From Profundicola chukchiensis (GTDB taxonomy: Bacteria; Bacteroidota; Bacteroidia; Flavobacteriales; Weeksellaceae): a DNA stretch of 64,000 nucleotides. Both the position numbers and the translations under genes were made by a program. The notes below the pieces were generated by a model. That model made no database searches and had not been told where the DNA came from. It worked only from the letters and a program-made list of their open reading frames with translations. The stretch lies in NCBI RefSeq assembly GCF_029664245.1, contig NZ_JANAIE010000003.1:62001-126000 (forward strand). The letters run 5' to 3'. Shown one piece after another: positions 1-64,000 of the stretch. Position 1 is the first letter of the stretch. Each line of letters starts with the position of its first letter.

Positions 1-54
1 TAAATTATTTTGGCATTTAAATTGCCTTAAGAGTCTTGATTAAGAATTATAACA

Positions 55-813
55 ATGAGCAAATATATATTCCTCCTATTTAGTATTTTTATTGGAAACC
101 TCGTTTTGGGACAAGGTTTTCAGGATAAAGAATTCCTAAAATACAGGGTTCACTATGGCTTTTTAAATGCTGGCTTTGCCTCATTAAAAGTAAGCGAAAC
201 TACCGTAAATGGTGAACCACATTTTCATGTTAAAGGTGAAGGATCTTCAACTGGTGCGGTTAGAGCATTTTTTAAAGTTGATGACTTCTATGAAACTAAA
301 TTTCATAAATACACTTATAAACCTACGGAGTTTAAACGAAAAATTAGAGAAGGTGGACATAGAAAAAATAGAGTTTTAACTTTTGACCATAAATCAAAAG
401 TTGTTACTATCAATGACCTTCTTGGGAAAAGCGTGACTTATGAGCGTTTCGATCCGCCTATTCAAGATATGCTTTCAGCTTATTACTACTTAAGAACAAA
501 ATCTAATAACGATTACAAGACAGGTGAATACCAAAGTGTCAACATCTTTATGGATGGCGAGGTTTTTCCTTTTAAATTAAAAGTAGAAGGAAGAGAGCGT
601 ATTAAAACCAAGTTTGGCTACATTAATGCCATTAAACTAACACCATTCGTTCAGTCAGGACGTGTATTTAAAGCGAAAGAGAGTGTTACCATGTGGGTGA
701 GCGATGATGCGAATTTAATTCCTCTAAAGATTAAAGCTGAGTTAGCAGTTGGTTCGTTAGAAATGGATTTACATGAGTACAAAAACCTAAAACACAGCAT
801 CGACTTTAGATAG
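55..813 (+). CDS. DUF3108 domain-containing exported protein
   Basis: 252 aa. An N-terminal hydrophobic stretch (residues 4-19) ending in LGQG looks like a signal peptidase I signal, so the protein is probably periplasmic or attached to the outer membrane. The body (LKYRVHYGFLNAG near residue 28, then alternating beta-type segments and a conserved YYYLRTK near residue 142) matches the DUF3108 family as I know it. That family is widespread in Gram-negative bacteria and has no established biochemical role. The start is the ATG at 55; a near-consensus -7 (TATTTTGG) lies around position 7. It is followed after 77 bp by an ABC ATPase on the same strand, which has its own candidate promoter. Family call fairly sure, function unknown. 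Confidence 0.8.
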   Translation: MSKYIFLLFSIFIGNLVLGQGFQDKEFLKYRVHYGFLNAGFASLKVSETTVNGEPHFHVKGEGSSTGAVRAFFKVDDFYETKFHKYTYKPTEFKRKIREGGHRKNRVLTFDHKSKVVTINDLLGKSVTYERFDPPIQDMLSAYYYLRTKSNNDYKTGEYQSVNIFMDGEVFPFKLKVEGRERIKTKFGYINAIKLTPFVQSGRVFKAKESVTMWVSDDANLIPLKIKAELAVGSLEMDLHEYKNLKHSIDFR

Positions 814-878
814 TAAAATCTACATTAAGAAATAATAAGATTTTATCCCACTTAATTCTATTACAAGATTTAATTAAG

Positions 879-886
879 TATTTTTG
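879..886 (+). promoter_or_regulatory. -7 element TATTTTTG of the ABC ATPase gene
   Basis: A perfect match to the Bacteroidetes -7 consensus TAnnTTTG ends 4 bp before the ATG at 891. If used, the transcript would start at or next to the ATG, giving a leaderless mRNA. I see no good -33 TTG. Confidence 0.45.
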
Positions 887-890
887 ATAC

Positions 891-1883
891 ATGCTAAGTA
901 TCGACAATCTACATTTCTCTTACGAACCTGGTAAACCGGTTTTAAAAGACATTTCATTATCCCTTCTTTCGGAGGAAAAACTATGTATTCTTGGTCAAAG
1001 CGGAAGCGGAAAATCCACTTTGTTGAAGTTAATTTATGCTGAATTACAACATAAAAGCGGCCAAATTGTTTTTAATAAAGAGGAAATTAAAGGTAGAAAT
1101 CATCAACTTCTTCCTGGGCACGAAGACATGACTTATGTGGCACAAGATTTTGATTTAGCAACGTATCATACGGTAGCTGAAAATGTAGGAAGTCGTATTA
1201 GCAACACCAATCAAGATTATAAAACATCTAGAGTTAATGAGGTTTTAAAATCTTTGAGCATTTATGATCTTAAGGATAAAAAACCTACAGAGTTAAGTGG
1301 TGGACAAAAGCAGCGCGTTGCCATAGCAAGAGCTGTTGCTAAGCCCCCTAAATTACTATTATTAGATGAGCCTTTTAGTCAATTAGATTCTGGATTACAC
1401 AGAAGGTTGAGAGAGGAACTGTTTTCATTCCTAGAGAAAAATAAAATCGCTGTTGTTTTTTCTTCACATCGTGCAGAGGATGCTTTGGGCTATTCAGATA
1501 AGATTATTCTATTGAAGAATGGAGAAGTTATTCAACAAGGTTCTGCCTCACAAGTATATTTTTCTCCTCAAACAACTTATGTAGCACATATGTTTGGCTT
1601 AGTGAACATTTTGAACGCACAAGAAGCCGGTGCTATGGGAATAGAGCGTAACTTCTTAAAAGATGTCGTTTTGATTTATCCGGAAGAGATTTCTATTTCC
1701 GAAAAAGGGAAACATTCAGGTGTGGTGAAGCGAAATCGTTTTATGGGAAACCATTACGAAATACAGTTTATCTCTAAAGGGAAACTCTTAAAAGCATATC
1801 ATACGCAGCCCATTCCACCTAAGGATAGATTTAATTTTGATATCCGAAATTATCGTTGGACTTTGTTGGACGAAGATAATTAA
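891..1883 (+). CDS. ABC transporter ATP-binding protein
   Basis: 330 aa cytoplasmic ATPase. Walker A GQSGSGKST is at residues 35-43, the signature LSGGQ at 135-139, Walker B LLLLDE at 155-160, and an H-loop SSH near 192. About 100 residues follow the nucleotide-binding domain, as in PotA/CysA-type importer ATPases that end in a TOBE-like regulatory region; the fold of this tail is my inference. No permease or binding protein lies beside it: the upstream neighbour is DUF3108 and the downstream TonB gene is convergent, 10 bp away. The substrate therefore cannot be assigned. The start is the ATG at 891, directly behind a -7-like element. Confidence 0.88.
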   Translation: MLSIDNLHFSYEPGKPVLKDISLSLLSEEKLCILGQSGSGKSTLLKLIYAELQHKSGQIVFNKEEIKGRNHQLLPGHEDMTYVAQDFDLATYHTVAENVGSRISNTNQDYKTSRVNEVLKSLSIYDLKDKKPTELSGGQKQRVAIARAVAKPPKLLLLDEPFSQLDSGLHRRLREELFSFLEKNKIAVVFSSHRAEDALGYSDKIILLKNGEVIQQGSASQVYFSPQTTYVAHMFGLVNILNAQEAGAMGIERNFLKDVVLIYPEEISISEKGKHSGVVKRNRFMGNHYEIQFISKGKLLKAYHTQPIPPKDRFNFDIRNYRWTLLDEDN

Positions 1884-1893
1884 GCTTCTACTC

Positions 1894-2484
1894 CTATTTA
1901 TCTGGATTTAATAAAACTACTTTGTTTCTTAAAAGGAGTTTCACGTATCTGCCATATTCATCTTTAGCAGGTTCTATTCTGATGCCTGATTTTTTCAAAT
2001 CGTCAGCTACTTGTCTTAATGCACTCACCGCCTGGACCTTAAATTCATTATCACCATCTACAGCTCTTATAGCTGTAATAAGGCCTTGCCAGTTTATATA
2101 GAATTCTAAATTTACCTCTACCCTATCTTTATTTACATTAGGAAATTCTGTATCTAAAACAGCAAGAATATTGTGCTCTATATTAGCCGATAGACATTCT
2201 ATTAATTCAGTCTTACTACCTTCCAATTCTTCACATCCCGGATAAACCGGAACTTCAACTACCTTGTTTACAACCAAATCTTTCTTATCATGTTTGAGAT
2301 CTTCTTCGATATCGAAACTTTCTTTTTTATCCTTATTAAATAATTCTTCAATAGAAACCGCCGCAAGGGAATCTTTTAGATTAGGTAAAGATTTACTAAT
2401 AGCGATGATACTCCATAATAAAAATAAAATTATGAATAGCCCTATACTTATATAGATGATCGAATTACGTTTTGAGTTTTTCAT
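1894..2484 (-). CDS. TonB-like energy transducer, short paralogue
   Basis: 196 aa. One N-terminal membrane segment (about residues 9-30) is followed by a short acidic/lysine-rich linker and a C-terminal domain containing VPVYPGCE (Cys84) and a second Cys at 97. This is the pattern of Bacteroidetes energy-transducer TonB proteins, which pass proton-motive force from ExbB/ExbD to outer-membrane receptors. It is the last and most diverged of three tandem paralogues, ending in VVLLNPDK like its neighbours (VILQNPDK, VILQNPDY). It lacks their proline-rich linker, so its reach across the periplasm should be shorter. No ExbB, ExbD or receptor gene is adjacent. The terminator at 2543-2568 separates it from the upstream paralogue, so it needs its own promoter. 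Confidence 0.78.
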   Translation of the reverse strand: MKNSKRNSIIYISIGLFIILFLLWSIIAISKSLPNLKDSLAAVSIEELFNKDKKESFDIEEDLKHDKKDLVVNKVVEVPVYPGCEELEGSKTELIECLSANIEHNILAVLDTEFPNVNKDRVEVNLEFYINWQGLITAIRAVDGDNEFKVQAVSALRQVADDLKKSGIRIEPAKDEYGRYVKLLLRNKVVLLNPDK

Positions 2485-2542
2485 GATAATGAAGATACGC
2501 CAATTTGAGTTGAGAAATTACGTTTCCTGCTATATAAAACAT

Positions 2543-2568
2543 AAAAATCCCGCTTAAGCGGGATTTTT
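2543..2568 (-). terminator. Intrinsic terminator after the middle TonB paralogue
   Basis: A perfect 26-bp palindrome: stem ATCCCGCT/AGCGGGAT flanked by A5 and T5. It lies 24 bp past the stop of the 2592-3404 gene on the minus strand. Its core stem ATCCCGC is the same as in the terminator at 3618-3642. Confidence 0.85.
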
Positions 2569-2591
2569 AATCAATAATTAAATTGTTTCAT

Positions 2592-3404
2592 CTATTTGTC
2601 TGGGTTTTGTAAAATAACATTGTTTTGGAAAATCAAGGTAACTTCTTTATCCCCATCCATGGTAGCAGGCTTAATTTTCTTATTTGACTTATTCAAATAT
2701 TTTGAAACGTTTTCCAAAGCTCTCATAGCTTGTGGCATAAATTCTTCATCACCTCTTTTAGCGTTAATATTTACTATTTCACCATCGGTGTTGATATGAA
2801 ATTCAAGTTGTACCTGTACTCTAGGCTTACTAGTTTCAGGGTATTCCGTATCAAGAAATTTCATAAGATCTTTACTTAAGTTATCTCCGAAACATCGAAC
2901 CAACTCACGTTTCTTACCTTCATAAGCTTCACAACCTGGATAAACCGCCATATTAGTGACTCTATTTACAGGAACTGGATCTGGAACTCTTTCTTCTTTG
3001 GGTGCAGCTTGAACTTGATCTAACAATTCATCAATATTAACTCGTACTGGAGTCTTTACATTTACTACCTCTGGAATTCTAGGTTTATTTAGCTCTTGGT
3101 TATCTAAAGGATCAGGCTCAATAGGCTCCAGTGTTTCTTCAATATCTTGAGGAATCAAAGGTGGCGGTGGCAAAGGTTCATCAATTTCCGGCAAAGATTG
3201 CTCCTCTAAAGACCTTTCAGCGATTAAGATACTTGTGGGAGGTGTGGTCTGAACCAATGTAGTTTCTTTCTGCTCCACAGATTCCATTGAGTTTTGTATT
3301 CCAAACAAGCCATATACGCCCAATAGTACGAGGTTAAGACCTAGTAAGAAATAGAGTGTCCGATTTTTGTTTAAACTTTTTTGTTTTGACTTTTTTACTT
3401 CCAT
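2592..3404 (-). CDS. TonB-like energy transducer, middle paralogue
   Basis: 270 aa. Membrane segment at about residues 17-36, then a Pro/Glu-rich periplasmic linker (about 55-110) and the conserved C-terminal region: NRVTNMAVYPGCE with Cys158, Cys171 in VRCFGD, and an ILQNPDK end. The two cysteines are spaced as in both paralogues and could form a disulfide (inference). The predicted role is energy transduction from the inner membrane to TonB-dependent receptors. It is closest to the 3664-4485 gene: the N-terminus MEVKK and most of the C-terminal 130 residues are alike, and the linkers diverge. It begins 187 bp downstream of the preceding terminator, so it is probably transcribed alone. Confidence 0.85.
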   Translation of the reverse strand: MEVKKSKQKSLNKNRTLYFLLGLNLVLLGVYGLFGIQNSMESVEQKETTLVQTTPPTSILIAERSLEEQSLPEIDEPLPPPPLIPQDIEETLEPIEPDPLDNQELNKPRIPEVVNVKTPVRVNIDELLDQVQAAPKEERVPDPVPVNRVTNMAVYPGCEAYEGKKRELVRCFGDNLSKDLMKFLDTEYPETSKPRVQVQLEFHINTDGEIVNINAKRGDEEFMPQAMRALENVSKYLNKSNKKIKPATMDGDKEVTLIFQNNVILQNPDK

Positions 3405-3617
3405 AGTAATTGATTTTAGATTAGTGATTTAATAATACCTATTCAAAGAAAATACTTGATGTTTAACATAAACACAAAATCTAAACCACTATTTGTTAAA
3501 TTCAATACTTTAACAATCAAAAACCTATTCAATACTCATTATCCGAATTAAAATATTATCGATTTCATTTATTCATTACTTTTTAAGAAGTATTTTAATG
3601 AAAAAGTATAAAACAAA

Positions 3618-3642
3618 AAAAATCCCGCATTGAGCGGGATTT
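3618..3642 (-). terminator. Intrinsic terminator after the first TonB paralogue
   Basis: Stem AAATCCCGC/GCGGGATTT (3620-3628 with 3634-3642), 5-nt loop, followed on the minus strand by a U tract (complement of the A8 at 3613-3620). It is 22 bp past the stop of the 3664-4485 gene. Confidence 0.85.
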
Positions 3643-3663
3643 CTATTTATTATTTAAATTTTC

Positions 3664-4485
3664 CTAGTAATCTGGGTTTTGCAGAATTACGTTATTTTGG
3701 AATATTAATGTTGCTTTACTACCATCAGCCATAGTTGCAGGTTCGATTTTCTTACCTCTACGAACTAGGTTGTCAGCAGCTCTTTCTAAAGCTCTCTTCG
3801 CCTCTGGTTTGAAAATGTTATCACCAGCTTTAGGGTTAACATTTATAATCTCACCTGTAGGGCTTACGTGGAACTCTAACTGAACGGCAACTCTTTCTTT
3901 ATTAACATCAGGGAACTCAGTATCTAAGTAACGCATAATGTCTTTAGATAAGTTATCACCAAAACATTTAATTAGTTCACGTTTTTTACCTCTGAATTTT
4001 TCACAACCTGGATAAACAGCCATGTCCTTAACACGATTCACCGTTACTGGTTCAGCAACACGCTCTTCTTTTGGAGCAGCTTCTGTTTGCGTTTTAAGTC
4101 CAGACAAATCTACTTTCTTCACTGGGCCAGTTGCAGGCGGACCTGTTGGCATTGGTGGAGGCGTATGCTTTTGTTCTTGGATTGGAGGTGGCGGAACTGG
4201 TTCCGGTGTTTCCTCAATCTCTTCTGGAATTGGCGGTGGCGGTGGTGGTGGCGGCTCATCACTTGGTGGTGGTGGCGGTGGTGGAGTTTCCGGTTCTGGA
4301 ATCTCGATCAACATAACTTCAGATGTTTCTACAACTTCTGGTGCTTCTTCTATAACAACCTCATCAGCTGTGTTTTGGTAACTAAATAATCCCCAAACTA
4401 TAAGAAGTACTACGTTTAAACCACCTAAAAAATAGAGCATGTTATTGCCTTTTAGGCTTGCTTTATTTGTTTTTTTTACTTCCAT
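3664..4485 (-). CDS. TonB-like energy transducer with polyproline linker
   Basis: 273 aa. Membrane segment at residues 16-36, then a strongly proline-rich stretch (about 63-112, including runs of 7 and 8 prolines) typical of the rigid TonB periplasmic spacer. The C-terminal domain carries AVYPGCE (Cys161) and Cys174 and ends ILQNPDY. It is the upstream copy of a three-gene tandem array. Overlapping reading frames on the opposite strand at 4022-4389 are by-products of the proline codons. No exbB/exbD or receptor gene is nearby, so it probably shares ExbBD encoded elsewhere. The promoter lies in the 240-bp gap above it; I see only a near-consensus -7 (TAGATTTTG). Confidence 0.87.
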   Translation of the reverse strand: MEVKKTNKASLKGNNMLYFLGGLNVVLLIVWGLFSYQNTADEVVIEEAPEVVETSEVMLIEIPEPETPPPPPPPSDEPPPPPPPPIPEEIEETPEPVPPPPIQEQKHTPPPMPTGPPATGPVKKVDLSGLKTQTEAAPKEERVAEPVTVNRVKDMAVYPGCEKFRGKKRELIKCFGDNLSKDIMRYLDTEFPDVNKERVAVQLEFHVSPTGEIINVNPKAGDNIFKPEAKRALERAADNLVRRGKKIEPATMADGSKATLIFQNNVILQNPDY

Positions 4486-4724
4486 GGTTTATTTATTAAT
4501 GTTCGACTAAAATAATATTAATTCCTTATTCTACAAAATCTATATTTCAAATAAGGTATTAAATTTTGACTTATTAACACATTTGCAAGTCTTAGACCAC
4601 TTTTTGTTAAAGTGGCAAATTAATCCGCAATTAAGTATATTTTTAACACCTAAATACTAATTCTCTTAATTGACACCGCCAATATTAGCGAAACTAGCTT
4701 AGTATTAATCTTTTAAGACAGGAA

Positions 4725-5111
4725 TTAGAGAAACAATCTGTCTAGTTTCTTTTTTAAACCCTCCAGCAATCCTGTGTAATAGCATACGGCAAAGGCTAAA
4801 ACAACTCCTATAATATCAAAAATCCAATCATACCAATCAAAACTTCTACCTGTTGGTAGCGAATGCTGCAATACTTCTATAAGTAATCCAAAGAGCACCA
4901 ACCAAGCTAAGTTGATCCAGCGATTGAAATTAGGGTAAGCGAAATAAGATAGAATGGTAAGCACCAAAAAGATAATGAGATGTATGATTTTATCTACGAA
5001 ATCAAATCCAATTTCTATGGGTGGGATTCCATCTAAAGGGGTTAATGTTGCTAGTGTTACTAGAAACAAAAACCCCCAAAAAATTATAGTATAAAAGTTT
5101 TTCTTAACCAA
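4725..5111 (-). CDS. VanZ-like family membrane protein
   Basis: 128 aa with four hydrophobic segments (about residues 7-24, 36-60, 66-83, 91-112) and the VanZ-like motifs FxDKxxHxxxF ([12 protein letters not shown]) and a [15 protein letters not shown] end ([16 protein letters not shown]). VanZ-like proteins are inner-membrane proteins of mostly unknown function; the name comes from a teicoplanin-resistance gene, which does not mean resistance here. There is no Met near the N-terminus, so the start must be the TTG at 5111, inside the last codons of gcvH (8-bp overlap). This makes translational coupling to gcvH likely. Confidence 0.85.
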
Positions 5112-5478
5112 CTAACTCTTTATATGCTTCAGCGTCTAATAACTCTTCTGTAGCATCATCAGTGATTTTAACTTTAATAATCCATCCTTCTCCATAAGGA
5201 TCTGAATTCACTAACTCTGGCTCATCTTCCAGCTTTGAGTTAAATTCAGTAACCTCTCCAGATACAGGTAAAAACAAATCAGAAACAGTTTTAACCGCCT
5301 CGATAGATCCGAAAACCTCTCCTGCGTCTAATGTTTCACCTTCGGTGTCGATATCAACGAATACGATATCTCCTAATTCTTGTTGTGCAAAGTCTGTAAT
5401 ACCAATAGTGGCTTCATCTCCTTCGATTTTTACCCACTCGTGATCTTTGGTATACTTTAATTCGTTTGGTGTATTCAT
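5104..5478 (-). CDS. gcvH: Glycine cleavage system H protein
   Basis: 124 aa, the normal H-protein length. The lipoylation site is Lys63 in [10 protein letters not shown], inside the expected barrel-sandwich fold; TKDHEWVK near the N-terminus and the ...GWIIKVK strand near the end also match. The protein shuttles the aminomethyl group between the P, T and L proteins of glycine cleavage. P, T and L genes are not in the window. It follows sprA by 10 bp and overlaps vanZ by 8 bp. A perfect -7 element inside the sprA 3' end (5497-5504) suggests it can be transcribed apart from sprA. Confidence 0.96.
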
Positions 5479-5488
5479 AATTTAAAAT

Positions 5489-8400
5489 TTAATTTCCAAA
5501 TGTAAATGTAGCTTTTATTCCGGCACGAACTGTACTCAGAGGGAAAGCTGTAGATATTTTATATTTCGTCATCATTTGATCGTAGAACAAACTTAAATTG
5601 AAATTTTGACTTAACATATATTGCGCGTTTAACTTTAAGGAGAAAATATTCTGTCCTCCGGTTACTTGCGAATTGTCATCTAATATACGTCTTATTCTCA
5701 TTTCATTATCTCTCATAGATAAATCTGCTCTAAAATTAACATCTCCTTTTAGGGTTTGTTTTTTACCCATATAGCGCATATTAATCTTAACGTCTTTTAA
5801 TATATATCCAAAACCAAAGATAAACTCATTTCCGAAATCCTCAGACAAAGTATAATTACTCAAACTTAATGAAATAATTCTATCTCTATTATACATCGCT
5901 CTAAATTGCATGCTATTTCTTAAGGTCATGTCTACCCCAATTAGTGGAGAGAAAGACTCCATTAAAGTAACAGCTCCATAAGTATTTCTTGAGTAGAAAT
6001 TATTGTTACCATCAATACCTCCTGCTGGGATTCCATCATCGCCTATCACTGCCGAACCATTCTCAAATGGAATTGGATCAGAAAATCTATTCAAGTTAGA
6101 ACTTACATTATTTACAGTGTAAGAAGATGAGTAGTTGTGACTAATCTCAAAACGGTCAAACTTCTTAGAGAAGAATGGCGTATTCATTAATCCTGTATAA
6201 GTAATATTCCAATTTGGTAATGGGAAGAATCGCTTGTAATCAAAGTTAGAATCCGGAACGGTTCGGCCACGATAAGTCGCCAAGAATGCCGGTACTAATA
6301 CATCTGCATTAGATAAATTTAAACCAGGTGCATAACCTTCGGGATTCACGTCTGTAATTCCATACCATAACTGTCCTTGTCTTTGAGAAATTAATTGAGC
6401 ATTCTTTTTCAAGTCAGCATATAAGGCATCTCCATCCATAAATGCAGTTCCCATACTCCAAGTTGAAATGGTAAAGTTTTCCTGTACATTCTCAAAAGCT
6501 CTTTCATACCCAAAGGTATTATCATCGATTTGAGTGTTAAATCCACTTTGGAACATGTTTCTTGAATAATTTCTATTCGCACTGAAATCCACTCTCAAAG
6601 ATGGCATTGGCTCTACCTGAACACTTGCTGTAAAGGTTTCGTTTCTGTTGCTCGTATATGGTTCAGTTAAATATGAACTTCTAGTAATCCAACCATTTTC
6701 AATCGCTCGTTTTCTAATATCGAATTGAGATCCAAACATAAACTCTGCTGTTGGACCAGGACCTGTACCACCTTGCCCGATAAAGTTAGGTTCAGCCAAC
6801 ATACCTGGTAATATAATTCCACTATTTCTATTGAAATTAAATTGACCTCTCTTGATACTCTGAAGTGCCATTTTCAGATAGTCAGTTACCTTATATCTAT
6901 GTTTATATTTAATCTTAGTTTTATTGATTTGTCTTAAACCATTCTTCTTGCCTGCAAGATTTTGGAAGCTTCTATTAATAGAATCCATTTCTCGTTTTCT
7001 TCCTTGACGAACTGAGTCTAATTTTTGGAAGCCTTCGAATTGCATGTATAATTTATCGAAATCAAAGTTACCAATCACGCTAATGGTTTGTGCGTTTTGA
7101 GCTAAGTGACCTATGTCCTCTTCAACATCATTGATCTGTAATTTATTTGCTAAACGAGCTTGCCAATCATAGTTTGCCGTATAACCTAACTCCACATTCG
7201 CCCATTCAAAATAAGGCAATAAACGTAATGGGGTTTTCCAGTTCACTTGTAATTGCTGGTTATAATTAATCGGACGACCTACATTTAATAGATCTTTGAA
7301 GATCATTCCATCGTCTGGCTTGGTTGCAACGATATCAGATAAAGTTCTTGTTGCTGAATTAAAGTCAACTCTCAATGATTTCGTTAAATCAAATCCAACA
7401 TTATACTGCCAGTTGAATAGGAAATTATTACTAAATATTGGATTAAATTGAATCGGTGTACCGCCATCCACTAAGTAAGAATTTAAATCTCTATACTGCT
7501 GTTCCGTATAAGTTCTAATTACATCTGTACGGAAAGACAATCTAGATGGAACTGGATTGAAGTTGAATTCTTTTACCCAATTTAAATATCTAGCTGACTG
7601 TGCTGTATCATGTACCATATGCCAATCCTTGAAAGGCTGCATATATTTGGTCTTGAAATTATAGTTATAGTTAATCGATGCTCTTAAGCTCTTATCCTTA
7701 TTATACTTGGTATAAATATCTCTATGGAAATCTGAATTATATAAGAATGAAAGCGATAAGTTCTCAACATCATAGAATCTTTGCGGTTTAGACGTATTCA
7801 CACGTTCTTTTCTAATATTACTAAATCCGTAAGTGATTCGTTTGTTATAAGTTCTAACGATATCCGTCAATTGATCTTTTCTTGGATCTTCCTCGAACTC
7901 AACATCATTATCTAATGGATTGAATTTAGGATCGATAAACTGCTCTGAAATCACATAGTTAAATGGAATCTTTAATCCCCATTTTTTCGGGAAGAATTTG
8001 TCTAAATTAACCGCCGCATTCACCGAGTAATTCTTGATTTCCTCTTGTTGTCTTTCTACAGGACCACGATCAATCGCACCAAAACCAACCGACGAAATAC
8101 TACCACTAGAGTTAATTTGAGCAAAGTCTCCTAAAGCAACATTCAAACTAGCTTGTGCAGCATAACCACCTTGGTTATCGATTTCAGATAAGCGTAACTC
8201 GTTTACCCAAACTACTGCATTTCTAATTTCTGTTCCTCCAGAGTTTCTAACTCCAATCATAATGGTAGAAACATTTCCTAAAGACGGACGACCTTTAACA
8301 TAAATCATCTTACCACTTTCGTCTACTACATATGGGAATCGATCTAAGTTATTTGCTTCGTAAGCCAATTTCTTAGCCTCAACAAACTCGTCAGTATATA

Positions 8401-11400
8401 CGTCTAACATGTTATTTTGAGGCCAAATTCCTGTTGCTGTATTAGCTGACAATGGAGAATATTCCATTGGAATCTCATATTCATAATAGTTGTTAGATAA
8501 ATCACTTCCAATTCTGATGAATAATTTTAAATCATTGCTTTCAGCTCCTGTTTCGCCCGCGTGAACGTGGCTAAACATTCTAATTCTTTTATATCTTCTT
8601 AAATCTAAATTAGTATTCTTGAAAACACCTCTCGCATCTTGAGCATCTAATTTATCAAGACTCAACACCATCGATGCCTCGTTCTGACTTTGTAATCCTG
8701 CGTTGGTTTGATACTGCTCTCTCTCAATTCCTGGAGGAACTACATAAGGAGGAGTTGCCGTAGAGTTTTCTTCCACGTTCACATTTCCAATAGATAAGTT
8801 CTCAACATCTTGTTGCTCCTCACCTTCTGGTAAATCAATATTAGGATAGATGTTTTTAGCATATCGTCTCCAATCACTACGTACCATATCCATGGTAGCA
8901 AACCTTAAAGTAGCTTGTGATTCGAATCCTTTTACAATTAAACGCATAAACCTAGCTGATGTTAAAACATCCTCTGAAGCTGCACCTTGGTCAAGGTCAT
9001 AATCACTTACTGGAACTCTAAATAAATACCAATTGTTTTCTCCTTGTTGTCCGTTTTCGAAATTAACAGAAACTCTTTTTGAATCAACAATAAATGGGTT
9101 ATCTAGATTCAACTGATTTTTATCTAACTTAATTGTATACTGATTATAGTTTTCAATTCTATCTAAGTTATAGTCATTGTTTAAATCTTCCGTATCTGGA
9201 GATGCCGAACCAGCTTCTAATGATCCAGAAGGAGAGTTTCCTTGTGGGTTTCTGAAGTACTGATATCTACTTGGAATATAACCAGCATCTGGTGTATTAT
9301 CCCATCTATCATCTAAATAGTATACGAAATTATCCGCAGCTGGATCCGCCTCACCCGTAACATGGTTTGTCGAGTTAATGAATAAGTTATATCCATCTTG
9401 CAATGCCTCCTCAGCATCAGTCATACCGTTTAAACCAACATCCTGTAATTTTCTTTCTTCGCCTTCGGTTTGGAATGAATATAAAATTGGATAATTACTT
9501 GGTTGTTTACCCCAAATACTAAATTCAGGTTCATTATCAGGAAGGTTAATTCCATTCTCATACATTAAATTACCATCTCTTAAAACATCCTCAGAAACGT
9601 TACCAATGTGTAATAAAACCTTTGCATCTGGTGCGTTATTCATACCATCGGCATATGGGTCCATCATCCAGAACTCAAGGTATTCAACGTTGGTTTGTTT
9701 TAAGTTGGTAATAGTTAATGGTCTAGAAATACCTGCCCATTTAAGGTCTTTACTTTCTGTTTGCCAGTTAGGGTTTAAGTTATAAGGACCACGTTTATCT
9801 GGGTAGAAAGTAATATCGAAAGTTGATAAGTTAACTGGAGTTCCAGCGGTTAAATCTCTACTCGAGAACAACTCTCTTACCTGTACTTTTCTAGATGCGT
9901 GGTTAGAAATATCTGCATTAGATAATGAAGTATTTCCACCAATGCTATAAAATCTTGGGTCAATATTATACCAAGAAAGTAGTCTTCTGTAATAGTTTAA
10001 ACTAAATCCATCTGGATCAAAAACAGAAGGATCGAAATCGTCGTTTGGATTCTCTGAATTCACCACAGGTGTTGCGGCTAATTTCCAAGAGTTAACATCC
10101 ATTAAACTAATCTTAGATTGTGAATCCTCAAAGTCATCGATATAAGATTCATTTTTAGTTGAATTATTAACACCTGGCATCAAGTAAGCACCTTCTGCAT
10201 TAAAGTTAATTTGAGATGGTGTTTCTGTATCAACTAATGGAATTTTATCCGTCATTCTTGTCAACCAATCTGAAGTACCGTTATACATAACATTCGCTCC
10301 AAAAATAGAGTTACTCACCGGCTCTGAATTATACTGTGCCTTTTGTTGTGCTCCAGCTAATCTTTCGCTGTAGTTCATGTACGTAATACCCGCCAATAAT
10401 TCTTCTGAGAATTTATGCTCAACATTCAACCCCATCAAACGCTTGGTTTGCATATTGAAAGTTGATCTATTTTCCATGCTAATATTAATCGGTGTACCCG
10501 AATCTTTTAGCATTTGGTTTATAATCTGAACACGACCTAATTGGTAGTCAACAATATAGTCAACACCTTCTATTAATTCTTGTCCGTTGGCAGTAACACG
10601 TACAGATCCTTGTGGCACGTTGAAAGCCCCTAATGGAATTCCATCACCACCCGAACTCTTGTACTGACCTTCCATATAATAACGATTTACTCCACTGCTT
10701 TGCTCAAAAGTAATTGGCAATTCAGAGTATAAATCATTCATCACAAACTCACTGTCGTCTGTGCTTAATTTATTAGCAATCGTTCTAGCAAATGGCTCAA
10801 TAGTGGTAAAGATAATTCTACCATTTTGCTCATCTACTGTCACACCTGGAACGTAGTCAAAAAGACCATCTCCATATAAATCTCCACTTTGTTGAAGCTG
10901 ACCATTCATATTCAATCGGTCCATGTTCAATAATTGAAGTAGAGTTTGATTTTCAACAGGAGTTCCTTGTAGATAATTCAAAGCTCCCGAACCCATAGAA
11001 GGATCTTGATAGAAAATATTTAATCTAAAGTCTTCAGCAGAAAGTTGAATCGTTTCTAATGAATAAATATTCTTCATCATCAAATCCCACATCGGTGAAT
11101 TTGTATTAACGTTGGTGTTTGACTTCAATAATTTAGTAATCAACAACTCACTTTGCTGATCAGAAAATTCACCCACGCTATATGCTTGACCTGGCTGAGA
11201 AGTTAAGGTATACTGGAAAGATACCCCCATCAACTCATTATCATTCAAAGGCTGATTTAATGAGATATAACCTAAATTAGGATAGAATTTATATTCACTT
11301 GGGTTAAGAAGTCTTACGTTTTCGTGAACCATATATTGCTCACCTTCAGAGTAGGTATTTCCGTTAGCGTCTGTCAGACCAGCAGCGTTAATTGCGCTAC

Positions 11401-12571
11401 TCGCCGTATTTCCTTGACGGATTCCGCCTAAATTCTTAACAGTGTTGTATAAGTTACCATTATTAGGTGCCGAGAAACCATTATCCCCTAAATCTCTTAA
11501 AGCCACCATAGATCGGCGATTTTCTTGATTGGCATTTCCTCTATCAATCACCCAAACTTCTAATCTGGTAATATTAATTTGAGATGAAATCACTGGATAA
11601 TTCGCCAATGCACCATCATAGTTTTCTCTAAAGTATTGTGCTAAAAAGTAGTGTTGATTTGCTTGATAGTCTTTCGCGTAAATTTTAAAAGTATTTACAA
11701 CTCCACCACCTTCTACGGTAATATTTCTAGCTTCTGATTCTTGTTGTGAGAATAAAGTACTCACATAAGTATTTCCAAACTTGAATTCTCCTTTAGCCCC
11801 AAAAAGAGATTGCGCCCCTGTAATCAGCGACGTACTCAATGGCATACTAACATTACCGAATTCAATATTTTGAATAATATTATCTTCTCCTCCTTCGCCA
11901 CGTGGTCTCCAGCCGAGATTCATTCTATTCTCGAATCCAAAACCAGCTTGAGTATCATAATTTGCTTCAAGTTGTAAGTTTTCTCCTACTTTACCCAACA
12001 CACTCATTTGAATTCGCTGTTGCAAATCCATGGCAAAAGTGTTTCTATTTTGAGGTAAAATCTGTGGGTTTTCTAACTTTTGAATAAAAACCCCTAAATC
12101 TAAGGAAGCATATCCTTGTGGAATCAACTCAATTTTATCCCCTCCAAAAATCGATTGAAAGAGTTTGTTTTTAACTTGAACACTTGGCAACACCAAACCT
12201 TGGTCTTCTTGATCGCCGTCTTTGTCATAACGAACAGATCTAAACTGCGAGTCCAAAGCCTGTGACTTTTCCTTATAATATTGCTCCATATTTTGAGCCA
12301 GCAACATGTCAAAATATTCTTCTTGTGTAAGAATAATTGGCTCTCCAAAGGAAAGATTACCAACCTGTTGTCTTAATACATAGTTTCCTGTAAAAGGATC
12401 ATATTCAGCGGCATATTGAACAGGCGTATTCAGGTACAAACCACCATTATGATTGTTTATAGAATACTGTAAACTATCTTCTTGTGCTAAAAGCAAAAAA
12501 GGAATTAATAATAGAAAGGCTAAACTTAGCCTTTTGCGTACGGGTTTAAAGTTAAAATCGAACAGATTCAA
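5489..12571 (-). CDS. sprA: SprA, type IX secretion outer-membrane translocon
   Basis: 2360 aa, the normal size of SprA (Sov in Porphyromonas), the giant beta-barrel that forms the type IX secretion pore and is needed for gliding in gliding flavobacteria. A signal peptide (residues about 13-30, ending LLLAQ) precedes a long beta-rich protein without internal membrane helices; it ends KATFTFGN, a barrel-type end with an aromatic third from last. The large size, the signal peptide and the ruvA/gcvH neighbourhood, which I recall as common in flavobacteria, all agree. No Met occurs before residue 88, so the start is the TTG at 12571, 1 bp after the ruvA stop. Probably transcribed with maeB and ruvA. 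Whether this strain glides cannot be told here; no other gld/spr gene is in the window. Confidence 0.96.
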   Translation of the reverse strand: MNLFDFNFKPVRKRLSLAFLLLIPFLLLAQEDSLQYSINNHNGGLYLNTPVQYAAEYDPFTGNYVLRQQVGNLSFGEPIILTQEEYFDMLLAQNMEQYYKEKSQALDSQFRSVRYDKDGDQEDQGLVLPSVQVKNKLFQSIFGGDKIELIPQGYASLDLGVFIQKLENPQILPQNRNTFAMDLQQRIQMSVLGKVGENLQLEANYDTQAGFGFENRMNLGWRPRGEGGEDNIIQNIEFGNVSMPLSTSLITGAQSLFGAKGEFKFGNTYVSTLFSQQESEARNITVEGGGVVNTFKIYAKDYQANQHYFLAQYFRENYDGALANYPVISSQINITRLEVWVIDRGNANQENRRSMVALRDLGDNGFSAPNNGNLYNTVKNLGGIRQGNTASSAINAAGLTDANGNTYSEGEQYMVHENVRLLNPSEYKFYPNLGYISLNQPLNDNELMGVSFQYTLTSQPGQAYSVGEFSDQQSELLITKLLKSNTNVNTNSPMWDLMMKNIYSLETIQLSAEDFRLNIFYQDPSMGSGALNYLQGTPVENQTLLQLLNMDRLNMNGQLQQSGDLYGDGLFDYVPGVTVDEQNGRIIFTTIEPFARTIANKLSTDDSEFVMNDLYSELPITFEQSSGVNRYYMEGQYKSSGGDGIPLGAFNVPQGSVRVTANGQELIEGVDYIVDYQLGRVQIINQMLKDSGTPINISMENRSTFNMQTKRLMGLNVEHKFSEELLAGITYMNYSERLAGAQQKAQYNSEPVSNSIFGANVMYNGTSDWLTRMTDKIPLVDTETPSQINFNAEGAYLMPGVNNSTKNESYIDDFEDSQSKISLMDVNSWKLAATPVVNSENPNDDFDPSVFDPDGFSLNYYRRLLSWYNIDPRFYSIGGNTSLSNADISNHASRKVQVRELFSSRDLTAGTPVNLSTFDITFYPDKRGPYNLNPNWQTESKDLKWAGISRPLTITNLKQTNVEYLEFWMMDPYADGMNNAPDAKVLLHIGNVSEDVLRDGNLMYENGINLPDNEPEFSIWGKQPSNYPILYSFQTEGEERKLQDVGLNGMTDAEEALQDGYNLFINSTNHVTGEADPAADNFVYYLDDRWDNTPDAGYIPSRYQYFRNPQGNSPSGSLEAGSASPDTEDLNNDYNLDRIENYNQYTIKLDKNQLNLDNPFIVDSKRVSVNFENGQQGENNWYLFRVPVSDYDLDQGAASEDVLTSARFMRLIVKGFESQATLRFATMDMVRSDWRRYAKNIYPNIDLPEGEEQQDVENLSIGNVNVEENSTATPPYVVPPGIEREQYQTNAGLQSQNEASMVLSLDKLDAQDARGVFKNTNLDLRRYKRIRMFSHVHAGETGAESNDLKLFIRIGSDLSNNYYEYEIPMEYSPLSANTATGIWPQNNMLDVYTDEFVEAKKLAYEANNLDRFPYVVDESGKMIYVKGRPSLGNVSTIMIGVRNSGGTEIRNAVVWVNELRLSEIDNQGGYAAQASLNVALGDFAQINSSGSISSVGFGAIDRGPVERQQEEIKNYSVNAAVNLDKFFPKKWGLKIPFNYVISEQFIDPKFNPLDNDVEFEEDPRKDQLTDIVRTYNKRITYGFSNIRKERVNTSKPQRFYDVENLSLSFLYNSDFHRDIYTKYNKDKSLRASINYNYNFKTKYMQPFKDWHMVHDTAQSARYLNWVKEFNFNPVPSRLSFRTDVIRTYTEQQYRDLNSYLVDGGTPIQFNPIFSNNFLFNWQYNVGFDLTKSLRVDFNSATRTLSDIVATKPDDGMIFKDLLNVGRPINYNQQLQVNWKTPLRLLPYFEWANVELGYTANYDWQARLANKLQINDVEEDIGHLAQNAQTISVIGNFDFDKLYMQFEGFQKLDSVRQGRKREMDSINRSFQNLAGKKNGLRQINKTKIKYKHRYKVTDYLKMALQSIKRGQFNFNRNSGIILPGMLAEPNFIGQGGTGPGPTAEFMFGSQFDIRKRAIENGWITRSSYLTEPYTSNRNETFTASVQVEPMPSLRVDFSANRNYSRNMFQSGFNTQIDDNTFGYERAFENVQENFTISTWSMGTAFMDGDALYADLKKNAQLISQRQGQLWYGITDVNPEGYAPGLNLSNADVLVPAFLATYRGRTVPDSNFDYKRFFPLPNWNITYTGLMNTPFFSKKFDRFEISHNYSSSYTVNNVSSNLNRFSDPIPFENGSAVIGDDGIPAGGIDGNNNFYSRNTYGAVTLMESFSPLIGVDMTLRNSMQFRAMYNRDRIISLSLSNYTLSEDFGNEFIFGFGYILKDVKINMRYMGKKQTLKGDVNFRADLSMRDNEMRIRRILDDNSQVTGGQNIFSLKLNAQYMLSQNFNLSLFYDQMMTKYKISTAFPLSTVRAGIKATFTFGN
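5497..5504 (-). promoter_or_regulatory. -7 element TACATTTG of gcvH inside the sprA 3' end
   Basis: A perfect TAnnTTTG on the minus strand in the last sprA codons (part of ...ACATTTACATTTGG...), 18 bp before the gcvH ATG. No clear -33 TTG. Confidence 0.45.
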
Positions 12572-12572
12572 G

Positions 12573-13154
12573 CTAGAGTTTTTTCAAGGTTTCTTTAATT
12601 ACGGCTTCTAAGGTGATTTGTGGTGTATCTGTAATTAATTTTTGCACAATCTTCTCAGACTGTTTCTTGGATATACCCAACACCTCCAAAGCACTTAACG
12701 CTTCAAATTTAATTTTATTTTCTGAACTAGACGATATAAATTCTGAATCAGATAGTTTCGCTAATTTATCTTTTAAATCAATGATAATTCTCTGAGCAGT
12801 TTTGATTCCAATTCCCTTTACAGATTGTAAGGTTTTGGCATCTTCGTTGGCAATAGCATGATAAATTTCACCCGGATTTAAGGTAGAAATCATCATCATT
12901 CCAGAAGCTGGCCCCACACCATTTACAGAGATTAATTGCTCAAAAACAAATCGCTCCTCTTTATCAGCAAAACCATAGAGAATTTGAGCATCTTCTCTCA
13001 CCAAATGATGGGTATAGAAAAGTACATTTTCTTCTTTTTGAATTTTACCGTAGGTTGTAAGACTAATATTGACATGATATCCAACTCCGCCACAGTCTAC
13101 TATGGCGTGAGATGGATGTATTTCAATAAGTCTTCCTCTTAATTGTGCAATCAT
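12573..13154 (-). CDS. ruvA: Holliday junction branch-migration protein RuvA
   Basis: 193 aa. The N-terminal OB fold begins MIAQLRGRL. Two helix-hairpin-helix motifs follow (VNGVGPASGMM, about 77-87, and VKGIGIKTAQRI, 112-123), and a C-terminal RuvB-contacting domain (EALSALEVLGISKKQ). RuvA binds four-way junctions as a tetramer and recruits the RuvB motor. Its ATG overlaps the maeB stop (ATGA, 4 bp) and the sprA start follows its stop by 1 bp, so the three are almost certainly one transcript. ruvB is not in the window. Confidence 0.96.
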   Translation of the reverse strand: MIAQLRGRLIEIHPSHAIVDCGGVGYHVNISLTTYGKIQKEENVLFYTHHLVREDAQILYGFADKEERFVFEQLISVNGVGPASGMMMISTLNPGEIYHAIANEDAKTLQSVKGIGIKTAQRIIIDLKDKLAKLSDSEFISSSSENKIKFEALSALEVLGISKKQSEKIVQKLITDTPQITLEAVIKETLKKL

Positions 13155-15421
13155 GAATTTCTTTGTTGAGCATCTAAAACAGCGATGGTTGCTAAGTTAA
13201 CTATTTCCTCTACACTACAACGCATTTGCAAAATATGAACAGGCTTATTCATTCCCAATAAAATAGGTCCAATGGACTGCGCCTTATCTACTCCTCTCAA
13301 AATTTTATATGATAAATTTCCTGAAGATAAATTAGGGAAAATCATGGTATTAACCCTTTTACCCGCTAATTTAGAGAATGGGAACTCGCTTAAAACTAAA
13401 TCTTCATCTAAAGCAAAGTCTGGCTGAATTTCTCCGTCTACAATCAACTCGGGAACAGCTCTATGTAAATGCGACACAGCTTTGGCTACTTCTTTAGATG
13501 ACTCTGCACTTGCCGAGAAATTTTCATAAGACAACATCGCAACCACAGGCTCTATCCCTAAACTCTTCACTACATAAGAAGTCATTCTTGCAATTCTCAC
13601 CAAATCCTTCCAGTCTGGTCTTTTGATAATGGCAGTATCGGCAAAGAACATAGGCCCTCTATTAGTTAAAAGAATCATCATTCCCGATACTTTCTCTACC
13701 GTTTTATCTTTACCAATCACTTGTAAAAGCGGAACTAAAGCATTAGAATAACTCTTAGAGTATCCAGATAAGAATGCATCAGCATCACCCGTTTCTACCA
13801 TCATTGCACCGAAATAGTCGCGGTTGCGCATGGCTCTTCTCGCCTCGTACAATGTGGTTCCTTTTCGGTTACGTTTTTCCCAATATAAATGAGCATATCT
13901 CTCACGCATCATTTCAAAATCATCGGATCTTGGGTCGATAATTTCAAAATCTACTTCTATAGCAGAATCCTCCATCAATTGCTTGATTTTCTTTCTATTT
14001 CCTAAAAGAATTGGAGTTGCAAGACCGTCATCATGTAAAATTTGAGCTGCCTTTAAAACATTATATTCTTCTGCATTGGTAAGTGCAACTCTTTTCTTAT
14101 TAGCTCGAGCACGATTCTGCATCATTCTGATTAACTTCTGATCGCTACCCATTCTAGCCAATAAATGCTCTTCATAAGCTACCCAATCATCAATAGGTTT
14201 TTGGGCAACACCAGAATCCATTGCTGCTTTAGCAACAGCCATAGATACTTTAGTTATTAATCTATTATCAAAAGGTTTTGGAATAATATATTCTGCTCCG
14301 AACGATAAGTTTTTGTTGTTATAAGCTAATAAAACTAACTCTGGAACTGGCTCTTTGGTTAAATCGCTCAAGGCATGAACCGCTGCCATTTTCATTTCCT
14401 CATTGATTTTTTCGGCTTGAACGTCTAAAGCTCCTCTAAAGATATATGGGAATCCCAAAACGTTGTTAACCTGATTAGGATAATCACTTCGCCCTGTTGC
14501 CATAATAACATCATCGCGGGTGTCCATCGCTAATTTATATTCAATTTCCGGCTCTGGATTAGCTAAAGCAAAAACGATAGGATTATCTGCCATCGTAAGC
14601 AACATTTCTGGGGTTAAAACTCCACCCACCGATAAACCGATAAATACGTCTGCTCCATCAACAGCCTCAGCCAAAGTAGTTTTATCTGTATCCACCGCAT
14701 AAGCCTGTTTTTGCTCATTTAAGTCGGTTCTTTTGGTAGAAATCACACCTTTACTATCACACATGATGATATTTTCGGCTTTAACACCTAAAATTTTGTA
14801 AAGATTTGTACATGAAATAGCTGCTGCTCCGGCGCCATTAACAATTACTCTAACGTCCTCTACCTTTTTATCAGCGATTTCTAAAGCATTTTTTAAAGCA
14901 GCAGTTGAGATAATAGCTGTTCCGTGCTGGTCATCGTGCATGACAGGAATATTCAATTCCTCTTTTAGTTTTTGCTCAATATAAAAAGCTTCGGGCGCTT
15001 TGATGTCTTCTAAGTTAATTCCACCAAAGGTTGGCGAGATCGCCTTGACGATTTCAACAAACTTTTCTGGATCTTTTTCGTTGATTTCGATGTCAAAAAC
15101 ATCTATATCTGAGAAAATTTTAAACAACAATCCTTTCCCTTCCATCACCGGTTTTGAAGCCTCAGGACCAATATCTCCTAAACCTAAAACGGCCGTTCCA
15201 TTACTAATTACAGCAACTAGATTTCCTTTTGCCGTGTAATCATACGCCTTGCGAACATCATTTTGTATCTCTAAACATGGTGCAGCAACTCCCGGAGAAT
15301 AAGCCAAAGACAAATCTCTTTGGGTGCTATGGTTTTTAGTAGGAACTACTTTTATTTTCCCTTTTGGATAAGCACTATGATATCTAAGTGCGTCTTTTTT
15401 AAACTTTTTATTTTCAGGCAT
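13151..15421 (-). CDS. maeB: NADP-dependent malic enzyme (MaeB type)
   Basis: 756 aa, the two-part MaeB architecture. The malic enzyme domain (about residues 1-420) carries [12 protein letters not shown] (41-52), HDDQHGTAI near 162, and a nucleotide-binding region with [10 protein letters not shown] near 195. A phosphotransacetylase-like domain (about 435-756) follows, thought to be regulatory in this family. It converts malate to pyruvate and CO2 with NADPH formation. First gene of a maeB-ruvA-sprA unit, with a perfect -7 element 18 bp upstream of its ATG. The metabolic gene has no obvious functional link to the recombination and secretion genes it is packed with. Confidence 0.95.
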
Positions 15422-15438
15422 AAATCATTTCTATTTGG

Positions 15439-15446
15439 CAAATGTA
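15439..15446 (-). promoter_or_regulatory. -7 element TACATTTG of the maeB-ruvA-sprA unit
   Basis: A perfect TAnnTTTG on the minus strand, giving a leader of about 11-13 nt before the maeB ATG at 15421. I see no -33 TTG at 17-20 bp. Confidence 0.55.
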
Positions 15447-15452
15447 TGAATT

Positions 15453-15482
15453 CAAAAAAATATAGCATTCTATGCGCTATTC
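15453..15482 (-). terminator. Possible terminator of tag
   Basis: An imperfect hairpin (ATAGCAT with ATGC-gc-TAT, 15462-15480) followed on the minus strand by the complement of A7 at 15454-15460. It overlaps the tag stop region. Weak because of the 2-nt bulge. Confidence 0.35.
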
Positions 15483-16046
15483 ATTCTTATAGCAAAAGCA
15501 ATCCGTCGTGTGATCGTTTATGATGCCAGTGGCTTGTAAATAAGCATAAACCGTTGTACTTCCTAAAAACTTAAACCCTCTTTTCTTTAAGTCCTTAGCC
15601 ACTTTATCAGACAAATCAGTCGTTGCTGGTACTTCTGATTTATTTTTCCAATGGCCTATTATAACTTTATTATTTGTGAAACTCCAAATGTAGCTATCAA
15701 AACTTCCAAACTCTTGCCGAACCTCTTGTAAACGTTGAGCATTGTTAATTGCTGCTCTAATCTTAAGATGATTTCTAACGATTCCTTGATTTTGCAATAA
15801 TTCTTCAACTTTTGCTTCATTAAAATTCGCTACTTTTTTATAATCAAAATCAGCAAATGCTTTTCTAAAGTTATCTCGTTTATTGAGAATCGTTTTCCAG
15901 CTTAAACCAGATTGAAAACTCTCCAAAACCAAAAATTCATAATGCGTTTGATCGTCATGAACCGGTTTTCCCCACTCATTGTCGTGGTAGGCAATATATT
16001 TCTCGTCACCAGCTTCGGTCCAAGCACAGCGTATCTTGTTTTCCAT
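15477..16046 (-). CDS. tag: DNA-3-methyladenine glycosylase I
   Basis: 189 aa, the usual Tag length. The N-terminal RCAW contains a zinc-binding Cys (Cys7), followed by YHDNEWG, ESFQSGLSW and a C-terminal DHTTDCFCY supplying further zinc ligands. Tag removes 3-methyladenine from alkylated DNA in the cytoplasm; the bound zinc is structural. The ATG at 16046 is supported by the conserved N-terminus. Between two minus-strand units, with a hairpin downstream and the terminator of the DUF4230 pair upstream, so probably monocistronic. A near-consensus -7 (TACCTTGA) lies a few bases upstream of the ATG. Confidence 0.95.
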   Translation of the reverse strand: MENKIRCAWTEAGDEKYIAYHDNEWGKPVHDDQTHYEFLVLESFQSGLSWKTILNKRDNFRKAFADFDYKKVANFNEAKVEELLQNQGIVRNHLKIRAAINNAQRLQEVRQEFGSFDSYIWSFTNNKVIIGHWKNKSEVPATTDLSDKVAKDLKKRGFKFLGSTTVYAYLQATGIINDHTTDCFCYKNE

Positions 16047-16058
16047 ATTTCAAGGTAT

Positions 16059-16094
16059 AAAAAAATTGGAAGAAATACTTGATTTCTTCCAATT
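16059..16094 (-). terminator. Terminator of the thioredoxin-like/DUF4230 unit
   Basis: A 13-bp stem AATTGGAAGAAAT/ATTTCTTCCAATT (16064-16076 with 16082-16094) and 5-nt loop, followed on the minus strand by a U tract from the A run before it. It lies 22 bp past the 16116 stop. Confidence 0.85.
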
Positions 16095-16115
16095 CTAAAA
16101 TTATTTAAGTGAAGC

Positions 16116-16730
16116 CTAAAACTTAACTTTCTGCTCTAGTTCCTGAGCGTATTTCGTCGTATCTTCTATCTTCCAACCATAAATCTTAGCTAAAAGATAA
16201 ATGTCTTCTAGGTTCGAAATCAACTGCTCATGAGCTTGCTGCTTTAAATCTGTCTGATCTATGGTCTTTTTAACCTCCTCTACCGCTCTTTTTTTGATTC
16301 CATTAATTTCATCTTTCGTAAATTGATTTAATCTACTTTGATTCATTTCAAAAAACTCTACATCAGAGAAAGTCTCAAGTTTTAGTTCAGGAATCGAACG
16401 AATATATATCGTTTCGTTGATGGAATCTAACTCAACCTTCATTTGCTTTAAATCATAACTCGCCTGTGCTCTAATATCAACTTTCAACAGAAGATTTTTA
16501 TCAAAGGAAAACAAATCACCCATGTAACTTGTCTTGCTCTTATGAGAATAAAAATTCGCATAATTCTGTTCAGCCACTACCATTTTATTCAAGCGTTCGA
16601 TACCATAAGCTATGGTATGTGTGGCTTCAACTTTGGTGTCTTTCTTTGTCCAGTTGACAATAAAATAAGTGAGTATAATCCCAGCAACAAAGGCTGCGAT
16701 ATATTTAATGAAAGGTTTAATCTTGTTCAA
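16116..16730 (-). CDS. DUF4230 domain-containing membrane-anchored protein
   Basis: 204 aa. A single N-terminal membrane segment (about residues 8-26) leads to a soluble domain with the LNKMVVAEQNY motif I associate with DUF4230, a family without known function. The helical C-terminus (about 140-204) is charged and may form coiled coil. Topology suggests a periplasmic domain. The start is the TTG at 16730, immediately after the stop of the upstream thioredoxin-like gene (0 bp gap); no earlier in-frame ATG is possible and the next is Met50. The tight junction says the two are co-transcribed and possibly act together. Confidence 0.75.
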   Translation of the reverse strand: MNKIKPFIKYIAAFVAGIILTYFIVNWTKKDTKVEATHTIAYGIERLNKMVVAEQNYANFYSHKSKTSYMGDLFSFDKNLLLKVDIRAQASYDLKQMKVELDSINETIYIRSIPELKLETFSDVEFFEMNQSRLNQFTKDEINGIKKRAVEEVKKTIDQTDLKQQAHEQLISNLEDIYLLAKIYGWKIEDTTKYAQELEQKVKF

Positions 16731-17321
16731 TTATTCTGCGTAATTAGGCGTTTGTGGCGTTCCGTTTAGAATATCACGAACATCTTCTTCGATAGAATTA
16801 ATAGGATTTTCAACGATTCTTCCGGCTTCTTCACCTTCTTTCAAGAATAAGAAAGTAGGCACATGAGAAACTCCGTATTTAGCTTCTTCTCCGTTTAATC
16901 CTTTTTTGTCTCTATCTAAACTGAACATTTGTACTTTACTCATATCATAGCCTGCTTCTTCTAACACTTTAAAGAAAGCTGGTCCTTTGTCTTGTGAATC
17001 TGGACACCAAGTTCCAATGAAAACCTTAACATCGTAGTCCTTGATTTTATCTTTAAGCTCAGCGACAATTTCTGAGTTTGTTTTGTAATCTTCCTTGAAG
17101 AATGAATACCAAGTATTGTAGTTTTCGCCTTGAAGCATTTCTTGGTTGATCTCACCAACTAAAGCTGGTTCCCCATCAATCTCCACCTCTTGATAATTTA
17201 AATCTTTTTTCTCTGAATTCATAACTTTTTCTGTTGTTTCTACTTCATCTTGGTTAGCTTGCTTAGTTGAGCATGACGCTAAAATCAAGACTATACTTAA
17301 TAGTGAAATAAATTTCTTCAT
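16731..17321 (-). CDS. Thioredoxin-like lipoprotein with a single active-site cysteine
   Basis: 196 aa from the ATG at 17321; a TTG one codon upstream is less likely. A lipobox LASC (Cys17) makes it a probable lipoprotein. A thioredoxin-type fold is indicated by VFIGTWCPDSQ around Cys106 and a later VPTFLFLKEG with the cis-Pro (HVPT). The CxxC motif reads CPDS, so the resolving cysteine is missing. This excludes ordinary disulfide exchange by one subunit, although CxxS thioredoxins can form mixed disulfides. Similar W-C-x-D-S thioredoxin-family proteins occur in Bacteroidetes, to my recollection. First gene of a two-gene unit with the DUF4230 gene. Confidence 0.82.
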   Translation of the reverse strand: MKKFISLLSIVLILASCSTKQANQDEVETTEKVMNSEKKDLNYQEVEIDGEPALVGEINQEMLQGENYNTWYSFFKEDYKTNSEIVAELKDKIKDYDVKVFIGTWCPDSQDKGPAFFKVLEEAGYDMSKVQMFSLDRDKKGLNGEEAKYGVSHVPTFLFLKEGEEAGRIVENPINSIEEDVRDILNGTPQTPNYAE

Positions 17322-17361
17322 CAATAAATTTTATTTTCTTTCCTTCAAAAATTTAGCCAAT

Positions 17362-18312
17362 TCAAGAAAGGCCTAATATTCTTTTAACAATATCCTGCGT
17401 AGGTTCAATCGCTTTTGTTTCCTCAATAGTTGGCCCTGCAACCCAAACGGTTTTATAAGTTGCTTGTGTTGCTGCTTTGGTCACAGCATTGGTCCCTTTC
17501 ATAAACCTCAGCATCTTAACATATTTCTTTAAACTTTTATATCTGTTCAAAAAATCTTCTAACCAAGTGGTTTCTGTTCCAATTTTCTGAACATATGGCG
17601 TATTAATAACTGTACATGGCGTCCCCGAAATCTTCTGAGTCATTACAATATCTTCTTCGCCATAATCCACACAAGCCTGTTTGTATTCTTCGTTGACTCC
17701 AGATTCCACACTTGCAATAAATGGACTTCCTACAGAAACTCCAGCAGCTCCTAAGGACATTACATGTTGATATTGTTCGTAATTACCAACTCCACCCGCC
17801 GAAATAACCGGAATGTTACAATTAGCTTTAAGTTCAGTAATTAATACTTCTGGATCTATATTTCCTCTATGCCCACCCGCTTGATTGTTTACAGCGATTA
17901 AAGCATCTGCACCTAATTCTTCTACCTTTTTAGCATAACTTAAATTAGTTACATCACAAAAAACCTTGATTCCCTTGGCATGAGCTTTTCTAATCACCTC
18001 ATCTGGCTTTCCTAAAGATGTAATAATGAAATCCGCACCATGCTCACAAATAGCATCTAATTGTGCTGGGAATTTAGGATTGGATTTATTTACAATTAAG
18101 TTAAACCCAAAAGCACCATTTTCAGTTTTTGCTTGTTTTAATTCCTCAATCGCAGCTACCAACTCCTCTATGGTTCTGTAATTTAAAGCAGGAATACATC
18201 CCGCTACGCCCATTTTCATACCTTCTATCACCATGGCTGTATTGGAAACCAAAAACATAGGCGCCATAATCAGAGGATATTTTATATTTAAAATCTCGGT
18301 AATATCTTTCAT
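17362..18312 (-). CDS. FMN-dependent nitronate monooxygenase-family oxidoreductase
   Basis: 316 aa TIM-barrel flavoprotein of the 2-nitropropane dioxygenase/FabK-like family. Visible marks are the N-terminal YPLIMAPMF, the NNQAGGHRG region near residue 143 and the phosphate-binding VISAGGVGNYEQ near 170. The family oxidises alkyl nitronates or acts as related NAD(P)H-flavin reductases; the substrate cannot be assigned from sequence alone. Monocistronic, with one of the best promoters in the window (18333-18361). Neighbours give no functional clue. Confidence 0.85.
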   Translation of the reverse strand: MKDITEILNIKYPLIMAPMFLVSNTAMVIEGMKMGVAGCIPALNYRTIEELVAAIEELKQAKTENGAFGFNLIVNKSNPKFPAQLDAICEHGADFIITSLGKPDEVIRKAHAKGIKVFCDVTNLSYAKKVEELGADALIAVNNQAGGHRGNIDPEVLITELKANCNIPVISAGGVGNYEQYQHVMSLGAAGVSVGSPFIASVESGVNEEYKQACVDYGEEDIVMTQKISGTPCTVINTPYVQKIGTETTWLEDFLNRYKSLKKYVKMLRFMKGTNAVTKAATQATYKTVWVAGPTIEETKAIEPTQDIVKRILGLS

Positions 18313-18332
18313 AATTTATTATGCTTGCATTG

Positions 18333-18361
18333 CAAATTTACAGATAATTTATTTAGCCCAA
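18333..18361 (-). promoter_or_regulatory. Promoter: -33 TTG / 18 bp / -7 TAAATTTG
   Basis: On the minus strand, TTG (complement of 18359-18361) is followed after 18 bp by TAAATTTG (18333-18340), a full match to the Bacteroidetes consensus. It gives a leader of about 15 nt for the oxidoreductase gene. Confidence 0.7.
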
Positions 18362-18385
18362 CTTGTCTTATTGTTTATCAATGCA

Positions 18386-19258
18386 TTAAGCCTCTTCAAA
18401 ATCAGGAAACAATCTAATAAATTTTTTAGGCATTTGTGACTTTAGCTTTAATTTTTCCTGCGTAAAAGGATGAATAAATTCTAAAGCAAATGCATGTAAA
18501 TATAAACCATATCCTTGATGTTTTTTATTTTCTAAATAATATTTCTGATCGCCCATAATCGGGTTTCCTAAAGAAAATAGATGTTGACGCAATTGATGTT
18601 TACGACCGGTTTGAGGATATAATTCGACTAAATTTAAGGCTTCAAATTTTTCTGATTTTAAGGATTGAAGAACTTTATATGTGGTAAACGCCGTCTTTTC
18701 ATCCACATCAGAGTCTATCTCTCCTTTTGTGTCTTTCATTTTGCCAATACTGACCGCTCGATAAATTTTTTGAATCTTATGATCCTCGAACATAGCGTGT
18801 AATTCTCTTTTAGCTTTTGCGGTTTTAGCTATAATTAAACAACCACTCGTAGGATAATCTAATCGATGCACAGGAAAGGGCTGTACTGCATCAGCTTGAG
18901 AACTAGGCTGAATATGCGGTATCAAAGCATTGGCAATGGTGGCAAACTTATTTCCACTTACTGAAATCCCAGCGGGTTTGTTGATAACTGCTAAATAATC
19001 ATCTTCAAACAAAACCTCCAACTCTAATTCATAAACTTTTTGCTTAGTTTTTTGAATTTCTAATAACTCAATAACATCATTTTCTTGAACAAAATGTGCA
19101 GTAGTTGTCGTTTTTCCATTAACTAAGATTAAGCCTTTTTTAATGCCTTTTTTAACAGCTGATTTGGTTGGAATTTCATTAAATAAATCAACTGCATATT
19201 CTTGTAATCGAATTGATTTTTCGACTTTGGGAACGATATGTTGTTGAATTACTTTCAA
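18386..19258 (-). CDS. RluA-family RNA pseudouridine synthase
   Basis: 290 aa. An N-terminal S4-type RNA-binding region (about residues 14-65) precedes the catalytic domain with HRLDYPTSG; Asp134 is the predicted nucleophile. Later motifs TGRKHQLRQH and GDQKYY fit the RluA family. It isomerises uridines in rRNA or tRNA; the site cannot be told. The only plausible start is the TTG at 19258, because no Met precedes the catalytic domain. A near-consensus element TTAGTTTG overlaps this TTG. Divergent from the GNAT gene at 19353. Confidence 0.88.
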   Translation of the reverse strand: MKVIQQHIVPKVEKSIRLQEYAVDLFNEIPTKSAVKKGIKKGLILVNGKTTTTAHFVQENDVIELLEIQKTKQKVYELELEVLFEDDYLAVINKPAGISVSGNKFATIANALIPHIQPSSQADAVQPFPVHRLDYPTSGCLIIAKTAKAKRELHAMFEDHKIQKIYRAVSIGKMKDTKGEIDSDVDEKTAFTTYKVLQSLKSEKFEALNLVELYPQTGRKHQLRQHLFSLGNPIMGDQKYYLENKKHQGYGLYLHAFALEFIHPFTQEKLKLKSQMPKKFIRLFPDFEEA

Positions 19259-19352
19259 ACTAATTTTAAGTTAGTATTAGACTGCTAATCTACAATTAAA
19301 GCCCATGTTTTACATTTTAAAATTGTATTTTGGACCAAGAAAATTAAAATCC

Positions 19353-19865
19353 ATGACATCTCAAACTGAGTTTAGACAAGCCAATTTATCAGATTTAAAT
19401 GAAATTTGGCAAATTATTCAATTTGCGATTGCTTCGCGCAAAGCCGACGGAAGCAAACAATGGCAAGATGGCTATCCGAATATAGATAGTGTCAGAACGG
19501 ACATTAATAATTCCTATGCCCATGTTCTTTCCAACGAAAATGGAATCATGGCATATGCCGCAGTCATTTTTGATATTGAACCTGCCTACGAACAGATTGA
19601 AGGAACTTGGTTAAGCGATCAAAACTATGTGGTTGTTCATAGAATTGCCGTGTCGGAGAAAGGGAAAGGACAAGGATTTGCTAAAATCTTAATGCACGAA
19701 ATAGAACAATTAGCCATCGCTAAAGAAACCTTTAGTATTCGTGTGGACACGAACTACGACAATCCCGCGATGCTCCGAATTTTAGATCAAACTGGATATC
19801 AATATTGTGGCGAAGTTTACTTTAGAGGCGATGCTAGAAAAGCCTTTGAAAAAGTTTTAAATTAA
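19353..19865 (+). CDS. GNAT family N-acetyltransferase
   Basis: 170 aa from the ATG at 19353. A longer frame from 19305 would add 16 residues, but these lie upstream of the usual GNAT start and a -7-like TATTTTGG lies at 19326, so I prefer 19353. The protein shows the GNAT order: an N-terminal FRQANLSDLNEIWQII, a central VVHRIAVSEKGKGQGFA acetyl-CoA site, and RVDTNYDNPAMLRILDQTGY as the C-terminal motif. The substrate is unknown. It converges with the 19862-21058 gene, overlapping by 4 bp. Confidence 0.85.
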   Translation: MTSQTEFRQANLSDLNEIWQIIQFAIASRKADGSKQWQDGYPNIDSVRTDINNSYAHVLSNENGIMAYAAVIFDIEPAYEQIEGTWLSDQNYVVVHRIAVSEKGKGQGFAKILMHEIEQLAIAKETFSIRVDTNYDNPAMLRILDQTGYQYCGEVYFRGDARKAFEKVLN

Positions 19866-21058
19866 AATTTAGCTACCAATCCTAAACGATAAAATAATTT
19901 TCCTTCTGGTGATAATTCAGGCTCTGTAAGTCGGTCGTAGTATCTAACACCAATTCTAACAAACAATAACGATATCTCACCTCCCAAATAATATCCAAAC
20001 TGCTTTTTATCCTTTGGCATCATGTATTTATCGGCGGTGATGTCCATTACTAAACCACCTTCTCCAATTAAAGCAACTTGATTTTCATAATAACCCGTAT
20101 AACGAACTTGAGGACCAAAAGTGATGAAACTCTTTTTCAAGTCAAATCCCTTGTCTTTTAAACTCAAATAACTTGCTGCCGCGTGATAGTTTAAAGTTCT
20201 TCGTTTAGAAACCCTCATTTGGTGAAAACGCTGACTTGCAAACACTTCAAAGTTAAATCCGCGTGTATCCATCTCGGGATAATCGTACCTCTCTATTTTA
20301 CCAAAGCTATTAGTAGTAATATAAACTCCTAATTCAGTTCCGGGGTTATTGGTGAATAATTTAAAGTCATTTTCCTCTAAACTACCTAATTCCTGCGTCT
20401 GATTATCTTCATTTAAATATTGATAAAACAAAGTCTCAATTTTGTTCATCTCATCCAAAAAGGCAGGCAGCTCGCCTTCGTGCTTAACTTTTGTAGCCAC
20501 AAATTTACTCACCACACTCAGTAAGGCTTTTTGACTTTTACTGTTATCTCTATTGGTTTTAGCCATTAGATTTTTCGACTTCGGAAGCACAGAACTAGCT
20601 ACGAAATTCTCTAGCTGAGAAGATTTTAGATTTTGTTTTTGTCGCTTTTGCTCTTCAAGCTCTAAAAACTCATCGAAAACATCCATTCTATAAAATGGCT
20701 GATTCACCTCTTTAGAGCCACGATTGAGTAATTTTCTACTCTTATCTAATCGATCATAAAAACCATCTAAAGAAAGTAAAACATCCTGTGCCAAAGCTCT
20801 ATAGGAATAGGCTTGGATTATTTCTGAATTACGTAAATCCTCCTTTGTTAAATGAGATGAATTGATAATTTTCTTCATTTGACCTGGCAAAACTATCTCA
20901 CTATATGCAGTGTCTTGCACTCGAAGCCATACTTCATAGGTTTGTTCTGATTCATTGAAGAACAGAATATCATCATCGTCTTGTTTGATTTGAAATTCTT
21001 GGGCAGAGCTCCAAACAAACATCATTAAACCCAAAACTACACTTATCTTTCTAACCAT
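19862..21058 (-). CDS. Unknown exported protein, possible outer-membrane barrel at C-terminus
   Basis: 398 aa. A signal peptide (residues 3-19, ending SSAQ) leads to a charged, helix-rich middle (about 90-215) and a C-terminal part (about 230-398) of alternating beta strands with aromatic residues, ending FYRLGLVAKF. The terminal Phe and strand pattern suggest an outer-membrane barrel or beta-domain. I do not recognise a named family. It has no co-directional partner: acc genes end 91 bp upstream behind a terminator and the GNAT gene converges downstream. Function unknown. Confidence 0.7.
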   Translation of the reverse strand: MVRKISVVLGLMMFVWSSAQEFQIKQDDDDILFFNESEQTYEVWLRVQDTAYSEIVLPGQMKKIINSSHLTKEDLRNSEIIQAYSYRALAQDVLLSLDGFYDRLDKSRKLLNRGSKEVNQPFYRMDVFDEFLELEEQKRQKQNLKSSQLENFVASSVLPKSKNLMAKTNRDNSKSQKALLSVVSKFVATKVKHEGELPAFLDEMNKIETLFYQYLNEDNQTQELGSLEENDFKLFTNNPGTELGVYITTNSFGKIERYDYPEMDTRGFNFEVFASQRFHQMRVSKRRTLNYHAAASYLSLKDKGFDLKKSFITFGPQVRYTGYYENQVALIGEGGLVMDITADKYMMPKDKKQFGYYLGGEISLLFVRIGVRYYDRLTEPELSPEGKLFYRLGLVAKF

Positions 21059-21067
21059 TGTATATAT

Positions 21068-21123
21068 AAAAACGCCGAAAAGTCTAATTAATTTCTCAAT
21101 TAATGGATACTTTTCGACGTTTT
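21068..21123 (-). terminator. Terminator of the acyl-CoA carboxylase operon
   Basis: A long hairpin: AAAACGCCGAAAAGT pairs with ACTTTTCGACGTTTT (one mismatch), enclosing smaller ATTAAT repeats. A/T tracts flank both sides. It lies between the carboxylase stop (21149) and the next minus-strand start (21058). Confidence 0.7.
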
Positions 21124-21148
21124 ATGAAATATTTAATATTTATTTCAA

Positions 21149-22690
21149 TTATAATGGAATATTCCCATGTTTTCTATCTGGTTTGTTAACTTTTTTATTT
21201 TCTAACATCGCGAAAGCTTTGATTAACTTTTTGCGTGTTTGATTTGGTAAAATCACTTCATCTATAAATCCTCTTTCGGCTGCAGAATAAGGATTAGCAA
21301 ATAACTCAGCATATTCAGCTTCTTTTTCTAACCATTTGGCTTGTTTGTCGTCTGCTTTAGCAATTTCATTTTTAAAGATAATCTCTGCTGCACCTTTAGC
21401 TCCCATTACTGCAATTTCAGCCGATGGCCAAGCATAGTTCATGTCAGAACCAATATGTTTCGAGTTCATTACATCATATGCTCCTCCATATGCTTTACGC
21501 GTAATTACCGTCACTCTTGGAACAGTTGCCTCACTAAATGCATAAAGTAATTTAGCTCCGTTTACGATGATTCCATTCCACTCTTGGTCTGTACCTGGCA
21601 AGAATCCCGGAACGTCTTCTAATACCAATAATGGAATATTGAAACAATCGCAGAATCTAACAAAACGAGCCGCTTTTTTAGAAGAATTCACATCTAAAAC
21701 TCCCGCTAAGAACATTGGATTATTCGCTACAATACCGATGCTTTCTCCACCTAAACGCGCGAAACCAACAATAATATTTTCAGCGTAATCTTTATGAATT
21801 TCATAGAAAGAATCATGGTCAATAATTCCTTCAATCACCGCTTTCATATCATATGGCTTGTTCGCATTATCTGGAACAATATCCATTAACTCTTCGCGAA
21901 TTTCTTCACCTAAAGTATATTCTAAAGTTTCTGGCTTTTCCTTGTTGTTCTGTGGAATGTAGCTCAATAACTTTTTTAAGTCTTCTAAACATTCAACATC
22001 ATTAGCAGAAACCGTATGCGCTACTCCAGATTTAGTTGAATGCGTACTTGCACCTCCTAATTCTTCTGAGGTAATTTCCTCGTTGGTAACTGTTTTGACC
22101 ACGTTTGGACCTGTCACGAACATATAACTCGTATTCTGCACCATCATCGTGAAGTCGGTCATGGCTGGCGAGTAAACTGCTCCACCTGCACAAGGTCCCA
22201 TAATTGCAGAAATTTGAGGAATCACTCCCGACGCTTGCACGTTGCGATAGAATATATCTGCATATCCACCCAATGAACGAACACCTTCTTGAATTCTTGC
22301 TCCACCCGAGTCATTAAGACCAATCATAGGCGCGCCAACATTCAAAGCCATATCCATCACTTTGCAGATTTTCTCGGCATGTGTTTCTGATAAAGAACCA
22401 CCAAATACAGTAAAGTCTTGTGCGAAAACATAAACCAATCTACCGTTGATTGTTCCGTAACCTGTTACTACACCATCGCCATAGAATTTTTGGTCTTCCA
22501 TCCCGAAATCCTTGGTTCTATGTGTAACCAAAGCACCAATCTCTTCAAAAGAACCTTCGTCTAATAAATATAAAATTCGCTCACGAGCCGTTAATTTCTT
22601 CTTTTGATGCTGCTTTTCTATTCGTTTTTCTCCTCCGCCTAAATACGCAAGATCTAATTTCTCTTGTAATGTTTTTATCTTCGTTTTCAT
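21149..22690 (-). CDS. Acyl-CoA carboxylase carboxyltransferase (beta) subunit, probably propionyl-CoA
   Basis: 513 aa, the normal length of PccB/AccD5-type subunits with N and C crotonase-like halves. The N half has [18 protein letters not shown] and [12 protein letters not shown]; the C half has [11 protein letters not shown] and [11 protein letters not shown]. In actinobacterial PccB the residue before VM is Asp and favours propionyl-CoA over acetyl-CoA; here it is also Asp, so propionyl-CoA is likely (inference). It transfers carboxyl from biotin to the acyl-CoA. Last gene of a three-gene operon after the biotin carboxylase (7-bp gap). Confidence 0.92.
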
Positions 22691-22697
22691 TAAAATC

Positions 22698-24137
22698 TTA
22701 TTTTGGTAAGCGAACTAATTTTTGATCTTTTAAATACTGATAAACAGCCATTAGCGCTGCTACTTCAGCCTCTTTTTCTGGCTCTACATGTAATGCTTCT
22801 GGCGTATAATGGTCTTTCACAAAACCTGTATCATAATCACCACTCACAAAAGCTTCGTGCTGGCAAACAAATTTCCCGAAAGATAAAGTTGTTTCAACAC
22901 CCTCTACTTTATAAGCATCAATCGCCTCAATCATTTTAGCAATCGCTTCTTCTCTATTTTCACCATAAGTTATTAATTTAGAAATCATTGGATCATAGTA
23001 AATTGGAATCTTCATTCCTTCTTCAAATCCATTATCCACTCTAATTCCTTCACCTTGAGGTAACTTATAAGTCTCCAAAACACCTACGCTTGGCAAGAAG
23101 TCTTTTACTGGATCTTCTGCATAAACTCTTAATTCTAGTGCATGTCCTTTAAAAGTTAAGTCTTCTTGTGCGAATGGTAATTTTTCTCCTCTTGCAATTC
23201 TGATTTGTAATTCAACCAAATCCTTTCCAGTAATCATCTCCGTTACAGGATGCTCAACTTGCAGACGCGTATTCATTTCTAGGAAATAAAAATCTAAATT
23301 TCCATCGATTAAAAACTCAACCGTTCCAGCGCCTACATAGTCACAAGCCTTAGCAACTGCAACTGCAGCCTTACCCATTTCGGCTCTCTTTTCTGGTGTT
23401 AAAACACTAGAAGGAGCTTCTTCAACTACTTTCTGATGACGTCTTTGAACACTACATTCGCGTTCGAAAAGATGAACCACATTTCCATGCTCATCGGCTA
23501 ACACTTGGATCTCAATATGACGTGGTGAGGTGACATATTTTTCAATAAAAATTGAACCATCCCCAAAAGCCGAAGTTGCTTCAGAAATTGCACGATTCAT
23601 TTGAGATTCTAAATCCTCTTCTTTCTCAACTACGCGCATTCCTTTTCCACCTCCACCGGCAGATGCTTTAATTAAAATTGGGAATCCAATCTCTTTGGCT
23701 ATAGAACGAGCTTTTTCTACATCTGTAATAGCTTCATCAATACCCGGAACCATTGGAATATCATAGTGACTCACGGCTTCTTTAGCTGCCAACTTACTTC
23801 CCATTACCCGAATAGCATGTGGTTTTGGACCGATGAAAGTAATTCCGCTTGCTGTAACTTTTTCTGCAAAATCAGCATTCTCACTTAAGAACCCATAACC
23901 CGGATGAATTCCATCTACGTTTAATGATTTAGCGACTTCTAAAATTTTATCTGCGCGCAAGTAAGATTCTGAAGAAGGAGCTTCTCCAATACAAACTGCC
24001 TCATCTGCAAATTTAACATGAGGTGCGTTTCTATCCGCTACAGAATAAACCGCTACGGTTTTAATTCCCATTTTTCTAGCGGACTTCATGACTCTCATCG
24101 CGATTTCACCACGATTTGCTACTAATATCTTTCTCAT
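22698..24137 (-). CDS. accC: Biotin carboxylase subunit of acyl-CoA carboxylase
   Basis: 479 aa. The biotin carboxylase domains are in order: N-terminal [17 protein letters not shown]-grasp with [12 protein letters not shown] near residue 158 and [12 protein letters not shown] near 225, then [14 protein letters not shown] near 287. It carboxylates biotin using ATP and bicarbonate. Slightly longer than E. coli AccC because of a C-terminal tail. Between the biotinyl carrier (6 bp upstream) and the carboxyltransferase (7 bp downstream), so it belongs to this acyl-CoA carboxylase; a separate AccC for fatty-acid synthesis may exist elsewhere. Confidence 0.94.
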
Positions 24138-24143
24138 ACTTGC

Positions 24144-24629
24144 TTATTCGAATTCAATCATTAAAAATTTCTTCTCAATCGCTTGACCTTTGCTCACGTG
24201 AATTTCTTTGATCACACCATCTCTTGGCGAAGAAATTACGTTTTCCATTTTCATGGCTTCTAAAATCAATAGAGATTGTCCTTCGGTCACTTCCTCACCA
24301 ACATTCACCATGATGTCGAAAATTAGACCAGGCATAGGTGCATGAACAGCATTCACTTTTTTGCTCTCACCAACCTCAAATCCTAGTTCTTTAATAAGTT
24401 GATCCAACGCATCGGAAATATCAACCTGATAAAGGTTGCCATTTACCTCAACGGAGTATTTCTTTTGATGATAGTTGGAATCTAACATATTAATCTTATA
24501 TGATTTATGATCTTTAAGCAGATGGAAATTCGTTTCATCTAAAGCTAAAACGTCTAATTCTTCTGCATCTTTTGGAGTAAGCGAATAGCTATATTCATCG
24601 TTTACTTTAAGAGAAAAGTTGTCTTGCAT
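24144..24629 (-). CDS. Biotinyl (BCCP-like) carrier subunit of acyl-CoA carboxylase
   Basis: 161 aa from the ATG at 24629; a TTG at 24635 (two codons earlier) overlaps a -7-like AATATTTG and is less likely. The C-terminal biotinyl domain has HAPMPG and the biotin site EAMKMEN with the biotinylated Lys127. The N-terminal half (about 1-85) is a linker-type domain seen in carrier subunits of stand-alone biotin enzymes. First gene of the carrier-accC-carboxyltransferase operon; the promoter is in the 320-bp gap above. Confidence 0.9.
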   Translation of the reverse strand: MQDNFSLKVNDEYSYSLTPKDAEELDVLALDETNFHLLKDHKSYKINMLDSNYHQKKYSVEVNGNLYQVDISDALDQLIKELGFEVGESKKVNAVHAPMPGLIFDIMVNVGEEVTEGQSLLILEAMKMENVISSPRDGVIKEIHVSKGQAIEKKFLMIEFE

Positions 24630-24949
24630 GTGCAAATATTTATGTAATAAAAGAAGTAGAAATCACTTCTTAATTAGTTAATTCTAAAGAACGTCCAAGT
24701 TAATTAATAAAATTAAATTATTAAATGAATAGACTTGATTTTTAATGAAAATGCTCCGATCAGGAGCTAATTTAAAGTCGTTATATCTAAATAAGCTAAT
24801 CAACCTATAAGTATATATTTCTTTTTAATATGATTATTAAATGTACTTTTGCGCCGTTAAACCTCATCAATAGGATGATGCTTAAAAAGAATTTCTCTAT
24901 TTTTAATAGTTGAAAAACCTTTAAGCTTTAAGCATAAAAACCTTTTCTA
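24630..24949. other. Intergenic region between divergent acyl-CoA carboxylase and PF10136-type genes
   Basis: 320 bp without a gene. It holds the carboxylase promoter region near 24635-24645, an A+T-rich stretch, a perfect -7 element at 24844-24851 for the plus-strand gene, and a leader of about 95 nt with an inverted repeat (ATGCTTAAA near 24878 with TTTAAGCAT at 24927-24935). I see no RNA gene I can name. Confidence 0.6.
24844..24851 (+). promoter_or_regulatory. -7 element TACTTTTG upstream of the PF10136-type gene
   Basis: A perfect TAnnTTTG about 98 bp before the ATG at 24950. No TTG at 17-20 bp upstream, but the GCGCC just after it is the only G+C-rich patch in this gap. Confidence 0.5.
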
Positions 24950-27037
24950 ATGCCCCTGCACAAGAGTCATATCAACAAATCTAGTTTAGAAGATATTTTC
25001 TCCACCTATTTTACAAAAAATCAAGGATGGGATTTGGTAAACGACCAAGTGAACTTATTGGTATTGATTGTAAATACCATACGTCCGAAAAAAAATGCTG
25101 CAAAAGTTGGCCTAGAAAAACTCATCAAAATCTTAGAGGAAAACCCTGATTATAAAGAGAGTTTTAAGAACTACTTAGATACACTTTTCAAGGATCGATT
25201 CTTCACAGAAATGATTACAGATGTTGGTCTGCCATCGGAAGAAAGTTTTGGACGCGAGTTTAGAAAACGACTTACCGATAAAATTCTACCAGAAACCTCT
25301 GATTCTAGAAAGATGAGATATTTGTTTAAGCAAGTATTTCATCAGAAAAATGATTTTCAATGGGTTACATCTATAGATTACAATCAATTAGTTCGACTTT
25401 TTGATGTTTTAGAAGTGCCAGAAATAGATACTTCTTTTGAGCAAGAAGGAAGTATGTGGCAAATTTATTATTCGGTGGTAGTGATTGCCTTACGCGCAAG
25501 TGGATCGGCATTGGAAAAAGATATTGTCAACCTTACGCCCTCTTATCAAAACAAGAATTCTCCCTTTGTTGCATTGTATCGAGAAATTGAGGATTTGTGG
25601 GATAAAGCGAGTTCAAACAACGAACTAAAAAGCAAAGACGACGAGGATTATAAGCAGATTTATGTCTTACTTCAGCAGTGTAAAAACTATTTAGCGAAAG
25701 CTTATAAAGGAAGTGAAACCTATGGAATCACACTGCAAACCAATCGAGATATAAATAGAATCCGAGAGCAATTAAAACGTATCGAGTTGATGCTTCCCCT
25801 ACTTGTGAAAGAAGAGGAAGACATCAAAAATATAAAATTAACACACTTGTTTTATATCTTAATGGAGATTCACTCGAGTCGTAAAAAGCTGATGGAGTTT
25901 GTGTCGGATTCAACAAGGTTGGTGGCGTCAGAAATTAGTTCGCATAAGGCAAAAACAGGAGAAAAATATATTTCCTCGAGCGTTAAAGAATATTGGAAAA
26001 TGCTGTACACCGCTTTGGGTGGTGGATTTATTGTTGGTATTTTATGTATCATTAAATTATTGCTTACCGATTTGCAGGTGAGTGATTTTGGACATGCTTT
26101 CTTTTATTCACTCAACTATTCAATTGGTTTTATGGTCCTTTATTTAATGGGCTTCACTTTAGCAACCAAGCAACCTGCTATGACTGCTTCTACTTTAGTT
26201 GATTTGATAGAAAAAGGAATCAATCTGGATGTAAAAGCAAGGTATCGTTATAAAGCCTTTGCGGTTTATTTCTCTCATTTATTTAGAACTCAATTTATTG
26301 CTTTTGTCGGTAACGTAGTTATGGCCATGATTGTAGCCTCGTTAGGTGTTTACATTATTTATTTACTCACCGGAAATGACATCACTATTAAGGCTTGGCC
26401 TAAATTATTGTATGACTTAAACCCAACTACATCAAAGGCATTATTTCATGCAGGAATTGCGGGTGTATTTTTATTTATTTCTGGAATTATAGCAGGTCAA
26501 GTAGCCAACCGCAACAAGTTTTATGGGATTTCAAAAAGATTAGCCGACAATCCAACCTTAAAATGGACCTTTGGACTAAGGAGAGCAGAAAAATTAAAAA
26601 CTTGGTATGATAACAAATGGGCCGGAGTTATTTCTAACCTTTGGTTTGGTGTTTTCATGGGATCCACTGCATCGATTGGAGTGTTTTTAGGTTTAGACTT
26701 AGACATTAGGCACATCACCTTTGCGGCGGGTAACTTTGGTTTAGCTTTATTCGGTTCGCAAGCTGAACTGTCTGCAGAAACTTGGTTTTGGTCAATCCTT
26801 GGAATTGGATTAATTGGATTTATGAACTTTATTGTGAGTTTTGGCCTATCCTTATTATTGGCTTTCAAATCCAAGAATGTACCATTAAGAGAACTAAAAC
26901 CTCTGAGCTTATCGGTAATTCAGGAAATCAAAACAGATCCATGGAGTTTTTTCTTCCCGGTTCATATTGAAAAAAAGAAAGATACTCTATCAGAAAAAAT
27001 CAAAGAGTCCATCGATAAAAAACCTAATAATTCTTAA
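24950..27037 (+). CDS. Large membrane protein of the so-called site-specific recombinase family (PF10136)
   Basis: 695 aa. The first half (about 1-345) is soluble and helical, starting HKSHINKSSLEDIF. The second half has about six membrane segments (near residues 353-372, 385-404, 445-470, 505-525, 560-580, 608-640). I recall this architecture from the COG4389/PF10136 family, named after a Neisseria gene (gcr) said to act in recombination. Nothing in the sequence resembles a tyrosine or serine recombinase: I see no catalytic R-H-R-Y or serine motif, and the protein is clearly an integral membrane protein. A membrane role is far more likely. Monocistronic, with a long leader. Confidence 0.72.
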   Translation: MPLHKSHINKSSLEDIFSTYFTKNQGWDLVNDQVNLLVLIVNTIRPKKNAAKVGLEKLIKILEENPDYKESFKNYLDTLFKDRFFTEMITDVGLPSEESFGREFRKRLTDKILPETSDSRKMRYLFKQVFHQKNDFQWVTSIDYNQLVRLFDVLEVPEIDTSFEQEGSMWQIYYSVVVIALRASGSALEKDIVNLTPSYQNKNSPFVALYREIEDLWDKASSNNELKSKDDEDYKQIYVLLQQCKNYLAKAYKGSETYGITLQTNRDINRIREQLKRIELMLPLLVKEEEDIKNIKLTHLFYILMEIHSSRKKLMEFVSDSTRLVASEISSHKAKTGEKYISSSVKEYWKMLYTALGGGFIVGILCIIKLLLTDLQVSDFGHAFFYSLNYSIGFMVLYLMGFTLATKQPAMTASTLVDLIEKGINLDVKARYRYKAFAVYFSHLFRTQFIAFVGNVVMAMIVASLGVYIIYLLTGNDITIKAWPKLLYDLNPTTSKALFHAGIAGVFLFISGIIAGQVANRNKFYGISKRLADNPTLKWTFGLRRAEKLKTWYDNKWAGVISNLWFGVFMGSTASIGVFLGLDLDIRHITFAAGNFGLALFGSQAELSAETWFWSILGIGLIGFMNFIVSFGLSLLLAFKSKNVPLRELKPLSLSVIQEIKTDPWSFFFPVHIEKKKDTLSEKIKESIDKKPNNS

Positions 27038-27067
27038 GGCTTTTTTAAACTCTTAGTATAGACCAAG

Positions 27068-27081
27068 GTAACTCAAGTTAC
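27068..27081. promoter_or_regulatory. Palindrome GTAACT-ca-AGTTAC upstream of the sulfur-transport genes
   Basis: A perfect 6-bp-arm inverted repeat, about 23 bp upstream of a 7/8 -7 element (TATCTTCG, 27104-27111) that could drive the YeeE pair. Its position fits an operator; chance occurrence in A+T-rich DNA is possible. Confidence 0.3.
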
Positions 27082-27186
27082 GCCCCTCCATCAGCTCTTT
27101 CTATATCTTCGCAACTTCAATTTAGAGATAGGATTAGTTTCCTTTTGAATCTAAATCTTTAATAATTTAAAAATAGAAATAGATAT

Positions 27187-27750
27187 ATGTTAGAGTTTTT
27201 AAAACAACCTTGGCCCTGGTATGTGGCAGGTCCATTAATTGGATTAACAGTGCCTTTCTTATTACTTATTGGCAACAAATCTTTTGGAATTAGCTCTTCC
27301 TTAAGACATACTTGCGCAGCTTGTATTCCCAATAAAATTCCCTTCTTCAATTATGATTGGAAAAAAGAAGCTTGGAATTTATTCTTTGTTGGAGGAATCA
27401 TATTAGGCGGTTTTATTTCATTTTTATTGTTACACAACCCCGAAAATATTGTTGTTGCACCATCTTTAACAGAGTATTTAGACCAATTTAATATTAGCAC
27501 TGCGCAAGGTTATGAACCAACAGAGATTTTCTCTTGGGAAGGATTATTTACTTTAAGAGGTTTTATACTTCTTGTAGTGGGTGGTTTCTTGGTTGGATTC
27601 GGAACTAGATACGCTGGTGGATGTACAAGTGGACATTCTATTATGGGCATGTCTAATTTACAATGGCCTTCTTTGGTAGCTACCATATTCTTCATGTTGG
27701 GTGGAATCTTTATGACACACCTAATCTTACCTTTAATCTTAAACCTATAA
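27187..27750 (+). CDS. YeeE/YedE-family sulfur transporter, first half
   Basis: 187 aa inner-membrane protein with four to five membrane segments. It carries the YeeE/YedE core motif [16 protein letters not shown] near residue 139 with the conserved Cys, and an earlier Cys pair in [10 protein letters not shown]. The family moves thiosulfate or related sulfur species; the conserved Cys is thought to relay the substrate. It is a half-length member: the second half is the next gene, 4 bp downstream. No rhodanese or persulfide dioxygenase gene, common partners of such pairs, is adjacent. Confidence 0.87.
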
Positions 27751-27754
27751 TCAG

Positions 27755-28237
27755 ATGAACTTACAAGAGAAAACATTAAGAGAAGGGACTGCTTGTGTCA
27801 ACGAAAGCGAGCAAAAGCATCCATGGTGGTATAATTTAAAGTATCTTTTATTAGGTATTTGGTTTGGAGTCATCATCGTTAAAGCTGAGTTAGTAAGTTG
27901 GTTTAGAATCCAAGAAATGTTCAGGTTTGAATCATTTCATATGTATGGAGTGATTGGGTCTGCAGTCATTATTGGGATAATTTCTGTATTCATTATTAAG
28001 AAATTTAATTTAAAAACCATTTATGGTGAAAGTGTCAAAATCAGCCCTAAAGAGTTTAGAAAAGGGCAAGTTTTCGGTGGTTTCATATTCGGATTAGGCT
28101 GGGCAATGACAGGAGCTTGTCCGGGACCTCTTTTTGCTAATTTCGGATATGGATATACGGTAATCATTGTGAGCATATTGAGTGCTGTACTCGGAACCTT
28201 TGTTTATGGTAAATACAAAGATCATCTACCGAATTAA
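27755..28237 (+). CDS. YeeE/YedE-family (DUF6691) sulfur transporter, second half
   Basis: 160 aa with about four membrane segments. The core motif FGLGWAMTGACPGPLFANFG (near residue 110) corresponds to the second conserved Cys motif of full-length YeeE, so with the preceding gene it should form one split transporter. The 4-bp gap and common orientation show co-transcription. The strong terminator at 28260-28290 ends the unit. An extra Cys lies in the N-terminal tail (TACVNE). Confidence 0.87.
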   Translation: MNLQEKTLREGTACVNESEQKHPWWYNLKYLLLGIWFGVIIVKAELVSWFRIQEMFRFESFHMYGVIGSAVIIGIISVFIIKKFNLKTIYGESVKISPKEFRKGQVFGGFIFGLGWAMTGACPGPLFANFGYGYTVIIVSILSAVLGTFVYGKYKDHLPN

Positions 28238-28259
28238 TCATCGGGTTCAAATAATCATA

Positions 28260-28290
28260 AAGTGAGAATGTTTAGTTCTCACTTTTTTTT
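28260..28290 (+). terminator. Terminator of the YeeE pair
   Basis: Stem AAGTGAGAA/TTCTCACTT (28260-28268 with 28276-28284), loop about 7 nt, followed by a T8 tract to 28290. A 7/8 -7 element (TATCTTTA, 28290-28297) for the next gene starts right behind it. Confidence 0.88.
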
Positions 28291-28302
28291 ATCTTTAGAC
28301 TT

Positions 28303-29079
28303 ATGTATGAAGACAATAAAATTGGTTTAGTTCTTTCGGGTGGTGGATACAGAGGCGCCGCCCACATTGGAGTTTTAAAAGCTATGGAAGAAAGAAATAT
28401 TCGTCCTAGTTTTATTTCTGGCACTAGTGCTGGGGCTATAATTGGAGCTTTATTTGCCGCTGGATTAGGATGGAAAGACGTATTCAGCTTTTTAAAACAA
28501 GCCGATGTTGTTTCTTATAAAAATTATACTTTTCAAAAAGCTGGTCTTTTAGATAGCTCTAAATTCGTTCCTCTTTTTAAAGACATATTCAAAGAAGATA
28601 GTTTTGAATCTTTAGAGATTCCACTTTTTGTAGGAACCACTGATTTGATAGAAGCTAAAACTAGATTTTACTTTGAGGGTGAACTTATTTTACCCTTAAT
28701 TGCTTCGGCTTCAATTCCTGGCGTGTTTTCACCAATAAAATTTAAAAACAGATTATTGTGTGATGGAGGTGTCACCAACAATTTGCCAGTCGAACCTTTG
28801 ATCCCCCTATCTGATAACATCATCGGAGTTTATGTAAATCCACTTCAAGAAATATCTGATAAAAATCTAAAAAGCACTCGCAGCGTATTGCTTAGATCTT
28901 ACTTAATCATGAGAAATGCCATCTCAAAAAAGAATTTAAATCAATGTGATGTGCTAATTGCTCCTAAAGCTTTAAATAGTTTTAACGTTTTATCTAAATC
29001 TAATTTAGATCAAATATTCAATATGGGCTATGAAGAAGCTTGTATTCAATTAGATAATTTCCTGGAAGACAATCACTGA
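28303..29079 (+). CDS. Patatin-like phospholipase family protein
   Basis: 258 aa. The patatin catalytic dyad is intact: oxyanion loop SGGGYRGAAHIG (12-23), nucleophile elbow GTSAG with Ser42, and DGG with Asp near residue 154 (CDGGVTNNLPVEPL). No signal peptide is seen, so it is predicted cytoplasmic or peripheral to the inner membrane. It lacks the C-terminal barrel that some Bacteroidetes patatins (PlpD type) carry. Likely a lipid acyl hydrolase of unknown substrate. It overlaps the convergent haem lipoprotein gene by 7 bp. Confidence 0.9.
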   Translation: MYEDNKIGLVLSGGGYRGAAHIGVLKAMEERNIRPSFISGTSAGAIIGALFAAGLGWKDVFSFLKQADVVSYKNYTFQKAGLLDSSKFVPLFKDIFKEDSFESLEIPLFVGTTDLIEAKTRFYFEGELILPLIASASIPGVFSPIKFKNRLLCDGGVTNNLPVEPLIPLSDNIIGVYVNPLQEISDKNLKSTRSVLLRSYLIMRNAISKKNLNQCDVLIAPKALNSFNVLSKSNLDQIFNMGYEEACIQLDNFLEDNH

Positions 29080-29672
29080 TTCATCATTTCAATTACCCAA
29101 ATTCCACGAAGTTGATTGTCTTTATAACCGATTGCCTTATCATCAGGATATAATTCTTGAATTTTAGCATAAGTTTCTTCAGACATTTCTTTTCCTGGAG
29201 TTCCATGGCATTGCAAACACATAGCGTTGGTGACAATAGGATAATAAGCCTTTGGGGTTTTACTTGTTGGCTCCATTAAAGGCATAGGTTTTTCCCCATG
29301 TTTCAGTTGATTTTTAACCAAATCCATATAATCTAATTGTGCATGACTGGCTTCATTATTAGGATTTCTGTTTTTATCTGAAACACGAGAAATATTGACA
29401 TTATGAACTTTAGACAAACTATCCGTAATGGGAATAGCTTCTACTGAACAAAACTCTAAAGCATGGATGGGTCCACCTTCTTGCAATTTAGCCATCAATT
29501 GACTTCCCAAAGCTTTTTGAGAGTTCATGGCAATTTCTTGTCCTTTGGTTAAGAAATCGGTTGTTTCACCGATTGAGGAAGTATTTATTTCTTGTGTAGA
29601 GCTCGTTTCATCTTTCTTTTCACAAGACAGAATAAAAAAGCTAAGGAAACTGAAGATTAATAATTTTTTCAT
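29073..29672 (-). CDS. Mono-haem DUF3365 (Tll0287-like) lipoprotein
   Basis: 199 aa. A lipobox ILSC (Cys17) marks a lipoprotein. A single c-type haem motif CLQCH (152-156) sits near the C-terminus in MCLQCHGTPG, followed by GIWVIEM. DUF3365/Tll0287-like domains are haem-binding sensor-like modules; here the domain is alone with no kinase or cyclase attached, which suggests an electron carrier or redox-binding partner. Another Cys (75, in LEFCSVEA) could matter. No cytochrome oxidase or c-type maturation gene adjoins it. Confidence 0.83.
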   Translation of the reverse strand: MKKLLIFSFLSFFILSCEKKDETSSTQEINTSSIGETTDFLTKGQEIAMNSQKALGSQLMAKLQEGGPIHALEFCSVEAIPITDSLSKVHNVNISRVSDKNRNPNNEASHAQLDYMDLVKNQLKHGEKPMPLMEPTSKTPKAYYPIVTNAMCLQCHGTPGKEMSEETYAKIQELYPDDKAIGYKDNQLRGIWVIEMMNQ

Positions 29673-29803
29673 GAATTCAATTTTGATGAGTTATCTAGTT
29701 ATCAAATAAAGTTAAAACTATTTTTTAATTTTATCTGTAGCATGAAATACACTTCTTATAAAAGAATTAGCTGGCATAAATAGAAATGATGCTTAAGTTT
29801 AGA

Positions 29804-29811
29804 TAAATTTG
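29804..29811 (+). promoter_or_regulatory. -7 element TAAATTTG of the DUF202 gene
   Basis: A perfect TAnnTTTG 21 bp before the ATG at 29833. It overlaps an upstream TTG at 29809, which rules that TTG out as the start. No -33 TTG found. Confidence 0.5.
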
Positions 29812-29832
29812 TATTGGATTCAAGATAGAATT

Positions 29833-30189
29833 ATGTCCAAAAAATTTAGAAATAGTAAAAGACAAGTCAAAAAACTCATCAAATTCACCGATGAATATGA
29901 CGTAAAGGAAAAAATAATTTTACGTGATCACTTGGCTCTGCAGCGAACTAAACTTGCAAATGAGCGAACTCTTTTGACTTATGTAAGGTCGGCCTTATAT
30001 CTGATAATTGCAGGAATTGCTTTTCTAGGAATGGAAGATTTTAAAGGAATGCCCTATATCGGTATTACTTGCCTTGGCGTGAGCATCATCATATTAATGA
30101 TTGGTTTTGTGCGCTTTACACAATTAAAGAAGCAATTAAATAGAATTTATAAACTACCCGATCCAGAAGAAAATGAGGATGATGAGTAG
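29833..30189 (+). CDS. DUF202 domain-containing small membrane protein
   Basis: 118 aa from the ATG at 29833. The core is RDHLALQRTKLANERTLLTYVR, the DUF202 signature, followed by two membrane segments (about residues 60-76 and 81-101 of this form) and an acidic tail. DUF202 proteins are small inner-membrane proteins of unknown function, found from bacteria to the VTC complex of yeast. The stop is 1 bp from the end of the convergent manA gene, so a shared terminator is impossible and both transcripts must overlap. Confidence 0.85.
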   Translation: MSKKFRNSKRQVKKLIKFTDEYDVKEKIILRDHLALQRTKLANERTLLTYVRSALYLIIAGIAFLGMEDFKGMPYIGITCLGVSIIILMIGFVRFTQLKKQLNRIYKLPDPEENEDDE

Positions 30190-30190
30190 A

Positions 30191-31159
30191 TTAAGTAGTT
30201 ACACAAAGTAACTCAGCAGATTCGGATTGAATACTAAAATCCTTCATTTTAGCAGGGATCAACAAGGTTTCTCCTTTTTGTAATTCCGTGATTTCTCCAT
30301 CTACATCAAACTTAGAAGTTCCTGAAATCCCTATATAAATCTGAAAAGTTTGTTTAGTTTCAACTTCTATGGTATCGGTAAGCGAAATAAATTTCATGCA
30401 AAAATATTCTTCATCTACCACATCCACCACTTGATTATCAATAGGATTATATTCCTTTTTTAAATCAGGAATAAAATTAGGATTCATTACTTTCAATCCT
30501 TTTTCGATATGTAGATCTCTTGGCTCTCCTTTCTCTTTACGATTAAAGTCAAATAATCGATAAGTGATATCAGAGGTTTGCTGTATTTCGGCCAACACAA
30601 CACCCTTACCAATCGAGTGCACGGTAGTAGCCGGAACATAATATACATCGCCTTTTTTAGGATTAAATTTCTGAAGATAATTCTCTACATTACCTTCTAA
30701 CAGTGCTTTTTCTATCTCTTCTTTAGATAAATCTTTTTTCCAACCTAAGTATAAATTAGCATCCTCTTCAGCATGCATAATATACCACATTTCAGTTTTT
30801 CCACGCCCATTCTCTAATTCTTTAGCCCACTTATCGTTGGGGTGCACCTGAATAGATAATTGAACTTTGGCATCTAAAAATTTAATTAAAATGGGAAAAT
30901 CAGCTCCATAAGTTGCATAAACTTCATCACCTAAAATCCTATCTTTCTCCTCCAATATCAGCTCATGAAGTGTTTTGCCCTTAGCTTCTCCATTAGAAAT
31001 AACCGAGTGATTATTATCCACATTAGATATCTCCCAGCTTTCGCCAATAGGTTCATCTCTCCCATCCTTATTAAGAAAACGATGCAATAAATCGCCACCC
31101 CAAATTTTGGGTTGCTGAATTGGCGTAAATTTTAAAGGATATAATTTTTTAAGAGACAA
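30191..31159 (-). CDS. manA: Mannose-6-phosphate isomerase, class I
   Basis: 322 aa, the length of short bacterial class I enzymes. Recognisable parts are KIWGG near residue 19, the metal-binding QVHPND (about 102-107), GKTEMWYIM and the VPATTVHSIGKG loop (about 175-186) with another metal-ligand His. It interconverts mannose-6-phosphate and fructose-6-phosphate and feeds GDP-mannose synthesis. The start is a TTG at 31159: the N-terminus KKLYPLKFTPI is where homologues begin, and no ATG lies near. One of the two full -33/-7 promoters of the window lies 40 bp upstream. Confidence 0.92.
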   Translation of the reverse strand: MSLKKLYPLKFTPIQQPKIWGGDLLHRFLNKDGRDEPIGESWEISNVDNNHSVISNGEAKGKTLHELILEEKDRILGDEVYATYGADFPILIKFLDAKVQLSIQVHPNDKWAKELENGRGKTEMWYIMHAEEDANLYLGWKKDLSKEEIEKALLEGNVENYLQKFNPKKGDVYYVPATTVHSIGKGVVLAEIQQTSDITYRLFDFNRKEKGEPRDLHIEKGLKVMNPNFIPDLKKEYNPIDNQVVDVVDEEYFCMKFISLTDTIEVETKQTFQIYIGISGTSKFDVDGEITELQKGETLLIPAKMKDFSIQSESAELLCVTT

Positions 31160-31198
31160 AAATTGGATCTTTATTCGGTTGAACTTATTTTAACCTTG

Positions 31199-31227
31199 CA
31201 AAAATAAAGGATTAAGGCATATATCAA
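31199..31227 (-). promoter_or_regulatory. manA promoter: -33 TTG / 18 bp / -7 TATTTTTG
   Basis: On the minus strand, TTG (complement of 31225-31227) is 18 bp from TATTTTTG (31199-31206). A leader of about 33 nt leads to the TTG start codon. Confidence 0.7.
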
Positions 31228-31366
31228 GTGATATTAACTAAAAAAGTTTGTTATAAGAGAAATAGCATTGATAAGCCATTCAAGAAAAATTGGCTAAAGC
31301 AAGTTCTTATAATTCCAAACCATTTATTTACTTACTTCTCCTAATAAAACTATGTTTATAGTCTAA

Positions 31367-31618
31367 TTAGATATTAATATCTGTAGGTGATTTAGTATCA
31401 AGCTCTTCATTTTCAAAAACTGGCTTCTTTCTTTTACCAGCAAAATCTGCTATAAAATAACCAAATATACCACCATAAGCTGTAGACGCCCATGGGTTTG
31501 AGGTGATGGCACATGATCCTGTTAAGCATCCTACTTGGGCATAATACACATAACCGGCAATGAGTCCCACCAAAATACCTAAGAAGTAAAGCTTATATTT
31601 AATAAGGAATTGTAGCAT
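31367..31618 (-). CDS. DUF6132 family small membrane protein
   Basis: 83 aa from the ATG at 31618. A longer frame up to 31711 would cover a perfect -7 element at 31634-31641, so the short form is preferred. It has two membrane segments and the motif GCLTGSCAITSNPWASTAYGGIFG, typical of DUF6132, with two conserved Cys. Function unknown. Monocistronic, divergent from the GLPGLI gene; the 208 bp between it and manA hold only the manA promoter. Confidence 0.8.
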   Translation of the reverse strand: MLQFLIKYKLYFLGILVGLIAGYVYYAQVGCLTGSCAITSNPWASTAYGGIFGYFIADFAGKRKKPVFENEELDTKSPTDINI

Positions 31619-31633
31619 ATCAATTATTTTAAA

Positions 31634-31641
31634 CAAAGTTA
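31634..31641 (-). promoter_or_regulatory. -7 element TAACTTTG of the DUF6132 gene
   Basis: A perfect TAnnTTTG on the minus strand, 15 bp before the ATG at 31618. It decides the start of this gene. Confidence 0.5.
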
Positions 31642-31779
31642 TCAGAGATACTAAAGATAAAAGGTAACTTATACTACATACAAATGCACGTTTGCAATAT
31701 GTTTTAAGCACAAAAATGTCAAGTATTTAAAACTAATATTGTTTATGTTTATGTTTACATAATTAATTTTAAATTTAAT

Positions 31780-31787
31780 TAGGTTTG
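31780..31787 (+). promoter_or_regulatory. TAGGTTTG overlapping the TTG start of the GLPGLI gene
   Basis: A perfect -7 consensus whose last three bases are the only sensible start codon (TTG, 31785) of the next gene. Either it is a chance match, or the real start lies downstream. Confidence 0.25.
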
Positions 31788-32549
31788 AAAATATTAAAAT
31801 TATTGCTGTGTTGGATTATTTTTACTTCGGTTCAAATAATCCATGCACAGGAGGCAACACGACTAGAAGTAGAATATTCGGAGTATAAAATACAAACTAA
31901 AAATCCTTATGCTCCAGACACTTATTCTCGAGCAAAACTAGTTTGGCAGGATAATATATCGCGCTTCACTTCTTTTTACGAGGAAGCAAAAGAAGCAGAT
32001 CCAGATTTTGATGGGTATTCTTTTAACGTGAATGTTTACAAAGATTTTGAGAAAAATGAAATGTATGCCCGTGCGATGGGATACAAAGATTTTAACCATG
32101 TAATTCTAGATTCTATAAATATTATCAACTGGACGATACAAGATTCGGTGAAGTACATCAAAAACATGAAAAGCCATTTGGCCACTACAACTTTCCGAGA
32201 TCATGAATGGGAAGTTTGGTTCACCATGGAAATTCCTATCTCAGATGGACCTTGGAAATTAACGGGGTTGCCTGGTCTTATTTTAGAAGCCCAAAGCATT
32301 AACAAGGCTGATTTATCTTATAAATTTGTGGCTGAAAACATCAATTATACCCAGAATAGTACGCTTAACATTCCTAAACACCCATTTCCAGACTTTGATC
32401 TCATTAATTTTGATGAGTATTATCAACATACACTTAAAGAGGATACTCGTATGTTACGCTATGTAGCTACACAGCAACCTGTGAGGGAAGGCATTACATC
32501 CAGAACTTGTTATAGCACTATGGAAACTTGCAATTGTTATCCAGAATAA
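31785..32549 (+). CDS. GLPGLI family exported protein with cysteine-rich tail
   Basis: 254 aa. A signal peptide (KILKLLLCWIIFTSVQIIHAQ) starts from a TTG at 31785. The signature GPWKLTGLPGLILEAQS (near residue 154) places it in the GLPGLI family, which is confined to Bacteroidetes and lacks a known function. The C-terminal 15 residues contain three cysteines (TCYSTMETCNC), which I do not regard as typical for the family; they could bind metal or form disulfides (inference). The next gene, 42 bp downstream, is a TonB-dependent receptor-like protein, a pairing I recall as common for GLPGLI proteins. Confidence 0.88.
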   Translation: MKILKLLLCWIIFTSVQIIHAQEATRLEVEYSEYKIQTKNPYAPDTYSRAKLVWQDNISRFTSFYEEAKEADPDFDGYSFNVNVYKDFEKNEMYARAMGYKDFNHVILDSINIINWTIQDSVKYIKNMKSHLATTTFRDHEWEVWFTMEIPISDGPWKLTGLPGLILEAQSINKADLSYKFVAENINYTQNSTLNIPKHPFPDFDLINFDEYYQHTLKEDTRMLRYVATQQPVREGITSRTCYSTMETCNCYPE

Positions 32550-32591
32550 TCTTAAAACTTGAATTAGTTTTCACGCTATTATTTAAATCAA

Positions 32592-35252
32592 TTGAATAAA
32601 TTCATTCTTTTCCTTTTTTTGTTTATAATTTCTAAGGTCTTATTTGCCCAGCAAAACCTAAAAGGAAATATTAGCTTAGAAGACTCCGGAACTCCCAATG
32701 CAGTTCACGTAGTTCTAAAGAACGCTGAAAATAGAGATCAAATACTTTCATTTACACAAACCAACGCTGAAGGGAAATATCAATTTGATTTATCCAAAAT
32801 TTTATCGAATAAACAAGTCAGTATTATTATTATTGAGGTTTATAAGGTCAATTATATAAAACAAGAAAAAGAATTAAACTTAAAAGACACAGAGCAGCAC
32901 ATTCAAGTTGATTTTCATTTAGCGTCTTTGATTCAATTGGAGCCTATTATCATTACAGCTGATAAAAAACCTGTACGCGTTAAAAACGACACGGTGAGTT
33001 ACAATGCCGAATCATATAAGGATGGTACAGAAAGAGTGGTAGAAGATTTACTCAGGAAATTACCAGGCATTGATGTCGACGAACAAGGGAGAATTAAATA
33101 CAAAGGAAAGCACATTGAACGTGTTCTACTCCAAGGGGACGACCTTTTTAATTATAATTATACCATAGGAACCAAGAATATATCGGTTGATATAATCGAT
33201 GAGGTTGAAGCCATTGAAAATTGGAGTGAAAATCCACTTTTAAAGAAAATAGAAAATTCAAAATCTGTTGTTCTTAACTTAAAATTAAAGAAAGGATTAA
33301 GCGATGTTTCTCTTTTTGGCTATGGAGGTTATGGCATAAAAGATAGGGTTGACAGTGGTCTTAACTTACTTTCGGTGGCTCAAAAAAACAAAAACTTCTC
33401 GACATTATCCTATAATAATCTGGGAGAAAACCGATCGCCCTATGCTATTTATGAATCAGGCTTTTCGGAGCAAGATTATCTTTTCTACAAATTCAGGAGT
33501 GATTTGTTAATACATGAAATGATGGGTTCAAATCAATTGTCCACTGAAAGAAACAACTCCAATCAACAATGGTTTGCGAGTATGAATCACATTGCCAATG
33601 TATCGAAAAAGTTTGCTTTGAGATTCAATTTAAATTATGTTGATGATTTCTATCGTAAAATGGATAGAGACAACACCGATTATTTCTTAGATGGGCAGCC
33701 GATTCAAAATAACTTTGAGGAAAGTATATCACAGAAAAAACCTCAAATCTATCAAGGAGATGTGCTGGCGAAAATAAAATTTAATGATCGTTCCTTGACC
33801 GAAATATCGACGAATTTCAACGCATCAGAAAGTGTTTTTTCAAATCAAACCTTAAGTAATCGCTCCAGTTCCTTTAATTCTATCCTTGAATCCAAACCAG
33901 AACTTTGGGTAAATGAATTGAAGCATACCTATAAAATGAACGATACCAATGCTTTGCAATTTAGCGCTATCTATGCTAAGCATGAAGCCACACAAAACAA
34001 CAGCATCGATATTGGCTTAGATATTCATTCCGACGAAATATTTGAAAATGGGTATACGCTTCAAGAAATTGCACAGCAGAAAGAAACATTTCAATTTTCG
34101 AGTAAATTTTTATCCTCAGACAAGAATGAAAACAAATTAGAAATCGAAGGTGTTTTTAATTTCAACAAGGAGAGTTTACATTCAAATCTTTTGACTGATA
34201 ATTCATTAATATCTAAAAATGATATGATCTTGAAAATGATGGAGTTCACTTTGAGTGTTAAAAAAGCTTATGATTTCAAACGATGGAAGTTGATTCCAGC
34301 TTTACAAGCTAAAAATTTTATGATAGAAAATGAAGATTTTCTTTTGAATAAAACATTAGATAAAAATCAATTTTTTCTAGCTCCATCCTTGTCCTTACAT
34401 TATCAATTGGCAAGTAGATTAAAAGTATTTTTAAACCTAAACTATAACGAAGTTGCGCCAGAAAGTCGAAATTTATTTAATGATTGGATCATGCAATCAC
34501 ATCGTTATTTTAAACAGAATCAACCCAATCTTGCCTTTAGAAAAACTTTAATGACAACTTTGGGCTACACCTATTATAATTTAAGAAAACAGGAGAAATT
34601 CGTTGTTGGTCTCGCCAGATATAGCAATGCTAATAATCCCTCTACCCAAAGTTATATCAGCGAAAACTTTGTATTGAATGAACAGTTTAATTTATCTGCA
34701 AAAAATAAAAATTATTCTGCGCATGTGGAATTAGAAAAATATCTTCACATCTTTAGGTCAACCTTTAAATTATCTGGAAATTATCTTTTTTCTGAATACA
34801 ACAATGTTGTTAATAACTCCCAGTTAAGGCTTAATCAATCAAATCAATGGAAAGCGGAATTAGGCTTAAAAACAGCATTTAATTTTCCGTTTAATTTTAG
34901 TAATAACTTAAAATGGAATCAAATTAATTTCAGCTCCAGCCAAGATTTCACAAATTCAAACAGCTTAATTTCCAATAATTTTAAACTTATTTTTAAAAAA
35001 GATATTTGGTCGGCTAATCTTGGATTTGATTATTATCACAATGACATCAGATCGAAGCAACCTATTTACTTCCTTGATTCTGAAGTTAAATTTAGACCCA
35101 AGCAAAAATCATGGTCTTTTGCGCTGATATCAAAAAACTTGCTCAACATGAAGTACTATGAAAGCACCAACGTGACAGATTATTATATACATCAGATGAG
35201 ACAATCACTGAATCCAAGATATATTCTATTGAAAATGGATTTCAGATTGTAA
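32592..35252 (+). CDS. TonB-dependent receptor-like outer-membrane protein paired with GLPGLI
   Basis: 886 aa. The start is a TTG at 32592; the signal peptide ends VLFAQQ. The N-terminal carboxypeptidase-regulatory-like domain (about 22-110) leads to a plug-like domain (about 120-220: ERVVEDLLRKLPGIDVDEQG, VLLQGDDLF) and a beta-barrel up to the end (LKMDFRL). Such proteins are often annotated as TonB-dependent receptors or outer-membrane beta-barrel proteins. The substrate is unknown; pairing with the cysteine-tailed GLPGLI protein suggests joint function, perhaps in peptide or metal handling (inference). Confidence 0.85.
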   Translation: MNKFILFLFLFIISKVLFAQQNLKGNISLEDSGTPNAVHVVLKNAENRDQILSFTQTNAEGKYQFDLSKILSNKQVSIIIIEVYKVNYIKQEKELNLKDTEQHIQVDFHLASLIQLEPIIITADKKPVRVKNDTVSYNAESYKDGTERVVEDLLRKLPGIDVDEQGRIKYKGKHIERVLLQGDDLFNYNYTIGTKNISVDIIDEVEAIENWSENPLLKKIENSKSVVLNLKLKKGLSDVSLFGYGGYGIKDRVDSGLNLLSVAQKNKNFSTLSYNNLGENRSPYAIYESGFSEQDYLFYKFRSDLLIHEMMGSNQLSTERNNSNQQWFASMNHIANVSKKFALRFNLNYVDDFYRKMDRDNTDYFLDGQPIQNNFEESISQKKPQIYQGDVLAKIKFNDRSLTEISTNFNASESVFSNQTLSNRSSSFNSILESKPELWVNELKHTYKMNDTNALQFSAIYAKHEATQNNSIDIGLDIHSDEIFENGYTLQEIAQQKETFQFSSKFLSSDKNENKLEIEGVFNFNKESLHSNLLTDNSLISKNDMILKMMEFTLSVKKAYDFKRWKLIPALQAKNFMIENEDFLLNKTLDKNQFFLAPSLSLHYQLASRLKVFLNLNYNEVAPESRNLFNDWIMQSHRYFKQNQPNLAFRKTLMTTLGYTYYNLRKQEKFVVGLARYSNANNPSTQSYISENFVLNEQFNLSAKNKNYSAHVELEKYLHIFRSTFKLSGNYLFSEYNNVVNNSQLRLNQSNQWKAELGLKTAFNFPFNFSNNLKWNQINFSSSQDFTNSNSLISNNFKLIFKKDIWSANLGFDYYHNDIRSKQPIYFLDSEVKFRPKQKSWSFALISKNLLNMKYYESTNVTDYYIHQMRQSLNPRYILLKMDFRL

Positions 35253-35309
35253 AATGGAAGATAATAATGGGCATAAGTTTTTAGCAAACAAGAATTTCAA
35301 ATAAGGCAT

Positions 35310-35338
35310 AAAAAAATCGGTAGGGCTCCCCCTACCGA
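35310..35338 (-). terminator. Orphan intrinsic terminator on the minus strand
   Basis: A 9-bp stem TCGGTAGGG/CCCTACCGA (35317-35325 with 35330-35338), 4-nt loop, followed on the minus strand by U7. On the plus strand no T tract follows. Both flanking genes are on the plus strand, so nothing annotated needs it. Confidence 0.6.
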
Positions 35339-35362
35339 CCACTAACCATAAAAACTCTTATT

Positions 35363-35386
35363 ATGAAAACTACTTCTTTATTATAA
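35363..35386 (+). other. Seven-codon mini-ORF behind the hairpin
   Basis: ATG AAA ACT ACT TCT TTA TTA TAA, preceded by an A-rich ACCATAAAAACTCTTATT leader. It could be a leader peptide or the remains of a gene start; too short to support on its own. Confidence 0.25.
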
Positions 35387-35526
35387 AAAAGGATTTCATT
35401 GGCAAATGTCCGACAATTTAAAAAACCCGAGTGTAACAAAGATTACATAATAGTCACCTTACCAAAATTCCGTTTTAATTCAATCTACAGAAAGTTTTGT
35501 AGTTTTATAAAATTATTACTTTAGAT

Positions 35527-37197
35527 ATGAATAAACTTCTTCTATTATTCTTGCTTGTTGCTATGTTATATTCGTGTAAAACAGTTAAAAAAACAACCGA
35601 ATCTACTCCACCTCAGCCAAGCGTGCAAAAAGATAACTTCCTATGGGAGAACGCCAACTTTTATTTCCTATTAACCGATCGTTTCAAAAACGGAGATACG
35701 TCCAATGATAATAATTTCGAAAGAAATAAAGGAGCAGATGTGTTGAGAGGTTTTGAAGGAGGAGATTTACGTGGTATCATTCAAAAAATTGATGATAATT
35801 ATTTCACTGACCTAGGGGTTGATGCGATTTGGATGACGCCTATCGTAGAACAAATACATGGTGGTACCGATGAAGGAAGCGGAAAAACTTATGCCTACCA
35901 TGGTTACTGGACAAAGGATTGGACTGCTTTAGATCCCAATTTCGGAACTAAAGAAGATTTAAGAGAATTAGTACAAAAAGCCCATGCCAAAGGAATTAGA
36001 ATTGTATTAGACGCTGTGGTTAATCACACAGGTCCTGTTACAGAAATAGATCCTGCTTTCCCGTCGGATTGGGTGAGAACTGGACCAGCTTGTACTTACG
36101 AGGATTACAAAAGCACCGTAGAGTGTACCTTGGTAGAGAACCTACCCGATATTTTAACCGAAAACAACGAGAATGTTGAACTACCAGATCAATTGGTAAA
36201 AAAATGGAAAGAAGAAGGTAGATATAGAGAAGAAATGGAAAGCCTTGATGCTTTTTTCAAAAAGACAGGCTATCCACGTGCGCCAAAATATTATATCATG
36301 AAATGGTTGGCGGATTATATCACCGAATTTGGAATTGATGGTTATCGTGTAGATACGGTTAAGCACACTGAAGAAGATGTTTGGGCAGATTTTTCAAAAA
36401 TTACACAAATGGCTTTTGAAGAATATAATGCCAAGTTGCCAAGATCTAAGCGTTCAAAATCTGATTTCTTTTTAGTAGGTGAGGTTTATGGTTACGGTAT
36501 CGGACAAAGAGAGTTCTATAACTTCCCGGATAAGAAGGTGAATTATTTTGATTATGGATTCCCAGCGCTTATTAATTTTGATTTTAAGCAAGATGCTACT
36601 CAATCTTTCGAAGAGTTATTCTCCTCTTATTCAGATATCTTAAACAATGAAATGCCTGGCAAAATGGTGATGAACTATTTAAGTTCGCACGACGACGGAC
36701 AGCCTTTTGATAAATTAAGAGAAACTCCATACGACGCAGGAACTTTATTGCTTTTATCTCCAGGAATTTCACAGATTTATTATGGTGATGAAACGGCTCG
36801 TCCACTAGAAGTTAAAGGCGCAAAAGGTGATGCTAATTTAAGATCAAACATGAATTGGGAAGACATAGAAAATGATCTTGAAACCAAAAGTATTTTAGAG
36901 CATTTCCAGAAATTAGGAAAATTTAGACAAAAGCATCCTGCTGTTGGTGCTGGAGTTCATCAAATGATTTCAGACGACCCTTATTGGTTTAAAAGAACCT
37001 ACAACAAAAATGATATCGAAGATATTGTAGTGATTGGATTAGACTTACCGGTTGGTGTAAATACAGTTGATGTTTCAAGCGCTTTTGAAAATGGTCAGCG
37101 TGTAAGAGATGCCTATTCTGGCATTGTAACCCATGTAAAAAACGGAAAAGTTCGTCTAGAGCTAGATGAATCGATTGTGTTGTTAGAGAAGTATTAA
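35527..37197 (+). CDS. GH13 alpha-amylase-family lipoprotein
   Basis: 556 aa. A lipobox YSC (Cys17) indicates a lipoprotein, probably periplasmic or surface. The four GH13 regions are present: DAVVNHTG (162-169), GYRVDTVKH with nucleophile Asp276, GEVYG with acid/base Glu319, and SSHDDG with Asp389. A TIM-barrel (about 40-460) is followed by a short beta domain. The subfamily cannot be told; it should cleave alpha-glucans or maltodextrins. No SusC/SusD pair or other glycosidase adjoins, so it is not part of a visible polysaccharide locus. Candidate -33 TTG/17 bp/TACTTTAG ends 2 bp before the ATG, giving a nearly leaderless transcript if used. Confidence 0.92.
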   Translation: MNKLLLLFLLVAMLYSCKTVKKTTESTPPQPSVQKDNFLWENANFYFLLTDRFKNGDTSNDNNFERNKGADVLRGFEGGDLRGIIQKIDDNYFTDLGVDAIWMTPIVEQIHGGTDEGSGKTYAYHGYWTKDWTALDPNFGTKEDLRELVQKAHAKGIRIVLDAVVNHTGPVTEIDPAFPSDWVRTGPACTYEDYKSTVECTLVENLPDILTENNENVELPDQLVKKWKEEGRYREEMESLDAFFKKTGYPRAPKYYIMKWLADYITEFGIDGYRVDTVKHTEEDVWADFSKITQMAFEEYNAKLPRSKRSKSDFFLVGEVYGYGIGQREFYNFPDKKVNYFDYGFPALINFDFKQDATQSFEELFSSYSDILNNEMPGKMVMNYLSSHDDGQPFDKLRETPYDAGTLLLLSPGISQIYYGDETARPLEVKGAKGDANLRSNMNWEDIENDLETKSILEHFQKLGKFRQKHPAVGAGVHQMISDDPYWFKRTYNKNDIEDIVVIGLDLPVGVNTVDVSSAFENGQRVRDAYSGIVTHVKNGKVRLELDESIVLLEKY

Positions 37198-37244
37198 TTA
37201 ATACATTACAACCGATTTCAAAATATTTATAGATAGTTTATTTG

Positions 37245-37280
37245 AAAAAAAATGTCGCCTCTTTGGGCGACATTTTTTTT
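37245..37280. terminator. Bidirectional terminator between the GH13 gene and acnA
   Basis: Stem AATGTCGCC/GGCGACATT (37251-37259 with 37266-37274), 6-nt loop, flanked by A8 on the left and T8 on the right. It serves the plus-strand amylase (stop 37197) and the minus-strand acnA (stop 37299). Confidence 0.92.
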
Positions 37281-37298
37281 ATTTTTCATTTTAAGTGT

Positions 37299-40112
37299 TT
37301 AAGCTTCATTATTCAAAAATTGACGTAATACATATTGTAAAATTCCATCGTTTTGATAATAAGCGATTTCAATATCAGAATCCAAACGTGCAATCACACC
37401 AAATTCTATCTTTTCACCTTGCTCATTTTCTGCAATAACCTTTAATTCTTTGTGCGGGGTTAAGCCTTCTGAAATTCCTGTAATACTGAAACCTTCTTTA
37501 CCTGTTAAACCTAATTTCTCAGCTGTATCACCTGGTTTATATTCCAACGGCAAAACGCCTAAACCTACTAGATTACTTCGGTGGATGCGTTCGTAGCTTT
37601 CTGCTAAAACACATTTCACCCCCAACAAAAAGGTTCCTTTAGCCGCCCAGTCACGCGATGAACCACTTCCGTATTCTTTACCAGTCAGAACAATTAAAGG
37701 CGTATTATCTTCCTTATATTTTTGTGCCGCATCATAAACCGACATTTCTTCTCCGGATGGTAAATAAGTAGTATATCCTCCTTCCTGCTCTGCCAATTTA
37801 TTCTTAATCCTAACATTCGCAAAAGTTCCACGAACCATAACCTCATCATTTCCTCTACGCGATCCATAAGAGTTGAACTGATTCTCTGGAACTCCTCTTT
37901 CTAAAAGATATTTACCCGCAGCTGAATCTTTATTAAATGCACCTGCTGGCGAAATATGGTCAGTCGTGATACTATCACCTAAAACCAATAATGCCTTAGC
38001 ATTTTGAATATCTTGTAACGCATGTGGCTCCTCTGAAATGTTTTTAAAGAAAGGAATTTCTTGGATATAGGTAGAATTGTCATCCCATTGATAAACCATA
38101 TCCTGAGGTACTTCTAGATTTCTCCAAATCTCGTTTCCAGCGAAAATCTCCCCATAATTTTTTGCAAAATCTTTTGGAGAAAGAACATCGCTCATGATTT
38201 TATGTATCTCGTCGTCGCTTGGCCAAATATCTTTTAAATAAATCGCTTTTTGATTCTTATCATAACTGATCGGTTCATTCAATAAATCAATATCTACCCT
38301 ACCCGCAATGGCATAAGCTACCACCAACATAGGTGACATCAAAAAGTTCATTTTAACTTGTGAGTGTACACGTGCTTCAAAATTACGATTACCCGAAAGC
38401 ACCGAAGCAACTACTAAATCATACTCATCAATCGCCTTTGAAATTTGTGGAGGAAGCGGACCTGAGTTACCAATACAAGAAGTACAACCATAACCTACCA
38501 AATGGAATTGGAGCGCTTCTAAGTCTTTCATTAAATCGGCTTTCTCTAAATAATCCGTTACTACTTTAGACCCAGGCGCAAGCGATGTTTTAACCCATGG
38601 TTTAACATCAATACCTAACTCTCTCGCCTTTCTCGCAACCAAACCTGCTCCAATCATTACAAATGGATTCGAAGTATTGGTACAAGAAGTAATTGCCGCA
38701 ATGGCAACAGATCCATCTGAGAGTTCAAACTTTTTAGATCCTTGCGTAATCCAAACTGTTTTTAATTTATTCTCATCAGCTTCAATAGACGAGTCTGGTC
38801 TTTCTGTGCGCATTTCGGTCGTTGGTTGATTTCCACCACCTTCTTCTTTAAACCTAGCAATAGACTCCGACATTTCGCCATTAGGCAATAATTGACCTCT
38901 ATCGTCTGGATCGATATAACTACGACCAAATGATTCGCCTAAAAGGTCAATGAATTTTGGCTTAAAGTCTTTAAGTGCAATTTTATCTTGTGGTCTTTTA
39001 GGTCCTGCCACCGTAGGTTGTATGCTAGAAACATCTAATTCAAGCACAGTTGAATATTGAATTCTATCCTCATTTTCTCGCCACAACATATTGGCTTTAC
39101 AATAAGTTTCAACCAAGTTAATTTGCTCTTCGTCGCGATTGGTTTCTCGCATATAATGCAAGGTCTTGTCATCAATCGGGAAATAAGTAATCGTACACCC
39201 AAATTCTGGTGACATATTTCCAATAGTAGCTCTATCTGGCACAGAAAGGTGATCTAATCCTGGCCCGAAAACCTCAACAAATTTGCCTACCACACCATGT
39301 TGACGTAATAGATGCGCAATATTTAAAACTAAATCTGTAGCCGTTGAACCTAAAGGAAGTTTTCCGGTTAATTTAAGCCCAACTACCTCTGGCATAATGA
39401 AGTAAATAGGTTGCCCCAAAATAGCGGCTTCAGCTTCAATTCCACCTACACCCCATGCAACAACACCAATTCCATTTACCATCGGCGTATGGCTATCGGT
39501 TCCAACTAAGGTATCAGGGAAAACCTGTCCATCGCGCTCTACAACACCTTTAGACAAGTACTCTAAATTAACTTGGTGACAAATTCCCATTCCAGGAGGA
39601 ACTACACTAAAGTTATCGAAAGATTGCTGTGCCCATTTTAGAAATTGATATCGCTCTCTATTTCTTTCGTATTCAACATCCATATTCTTTTCATAAGAAT
39701 AATTGGTCCCGAAATAATCTACTTGCACCGAGTGATCTACCACTAAATCTACCGGAATGAGTGGATTAATTTTGTTAGGATCCTTTCCTTTTCTTGCAAC
39801 TTCTGCTCTCAATGAGGCTATATCTACAACAGCAGGAACTCCTGTGAAATCCTGCATTAAAACTCTCGCTGGCTTAAATGGAATATCCTTTTCAGATGCA
39901 TTTGGAGTCCATCCGATTAAGGTTTCTAAATGTTCTTTGGTAATCGCAAAATCATCGTAATTTCTCAACACATTTTCTAGAAGAATACGAATCGAAAAAG
40001 GAAGTTTAGAAATCTCGTGACCTTGCTTTTCAAGTTCTACCAAACTGTAAAAGTCGAAGTCTTTACCCCCGACGGTCAGTTTTTGTTTAATGTTATATGG
40101 GTCTTTGTTCAT
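37299..40112 (-). CDS. acnA: Aconitate hydratase
   Basis: 937 aa, the length of AcnA/IRP-type aconitases. The three [4Fe-4S] cysteines are in SCTNTSNP and GCTSCIGNSG; the swivel domain shows GSRRGNDEVM and the C-terminal GKEYGSGSSRDWAAKG. It isomerises citrate to isocitrate in the TCA cycle. Some family members bind RNA when the cluster is lost; nothing in the sequence shows that here. Monocistronic, sharing a bidirectional terminator with the amylase gene. Its promoter region holds TAGATTTTTG near 40138-40147, one or two bases off the -7 consensus. Confidence 0.97.
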   Translation of the reverse strand: MNKDPYNIKQKLTVGGKDFDFYSLVELEKQGHEISKLPFSIRILLENVLRNYDDFAITKEHLETLIGWTPNASEKDIPFKPARVLMQDFTGVPAVVDIASLRAEVARKGKDPNKINPLIPVDLVVDHSVQVDYFGTNYSYEKNMDVEYERNRERYQFLKWAQQSFDNFSVVPPGMGICHQVNLEYLSKGVVERDGQVFPDTLVGTDSHTPMVNGIGVVAWGVGGIEAEAAILGQPIYFIMPEVVGLKLTGKLPLGSTATDLVLNIAHLLRQHGVVGKFVEVFGPGLDHLSVPDRATIGNMSPEFGCTITYFPIDDKTLHYMRETNRDEEQINLVETYCKANMLWRENEDRIQYSTVLELDVSSIQPTVAGPKRPQDKIALKDFKPKFIDLLGESFGRSYIDPDDRGQLLPNGEMSESIARFKEEGGGNQPTTEMRTERPDSSIEADENKLKTVWITQGSKKFELSDGSVAIAAITSCTNTSNPFVMIGAGLVARKARELGIDVKPWVKTSLAPGSKVVTDYLEKADLMKDLEALQFHLVGYGCTSCIGNSGPLPPQISKAIDEYDLVVASVLSGNRNFEARVHSQVKMNFLMSPMLVVAYAIAGRVDIDLLNEPISYDKNQKAIYLKDIWPSDDEIHKIMSDVLSPKDFAKNYGEIFAGNEIWRNLEVPQDMVYQWDDNSTYIQEIPFFKNISEEPHALQDIQNAKALLVLGDSITTDHISPAGAFNKDSAAGKYLLERGVPENQFNSYGSRRGNDEVMVRGTFANVRIKNKLAEQEGGYTTYLPSGEEMSVYDAAQKYKEDNTPLIVLTGKEYGSGSSRDWAAKGTFLLGVKCVLAESYERIHRSNLVGLGVLPLEYKPGDTAEKLGLTGKEGFSITGISEGLTPHKELKVIAENEQGEKIEFGVIARLDSDIEIAYYQNDGILQYVLRQFLNNEA

Positions 40113-40447
40113 GATAAAAGTTTTTAATTTAAAAGTTGCTCATTCAAAAATCTACGCCTTAATTTCTACTGACATATCTAACTTTGAATTAAGCCTTTAA
40201 GTTAGTAAATATTATTGTCAAAAGGTATAATTATATTTAATTTATTAGGTTTTGACTCAAAATCTTAATCATTATTTAATATTTAAATAAAATTTATGAA
40301 TTGTAGTCATTTAATCAATTTCAATTGGTCTCATATCTCGGCGGAAATACAGATTTTCAACTATATATTTTTCTTTCATCTTAAATTCAGAAATAATTCA
40401 CTTTCACACACGAAAACTTAGTTTATCTTTACAACAAACATCAGAAA
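40113..40447. other. Intergenic region between divergent acnA and an unknown exported-protein gene
   Basis: 335 bp, very A+T-rich. Near 40138-40147 lies a near-consensus acnA -7; near 40424-40431 TATCTTTA is a 7/8 -7 for the plus-strand gene. A 41-codon frame (40296-40421) has no coding support. I see no RNA structure I can name. Confidence 0.55.
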
Positions 40448-40951
40448 ATGAAATCTTTAATTTATATCTTTTTATTTGTCTCAGTTTTCACAAGTACTCA
40501 GGAATTGAGCAAAGAAGGTGTCGCTCTAGTCAACACCGAAACTGACTTTAACCAAGCAGAAAATTACCGAAAACTAAAAAGCTTTGCAGAGGATTACCTA
40601 GTGAATGAAAACATTAAAATCACTCAATTAGATGCCGGGAAATCCATTCATATTCAAGGTGCAGAAAACCATAAAGCTTGCTACATCAATCAAAAATTTG
40701 CTACCAAAAATTGTTTTGAACTGCAATATGATGTAGTCATTACAGCCAAAGACAAGGTATATACTTTTGAGGTGAAAAATCTAAAAGCGACTAATGAAAG
40801 TACGCATCCAGGAATGTCGTTCGCGGATTGGTTTGATCCAAATGGCAATCCAATACCAGTTTTTAAACCCTGTATTGATGGTACATCTGAATATTTCAGA
40901 GCTATGAATTCTGACTTTAAGGAATTTGTTGAGGAAGGTGATTATTGGTAA
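40448..40951 (+). CDS. Unknown exported protein
   Basis: 167 aa. The N-terminus (KSLIYIFLFVSVFTST) is a signal peptide. The mature protein has a helical start and beta-rich middle (CYINQKF, NCFELQYDVVITAKDKVYTFEVKNL) reminiscent of DUF4468-like periplasmic proteins, but the match is too weak to call. Three cysteines (two about 15 residues apart in the middle, one near residue 144) could form a disulfide. No partner gene is adjacent; divergent from acnA and convergent with ahcY. Confidence 0.65.
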   Translation: MKSLIYIFLFVSVFTSTQELSKEGVALVNTETDFNQAENYRKLKSFAEDYLVNENIKITQLDAGKSIHIQGAENHKACYINQKFATKNCFELQYDVVITAKDKVYTFEVKNLKATNESTHPGMSFADWFDPNGNPIPVFKPCIDGTSEYFRAMNSDFKEFVEEGDYW

Positions 40952-41104
40952 GAATGAAGTGGTTTAATGGTGGGGTAGAAATTGTTTAGTGTAATTTAAA
41001 GATGGTTTAATTTGTTAATGCAATCTTTAGAAAGCACTGTTAAACATTACAATCAAAGTCAAGTTCCGTGTGACACTCCGCGCTTACCTATTTTGCTATA
41101 AACA

Positions 41105-41137
41105 AAAAAGTCGAAGTTTATAAAAACTCCGACTTTT
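41105..41137 (-). terminator. Terminator of ahcY
   Basis: Stem AAAAGTCGAAGTTT/AAACTCCGACTTTT with one mismatch (41106-41119 with 41124-41137), short loop, followed on the minus strand by U residues. 23 bp past the ahcY stop. Confidence 0.8.
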
Positions 41138-41159
41138 CTAATTTATACTTTATAGCTTC

Positions 41160-42476
41160 TTAATAACGGTACATATCCGATTTAAATGGTCCTTCAACAG
41201 GAACATCAATATAAGCCGATTGTTCTTCTGTTAAAACATCTAATTCAACGCCGATTTTAGCTAAGTGTAATCTTGCTACTTTCTCATCTAAATGCTTAGG
41301 CAAAACATATACTTTGTTCTCATATTGCTCTGGGTTTAACCATAACTCTAACTGAGCCAAAGTTTGGTTGGTAAATGAGTTAGACATTACAAAAGATGGA
41401 TGACCTGTTGCGTTTCCTAAGTTCATTAATCTACCTTGAGATAAGATAATTACTTCTTTACCATCGATGTTGTACAAATCAACTTGAGGTTTAATCTCAT
41501 CGCGGGTATTGCCATAATTACTATTCAACCAAGCCATGTCGATTTCATTATCGAAATGTCCGATGTTTCCAACGATACATTTGTCTTTCATCGCCTTGAA
41601 GTGACGATCCTTGATGATATCTTTATTACCTGTAGCTGTAACTACAATGTCAGCTTCTTTCACGGCATCGTCCATTTTCTTAACTTCGAATCCGTCCATA
41701 GCAGCTTGCAATGCACAAATAGGATCGATTTCCGTTACAATTACTCTAGCACCTGCACCACGTAATGAAGCAGAAGTTCCTTTTCCAACATCACCATAAC
41801 CTGCAACTACAGCCACTTTACCTGCCATCATAACATCAGTAGCACGACGAATTGCGTCTACAGCTGATTCTTTACATCCGTATTTATTATCGAATTTAGA
41901 TTTGGTTACCGAATCATTTACGTTGATAGCTGGCATAGGTAAAGTTCCTTTTTTCATGCGCTCATATAAACGTAATACTCCCGTAGTCGTTTCCTCAGAT
42001 AAACCATTGATTCCTTCAGCTAATTCTGGATATCTATCTAACACCATATTCGTTAAATCTCCACCATCATCTAAGATTAAGTTCAATGGTTTGCGATCTT
42101 CACCAAAGAACAATGTTTGTTCTATACACCAATCGAACTCCTCTTCTGTAAGACCTTTCCAAGCATAAACTTGAACTCCAGCAGCAGCAATGGCAGCAGC
42201 CGCATGATCTTGGGTAGAGTAAATATTACAAGAAGACCAAGTTACTTCAGCACCTAATTCAACCAAAGTCTCGATAAGTACTGCTGTTTGAATTGTCATG
42301 TGCAAACAACCAGCAATACGAGCGCCTTTCAGAGGTTTTTTAGCTCCAAACTCTTCTCTTAGCGCCATAAGTCCTGGCATCTCCGCCTCAGCTAGTTTAA
42401 TTTCTTTGCGACCATAATCAGCTAAAGAAATATCTTTAACTTTGTACGGAATATAGGTGGTTTTTGTATCCATCAT
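41160..42476 (-). CDS. ahcY: Adenosylhomocysteinase
   Basis: 438 aa, the bacterial SahH form. It shows [48 protein letters not shown] and the NAD-binding [15 protein letters not shown], ending in KSDMYRY, the conserved C-terminus whose Lys/Tyr reach into the neighbouring subunit's NAD site. It splits S-adenosylhomocysteine into adenosine and homocysteine, completing the methyl cycle. The start is at one of two adjacent ATGs (42476 or 42473). Monocistronic, with a perfect -7 at 42505-42512 and divergent from the phosphopantetheinyl transferase gene. Confidence 0.97.
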
Positions 42477-42504
42477 AAATATTTTTATTGTACTTTAGAA
42501 TGTG

Positions 42505-42512
42505 CAAAGGTA
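42505..42512 (-). promoter_or_regulatory. -7 element TACCTTTG of ahcY
   Basis: A perfect TAnnTTTG on the minus strand, leaving a leader of about 22 nt. It lies in the 59-bp gap shared with the divergent plus-strand gene. Confidence 0.55.
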
Positions 42513-42535
42513 CAAACTATCTATAAAATAATAAG

Positions 42536-43180
42536 ATGCCGTTAATTGATAAAATTAAAGACGATTTTACAGAGATCGTTGTGTGGGATGTCACAGAAAC
42601 CAAAGAGGAACTAATAGAATATGTGAACCTTACACCTCGGCGAATAGCTAAATTAGAATCGATGCCAGAGAAGCAAAGTCTAGAGTTTCTAGGGCTTCGC
42701 GCTTGTCTTATGGAGCTTAATTCTGATTTAGATGTTAACTACGACAACAAAGGAAAACCTTATCTAGATTCGAATCATCATTTGTCTATCACCCACTCCT
42801 ACGGCAAAGTTGCGGTGGGTTTAAGCGAATATAAAATTGGTATTGATATAGAAAAGCAGCGAGATGAAAAAATCATCAATATTGCTAGGAAATTTCTACG
42901 CGAAGATGAGATTGCATGGATTCCACAAGATGAAAATTACGCACATTATTTACATATCATTTGGGGACTAAAAGAAGGTTTATATAAGCTAAATGGCGGA
43001 AATCTTTGGAACTTCTTAAATCATTATCGGGTCGAGCCTTTTGAATTAAAGCCTTACAGCAAAATAACTTGCTGGATTTCTGATGAGACCTCTAGTCGCA
43101 AGTATTTTGCTTATTATAAAATGATAGAAGATTATTATTTGGTTTGGGTGCTGGATTATGAAGTGAAAGCAATTAATTAG
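42536..43180 (+). CDS. 4'-phosphopantetheinyl transferase superfamily protein
   Basis: 214 aa, Sfp-like size. The magnesium and substrate motifs are visible: GIDIE with Asp104 and Glu106, and WGLKEGLYK (143-151) in place of the classic WxxKExxxK. It transfers phosphopantetheine from CoA to carrier proteins. No acyl-carrier, PKS or NRPS gene is nearby, so the partner is unknown; it might be a general holo-carrier synthase. It starts 59 bp from ahcY on the opposite strand. Confidence 0.88.
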   Translation: MPLIDKIKDDFTEIVVWDVTETKEELIEYVNLTPRRIAKLESMPEKQSLEFLGLRACLMELNSDLDVNYDNKGKPYLDSNHHLSITHSYGKVAVGLSEYKIGIDIEKQRDEKIINIARKFLREDEIAWIPQDENYAHYLHIIWGLKEGLYKLNGGNLWNFLNHYRVEPFELKPYSKITCWISDETSSRKYFAYYKMIEDYYLVWVLDYEVKAIN

Positions 43181-43248
43181 AAATGTATAATATTAAAGGT
43201 TAATCTCTAATATACATTAGCTCATTTAAAACATTCTCTAACTACTTT

Positions 43249-43599
43249 CTACTCATCAATCTCCTCCTCGTCAAAAGGTGGAATCCATCTTTTACTTTCA
43301 AAGTCTTGAATTTGATTGTTAATCACCGTAATTCCTTCATTTTCCAATAATTGTTGCATTAAATCTGGGTGAGCAAAATGTGCCTTTCCTGTAAGTAGAC
43401 CATTTCTATTTACCACACGATGAGCTGGTACATCTGGCTTATCATGACTTGCATTCATGGCCCAACCCACCATTCGTGCCGCGCCAGGAGAACCTACAAC
43501 TTTTGCGATATCACCATAGGTTGCTACTTTTCCTTGCGGAATCCTACGAACTACATCATATACTTTATCGAAAAACGACTCACTTGATGCTTTTATCAT
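43249..43599 (-). CDS. Alkyltransferase-like protein (MGMT family without the catalytic Cys)
   Basis: 116 aa, only the C-terminal DNA-binding domain of O6-alkylguanine transferases. The active-site motif reads PAHRV (58-62): Ala59 replaces the acceptor Cys of PCHRV. The helix-turn-helix part (GKVATYGDIAKVVG) and the recognition region (ARMVGWAMNA) are intact. Known alkyltransferase-like (ATL) proteins bind O6-alkylguanine without repairing it and hand the lesion to nucleotide-excision repair. The stop is 68 bp from the convergent transferase gene. Confidence 0.9.
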   Translation of the reverse strand: MIKASSESFFDKVYDVVRRIPQGKVATYGDIAKVVGSPGAARMVGWAMNASHDKPDVPAHRVVNRNGLLTGKAHFAHPDLMQQLLENEGITVINNQIQDFESKRWIPPFDEEEIDE

Positions 43600-43641
43600 A
43601 AATTATACTTATTTTTAAAAGGCATTTGTAAATATAAAGTT

Positions 43642-44175
43642 TTGTCTAGAGATATTGATATTAAATCGATTAGAAATCGTCCGCGTTTTAAAATAAAAAC
43701 TCGTCTTAGTAAAGATGAGTTTACCGATAGATTGAGGAAACAGTTCCAGATTCAGAACAAAGTTTTGGGAGGCTATGTGGGACAAGAATTCTCTGTCTTT
43801 AGAATGCGAAAAGACAAGAATGAATACTGGGCACCTCAACTACAAGTGCGCTCGGAAGTAGATGAAGATAATCCAAATATTACCATCATTAGAGGAGTAT
43901 TTGGACCTCGACCAAGTGTTTGGACATTATTTATGTTTTTATACATTCTTGGTGGAACTATTTTCTTCTTTTTCGGACTTATTTGGTTCGTGCAAATGCG
44001 TTTAGATGTTGAATCATGGATGGTACACTTGGCTTGGCTAGGATTATTTATTATGATCGCTACCTACATAGCAGCTCATATTGGCCAAATAATAGCCAAG
44101 GAACACATGAAGGTCTTGAGAGATTTTATGGAAAAAGTAGTTAACGATGAGTTAGAAACTGAATTCGACGAATAA
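43642..44175 (+). CDS. Unknown small membrane protein upstream of comEC
   Basis: 177 aa with a charged N-terminal domain (about 1-98: SIRNRPRFKIKTRLSKDEFTDRL) and two membrane segments (about 102-122 and 131-152), then a short acidic tail. I do not recognise the family. The start is a TTG at 43642; the next in-frame Met is at residue 55, inside the conserved-looking part. It is 17 bp upstream of comEC in the same direction, so co-transcription is likely. It is divergent from the alkyltransferase-like gene (42 bp). Confidence 0.7.
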   Translation: MSRDIDIKSIRNRPRFKIKTRLSKDEFTDRLRKQFQIQNKVLGGYVGQEFSVFRMRKDKNEYWAPQLQVRSEVDEDNPNITIIRGVFGPRPSVWTLFMFLYILGGTIFFFFGLIWFVQMRLDVESWMVHLAWLGLFIMIATYIAAHIGQIIAKEHMKVLRDFMEKVVNDELETEFDE

Positions 44176-44192
44176 TGTAAAATATTTCTTAA

Positions 44193-46217
44193 ATGAAATA
44201 TCATCCATTTGCATATTGGCTATTGGCAATAGTTGCTGGTATATGGGTGTCCTTTGAATATTTCCCTAAGGAAGAATACATTATTTATTTTATAGCCTTT
44301 GCCCTTCTACTGCTTTTGTTTATACGGCTGGCTAAATTAAAAAACGGATTTATATTCTTCTCTGGATTCTTGATAGTTATGGGTTTAGGCTCTCTGAGAT
44401 TTCATCAAGAAAACCCAGATTTTAATTCTGAATTTGATCTCAGCAAACAAAAGTCTCTTTATTATATTGAGGTTCAAGATATTCTAAAGCCTTCTGAAAA
44501 GTATAATAAATATGATGTTAAGATTATTGCTTCTGATTATCCAAATGACACGGCATTAATCAATCAAGACTTACTGTTATACCTCAAAAAGCAAGAGATT
44601 CCCATCCACGCACATGATCAATTTTGGATTTACGGGAAAATCGATGAAATTCCAGCACCTAAGAATCCGCATGCTTTTGATTATCGGGCGTATATGAAGA
44701 ATAAAAAGATTTATCTTCAGATATTCAGCGATAGTCTAGCGGGTTTGGAACATCCTAATAATAACCTTCTTGCGCACCGTTTATCGGTTTTCAAGCAAAA
44801 CATTAAAAACGAGCTCAACACTAAAGGCTTTTCACAAACAAGTAAAATATTTATTTCTTCACTGGCTTTAGGCGATCGGTCGGATGTAGATAAGGATTTT
44901 CAAGAAAAGCTATCCTCTGCAGGTGTTATGCACTTGTTTGCTATATCTGGTCTACATGTGGGAATCATCTTTGGATTTATCATGATACTTCTCTATCCTC
45001 TACTATACATACGGCATGGTAAAGTTATGCGTTGGGCGGTTGCATTAGTATTGATATGGATTTTCGCTTGGTTTGTAGGTTTTAGCCCGTCGGTAACAAG
45101 AGCTGCGTTTATGATTAGTATTTACTATTTTACCTTAACGATTCAGCGCAATCCAAATATCTACCACACTTTAGCCCTTTCTGCTTTGGTGCTACTATTT
45201 ATTCAACCCAATCAACTCTTTGAGGTAGGTTTTCAGATGAGTTATAGCGCTGTTTTCTTTATCGCTTGGTTATACCAACCTGTTCGTCAACTCTTTCCAC
45301 ACTATCGCAAACCATACAAGAATTATTTATTCAATTTAATTTGTTTAACCACCGTTGCGCAGATAGGCGTTTTACCTATCAGCGTTTATTATTTCAATAA
45401 ATTCTCAGGATTATTCCTACTAGGCAACCTGGTCGTACTTCCTTTTGCGAGCATTATGGTAGCGCTTTCATTTGTGGTGGTACTCACTTTAGCGTTAAAT
45501 GTTTTCCCTGATTTCCTAGTTGATTTAATAAACTATGCATTTGAAAAAGTATATCAATACATCGACTTTCTGACGTCTTATGAATCCTTTATTTTTAGAG
45601 ACATTACATGGAATTGGTTACAGGTTCTCTTACTTATCAGCCTAATTATTTTAGTAAGACCTTTATTTCTTCAATTTAAATGGAGAAAATTAATTCCGGT
45701 TTTCATGATTTTATTAGCTTTTCAGGCTACCAGAGTTTATGATGATTATACCTTTAATAACAAACAAGAACTCATTGTTTTTCAACAATACAAAGGAAGC
45801 CTTATAGGGATAAGAGAAGGGAAAAAGTTAGACATTTTTTGGCAAGTTGAGGATTCCACTAATGTTAGAAATTACATCATCAATCCCTATATGACACATG
45901 AAAAAATTAAACACCTAGACATTCATGATTTAATGTCTTCGCATAAAGGCGACAATTATATTAAATTTAAAAACTTAATTAAACTGAATGAGCAAGTTTA
46001 CTACATTAGCGATAATCAATTCAAGGAATTCCCTGCGGTAGATGCGATTATCTTAACCCAAGCACCTTATTACCTACCCGATTCAATTCCATCAAAAATA
46101 AAAAGGATAATCGCTGATGGTAGCAATTATCCTTCTCAAATTCAATATCTGAAAGAAAAATCAGATAGTTTATATTATACTAATGAAAGTGGTGCTTATT
46201 TAGAAGCTATTCAATAA
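44193..46217 (+). CDS. comEC: ComEC/Rec2 family DNA-uptake protein
   Basis: 674 aa. The N-terminal DUF4131-type part with membrane segments (about 7-65) is followed by a soluble OB-like region and the Competence domain (about 225-500) with HLFAISGLHVGIIFG, the family signature, and PSVTRAAFMISIYY. The usual C-terminal metallo-beta-lactamase domain is missing; the last 140 residues are soluble and show no HxHxDH motif, as in many Bacteroidetes ComEC proteins. The inner-membrane pore brings single-stranded DNA into the cytoplasm. Its 3' end overlaps the convergent thioredoxin gene by 18 bp. Confidence 0.92.
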   Translation: MKYHPFAYWLLAIVAGIWVSFEYFPKEEYIIYFIAFALLLLLFIRLAKLKNGFIFFSGFLIVMGLGSLRFHQENPDFNSEFDLSKQKSLYYIEVQDILKPSEKYNKYDVKIIASDYPNDTALINQDLLLYLKKQEIPIHAHDQFWIYGKIDEIPAPKNPHAFDYRAYMKNKKIYLQIFSDSLAGLEHPNNNLLAHRLSVFKQNIKNELNTKGFSQTSKIFISSLALGDRSDVDKDFQEKLSSAGVMHLFAISGLHVGIIFGFIMILLYPLLYIRHGKVMRWAVALVLIWIFAWFVGFSPSVTRAAFMISIYYFTLTIQRNPNIYHTLALSALVLLFIQPNQLFEVGFQMSYSAVFFIAWLYQPVRQLFPHYRKPYKNYLFNLICLTTVAQIGVLPISVYYFNKFSGLFLLGNLVVLPFASIMVALSFVVVLTLALNVFPDFLVDLINYAFEKVYQYIDFLTSYESFIFRDITWNWLQVLLLISLIILVRPLFLQFKWRKLIPVFMILLAFQATRVYDDYTFNNKQELIVFQQYKGSLIGIREGKKLDIFWQVEDSTNVRNYIINPYMTHEKIKHLDIHDLMSSHKGDNYIKFKNLIKLNEQVYYISDNQFKEFPAVDAIILTQAPYYLPDSIPSKIKRIIADGSNYPSQIQYLKEKSDSLYYTNESGAYLEAIQ

Positions 46218-46643
46218 ATCGTTTGGCTTCATAAAACCTCTAAGTAAGTGAGTTAATTCATTGTTGCTATTAATCACTACATAAGATGGATAGCTCAGGT
46301 TTCCTTGCAATAAAGCCGCTGCTAATTGATGAACGCCTTTTCTTCCTACTTCCATATATTCAAACTTTTGTCCTTTGAAAGTAATTTCTTGCTTTTGCTC
46401 AGCATCGAATTTAACTGGAATGTAGTATTCATTTATAAAAGCAACTACCTCTTCATTCTTAAAAGTTGTGTTATCCATTTGTTTACACCACCCACACCAA
46501 TCGGTGTAGACATCTATAAACATTGGTTTCTCTGGACTTTCTAATTGCAGTTTTTCTGCATCATTTATAGACACCCAATTAATCTCTTGAGCGAAACTTA
46601 GACTGCTTAAAAAAAGTGAAATCAAAAATATATATCGTGTCAT
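46200..46643 (-). CDS. Exported thioredoxin-family protein (CGWC active site)
   Basis: 147 aa. A signal peptide (residues 4-18, ending SFAQ) and a thioredoxin fold with the active site DWCGWCKQM (Cys50, Cys53) make it a periplasmic disulfide reductase or oxidant. The later YPSYVVIN holds the cis-Pro. The family is the DUF255/thioredoxin_7 type (SoxW/DsbD-gamma-like) that often serves as a partner of membrane reductases; none is adjacent. A perfect -7 lies 18 bp upstream of the ATG. Confidence 0.88.
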   Translation of the reverse strand: MTRYIFLISLFLSSLSFAQEINWVSINDAEKLQLESPEKPMFIDVYTDWCGWCKQMDNTTFKNEEVVAFINEYYIPVKFDAEQKQEITFKGQKFEYMEVGRKGVHQLAAALLQGNLSYPSYVVINSNNELTHLLRGFMKPNDLLNSF

Positions 46644-46660
46644 AATCTTATTCTTATTTG

Positions 46661-46668
46661 CAAACTTA
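46661..46668 (-). promoter_or_regulatory. -7 element TAAGTTTG of the thioredoxin gene
   Basis: A perfect TAnnTTTG on the minus strand with a leader of about 12 nt. A TTC at about 18 bp upstream may serve as a weak -33. Confidence 0.5.
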
Positions 46669-46757
46669 ATAGGGAAGTTTGAATCTTAGTGTTAAAAATT
46701 TGTTATCTAACAATTAATTAGAAACTACAGGATTGAGTTTTAGGCTAAAAATATGCC

Positions 46758-46789
46758 AAAAAAAAATCGGCTTCCAACGAAAGCCGATT
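46758..46789 (-). terminator. Terminator after the 700-aa POT transporter gene
   Basis: Stem AATCGGCTT/AAGCCGATT (46765-46773 with 46781-46789), 7-nt loop, followed on the minus strand by the complement of an A9 run (46758-46766). 21 bp past the stop at 46810. Confidence 0.9.
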
Positions 46790-46809
46790 CTATTTTAATA
46801 TTGATACTC

Positions 46810-48912
46810 TTATTTAACGCCGTGCATCAAACGTTTAAGTACAGGGTGTAACAACATAATTACAACACCTGCAGCCGCTGGTACAATCGTGAAAATTAAG
46901 AAGAATGTAGAAAGTGAATATTGAGATGTAATATTCTCAATTTGCCCACCTAACACAGCCGCTAATTTATTACCAATAGCAATCGCTAGATACCACATAC
47001 CAAACATAAAGGCAATCATTCGTGCTGGCACCAATTTACTCACATAAGATAGACCAACTGGTGACAGACATAGTTCACCCAAGGTATGGAAGAGATAAGC
47101 TAAAATTAGCCATATCATACTTACTTTTACGCCTTCTGCCACGCCATAAGATCCAAAGGCTAACAAACCGAATCCCATCGCCATAATGATTAATCCTAAA
47201 CCATACTTAACGGCAGCGGATGGATTGTATTTACTATCCCAAAGTTTAGAGAATAAACTTGCAAAGGCAATAATAAAGAAGGAGTTCAGAATACTAAACC
47301 AGGAAGTTGTAACCTCAACTTGGTTGGATTGAATTTCCGAAATCTGTGCTGGTATCACACCACTTTCTCTTCCTATTTTTTCACCTCTAAGGCGGGCTTC
47401 TGCTAATCTCTCTTCACTTAAAAATCCAAATGTAGTATTGGTATTATCTTTGGTAATAATGTTGATTTGATCACCAACAGCGAATTTTTCTTGCTCGCTG
47501 ATTCTTACCTTCTGTGTTACAACCTTATCTGCGCCAGACAATTTAGTCTCGTCAGAAATAGGCGTATATAAATAAACAGGATTATTAGATTCATCAACTT
47601 TTTGTTTACCATCTTCTATAACAGGCGTTTCAATTGCTTGGTAAGAAACTTCGTAAGCTGTTGCGTTCCAATCACGGTTCAACATCCATAGAACCACACC
47701 CCATACACCTATGAAACAGATGGCTAAAACAAGATTAGAACCTGGAATTCTTTTAAAGGTTGCCTTGAATAGTCTTATTAAAACATAAGTAATAATGGCT
47801 AAAGGAACCACCGTTAATAGCGTGTTTACAATATTATAAGCAATCGCTGAATCCCCACTCAAAGTTCTATTAACACCATCTCGCGCGAATAAGATTAATG
47901 AAGTTGCACCCTGCTCAAAGCTCATCCAAAAGAATACTGTGAAAAAGGCGAAAATGATAAATGCAATCATTCTATCTCGAACGATAGGAGCATATCTCGC
48001 AATCCTAGTAATCACCAAGTACAAGAACAAGATAAGTCCAATTATAATCGCAACATACTGACCATCGAAGTCACCCACAGCCGCGAAGCTAAACATATCG
48101 ATTCCGGCAATCTTAGAAAGCGGGTCGTTGATAGCATAACCCAATCCAATAATTGCTGTGATAGCAATTAAAATCTTATCTAATAAAGTGAATGGATTAT
48201 GTTTAATGATTTCTTTTTCTTCTTCGGTAATAACACCGTCAGCTTCGATTTCTTCTAACTCTTCTACAGCACCTGGTTTATCACCAATTCCACCAAATAG
48301 AGGCTTAGCTAACCAAAACTGTAACGTACCTAAAAGCATGAAGATTCCGGCCAAACCGAATCCCCAAGACCAACCTACACGTTCTGCTAAATATCCACAA
48401 AGCATCATTCCGAAGAAAGCCCCTGCGTTTACACCCATGTAGAAAATAGTATATGCACCATCCTTTTTCTCTGGCACATCCTTGTACATTTCTGAAATAA
48501 TGGAAGTAATATTAGGTTTAAAGAAACCTGTACCCAAGACTAGTAAAGCCAAACCAAGATATAAGGAAAGTTCGGTTTCGAAAGCCATGGCCGCGTGTCC
48601 TGCTGTCATGATCACCGAACCAATTACCACCGCCCAACGATAACCTGTGAATTTATCGGCGATAATTCCACCAATAATTGGCGTGATATAGAGCAACATG
48701 GCATAAGTACCAAACAGCGCTCCCGCGTTCTCTGCAGACCATTCCCATCCTGGGTTGTAGCCAATGGCTGCCATGGTTAAGAAGTTAATTAATAGTACGC
48801 GCATTCCATAGAATGAAAAACGCTCCCACATCTCTGTGAAAAACAGCACAAACAGACCCGCTGGATGCCCTAGTACCTGAGAATCTCTGTTAAAGAAATC
48901 TTGTTTACTCAT
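46810..48912 (-). CDS. POT-family proton/oligopeptide transporter with long insert
   Basis: 700 aa. Proton-coupled peptide symporter of the POT/PTR2 family: ExxER (EMWER, residues 27-31), the GGIIADKFTGYR loop and the second signature YTIFYMGVNAGAFFG (154-168). Against the 527-aa paralogue at 50873, it has two additions: a loop near 215-300 with extra helices, and a soluble stretch of about 115 residues (412-530) between membrane segments, containing VYLYTPIS and KVRISEQEKFAVGDQINI. Substrates are probably di- and tripeptides. Last of three POT genes downstream of dipeptidyl peptidase IV; it has its own terminator and a 7/8 -7 (TAAATTTC). Confidence 0.93.
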   Translation of the reverse strand: MSKQDFFNRDSQVLGHPAGLFVLFFTEMWERFSFYGMRVLLINFLTMAAIGYNPGWEWSAENAGALFGTYAMLLYITPIIGGIIADKFTGYRWAVVIGSVIMTAGHAAMAFETELSLYLGLALLVLGTGFFKPNITSIISEMYKDVPEKKDGAYTIFYMGVNAGAFFGMMLCGYLAERVGWSWGFGLAGIFMLLGTLQFWLAKPLFGGIGDKPGAVEELEEIEADGVITEEEKEIIKHNPFTLLDKILIAITAIIGLGYAINDPLSKIAGIDMFSFAAVGDFDGQYVAIIIGLILFLYLVITRIARYAPIVRDRMIAFIIFAFFTVFFWMSFEQGATSLILFARDGVNRTLSGDSAIAYNIVNTLLTVVPLAIITYVLIRLFKATFKRIPGSNLVLAICFIGVWGVVLWMLNRDWNATAYEVSYQAIETPVIEDGKQKVDESNNPVYLYTPISDETKLSGADKVVTQKVRISEQEKFAVGDQINIITKDNTNTTFGFLSEERLAEARLRGEKIGRESGVIPAQISEIQSNQVEVTTSWFSILNSFFIIAFASLFSKLWDSKYNPSAAVKYGLGLIIMAMGFGLLAFGSYGVAEGVKVSMIWLILAYLFHTLGELCLSPVGLSYVSKLVPARMIAFMFGMWYLAIAIGNKLAAVLGGQIENITSQYSLSTFFLIFTIVPAAAGVVIMLLHPVLKRLMHGVK

Positions 48913-49040
48913 ATGTTATTATTTTATTGGAGGAAATTTAGAAAAACTTAAAAATGAGTCGTTCTAAAATTTTCGAATGGTAAATATAAAAAAGTTTGAT
49001 TGGAATTGGATATTTTTCGTTTTTGAGTTTATAATTATAA

Positions 49041-49069
49041 AAAAAGCCTACTTTTTAGAAGTAGGCTTT
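49041..49069 (-). terminator. Terminator of the middle POT gene
   Basis: An 11-bp stem AAAGCCTACTT/AAGTAGGCTTT (49043-49053 with 49059-49069), loop 5 nt, A-run before it giving the U tract on the minus strand. 22 bp past the stop at 49091. Confidence 0.9.
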
Positions 49070-49090
49070 CAATCTTATTAGAAATATAGC

Positions 49091-50734
49091 TTATTCAGCT
49101 ATTTTTTTCTCTCGCGGACGAATAATCAGATAGTCATACAAGGTTAAAGTAATGACAGAGAAAACACCTATTCCAAATACGACATACCAAATTTTGTTTG
49201 GATTGTAGTTTTCCCAAAGCATATTCACCATTTCCCAATGATCTAAGTTTAACTTCTGCTCAGCTAAAGCAAAATAATCATTCTTAGAGAAAGGAGTTTT
49301 AACCATAGAAATATCTGCGCCTTTATTTGCCGCAAATTCATTGAAAGAACTAATTGCTACATCCCAATCAACCTTTTCTGCCTTTAGGTCAAACTGATTC
49401 TCGAAATCTGTAATACTCATACCCAATGCTTTGGATCCAGATTCAATAAATTCTGTGTTAGACACCACCTCTGGCATATCAATTTTTCGCTGAGTCATTT
49501 CTTTTTGAAGCAAGCTCAACTTATCTGACCACGCTTGATATAAATCTCCTGCAATTAAACCAGAAAAATAGTTACCTAAAGCAACTGGCAAAAAGTAAGT
49601 TCCTTGGTATAAACCTTCTTTACCTTTAGGTGTAATCAACGCAATAAAAGATGAAACTGTTGGGCTCGACATCATTTCCCCAATAGCGAAGATCATGGTT
49701 CCTAAAATGGTATAGAATGGATTATTGGTATAAAAAGTTAATCCAACCCCAATAGAAGCGATAATAGCACCTCTAATAACAGCATTAATGTGACGCATTT
49801 TGGTTACAAAGAAAGATACCGTCATTTGGAAAATAATGATCATAAATGAATCAATTTGGGTAAACCATTCCGCTTTTACCAAACCACCTTGTGTCATATG
49901 TTTTCCTAAGAGTGGAGCATTCGTATTTAACCAATCACTGATTTGTCTAGAGTCTACCCAATCATCGATAAAGTTAGGTAGCGTATAAAACAATTGATTA
50001 AACATAGTCCAGAAACAAACCATTAACAATAGTAAAATTCCTAAACGAATATCTTTAAGCGCAGTAAAAATATTTAAAACTGAATCTTTTAATGCTTTAC
50101 CTAATGATTCTTTAGGCGCTGTATTCTCTTCTTTTTTCTCTTTATAAAAGAAAAGTAAAATCAAAAGATTAATCGTAATCACACAAGCCGCCTGAATAAA
50201 AATAATTCTCCAACCGTATTGGGTTCTTAAAGAAGATGACATTACCGGACCTAAGAATCCACCGATATTCACCATCATATAGAAAATACCAAATCCTAAG
50301 GTTCCTGTTGTGTCGTCTGTGTTTCTAGCCACAATAGCTGAAGCAACTGGCTTAAAGAAAGCTGCACCAATTGCTACGAATAAGAACGCCATGTACATCA
50401 TCCAGAAAGTGTTGACTTCCCCCATTAAATAATAGCCGACAATCATAATAACGTAAGCTATTCCCAAAGAAAGTTTGTATCCAATTCTATCGGCGATTAC
50501 ACCAAAAAATACGGGTAAAAGGTAAAGAATTGCGGTAATATCACCCATGATTTTACCTTTCTCTATATGGTTCAACCCAAGAGCGCCTTCATCGGTAGAA
50601 CCTACTAAATAAAGCCCAAATAAGGTAAAAATACCATACCAAGCCCAACGCTCCATCAACTCCATGATGCTGGCTAACCAGAATGTTTTGTTGAGCGATT
50701 TGACTGTATCTATAAAAGATCTTTTTTCTTCCAT
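49091..50734 (-). CDS. POT-family peptide transporter, divergent subgroup
   Basis: 547 aa. It has the ExxER motif as ELMERWAWYG (residues 25-34) and GDITAILYLLPVFFGVIADRIGYK, and about 12 membrane segments. The PTR2 signatures are weaker than in its two neighbours. A soluble stretch of about 115 residues (roughly 400-512, from AWSDKLSLLQKEMTQRK to the NPNKIWYVV segment) lies before the last membrane segment, and is not found in the other two. It probably imports peptides, but the substrate could differ. Flanked by terminators on both sides, so transcribed alone. Confidence 0.88.
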   Translation of the reverse strand: MEEKRSFIDTVKSLNKTFWLASIMELMERWAWYGIFTLFGLYLVGSTDEGALGLNHIEKGKIMGDITAILYLLPVFFGVIADRIGYKLSLGIAYVIMIVGYYLMGEVNTFWMMYMAFLFVAIGAAFFKPVASAIVARNTDDTTGTLGFGIFYMMVNIGGFLGPVMSSSLRTQYGWRIIFIQAACVITINLLILLFFYKEKKEENTAPKESLGKALKDSVLNIFTALKDIRLGILLLLMVCFWTMFNQLFYTLPNFIDDWVDSRQISDWLNTNAPLLGKHMTQGGLVKAEWFTQIDSFMIIIFQMTVSFFVTKMRHINAVIRGAIIASIGVGLTFYTNNPFYTILGTMIFAIGEMMSSPTVSSFIALITPKGKEGLYQGTYFLPVALGNYFSGLIAGDLYQAWSDKLSLLQKEMTQRKIDMPEVVSNTEFIESGSKALGMSITDFENQFDLKAEKVDWDVAISSFNEFAANKGADISMVKTPFSKNDYFALAEQKLNLDHWEMVNMLWENYNPNKIWYVVFGIGVFSVITLTLYDYLIIRPREKKIAE

Positions 50735-50786
50735 GTCAATTTATATTTAACGACTTTAATTATTTGTCAATATGTTATTTAAAACA

Positions 50787-50816
50787 GAAAAGATTCCAAA
50801 TTAGCTTTGGAATCTT
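50787..50816 (-). terminator. Terminator of the DPP IV-POT unit
   Basis: Stem AAGATTCCAAA/TTTGGAATCTT (50790-50800 with 50806-50816), 5-nt loop. The U tract on the minus strand is broken (CTTTTCTGTTTT), so moderate strength. Confidence 0.65.
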
Positions 50817-50872
50817 CCCTTAAAGTTTTCCAATTTTATATAAATCAGATTATTGTTTTTAGTGGTTTCAAA

Positions 50873-52456
50873 TTAATGAATACCGTGCATCATTTTCTTT
50901 AATTTCGGTGATAGTAGAATCAACACAAGACCTGCCGATGCTGGTAATACTGCGAAAATACCAAAGAAATAAGTCATTGAATGCTCTGCTACAATCTGAT
51001 CAATATAACCTCCTAAGAATTGTGCTAAACCGTTAGCAATCGCCGAAGCTGTAAACCACAATCCGAAGATTAAACCTAATAATTTTTTAGGTGATAATTT
51101 AGATACGTAAGACAATCCTACTGGCGATAGACATAATTCTCCTGTTGTGTGGAAGAAGTAAGCTAAAATCAACCAAATCATGCTCACAGATGCTGTTGCT
51201 GCTCCTTGAGGAATATCTTTTGCTCCGAAAGCTAATACAGCGAATCCAACACCTACTAAAATTAATCCTAAAGCGAACTTAATCGGTCCAACTGGATTCC
51301 ATACTTTCTCCCACATTTTACTAAAGGCAGATGCCAATGTAATAATGAAGAAAGAGTTCAAGATTTGGAACCAAGAAACCGTAACTTCTGTTTCCTCTAC
51401 ACTAAATTCTCTACCAATCTTCCAAACACCTAATCCCCATACAATCGCAAATGAAATTGCTGTAAATAAAATCGTCGTTGGATATTTAGCATAAATCTGT
51501 TTCCCTAAAGACCATAAAACATAAGTCACAATCACCAATGGGAATAAAGTAAGCAATGCATCTACCCATTTAAATGTAATTCCTGTATTACCTTCTAAAA
51601 CTCTCTGAGTATAATCCTGTGCAAAAATCGTCATTGACCCTCCTGCTTGCTCAAATGATAAGAAGAAGAAAATACTAAAGAACATTAAAACACCTACTAC
51701 GATCAAACGATCTCTTCTTACGTTTGCTGGAGTTGTGTCCTCCTCTTCTGCTTCCTTACCTGCTGCTAAACCTTGCTTAGTTTCTTCTGGAGACTCTCCA
51801 ATAACTCCGAATAATTTTGTTGCGAAATAGAACTGCAACATACCGAAGAACATAAATACACCTGCTAAACCAAATCCATAGTGCCATCCGATTTTCTCTC
51901 CGATATATCCACATAACAACATCCCTAAGAATGCACCTGCATTAATACCCATGTAGAAAATAGTATATCCCGCATCTTTCTTGGTACTATTGTCAGGGTA
52001 TAGTTGCCCCACCATGGAAGAGATATTAGGTTTAAACATACCATTACCTAAAATCATCAAGATAAGACCTAGATAGAAGAAATATTGATGAATGCCCTCG
52101 AGCGCCATAGAGCCATGTCCTAGCGTCATTAATAAAGCACCAATAATAATAGCTTTCTTGAAACCAGTTAATTTATCGGCAATAATTCCCCCTAGCAAAG
52201 GTGTAAAGTAAACAAACATGGTATAAAGCCCGAACAAGTTCATTGCATCTTGACGAGACCATTCCCAACCACCTGTAGTCAATTCTCCTACCAGGAAAAT
52301 CACCAAAAGCGCACGCATACCATAGTAGCTGAAGCGTTCCCACATCTCTGTAAAGAACAATACGAATAAACCAGCTGGGTGGCCCATTACCATTTTATCA
52401 TCTACGCCCCTTTTAGCGAGATGCGCTATTAATTGCGGATCTTTTTCTTCGCTCAT
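50873..52456 (-). CDS. POT-family proton/oligopeptide transporter
   Basis: 527 aa. Standard POT form: ExxER (EMWERF, near residue 37), GGIIADKLTGFK and YTIFYMGINAGAFLG, 12-14 membrane segments, ending KKMMHGIH. Proton-driven symport of di- and tripeptides across the inner membrane. Its ATG is 12 bp downstream of the dipeptidyl peptidase IV stop, on the same strand, so peptidase and transporter are one transcript: the enzyme makes the dipeptides that this carrier takes up. Closest relative in the window is the 700-aa protein, mainly without its insert. Confidence 0.94.
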   Translation of the reverse strand: MSEEKDPQLIAHLAKRGVDDKMVMGHPAGLFVLFFTEMWERFSYYGMRALLVIFLVGELTTGGWEWSRQDAMNLFGLYTMFVYFTPLLGGIIADKLTGFKKAIIIGALLMTLGHGSMALEGIHQYFFYLGLILMILGNGMFKPNISSMVGQLYPDNSTKKDAGYTIFYMGINAGAFLGMLLCGYIGEKIGWHYGFGLAGVFMFFGMLQFYFATKLFGVIGESPEETKQGLAAGKEAEEEDTTPANVRRDRLIVVGVLMFFSIFFFLSFEQAGGSMTIFAQDYTQRVLEGNTGITFKWVDALLTLFPLVIVTYVLWSLGKQIYAKYPTTILFTAISFAIVWGLGVWKIGREFSVEETEVTVSWFQILNSFFIITLASAFSKMWEKVWNPVGPIKFALGLILVGVGFAVLAFGAKDIPQGAATASVSMIWLILAYFFHTTGELCLSPVGLSYVSKLSPKKLLGLIFGLWFTASAIANGLAQFLGGYIDQIVAEHSMTYFFGIFAVLPASAGLVLILLSPKLKKMMHGIH

Positions 52457-52468
52457 AATCTATCTTTT

Positions 52469-54604
52469 TTATAAATTCTCTTTAATAAATTTCGTCATTT
52501 TATTGTACAAATGACGTCTTGTGTTGCCACCGAATATCCCGTGATTCTTGTCAGGATAAACCATGTATTCAAATTCTTTGTTGGCCTGAATTAAAGCCTC
52601 TGCAAACTGCATTGCATTTTGTACATGTACATTATCATCTGCAGTTCCGTGAATCATTAAGAAATTTCCTTTCATTAAATCCACATAATTAATCGGTGAG
52701 TTATCATTATAACCACTTTCATTTTCCTGTGGCGTCTGTAGGAATCTCTCGGTGTAAACCGTATCATAATATTTCCAGTTGGTAACAGGTGCTACAGCAA
52801 TTCCCATTTTGAAAATATCCGCACCTTTTGTCATGGCTAATGATGTCATATAACCTCCGAAGCTCCAACCAAACATTCCAATTCTATCTTTATCTATAAA
52901 TGGCAATGATCCATAGTATTTAGCAGCCGCCATTTGGTCTTCGATCTCGTAGTGACCTAAGTTTTTATAAGTAACTTTTTTAAACTCAGCTCCTTTTCCA
53001 CCTGTTCCTCTATTGTCTACACAAACCACTACATAACCTGCGTCTGCTAAGACTTGGAACCACCAATAATTAAATGTATCGGCACGATTGGTTGCTTGTT
53101 GAGAACCAGGTCCACCGTATAAATACATGAACAATGGATACTCTTTGTTAGGATCAAAGTCTTTTGGTTTGATCATATAAGAGTTCAACTTCACACCATT
53201 GATGTCGATTTCACTAAATACTTTTGGTGCAGGATTTTTCTGTTCCCAATAAGCTTTTGCACGTGCATTATCTTCTAAAACCGTCAAGATATTTCCATTT
53301 TTACCATTCGCTAAACTATAAGTAGGAACAGTGTTGGCTTGGTCGTGCGTTAAAATAAAGTAGGCAAAACTGTGGCTAAAGTTAGCACTGTTCATTCCTG
53401 GTTTATCAGCTAAAGTTTGTTTTCTCTTTCCGTTGATTCCAATTGAATAAACACCACGGTTCATGCTTCCAGGCTCAGTAGATTGAAAATAAATTCTTTT
53501 ATTCTCAGGACTATATCCATAGAATTCAGTAACCTCCCATTTCCCTTTAGTAACCTGATTGATTAATTTTCCTTTATCTGAATAATGATAAATATGTCGA
53601 TATCCATCACGCTCAGAATTCCATAAGAATGAATTATCATCCAAGAAATCTAAAGTTAAATTATCTGTGTCAATCCAAGCTTTATCCGTTTCTGTAAACA
53701 GTTTCTTTTTCTCTAAACTTGTCGTATTCACCAAGTAAACATCTAATTTATTCTGATGACGATTAGAAACCACTAAGGCTAATTCATCAGCTTTTTTACT
53801 AAACTGAATTCTTGGAATATAGAAATCTGAATACTCAGATAAGTCTAATGTTTTGGTCTTATTAGATTTTAAATCATATAACTTAACCTCAACCAGTGAA
53901 TTTTTCTCACCCGCTTTTGGATATTTAAATTTTAATTGAGAAGGATAAAGTGCCTGATCGTTTCCATAAATATCAATTCCAATTTCTGGCACATGAGATT
54001 CATCAAATCTAATAAAGGCAATTGTGTTACTATCTGCACTCCAATCAAAGGCTCTTACAAAGGAAAACTCTTCTTCGTACACCCAATCTGTAACCCCATT
54101 AATGATTTCACCTGCCGAACCATCGCTTGTAATTTGACTTACTTTTTGAGTTGCGATATCTTGAAAATATAAGTTATTCTCAAAAACGAATGCCACTTTC
54201 TTACCATCCGGCGAAAGTGTTGGCTCTTGAATCATTTTTCCGTCAAACAACTTTGTTTCCTCTTTGGTTTTAAGGTTGTATAAAGTATAAACAGATCTTT
54301 TTGACCTACGGAAAATAGGTTCTGACTTGGTTTCTAAAAACAAATAAGATTCATCGGCATTAAAAAAATAATCGGTGAATCTTCCATTTTTTATCTGATC
54401 GACTTTCTGGAAAGTCTTATAACTGTATTTTTCTATTCCTGTATCTGAAAGCAAGGTAAAATGTTCGCCATCTAGCATAGAGGCTCCACCTTGAACGGCA
54501 TTTGGATAATACTCAAACCTGAATAAATCATCTAAAGTAAATTCCTGTCCAAAACCTGTTTGTAATGTAAAAAAACAGAAAAAATATAAGAAAGTTTGTT
54601 TCAT
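52469..54604 (-). CDS. Dipeptidyl peptidase IV-type S9 serine peptidase
   Basis: 711 aa from the ATG at 54604; a longer frame to 54634 would include the -7 element at 54623-54630. A signal peptide ends FGQ. The N-terminal beta-propeller (about 30-470) contains WVYEEEF near residue 177, matching the double-Glu site that anchors the free amino end of substrates in DPP IV. The hydrolase domain has GWSFGGY (Ser581), HGTADDNVH with Asp656/657, and DKNHGIF with His688. It removes X-Pro dipeptides (typical specificity) in the periplasm. Co-transcribed with the 527-aa POT gene. Confidence 0.94.
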   Translation of the reverse strand: MKQTFLYFFCFFTLQTGFGQEFTLDDLFRFEYYPNAVQGGASMLDGEHFTLLSDTGIEKYSYKTFQKVDQIKNGRFTDYFFNADESYLFLETKSEPIFRRSKRSVYTLYNLKTKEETKLFDGKMIQEPTLSPDGKKVAFVFENNLYFQDIATQKVSQITSDGSAGEIINGVTDWVYEEEFSFVRAFDWSADSNTIAFIRFDESHVPEIGIDIYGNDQALYPSQLKFKYPKAGEKNSLVEVKLYDLKSNKTKTLDLSEYSDFYIPRIQFSKKADELALVVSNRHQNKLDVYLVNTTSLEKKKLFTETDKAWIDTDNLTLDFLDDNSFLWNSERDGYRHIYHYSDKGKLINQVTKGKWEVTEFYGYSPENKRIYFQSTEPGSMNRGVYSIGINGKRKQTLADKPGMNSANFSHSFAYFILTHDQANTVPTYSLANGKNGNILTVLEDNARAKAYWEQKNPAPKVFSEIDINGVKLNSYMIKPKDFDPNKEYPLFMYLYGGPGSQQATNRADTFNYWWFQVLADAGYVVVCVDNRGTGGKGAEFKKVTYKNLGHYEIEDQMAAAKYYGSLPFIDKDRIGMFGWSFGGYMTSLAMTKGADIFKMGIAVAPVTNWKYYDTVYTERFLQTPQENESGYNDNSPINYVDLMKGNFLMIHGTADDNVHVQNAMQFAEALIQANKEFEYMVYPDKNHGIFGGNTRRHLYNKMTKFIKENL

Positions 54605-54622
54605 AGTCTTATTCACAACTTT

Positions 54623-54630
54623 CAAATATA
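54623..54630 (-). promoter_or_regulatory. -7 element TATATTTG of the DPP IV-POT unit
   Basis: A perfect TAnnTTTG on the minus strand. It lies inside the longer possible frame (start 54634) and therefore supports the ATG at 54604. Confidence 0.6.
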
Positions 54631-54819
54631 GCAAAATATTAAAATCATAAGCTTTTCTTTACAATCTATTTCAAGATTAATTTTAGAATATATATAATTC
54701 TCATGCTTTTTCTATATAAAATCATAGATATTCCATGAGTTTAACAGAAATCCACAAGAAATACTATAGAAGCTTGACAAAACCTCTATATCACTAAATC
54801 TCAAATGTTTAAATTAAAT

Positions 54820-56010
54820 TTAGCAGTAATTATTGATTGCTTCCTTAATTCTTCTAAATGCTTCTCTCAATTCTTTATCTGAAGCTGCATAGGAAAGTCG
54901 GATACAATTTTTTGAACCAAATGACTCACCAGAAACTGTTGCAACATTGGCATATTCTAATAAATACATCGCCAAGTCATTAGCAGTATTGATTTCGACA
55001 CCTTGCAATGTTTTTCCGAAAAGTTTAGAAACATCTGGGAAAATGTAAAATGCTCCTTGAGGAACTGAAACATCAAATCCTTCAATTTCTCTTGCCAATT
55101 CTATAACGATATCCCTTCTTTTGTGGAATGCCTCTGTCATGTATTTAATTTCGCTAGGATCAGCTTCCATAGCAGTAATAGCTGCTCTTTGTGCAATCGA
55201 ATTGGTTCCCGATGTAACTTGCCCTTGGAATACTTCACAAGCTTTTGCTAACCATTCTGGAGCGCCCATATAACCAATTCTCCATCCAGTCATGGCAAAT
55301 CCTTTAGCTAAACCATTTACGGTTGCTACTTGATCATAAATCTCTGGGAAAGAAGCAATACTTACTGGTTCCTGGTCAAAAGTAATGTGCTCATAAATCT
55401 CATCAGAAATAACCAATAGATTTGGATGCTTTGCCACAACTTTAGCTATTTCGGCTAATTCTTCTCTTGAGTAAACACTTCCACTTGGATTACAAGGTGA
55501 ACTATACAAAAGGATTTTCGATTTAGGCGTAATCGCTTCCTCTAATTGTTGAGGTGTCATTTTAAAATCCTGCTCATATCCAGTTCTAAACTCCTTAACC
55601 GTTGCCCCAGCTAAAGTCACCATATCAGCATAACTTACCCAATAAGGAGAAGGCAAAATAACCTCATCACCTTCACTCACCATACATTGGATAATATTGA
55701 AAATCGACTGCTTAGCACCCGTTGAAACCACAATTTGAGATGGTTTATAATCAAGATTGTTATCTCTTTTAAACTTTTTAGAAATCGCTTCCTTCAATTC
55801 AAGATAACCTCCCACTGGGGTGTATTGGTTATAGTTTTCTTTAATAGCTTGAATCGCCGCCTCCTTAATAAAATCAGGCGTTTCGAAATCTGGCTCTCCT
55901 AAACTTAAACTAATGATGTCTCTTCCTTCAGCCTTCAATTCTCTGGCTTTAACAGACATTGCTATAGTAGCAGATGGTTTTAAGTTTTGCAGTCGTGGAG
56001 ATAATTGCAT
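54820..56010 (-). CDS. PLP-dependent aspartate-type aminotransferase
   Basis: 396 aa from the ATG at 56010, preferred because a promoter (56028-56058) lies within the longer frame to 56061. Class I/II fold, aspartate aminotransferase subgroup Ib: SLSLGEPDFETP near residue 36, ISDEIYEHITFD, and the PLP lysine in LAKGFAMTGWRIGY. It moves amino groups between aspartate or glutamate and 2-oxo acids. Monocistronic; downstream lies the DPP IV gene in the same orientation, 216 bp away. Confidence 0.93.
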   Translation of the reverse strand: MQLSPRLQNLKPSATIAMSVKARELKAEGRDIISLSLGEPDFETPDFIKEAAIQAIKENYNQYTPVGGYLELKEAISKKFKRDNNLDYKPSQIVVSTGAKQSIFNIIQCMVSEGDEVILPSPYWVSYADMVTLAGATVKEFRTGYEQDFKMTPQQLEEAITPKSKILLYSSPCNPSGSVYSREELAEIAKVVAKHPNLLVISDEIYEHITFDQEPVSIASFPEIYDQVATVNGLAKGFAMTGWRIGYMGAPEWLAKACEVFQGQVTSGTNSIAQRAAITAMEADPSEIKYMTEAFHKRRDIVIELAREIEGFDVSVPQGAFYIFPDVSKLFGKTLQGVEINTANDLAMYLLEYANVATVSGESFGSKNCIRLSYAASDKELREAFRRIKEAINNYC

Positions 56011-56027
56011 AGTTGTGGATTTTAAAG

Positions 56028-56058
56028 CAAAGCTATAAAAAGGAAAAGTTTGAAGCAA
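56028..56058 (-). promoter_or_regulatory. Aminotransferase promoter: -33 TTG / 20 bp / -7 TAGCTTTG
   Basis: On the minus strand, TTG (complement of 56056-56058) and TAGCTTTG (56028-56035), spacing 20 bp. Leader of about 12 nt to the ATG at 56010. Confidence 0.6.
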
Positions 56059-56126
56059 CAAACCTCCTTAAATAAAATTAATAATTGACTAAACTACAGA
56101 TAAATTAGTTTCAAACTAAATTAGCA

Positions 56127-58505
56127 TCATACTTTTTCTTTGAAAATAAAGTAGGAACTTATCCAAGTACTCAAGGTAGCAAATGATACAATTGAAATGG
56201 AACTAATCGGCATTAAAATAGCTGCTACAACGGGTTCTAGATTACCTGTTACGGCAAATGAAAGACCAATTACGTTGTACATAAAACTAATAACAAAGGC
56301 AGTTTTAACCAACTTGGTTCCTCTCTTACTCATTTTTATAAACTTAGGTAACAAAGAGAAAGAATCACTTCCTAAAATAGCATCACAAGACGGCGAGAAA
56401 CTATTCATATCCTCTGCCACTGCCACTCCAACATTACTTTGCTTTAAGGCTCCTGCATCATTTAATCCATCACCAATCATCATCACTTTTTTGTCTTCTT
56501 TCACTTGAAGCGATTGAATATATTCCAGCTTTGCTTGTGGCGATTGATTAAAGTTTAAAGCCGTTTTCTCTGGGAAAATCTCTTGTAAATTTGCTTTTTC
56601 TGAAGCATTATCACCTGATAAAACACTTAGATCAAATTCATTTAATTCTTCTATCGTATTGTTCAAGCCTCGTCTATACTTATTATTAAATACAAATCTA
56701 CCTTTAACTTCACCCTCTATTTGAATCCAAACTTCGGTTTGATTAATCTGAGCATCGCTTTCAACACCTAACCAGTTTCGACTTCCTACTTGAACCAATT
56801 TGCCTGCTACATAAGCTTGTTGACCTTTACCTTTTAATTGCTGATAATCTTTGATTTCAACGGCTTTTTGGTCGCTTAATTCCATTTGAAGCACTCGGCT
56901 CAATGGGTGGTTAGATTGATGAACAACAGAATAGACTGCCGCTTTTTCTTCTTCCGTCAATTCTTTCCCGATATAGTCTACCGAAGTATTTTGGGACTCG
57001 GTGATAGTTCCGGTTTTATCAAAAACTATGGTATCAATTTTAGCTAAATTCTCAATTGTATGCGCATCTTTCACATAGAATTTCTTTCTACCCAAAATTC
57101 GCATCACATTTCCTAATGTAAAAGGCGCCGAAATAGCTAATGCACAAGGACAAGCAATAATTAAAATCGCTGTTACAACTTGAAACATTTTAGTAACATC
57201 CTCAAAATACCAATAAACTCCCGATACAATTGCAATTCCAAGAATTACCCAAACAAAATATCTACTCACTTGATTTACAAGCGTATCAAAATGCGTTTCT
57301 TCTTTAGAGAAAGCTTCTGAATTCCAAAGACTTGTCAGATAACTTTGGTTTAATTCTTCTATTACTTCTAATTCAACAGCAGCACCACTTTGTTTACCAC
57401 CTGCATAGATTTTATCTCCAATATTTTTGGATATTAATTTAGATTCTCCCGTCACAAAACTATTGTCGATTCTTGCCTCCCCTTTCATTAAGATGGCATC
57501 CGCAGGAAGAATTTCTTCATCTCTTAATAAGATTCTATCTCCTTTCTTAAGATCAGATAGCAAAATATTTTCATAGCTATCTCCATTGATTTTAGTTACA
57601 GCAATAGGGTAAAATGATTTATAATCTCTATCAAAAGCTAAACTCTGATAAGTTCTGCGCTGAAACCATTTACCAATCAACATAAAGAACACCAATCCAG
57701 CTAAACTGTCGAAATATCCTGGTCCAAATTCTGTAGCAATATCCCATGTACTTCTGAAGAATAAAACTAAAATACCAATGGCAATCGGAATATCAATATT
57801 AATTCGTTTGTTCTTAATCGCATTATAGGCCGAAAGCATATAACTCTGGGCAGAATAGAAAACCACTGGCACAGACAAGCCAAACATAAACCAACGCGTG
57901 AATCCTTGGTTAAATTCAAACCAAGCATCTTCGTCAATATATTCTGGGAAAGAGAAAAGCATAATATTACCAAAGGCGAAACCAGCAATAACTAATTGCA
58001 ACAATAGTTCACGATCGTGCTTTTTCTCAACTTTTTCGGTAGAACTCAGATTTATGACTGGTTTATAACCTAAATCAGCTAAGAATTGAGCCACCTCGCT
58101 CAACTTCATTTCATCTGAATTATAGGTAATCTGTACTTTTCGTTGAACAAAGTCCACCACCGAATAGCTGATATATGGATTAATCTCATCTAAACTCTCC
58201 AACACCCAAACACAAGAACTACAATGTATTACGGGAACATTGAAAGTAACTTTAGCGATTCCTCCATCATTAAAATCAATTACTTTTTCAAAGATTTCTG
58301 GTGTGTCCAAAAATTGAAATTGAATATCTGATTTCTTATCAGGTTGAATCCCAGGACTTTTATTTAGTTCATAAAAATCTGTAAGCTGATTCTGATTTAG
58401 TATTTCATAAACCGTCTTACATCCATGACAACAGAAGGCTTTCTCGTCGAATTTAATTAATTCCGAATCGCATTCCTGACCACAATGGTAGCAACTTTGG
58501 TTCAT
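56127..58505 (-). CDS. ccoI: CcoI/FixI-type copper-transporting P-type ATPase
   Basis: 792 aa. The N-terminal Cys-rich cap (C5, C8, C12, C25, C26, C29) and HMA domain with CSSCVW (95-100) lead to membrane segments, the CPC motif in IIACPCALAIS, phosphorylation motif DKTGTITES and the MIGDGLNDAGALK hinge. This form is the FixI/CcoI group, which loads copper into cbb3-type cytochrome oxidase. Unusually, ccoS, ccoN, ccoO and ccoP are not downstream: the 117 bp before the next gene are too short for ccoS. Divergent from a Crp/Fnr regulator gene with a 50-bp gap. Confidence 0.88.
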   Translation of the reverse strand: MNQSCYHCGQECDSELIKFDEKAFCCHGCKTVYEILNQNQLTDFYELNKSPGIQPDKKSDIQFQFLDTPEIFEKVIDFNDGGIAKVTFNVPVIHCSSCVWVLESLDEINPYISYSVVDFVQRKVQITYNSDEMKLSEVAQFLADLGYKPVINLSSTEKVEKKHDRELLLQLVIAGFAFGNIMLFSFPEYIDEDAWFEFNQGFTRWFMFGLSVPVVFYSAQSYMLSAYNAIKNKRINIDIPIAIGILVLFFRSTWDIATEFGPGYFDSLAGLVFFMLIGKWFQRRTYQSLAFDRDYKSFYPIAVTKINGDSYENILLSDLKKGDRILLRDEEILPADAILMKGEARIDNSFVTGESKLISKNIGDKIYAGGKQSGAAVELEVIEELNQSYLTSLWNSEAFSKEETHFDTLVNQVSRYFVWVILGIAIVSGVYWYFEDVTKMFQVVTAILIIACPCALAISAPFTLGNVMRILGRKKFYVKDAHTIENLAKIDTIVFDKTGTITESQNTSVDYIGKELTEEEKAAVYSVVHQSNHPLSRVLQMELSDQKAVEIKDYQQLKGKGQQAYVAGKLVQVGSRNWLGVESDAQINQTEVWIQIEGEVKGRFVFNNKYRRGLNNTIEELNEFDLSVLSGDNASEKANLQEIFPEKTALNFNQSPQAKLEYIQSLQVKEDKKVMMIGDGLNDAGALKQSNVGVAVAEDMNSFSPSCDAILGSDSFSLLPKFIKMSKRGTKLVKTAFVISFMYNVIGLSFAVTGNLEPVVAAILMPISSISIVSFATLSTWISSYFIFKEKV

Positions 58506-58509
58506 AATG

Positions 58510-58517
58510 CAAAATTA
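58510..58517 (-). promoter_or_regulatory. -7 element TAATTTTG of ccoI
   Basis: A perfect TAnnTTTG on the minus strand, 4 bp before the ccoI ATG (58505). A transcript from it would be leaderless or nearly so. Confidence 0.4.
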
Positions 58518-58529
58518 CGCAGATATTTG

Positions 58530-58537
58530 TACATTTG
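58530..58537 (+). promoter_or_regulatory. -7 element TACATTTG of the Crp/Fnr gene
   Basis: A perfect TAnnTTTG. It overlaps a TTG at 58535, so the ATG at 58556 is the start, with a leader of about 15 nt. Its -7 and that of ccoI are 12 bp apart, so the two promoters must overlap. Confidence 0.5.
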
Positions 58538-58555
58538 TGTGATAAATATCATTTT

Positions 58556-59263
58556 ATGCCAGAGTTATTAAACGACTTTTCAATACTATATAATTATTTC
58601 AACGATGCAGAAAGTTTAAGCATCTTTACACCCGCTGAAATTCAAGCACTTCAATCAGAAAAGAAAACCTTATCTCCTAAAAAAGGTGAACTGATTATAG
58701 AAGAAGGGCATTCGGCTAATGGTGTATTTTTGGTTAAATCAGGAACCGCCAAATTATTCAAAGTTGGATTCACCGGAAAAGAACAAATTATTCGATTTTG
58801 TAAGAAAGGTGACTTATTAGGTTATCGTTCAATTTTGTCGGGTGAGGCGATTGGAGCATCGGCCATGGCGATTGAGGATATGGAATTAGAATATATTCCA
58901 GAGAAATATTTCCTTAGAATGCTAGCAGAAAACTCTAAAATGGGTTTCGAAATGTTGAAATTAATTTCGAGACAATTAGGAGATGCAGCAGACACCATTA
59001 CTATTTTAGCGCAAAAAACAGTTCGCGAGAGATTGGCAGAGGTACTTATCACCCTTGAAAACACATTGGGTGTAGATGACGACGATTTCATTAGAATCGC
59101 ACTTACTAGAGAAGAAATGGCCAATCTGATTGGTACCGCAACAGAGTCAGCTATTCGCTTGATCAGTGAGTTCAAAAACGATGAACTTATTGAAGTAGAT
59201 GGAAGAAGAATTAAAATTCTTGACCATGCAAAAATTAAAAAATTAGGACATATCGATGCTTAA
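58556..59263 (+). CDS. Crp/Fnr family transcriptional regulator
   Basis: 235 aa from the ATG at 58556. A cyclic-nucleotide-binding-type barrel (about residues 18-140; KKGELIIEEGHSANGVFLVKSG) and a C-terminal helix-turn-helix (LTREEMANLIGTATESAIRLISEF, near 185-208). The FNR N-terminal Cys cluster is absent: only one Cys (FCKKG) is present, so direct [4Fe-4S] oxygen sensing is unlikely. The predicted DNA contact residues are TES.IRL in the recognition helix. Placement against ccoI points to control of microaerobic respiration or copper loading (inference). An 8-bp overlap couples it to the next gene. Confidence 0.92.
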   Translation: MPELLNDFSILYNYFNDAESLSIFTPAEIQALQSEKKTLSPKKGELIIEEGHSANGVFLVKSGTAKLFKVGFTGKEQIIRFCKKGDLLGYRSILSGEAIGASAMAIEDMELEYIPEKYFLRMLAENSKMGFEMLKLISRQLGDAADTITILAQKTVRERLAEVLITLENTLGVDDDDFIRIALTREEMANLIGTATESAIRLISEFKNDELIEVDGRRIKILDHAKIKKLGHIDA

Positions 59264-59651
59264 ATCAAAAAACATTTCGTTTTCGCTGGTTTGGATTGTA
59301 GCCACAGTGATTTTATTTTTCATTGGTTTGGTATTAGCAGTAACTTCAACTTGGACTGGAACGAAAAATTTAGGAACCATTATTTGGGTGAGTTCGTCGG
59401 TGTCTATGTTAGCATATTTGTTCTACTCTGCTTTTCTTTGGTTTAAGTTCAAAAAAGGCAATGCTTGGAACAATTTTGTTACAGCCTATATCATTTTAGC
59501 CTTTTTGATTACGCTCGGAGGATTAGTCGGAGCTTTCTTAACATTCCCACAAGGAATGCAAACCTTTTTGATTGGATTAGGTATGTTCGGTGGCTACTGG
59601 CTATTTAAGCTTATCGGCTTTATTTTTAGCAAGGAAAGCGACTTCGAATAA
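59256..59651 (+). CDS. Unknown four-segment membrane protein
   Basis: 131 aa with four predicted membrane segments (about residues 8-30, 40-62, 75-98, 103-125). It starts with the ATG at 59256 inside the last codons of the Crp/Fnr gene (8-bp overlap), so it is translationally coupled to the regulator. I do not recognise the family. Its size and shape would fit a small sensor or anchor protein; that is only inference. Ends 67 bp before the M3 peptidase gene. Confidence 0.72.
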   Translation: MLKSKNISFSLVWIVATVILFFIGLVLAVTSTWTGTKNLGTIIWVSSSVSMLAYLFYSAFLWFKFKKGNAWNNFVTAYIILAFLITLGGLVGAFLTFPQGMQTFLIGLGMFGGYWLFKLIGFIFSKESDFE

Positions 59652-59679
59652 ATCAAACCATTCTTATTAATTTAATCTT

Positions 59680-59696
59680 ATTGGATATCATCCAAT
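59680..59696. promoter_or_regulatory. Inverted repeat ATTGGAT-atc-ATCCAAT upstream of the M3 peptidase gene
   Basis: Two perfect 7-bp arms with a 3-bp centre, 22 bp before the ATG at 59719 in a 67-bp gap. Size and position fit an operator for a dimeric regulator; the match to a FNR/Crp box (TTGAT..ATCAA) is only partial. A weak hairpin is the alternative. Confidence 0.4.
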
Positions 59697-59718
59697 TCAT
59701 TTTCTATTCTAAAAAATT

Positions 59719-61749
59719 ATGAATCCACTATTAGATCAACCATTTTCAACACCATTTCAAACTCCACCTTTTTCAAAATTTTCTACGGCTGACTTTAAAC
59801 CAGCGATAGAAAAAGCCATTGAAGAAGCTAAAGAAGAAATTAAGGCTATTGTTGACAACACAGCATCGCCAAGTTTTGAAAATACCATTGAAGCCTTAAC
59901 ATTAAGTGGTGAAAAATTAGATAGAATTACCTCTATATTCTTTAATTTAAATTCTGCCGAAACCAACAAAGAGATTCAAAAAACGGCTCAAGAGGTTTCG
60001 CCATTGCTTTCAGAATTTTCGAATGATATTGTTTTAAACGAAAACTTATTCAGTAGAATTAAGTCCGTTTATGACCATAAAGAGAGCTTTAATTTAAATG
60101 AAGAACAGCAAGAATTATTAAGAAAAACATTTAGAAGATTTACGAGAAACGGCGCTAATCTTTCTGAAGAAGATAAAACGACCTTAAGAGAAATCGATAA
60201 AAAGCTTTCTAAATTAAGTCTTCAATTCGGAGAAAACGTTTTAGCTGAAACCAATGATTACCAACTGCATATCACCAATCAAGCAGATTTAGCTGGTTTA
60301 CCTGATTATGCAATGGATATGGCGCAACAAGAAGCCGAAAAAAGAGGTTTAGAAGGTTGGGTTTTTACGCTTCACATGCCGAGCTATTTAGCATTCCAAA
60401 AATTTGCAGACCAAAGAGAATTACGAGAGAAGTTATACAAAGCAAGCGGAGCAAAGGCTTTTCAAGATAACGAACGTAACAATGAAAACATCATAAAAGA
60501 AATTGTGAGTTTGAGATACCAAAGAGCTCAATTGCTAGGCTATAAAACTCATGCTGATTTTGTATTAGAAGAGCGAATGGCTAAATCTCCACAGAAAGTT
60601 CTTGATTTCTTAAATGATTTATTGGAGCAATCGATTGAATTCGCGAAGAAAGACATTCAATCTTTGGCTGAATATGCAGAAAAAACCGATGGAATTAAAG
60701 AATTAATGCCGTGGGATCACGCCTACTATGCAGAAAAAGTTAAAAAAGAGCAATTTGATTTAAGCGATGAGGAATTAAAACCTTATTTCGAATTAAATGC
60801 TGTTTTGCAAGGCGCTTTTAGCATTGCTCAAAGGCTTTATGATATTTCATTTGTACCGAATCAACAAATTGAAACCTATCATCCAGATGTAAAGGTTTTT
60901 GAAGTTAAAGACAGTTCCAACGAAACTATTGGAATTTTCTATACAGATTTCTTTCCACGCGAAGGAAAACGTGCGGGCGCTTGGATGACCAACTACAGAA
61001 ATGGATCAAAAATGAACGGCGTTCATAAGATTCCACAGATTTCTATTGTTTGTAATTTCACTCAGCCAACTAAAGATAAGCCATCTTTATTGACGTTTAA
61101 TGAGCTTACAACGCTATTTCATGAGTTTGGGCATGCATTGCATGGTTTACTTGCCAACACGCAATATGAGGCACTTGCAGGGACTCAAGTTTCTTGGGAT
61201 TTCGTAGAATTACCTTCTCAGTTCATGGAAAATTATTGCTACGAACCAGAGGCTTTGGCTTTATTCGCTAAACATTACGAAACTGGCGAAGTGATTCCTC
61301 AAGCCTTAATCGATAAAATTATAGCTGCAGCACAATTCTTAGAAGGCTATCAAATGTCTAGACAAATCAGTTTTGGTAAACTGGATATGGCTTGGCACGC
61401 CGTAGAAATTAGTGATATAGAAGATGTAGATGCTTATGAAGTAAAAGCATTTGAAGGCACTCAAGTTTATCCTAAAGTGGAAGGAACCAATATGAGTACC
61501 GCCTTTTCACATATTTTCCAAGGTGGTTATTCTTCTGGGTATTATTCTTATAAATGGGCAGAAGTTTTAGACGCTGATGCTTTTGATTACTTTAAACAAA
61601 ATGGAATTTTTGATAAAGCCACAGCGGATAAGTTTAAAACTTTATTAAGCTCTGGAGGAACGGTTGACCCAATGGTTTTATATAAGAATTTTAGAGGAAG
61701 AGAACCTCAGCAAGATGCTTTATTGAAGCGAGTTGGGATTAAATCCTAA
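59719..61749 (+). CDS. M3 family oligopeptidase (OpdA/Dcp type)
   Basis: 676 aa. The zinc site HEFGH (near residue 467) sits in TTLFHEFGHALHGLL, with the third-ligand Glu later in the sequence (the GTQVSWDFVELPSQFMENYC region). No signal peptide, so it is cytoplasmic. Length and architecture fit oligopeptidase A or dipeptidyl carboxypeptidase. It hydrolyses short peptides, which fits the uptake function of the POT cluster 5 kb away. Monocistronic; its stop is 1 bp from the convergent DUF4298 gene. Confidence 0.93.
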   Translation: MNPLLDQPFSTPFQTPPFSKFSTADFKPAIEKAIEEAKEEIKAIVDNTASPSFENTIEALTLSGEKLDRITSIFFNLNSAETNKEIQKTAQEVSPLLSEFSNDIVLNENLFSRIKSVYDHKESFNLNEEQQELLRKTFRRFTRNGANLSEEDKTTLREIDKKLSKLSLQFGENVLAETNDYQLHITNQADLAGLPDYAMDMAQQEAEKRGLEGWVFTLHMPSYLAFQKFADQRELREKLYKASGAKAFQDNERNNENIIKEIVSLRYQRAQLLGYKTHADFVLEERMAKSPQKVLDFLNDLLEQSIEFAKKDIQSLAEYAEKTDGIKELMPWDHAYYAEKVKKEQFDLSDEELKPYFELNAVLQGAFSIAQRLYDISFVPNQQIETYHPDVKVFEVKDSSNETIGIFYTDFFPREGKRAGAWMTNYRNGSKMNGVHKIPQISIVCNFTQPTKDKPSLLTFNELTTLFHEFGHALHGLLANTQYEALAGTQVSWDFVELPSQFMENYCYEPEALALFAKHYETGEVIPQALIDKIIAAAQFLEGYQMSRQISFGKLDMAWHAVEISDIEDVDAYEVKAFEGTQVYPKVEGTNMSTAFSHIFQGGYSSGYYSYKWAEVLDADAFDYFKQNGIFDKATADKFKTLLSSGGTVDPMVLYKNFRGREPQQDALLKRVGIKS

Positions 61750-61750
61750 T

Positions 61751-62065
61751 CTACTCGGTAATATATAAAGCACCTTCCTTGATCATTTGCTTTACGGCTT
61801 GATAAATGCCCACATGAACGTTGAAAACGCCGTCTTCGCTTAAGATTCCTAGTCTATAATCTGGATCTTCTTCGAGGATACGTTCGCGGTCTTGCATCCA
61901 TTCTCTGGTATCGAAATAATACTTTTCGAGGGCTTTTATATTTTCTTTAATCTCAGGAAAACGCTCTAGAAATTCTTCCATATAAGCTAAATCTTTTTCA
62001 GCTTGTTCAAGTTTTAAGTTCATTTCTTTGGCGTTCGCGATGCTTTTATCTAATTCTTGTGACAT
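61751..62065 (-). CDS. DUF4298 domain-containing coiled-coil protein
   Basis: 104 aa, highly charged and helical (about residues 1-70 with heptad spacing: SIANAKEMNLKLEQAEKDLAYMEEFLERFPEIKE). The motif YYFDTREWMQDRE matches my recollection of DUF4298, an uncharacterised cytoplasmic family. No membrane segment or signal peptide. The stop is 1 bp from the convergent M3 stop; a terminator separates it from the next minus-strand gene. Confidence 0.8.
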   Translation of the reverse strand: MSQELDKSIANAKEMNLKLEQAEKDLAYMEEFLERFPEIKENIKALEKYYFDTREWMQDRERILEEDPDYRLGILSEDGVFNVHVGIYQAVKQMIKEGALYITE

Positions 62066-62096
62066 AGGTTTGGTTTTAAAATTTGTATAAACTTAT

Positions 62097-62122
62097 AAAA
62101 CCCTGGATAATTCCAGGGTTTC
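62097..62122. terminator. Terminator between the DUF1343 and DUF4298 genes
   Basis: A 10-bp stem AAACCCTGGA/TCCAGGGTTT (62098-62107 with 62112-62121), 4-nt loop, A/T flanks on both sides. It ends the minus-strand unit at 62144-63406. Confidence 0.88.
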
Positions 62123-62143
62123 GTTTTTAGATGCAATTTTTAT

Positions 62144-63406
62144 TTATTTATAAATTAAATACTTAGCTCTAGTTTTCTTGAATTTCTCTAATCCATCTTG
62201 CCAAGTAGCTTTAATTTGCTCTTCGGTCCATCCTTTTTCAATTTGGTGTCTTAAATCAGCCGTACCAGCTAATTTATCAATCCAGAAAGCACCTGAGTTT
62301 TTAGTAAAGAAAGGTTGTTTCGTATTGTTTTTATAAGCTTTAATCAACCATTTTAAACTAACTTCTGATAAAGGTTCAACTTGACTTAAATCTTCACCAT
62401 AACATACCTCCCCATTAAACTGTGGATTTTTAGCTCCTTCGTTTGGCTTAGGTGTAAATTTAAACGGCATATTTTTCAAATAAGGCGAACCATACACCTG
62501 GAATTGCTTTTCGGTTCCTCTACCCTCACTCACATTTGCTCCTTCAAAAAAGCAAATACTTGGATATAAATTTATCGACTGCGCATTCGGTAAATTAGGC
62601 GATGGTTTTACGGGTAAATCATAATGAGTTTCATGGGTATAATTCTGCAAAGGAATCACGCTTAAATCAGCTTGGACGCCTTTATCTAACCACTTTTCGC
62701 CATTGATCATTTGAGCGTATTCTCCTATCGTCATTCCATAAACAATCGGAACAGGATGCATACCCACAAATGTCTTTTGGCTTGGCTCTAGCATAGGTCC
62801 ATCGATATAATGCGCATTAGGGTTTGGACGATCTAATACAATAACTTTTTTATTGTTTTCTGCGGCAGATTCCATAACATAATGTAAAGTCGAAATATAG
62901 GTGTAGAATCTAACACCAACATCTTGAATGTCAAACAAAATAACATCCAAATCCTTTACTTGTTCGTCTTTAGGTTTTTTGTTACTTCCATACAGTGAAA
63001 CAATCGGCAAACCTGTTTTAATATCTTTTCCATCTTTCACGATTTCACCCGCATCAGCAGTTCCACGGAAACCATGTTCTGGAGAAAATATTTTTACGAC
63101 TTCAATTCCTTGAGAAATCAAATGATCTACCAAATGAACATCCCCCTCTTCTGTAGGAATAATTCCGGTTTGATTAGTCACAACTCCCACTTTTTGCCCT
63201 TGCAATAAGGGAATGTATTTCTCAGTTTGCTCTGCAGCCAAAATCACTTGACAAAACTCGCTATCTCGACTGGCTAAGTTTTGTTTAGGATCCACTTCTA
63301 CCTTTTGATCGTCGATAGAAATTCCTATGCTTGAATTTTCTTGTGCGTTACATGAAATCGCAAAAAGAAAAACTAATAATGTATATTTGACTGAATTTTG
63401 AAACAT
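62144..63406 (-). CDS. DUF1343 family lipoprotein (NamZ-type exo-beta-N-acetylmuramidase)
   Basis: 420 aa. Lipobox AISC (Cys19) makes it a lipoprotein. The DUF1343 core is clear: GVVTNQTGIIPTEEG, EHGFRGTADAGE near residue 110, DIQDVGVRFYTYIST and DRPNPNAHYIDGPM. Members of this family (NamZ) act as exo-beta-N-acetylmuramidases that release MurNAc from cell-wall fragments; the activity here is inferred from family membership. It is divergent from the permease gene, with no visible MurNAc-use genes beside it. A perfect -7 at 63426-63433 leaves a leader of about 13 nt. Confidence 0.87.
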   Translation of the reverse strand: MFQNSVKYTLLVFLFAISCNAQENSSIGISIDDQKVEVDPKQNLASRDSEFCQVILAAEQTEKYIPLLQGQKVGVVTNQTGIIPTEEGDVHLVDHLISQGIEVVKIFSPEHGFRGTADAGEIVKDGKDIKTGLPIVSLYGSNKKPKDEQVKDLDVILFDIQDVGVRFYTYISTLHYVMESAAENNKKVIVLDRPNPNAHYIDGPMLEPSQKTFVGMHPVPIVYGMTIGEYAQMINGEKWLDKGVQADLSVIPLQNYTHETHYDLPVKPSPNLPNAQSINLYPSICFFEGANVSEGRGTEKQFQVYGSPYLKNMPFKFTPKPNEGAKNPQFNGEVCYGEDLSQVEPLSEVSLKWLIKAYKNNTKQPFFTKNSGAFWIDKLAGTADLRHQIEKGWTEEQIKATWQDGLEKFKKTRAKYLIYK

Positions 63407-63425
63407 GTTTATTGTATTTGTGTTT

Positions 63426-63433
63426 CAAAGTTA
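63426..63433 (-). promoter_or_regulatory. -7 element TAACTTTG of the DUF1343 gene
   Basis: A perfect TAnnTTTG on the minus strand, 19 bp before the ATG at 63406. No TTG at the right distance. Confidence 0.5.
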
Positions 63434-63460
63434 CAATAATGATGCAAATTACAGATCGTA

Positions 63461-64000
63461 TTGAGTTTTAGTTGGTATTTTTCTAAGAAAATTGGATTGG
63501 GCAAAGCTTCCAAAAACCAATTGTCGCGCACAATTATCAGAATTGGGCAGGTGGCAGTTGCGATTGGAATTATCGTTGCCTTGGTTACGCTATCCACCGG
63601 AATTGGTGCAAGAAAGGAAATTAAACAAAAATTAGCCGACTTCAATGGGCATATCACCATTCGCCCTTATAGTTCTAATTTGTCCTATAATTCTGATAGT
63701 ATCAACTTACCCAAAGAGTATTATCCTAATTTTCCATTAGAAGAAATTGAGCACATTCAAGCTATTGCCACCAAAAGTGGAATCATTAGAACCGAAGATG
63801 CTTTTGATGGGGTTTTATTCAAAGGGGTAGATTCCAATTACGACATCGAGCGTTTCGATAAATTCTTAAGCAAAGGTAAATTTCCTGATTTTAAATCAGA
63901 TCAAACCAGCGACGAAGTAGTTGTTTCTCAAAAGATTGCTAACAATTTCTATTTAGATATTGACAGCACCTTTGTGATGGTTTTCGTAGACGAGCACCAA
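63461..64000 (+). CDS. FtsX/LolC-type ABC transporter permease (5' part, cut by window edge)
   Basis: 180 codons from the TTG at 63461 to the window end with no stop. The N-terminus (SWYFSKKIGLGKASKNQLSRTIIRIG) leads into a membrane segment (QVAVAIGIIVALVTLSTGIG, about 32-51) and a periplasmic domain, the layout of FtsX-like permeases such as LolC/LolE. An ATG at 63440 is in another frame. Reading-frame continuity supports coding; the exact transport role (lipoprotein release or other) depends on the missing part. An opposing frame (63409-63660) is a shadow. Confidence 0.8.
   Translation, partial: MSFSWYFSKKIGLGKASKNQLSRTIIRIGQVAVAIGIIVALVTLSTGIGARKEIKQKLADFNGHITIRPYSSNLSYNSDSINLPKEYYPNFPLEEIEHIQAIATKSGIIRTEDAFDGVLFKGVDSNYDIERFDKFLSKGKFPDFKSDQTSDEVVVSQKIANNFYLDIDSTFVMVFVDEHQ

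Follow-up and report, generated by a model that had tools for sequence, protein, structure and literature searches.

The orphan terminator and its surroundings

The window analysed here is a stretch of 64 kb that contains, between plus-strand genes, a hairpin of minus-strand terminator type. The plus-strand genes upstream of the hairpin encode a Porph_ging (PF09697) protein and an 886-aa protein with no Pfam match at E ≤ 1e-4, and an amylase gene lies on its other side. The features of the locus are as follows.

35310–35398, minus: predicted FopS-like small RNA (sRNA) gene of about 85–90 nt, both ends approximate (matches of the models RF04319, R2 and R3; conservation in the congener G001)
35315–35340, minus: intrinsic terminator hairpin, with a U-tract extending to about 35310
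35340–35371, minus: predicted main seed AGUUUUCAUAAUAAGAGUUUUUAUGGUUAGUG, complementary to the start-codon leader CACTAACCATAAAAACTCTTATTATGAAAACT; the FopS 5′ seed aligns here
35376–35391, minus: second, upstream seed-like stretch CUUUUUUAUAAUAAAG (CUUUUUCAUAAG-like in relatives), from family alignments
35403–35410, minus: probable −7 box GACATTTG, one letter off TAnnTTTG, placing +1 near 35398; matches the layout of the paralogs
35432–35447, no strand: inverted repeat TGTAA-N6-TTACA, a possible Crp/Fnr-type site centred at −41.5 if +1 is 35398
35363–35386, plus: seven-codon ORF (MKTTSLL and stop), judged not to be a gene, with a frame not conserved in G001
35527–37197, plus: alpha-amylase-family lipoprotein gene (PF00128, E 4.6e-43), the divergent neighbour

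Read on the minus strand from 35340 to 35315, the stem-loop is GGTCGGTAGGG-GGAG-CCCTACCGATT followed by TTTTTATG, and the U7 tract corresponds to the A residues at 35310–35316 of the plus strand. The 9-bp stem and U7 described in an earlier note on this DNA are borne out by the sequence, with nine Watson-Crick pairs (35317–35325 with 35330–35338) closing a four-base loop. The folding z-score of the hairpin was −5.4 on the plus and −3.1 on the minus strand. Terminator-like sites defined by a loose rule were not enriched (3 found and 3.1 expected in 5 kb). With a strict rule (stem of at least 8, at least 5 GC pairs, at most 2 GU pairs and a T-rich tail), eight strand-sites were found in the 64 kb, versus 0 to 1 in each of six shuffles. 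Seven of these are located 3′ of a same-strand ORF or represent the opposite-strand reading of a hairpin that is, and the site at 35315–35340 is the only one that is neither; among the strict sites of the window, it alone has no gene on its strand.

Elsewhere in the window (1894–4485), three adjacent and similar minus-strand proteins, TonB-like by eye, are encoded, and the terminators behind two of them have AATCCCGC..GCGGGATT in common.

Conservation in a congener and the putative promoter

In G001, a genome of the same genus, the element precedes the amylase ortholog (66% identical in protein) by about 0.45 kb and in the same relative orientation, the distance in the window being about 0.19 kb. 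This answers the question of whether it exists outside the strain, which the earlier note had raised. The minus-strand alignment of the two loci has 103 identical positions in 135 ungapped columns and a score of 118, which was reached by none of 500 shuffles (mean 56, sd 7.9, maximum 79). The common stretch starts with the U-tract and extends past the inverted repeat, and the presumed promoter is therefore included. In the genome of the window (G000), in G001 and in G030, the U-run is confined to the minus side. Another congener, G002, gave no match at E ≤ 0.1 with R1, one of three family models described below (R1–R3).

Two explanations without a functional RNA have to be weighed at this point. 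The hairpin might be a chance terminator-like structure or belong to a decayed sRNA copy without function, as the divergence of this copy, its weak promoter and the lack of an R1 match in G002 could suggest. However, the extent of the identity with G001, where the amylase itself has diverged to 66%, and the rarity of such hairpins in shuffled DNA argue against this, and we regard it as unlikely. Alternatively, the terminator may do no more than halt minus-strand transcription before the upstream outer-membrane gene, with no discrete RNA being made. Its direction is the correct one and it sits between two plus-strand genes, but it would account neither for the paralogs nor for the conservation of the 5′ part and of the stretch that follows it, and we regard this explanation as highly improbable. 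A minus-strand sRNA gene ending at the terminator is the reading that we prefer.

Such a gene would be transcribed away from the amylase gene, and its product would consist of an A/U-rich 5′ part followed by the terminator. A near-consensus −7 sequence had been noted around 35437–35445, with a possible RNA of roughly 100–130 nt. The sequence is real (AATCTTTG on the minus strand, one letter off TAnnTTTG and within the inverted repeat at 35432–35447), but GACATTTG at 35410–35403 fits the layout of the paralogs better. With this box, a short minus-strand RNA is still predicted, in line with the FopS-like match, the G001 element beside the amylase ortholog and the paralogs, but its length would be 85–90 nt. 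The choice of box is uncertain, since it is one of four on the minus strand between 35395 and 35526, each of them one letter off. The start near 35398 assumes a box at −12 to −5, the position given for F. psychrophilum in PMC9723704. The counterpart in G001, CAACTTTG, is found at a like place and is also one letter off; the −7-like box precedes the upstream seed by 9–11 bases in the window locus (about 11) and in G001. Paralogs on contig C21 of G000 and contig C11 of G001 have TATATTTG and TATTTTTG, respectively, 7 nt before this seed. At the window locus (L256), the −7 box is imperfect and not unique, no good −33 box was found, a sigma-70 consensus scan yielded nothing convincing, and no sigma-54 GG-N10-G (−24/−12) box precedes the locus.

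The inverted repeat, centred at −41.5 in the window, has a counterpart in G001 (TGTAA-N6-TCACA) centred at −40.5. A centre near −41.5 is typical of Crp/Fnr activators, and a regulator of the Crp/Fnr type is encoded in the window at 58535–59263. It is possible that a protein of this type activates the sRNA from the repeat. The motif was not enriched genome-wide (44 sites with at most one mismatch, 43 for the reversed control).

Likeness to FopS and a family in the Weeksellaceae

A comparison with Rfam, proposed in the earlier note, gave no match at the gathering threshold, either at the predicted sRNA locus or elsewhere in the 64-kb window. At permissive settings, RF04319 (BTncRNA_FopS) aligned over its full length (model positions 1–71 of 71) with minus 35373–35307, at 36.9 bits (E 3.9e-4 for 301 bases searched), but this falls below the gathering cut-off of 56. 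The alignment comprises the 5′ seed and then the terminator, and parts of the 5′ section can pair weakly in the fold. In scans with filters that lose weak matches, none of 99 relatives exceeded the cut-off, and the only match at E ≤ 0.1 in G000 was the window locus (E 7.9e-4). G002 has a weak match elsewhere (26.9 bits). The matches L184, L188 and L190 were judged to be look-alikes, being either antisense to a gene start or ordinary 3′ ends, and were kept out of our models, as were other weak matches in relatives. Because several RF04319 matches are of this kind, our conclusion is not rested on the match in the window. The match to RteR (RF04181) was weak (24.6 bits, E 0.092), far under its cut-off of 72.

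According to PMC11697453, FopS of Bacteroides thetaiotaomicron comprises 14 paralogous RNAs, about 65 and 70 nt long, each with a seed and a terminator. They pair with susC-like mRNAs and with some glycoside-hydrolase mRNAs in the start region and are antagonised by RbpB; conservation is described there for Bacteroidaceae. The window RNA would resemble FopS in being short, paralogous and composed of a 5′ seed (UUUUCAU..GGUUA in FopS) and a terminator, with the seed antisense to start codons (PMC11697453). It would differ in its length (about 85–90 nt) and in its order, Flavobacteriales, and in its relatives there are boxes of the sigma-54 type and a further seed upstream. GibS, with two seeds of which one is common with FopS (PMC11697453), is likened to the window RNA by its description. 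The locus probably encodes a small regulatory RNA of FopS-like build that is not, by score, a member of RF04319.

Three models were used to search for relatives. R1 was built from six sequences, the window locus among them, and gave matches at E ≤ 0.1, mostly weak, in 158 of 320 family genomes. At E ≤ 1e-4 there were matches in 22 of the 320, five of which had supplied training sequences; among the new strong matches are those in 13 of the 14 g21 genomes, and copies arranged in rows in the genera g10 and g17. R2 was made from 18 sequences, leaving out the window locus and its G001 ortholog, and R3 with nothing from the genus. Both ranked the window locus first in the 64 kb: R2 at 32.7 bits (E 6.7e-4; next 19.9) and R3 at 31.4 bits (E 0.0019; next 21.0), matching the minus strand at 35309–35391. 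R3 aligned there over positions 1–85 of 85, with the two seeds and the terminator in the order of the family. The G001 ortholog scored 38.8 bits with R2 and 36.3 with R3. The best R3 score in 172 kb of 57 other loci of the same genome, which had been chosen because they resemble parts of the element, was 27.3 bits, 4 below the window locus. By proportion, the E value would be about 0.08 for the whole genome, so that the score is modest at this scale; we therefore grade the window copy as a probable, divergent member of the Weeksellaceae family on the strength of its score, its ortholog and its terminator together.

The terminator stem of the family covaries with a score of 0.603, versus 0.238 ± 0.042 in shuffles (0 of 500 as high) and at most 0.207 when the stem is slid, although these shuffles overstate the case because the sequences are related. 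Changes on both sides are seen in six of the seven terminator pairs, a less striking result that was reached by 26 of 500 shuffles.

Rfam searches of ten family loci at the cut-offs yielded only Flavo-1, beside one member. Flavo-1 RNA (RF01705) scored above its cut-off next to family members at L023:1180–1335 (+) and L250:1628–1728 (−), and in G001 it is located between the sRNA and the amylase gene.

The start leader on the plus strand and the predicted targets

On the plus strand, the hairpin is followed by the leader ACCATAAAAACTC at 35345–35357 and by the seven-codon ORF. Both sequences exist as the earlier note described them, but a working mini-ORF leader is not borne out: the ORF has 18 codons in G001, with MKT in common and the remainder different, and no full TAnnTTTG box was found on the plus strand in 35200–35316 (TAAGTTTT at 35274 is one letter off). 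The pattern TAACC-N(1-4)-AAAAC-N(2-10)-TATGAAAA was present in 123 of 320 family genomes, more often than its reversed control (per-genome table), and in many of 30 fetched loci it begins a gene for a signal-peptide or exported protein, as judged by eye. We therefore take it for a general start leader and rejected it as a conserved leader specific to this locus. When single fixed patterns were searched for, there was no clear excess over the control. DNA searches of the 320 genomes with the G001 element returned mostly general leaders, whose letters in common inflate the likeness between unrelated loci. The peptides of the mini-ORFs in G000 and G001 are alike, which is better explained by the sRNA promoter region on the opposite strand.

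Two AT-rich 5′ regions of G000 with GTTTTCATAATAACAATTT and the same start pattern (C43:330157 and 401228; L218 and L219) were considered as paralogs and proved to be 5′ regions of other genes, at least one preceding a small exported protein gene.

The hairpin, leader and short ORF might nevertheless form a 5′ region controlling the amylase gene, or the remnant of a small exported-protein gene, in which case the FopS match would be the antisense of a start region. The plus strand does read as a typical start leader, and the look-alikes mentioned above illustrate how such FopS matches can arise. However, no gene follows the leader, the frame is not conserved and the U-run is confined to the minus side in the three genomes; furthermore, the minus-strand element is recovered by models that were made from other loci and that cover both the upstream seed-like stretch and the terminator. 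We consider a plus-strand leader rather unlikely. A start leader without a gene is the expected appearance of the complement of an anti-start seed, and the leader and the ORF look like a by-product of the sRNA seed on the other strand.

The best explanation, to which we assign a probability of roughly two thirds, is a stand-alone minus-strand sRNA that belongs to a multicopy flavobacterial family resembling FopS and most likely acts in trans by start-codon pairing. The seed (AGUUUUCAUAAU...) would cover the start codon of mRNAs that encode exported proteins, and initiation would be blocked. Translational repression as by FopS appears to be the likeliest mechanism by analogy, since the seed is antisense to the typical flavobacterial start leader. 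Pairing with 33 gene starts of the window (the ATG ones listed, of 47 ORFs) was no better than with coding controls (−12.0 versus −12.2 kcal/mol), 43 of 200 shuffled RNAs paired with these starts as well as the sRNA, and seed-like sites in the genome were no commoner than those of the reversed control (30 versus 31). Start-codon pairing is therefore proposed by likeness to FopS. The best single seed-like sites were at the starts of genes that, as judged by eye, encode two lipoproteins (L215 and L216) and a secreted protein (L217).

To our knowledge, post-transcriptional control in Flavobacteriales has barely been charted, and the predicted sRNA points to a little-explored layer of RNA control in flavobacteria.

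Paralogs, sigma-54-type boxes and tandem arrays

Several probable paralogs in the same genome were recognised with R2 and R3, and not with RF04319. G000 has a probable second copy on C21 (38.3 bits), which stands behind the same kind of gene as the C11 copy of G001, and three probable copies in a row on C65 (35.7, 24.9 and 24.8 bits), one of them at the contig end. The two lower C65 scores are under the best background of 27.3 bits, and these copies rest on their place in the row. As sigma-54-type boxes, the first two C65 copies have TTTGGCACACGAATTGC and TTTTGGCACATGAATTGG, whereas the contig ends within the third.

A seed-pattern scan of the genome collection yielded 22 stretches, of which 20 contained R3 matches at E ≤ 0.01 (42 in total; none at this level in L296 and L298). 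The scan is not an independent test, since 10 of the 42 copies equal a training sequence and the family itself supplied the seed pattern. The named hosts are Empedobacter, Moheibacter, Apibacter, Algoriella and Faecalibacter (Weeksellaceae), together with Vaginella (Flavobacteriaceae according to NCBI), a 'Weeksellaceae bacterium' record and flavobacterial MAGs.

GG-N10-G is the −24/−12 pattern of sigma-54 promoters. Among the 42 copies in named records, 39 had it, as GG[CT]A-N7-TG, within 60 bases upstream, and the reversed pattern preceded none. The copies are related, and 37 of the 39 upstream stretches are distinct. The box ends 7–8 or 19–21 bases before the modelled start, and the three copies without it are array units. 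A differently drawn sigma-54 pattern was found at 22 of 29 R1 loci, the window locus being one of the seven without it.

In G112 (genus g17, inferred to be Apibacter), there were 11 R1 matches over about 2.2 kb, mostly 170–185 bp apart, and 12 by R2. Tandem sRNA arrays were also seen in L278 (G081), L279 (G093), L286, L288, L290, L293 and L294 (Apibacter), in addition to that of G112 (L277), and nearly all units have their own −24/−12 box and terminator.

The Qrr sRNAs of Vibrio are multicopy, depend on sigma-54 and pair near start codons. The Weeksellaceae family looks similarly organised, with no sequence relation claimed, and the window copy differs from Qrr in having no sigma-54 box. None of the papers listed in searches of the PMC literature dealt with such a family in Weeksellaceae. 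We tentatively suggest, at slightly under even odds, that Weeksellaceae have an undescribed multicopy and mostly sigma-54-driven sRNA family, with Apibacter arrays of up to about 11–12 units carrying their own promoter and terminator, that would act together to silence many mRNAs for exported proteins at their start codons, and that the window copy, next to the amylase gene, may have exchanged sigma-54 for control of the Crp/Fnr type. If true, a FopS-like RNA outside Bacteroidaceae with paralogs of the sigma-54 type would suggest that start-codon-pairing sRNA families form a layer of control in Bacteroidota that is old or was built repeatedly, and the tandem arrays would offer a ready system to test why bacteria keep many copies of one sRNA.

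Another Flavobacteriales family (f2), with several very similar FopS-like loci per genome, was observed in G051 and G036 (L185, L187, L209 and L210; RF04319 scores of 33.8–40.5 bits), and two of these loci have a 40-nt stretch upstream of the seed in common. These loci and L034 (G030) were aligned but are not part of R1–R3. L209 gave no match with R2 or R3 at E ≤ 1; R2 scored L185, L187, L210 and L034 at 16–26 bits, and R3 scored L187, L210 and L034 at 18–21. The G030 locus (L034:1496–1566, +; R2 19.9 and R3 20.5 bits) has a similar seed and hairpin behind a HIT-type gene, somewhat like the 3′UTR-derived FopS-14.
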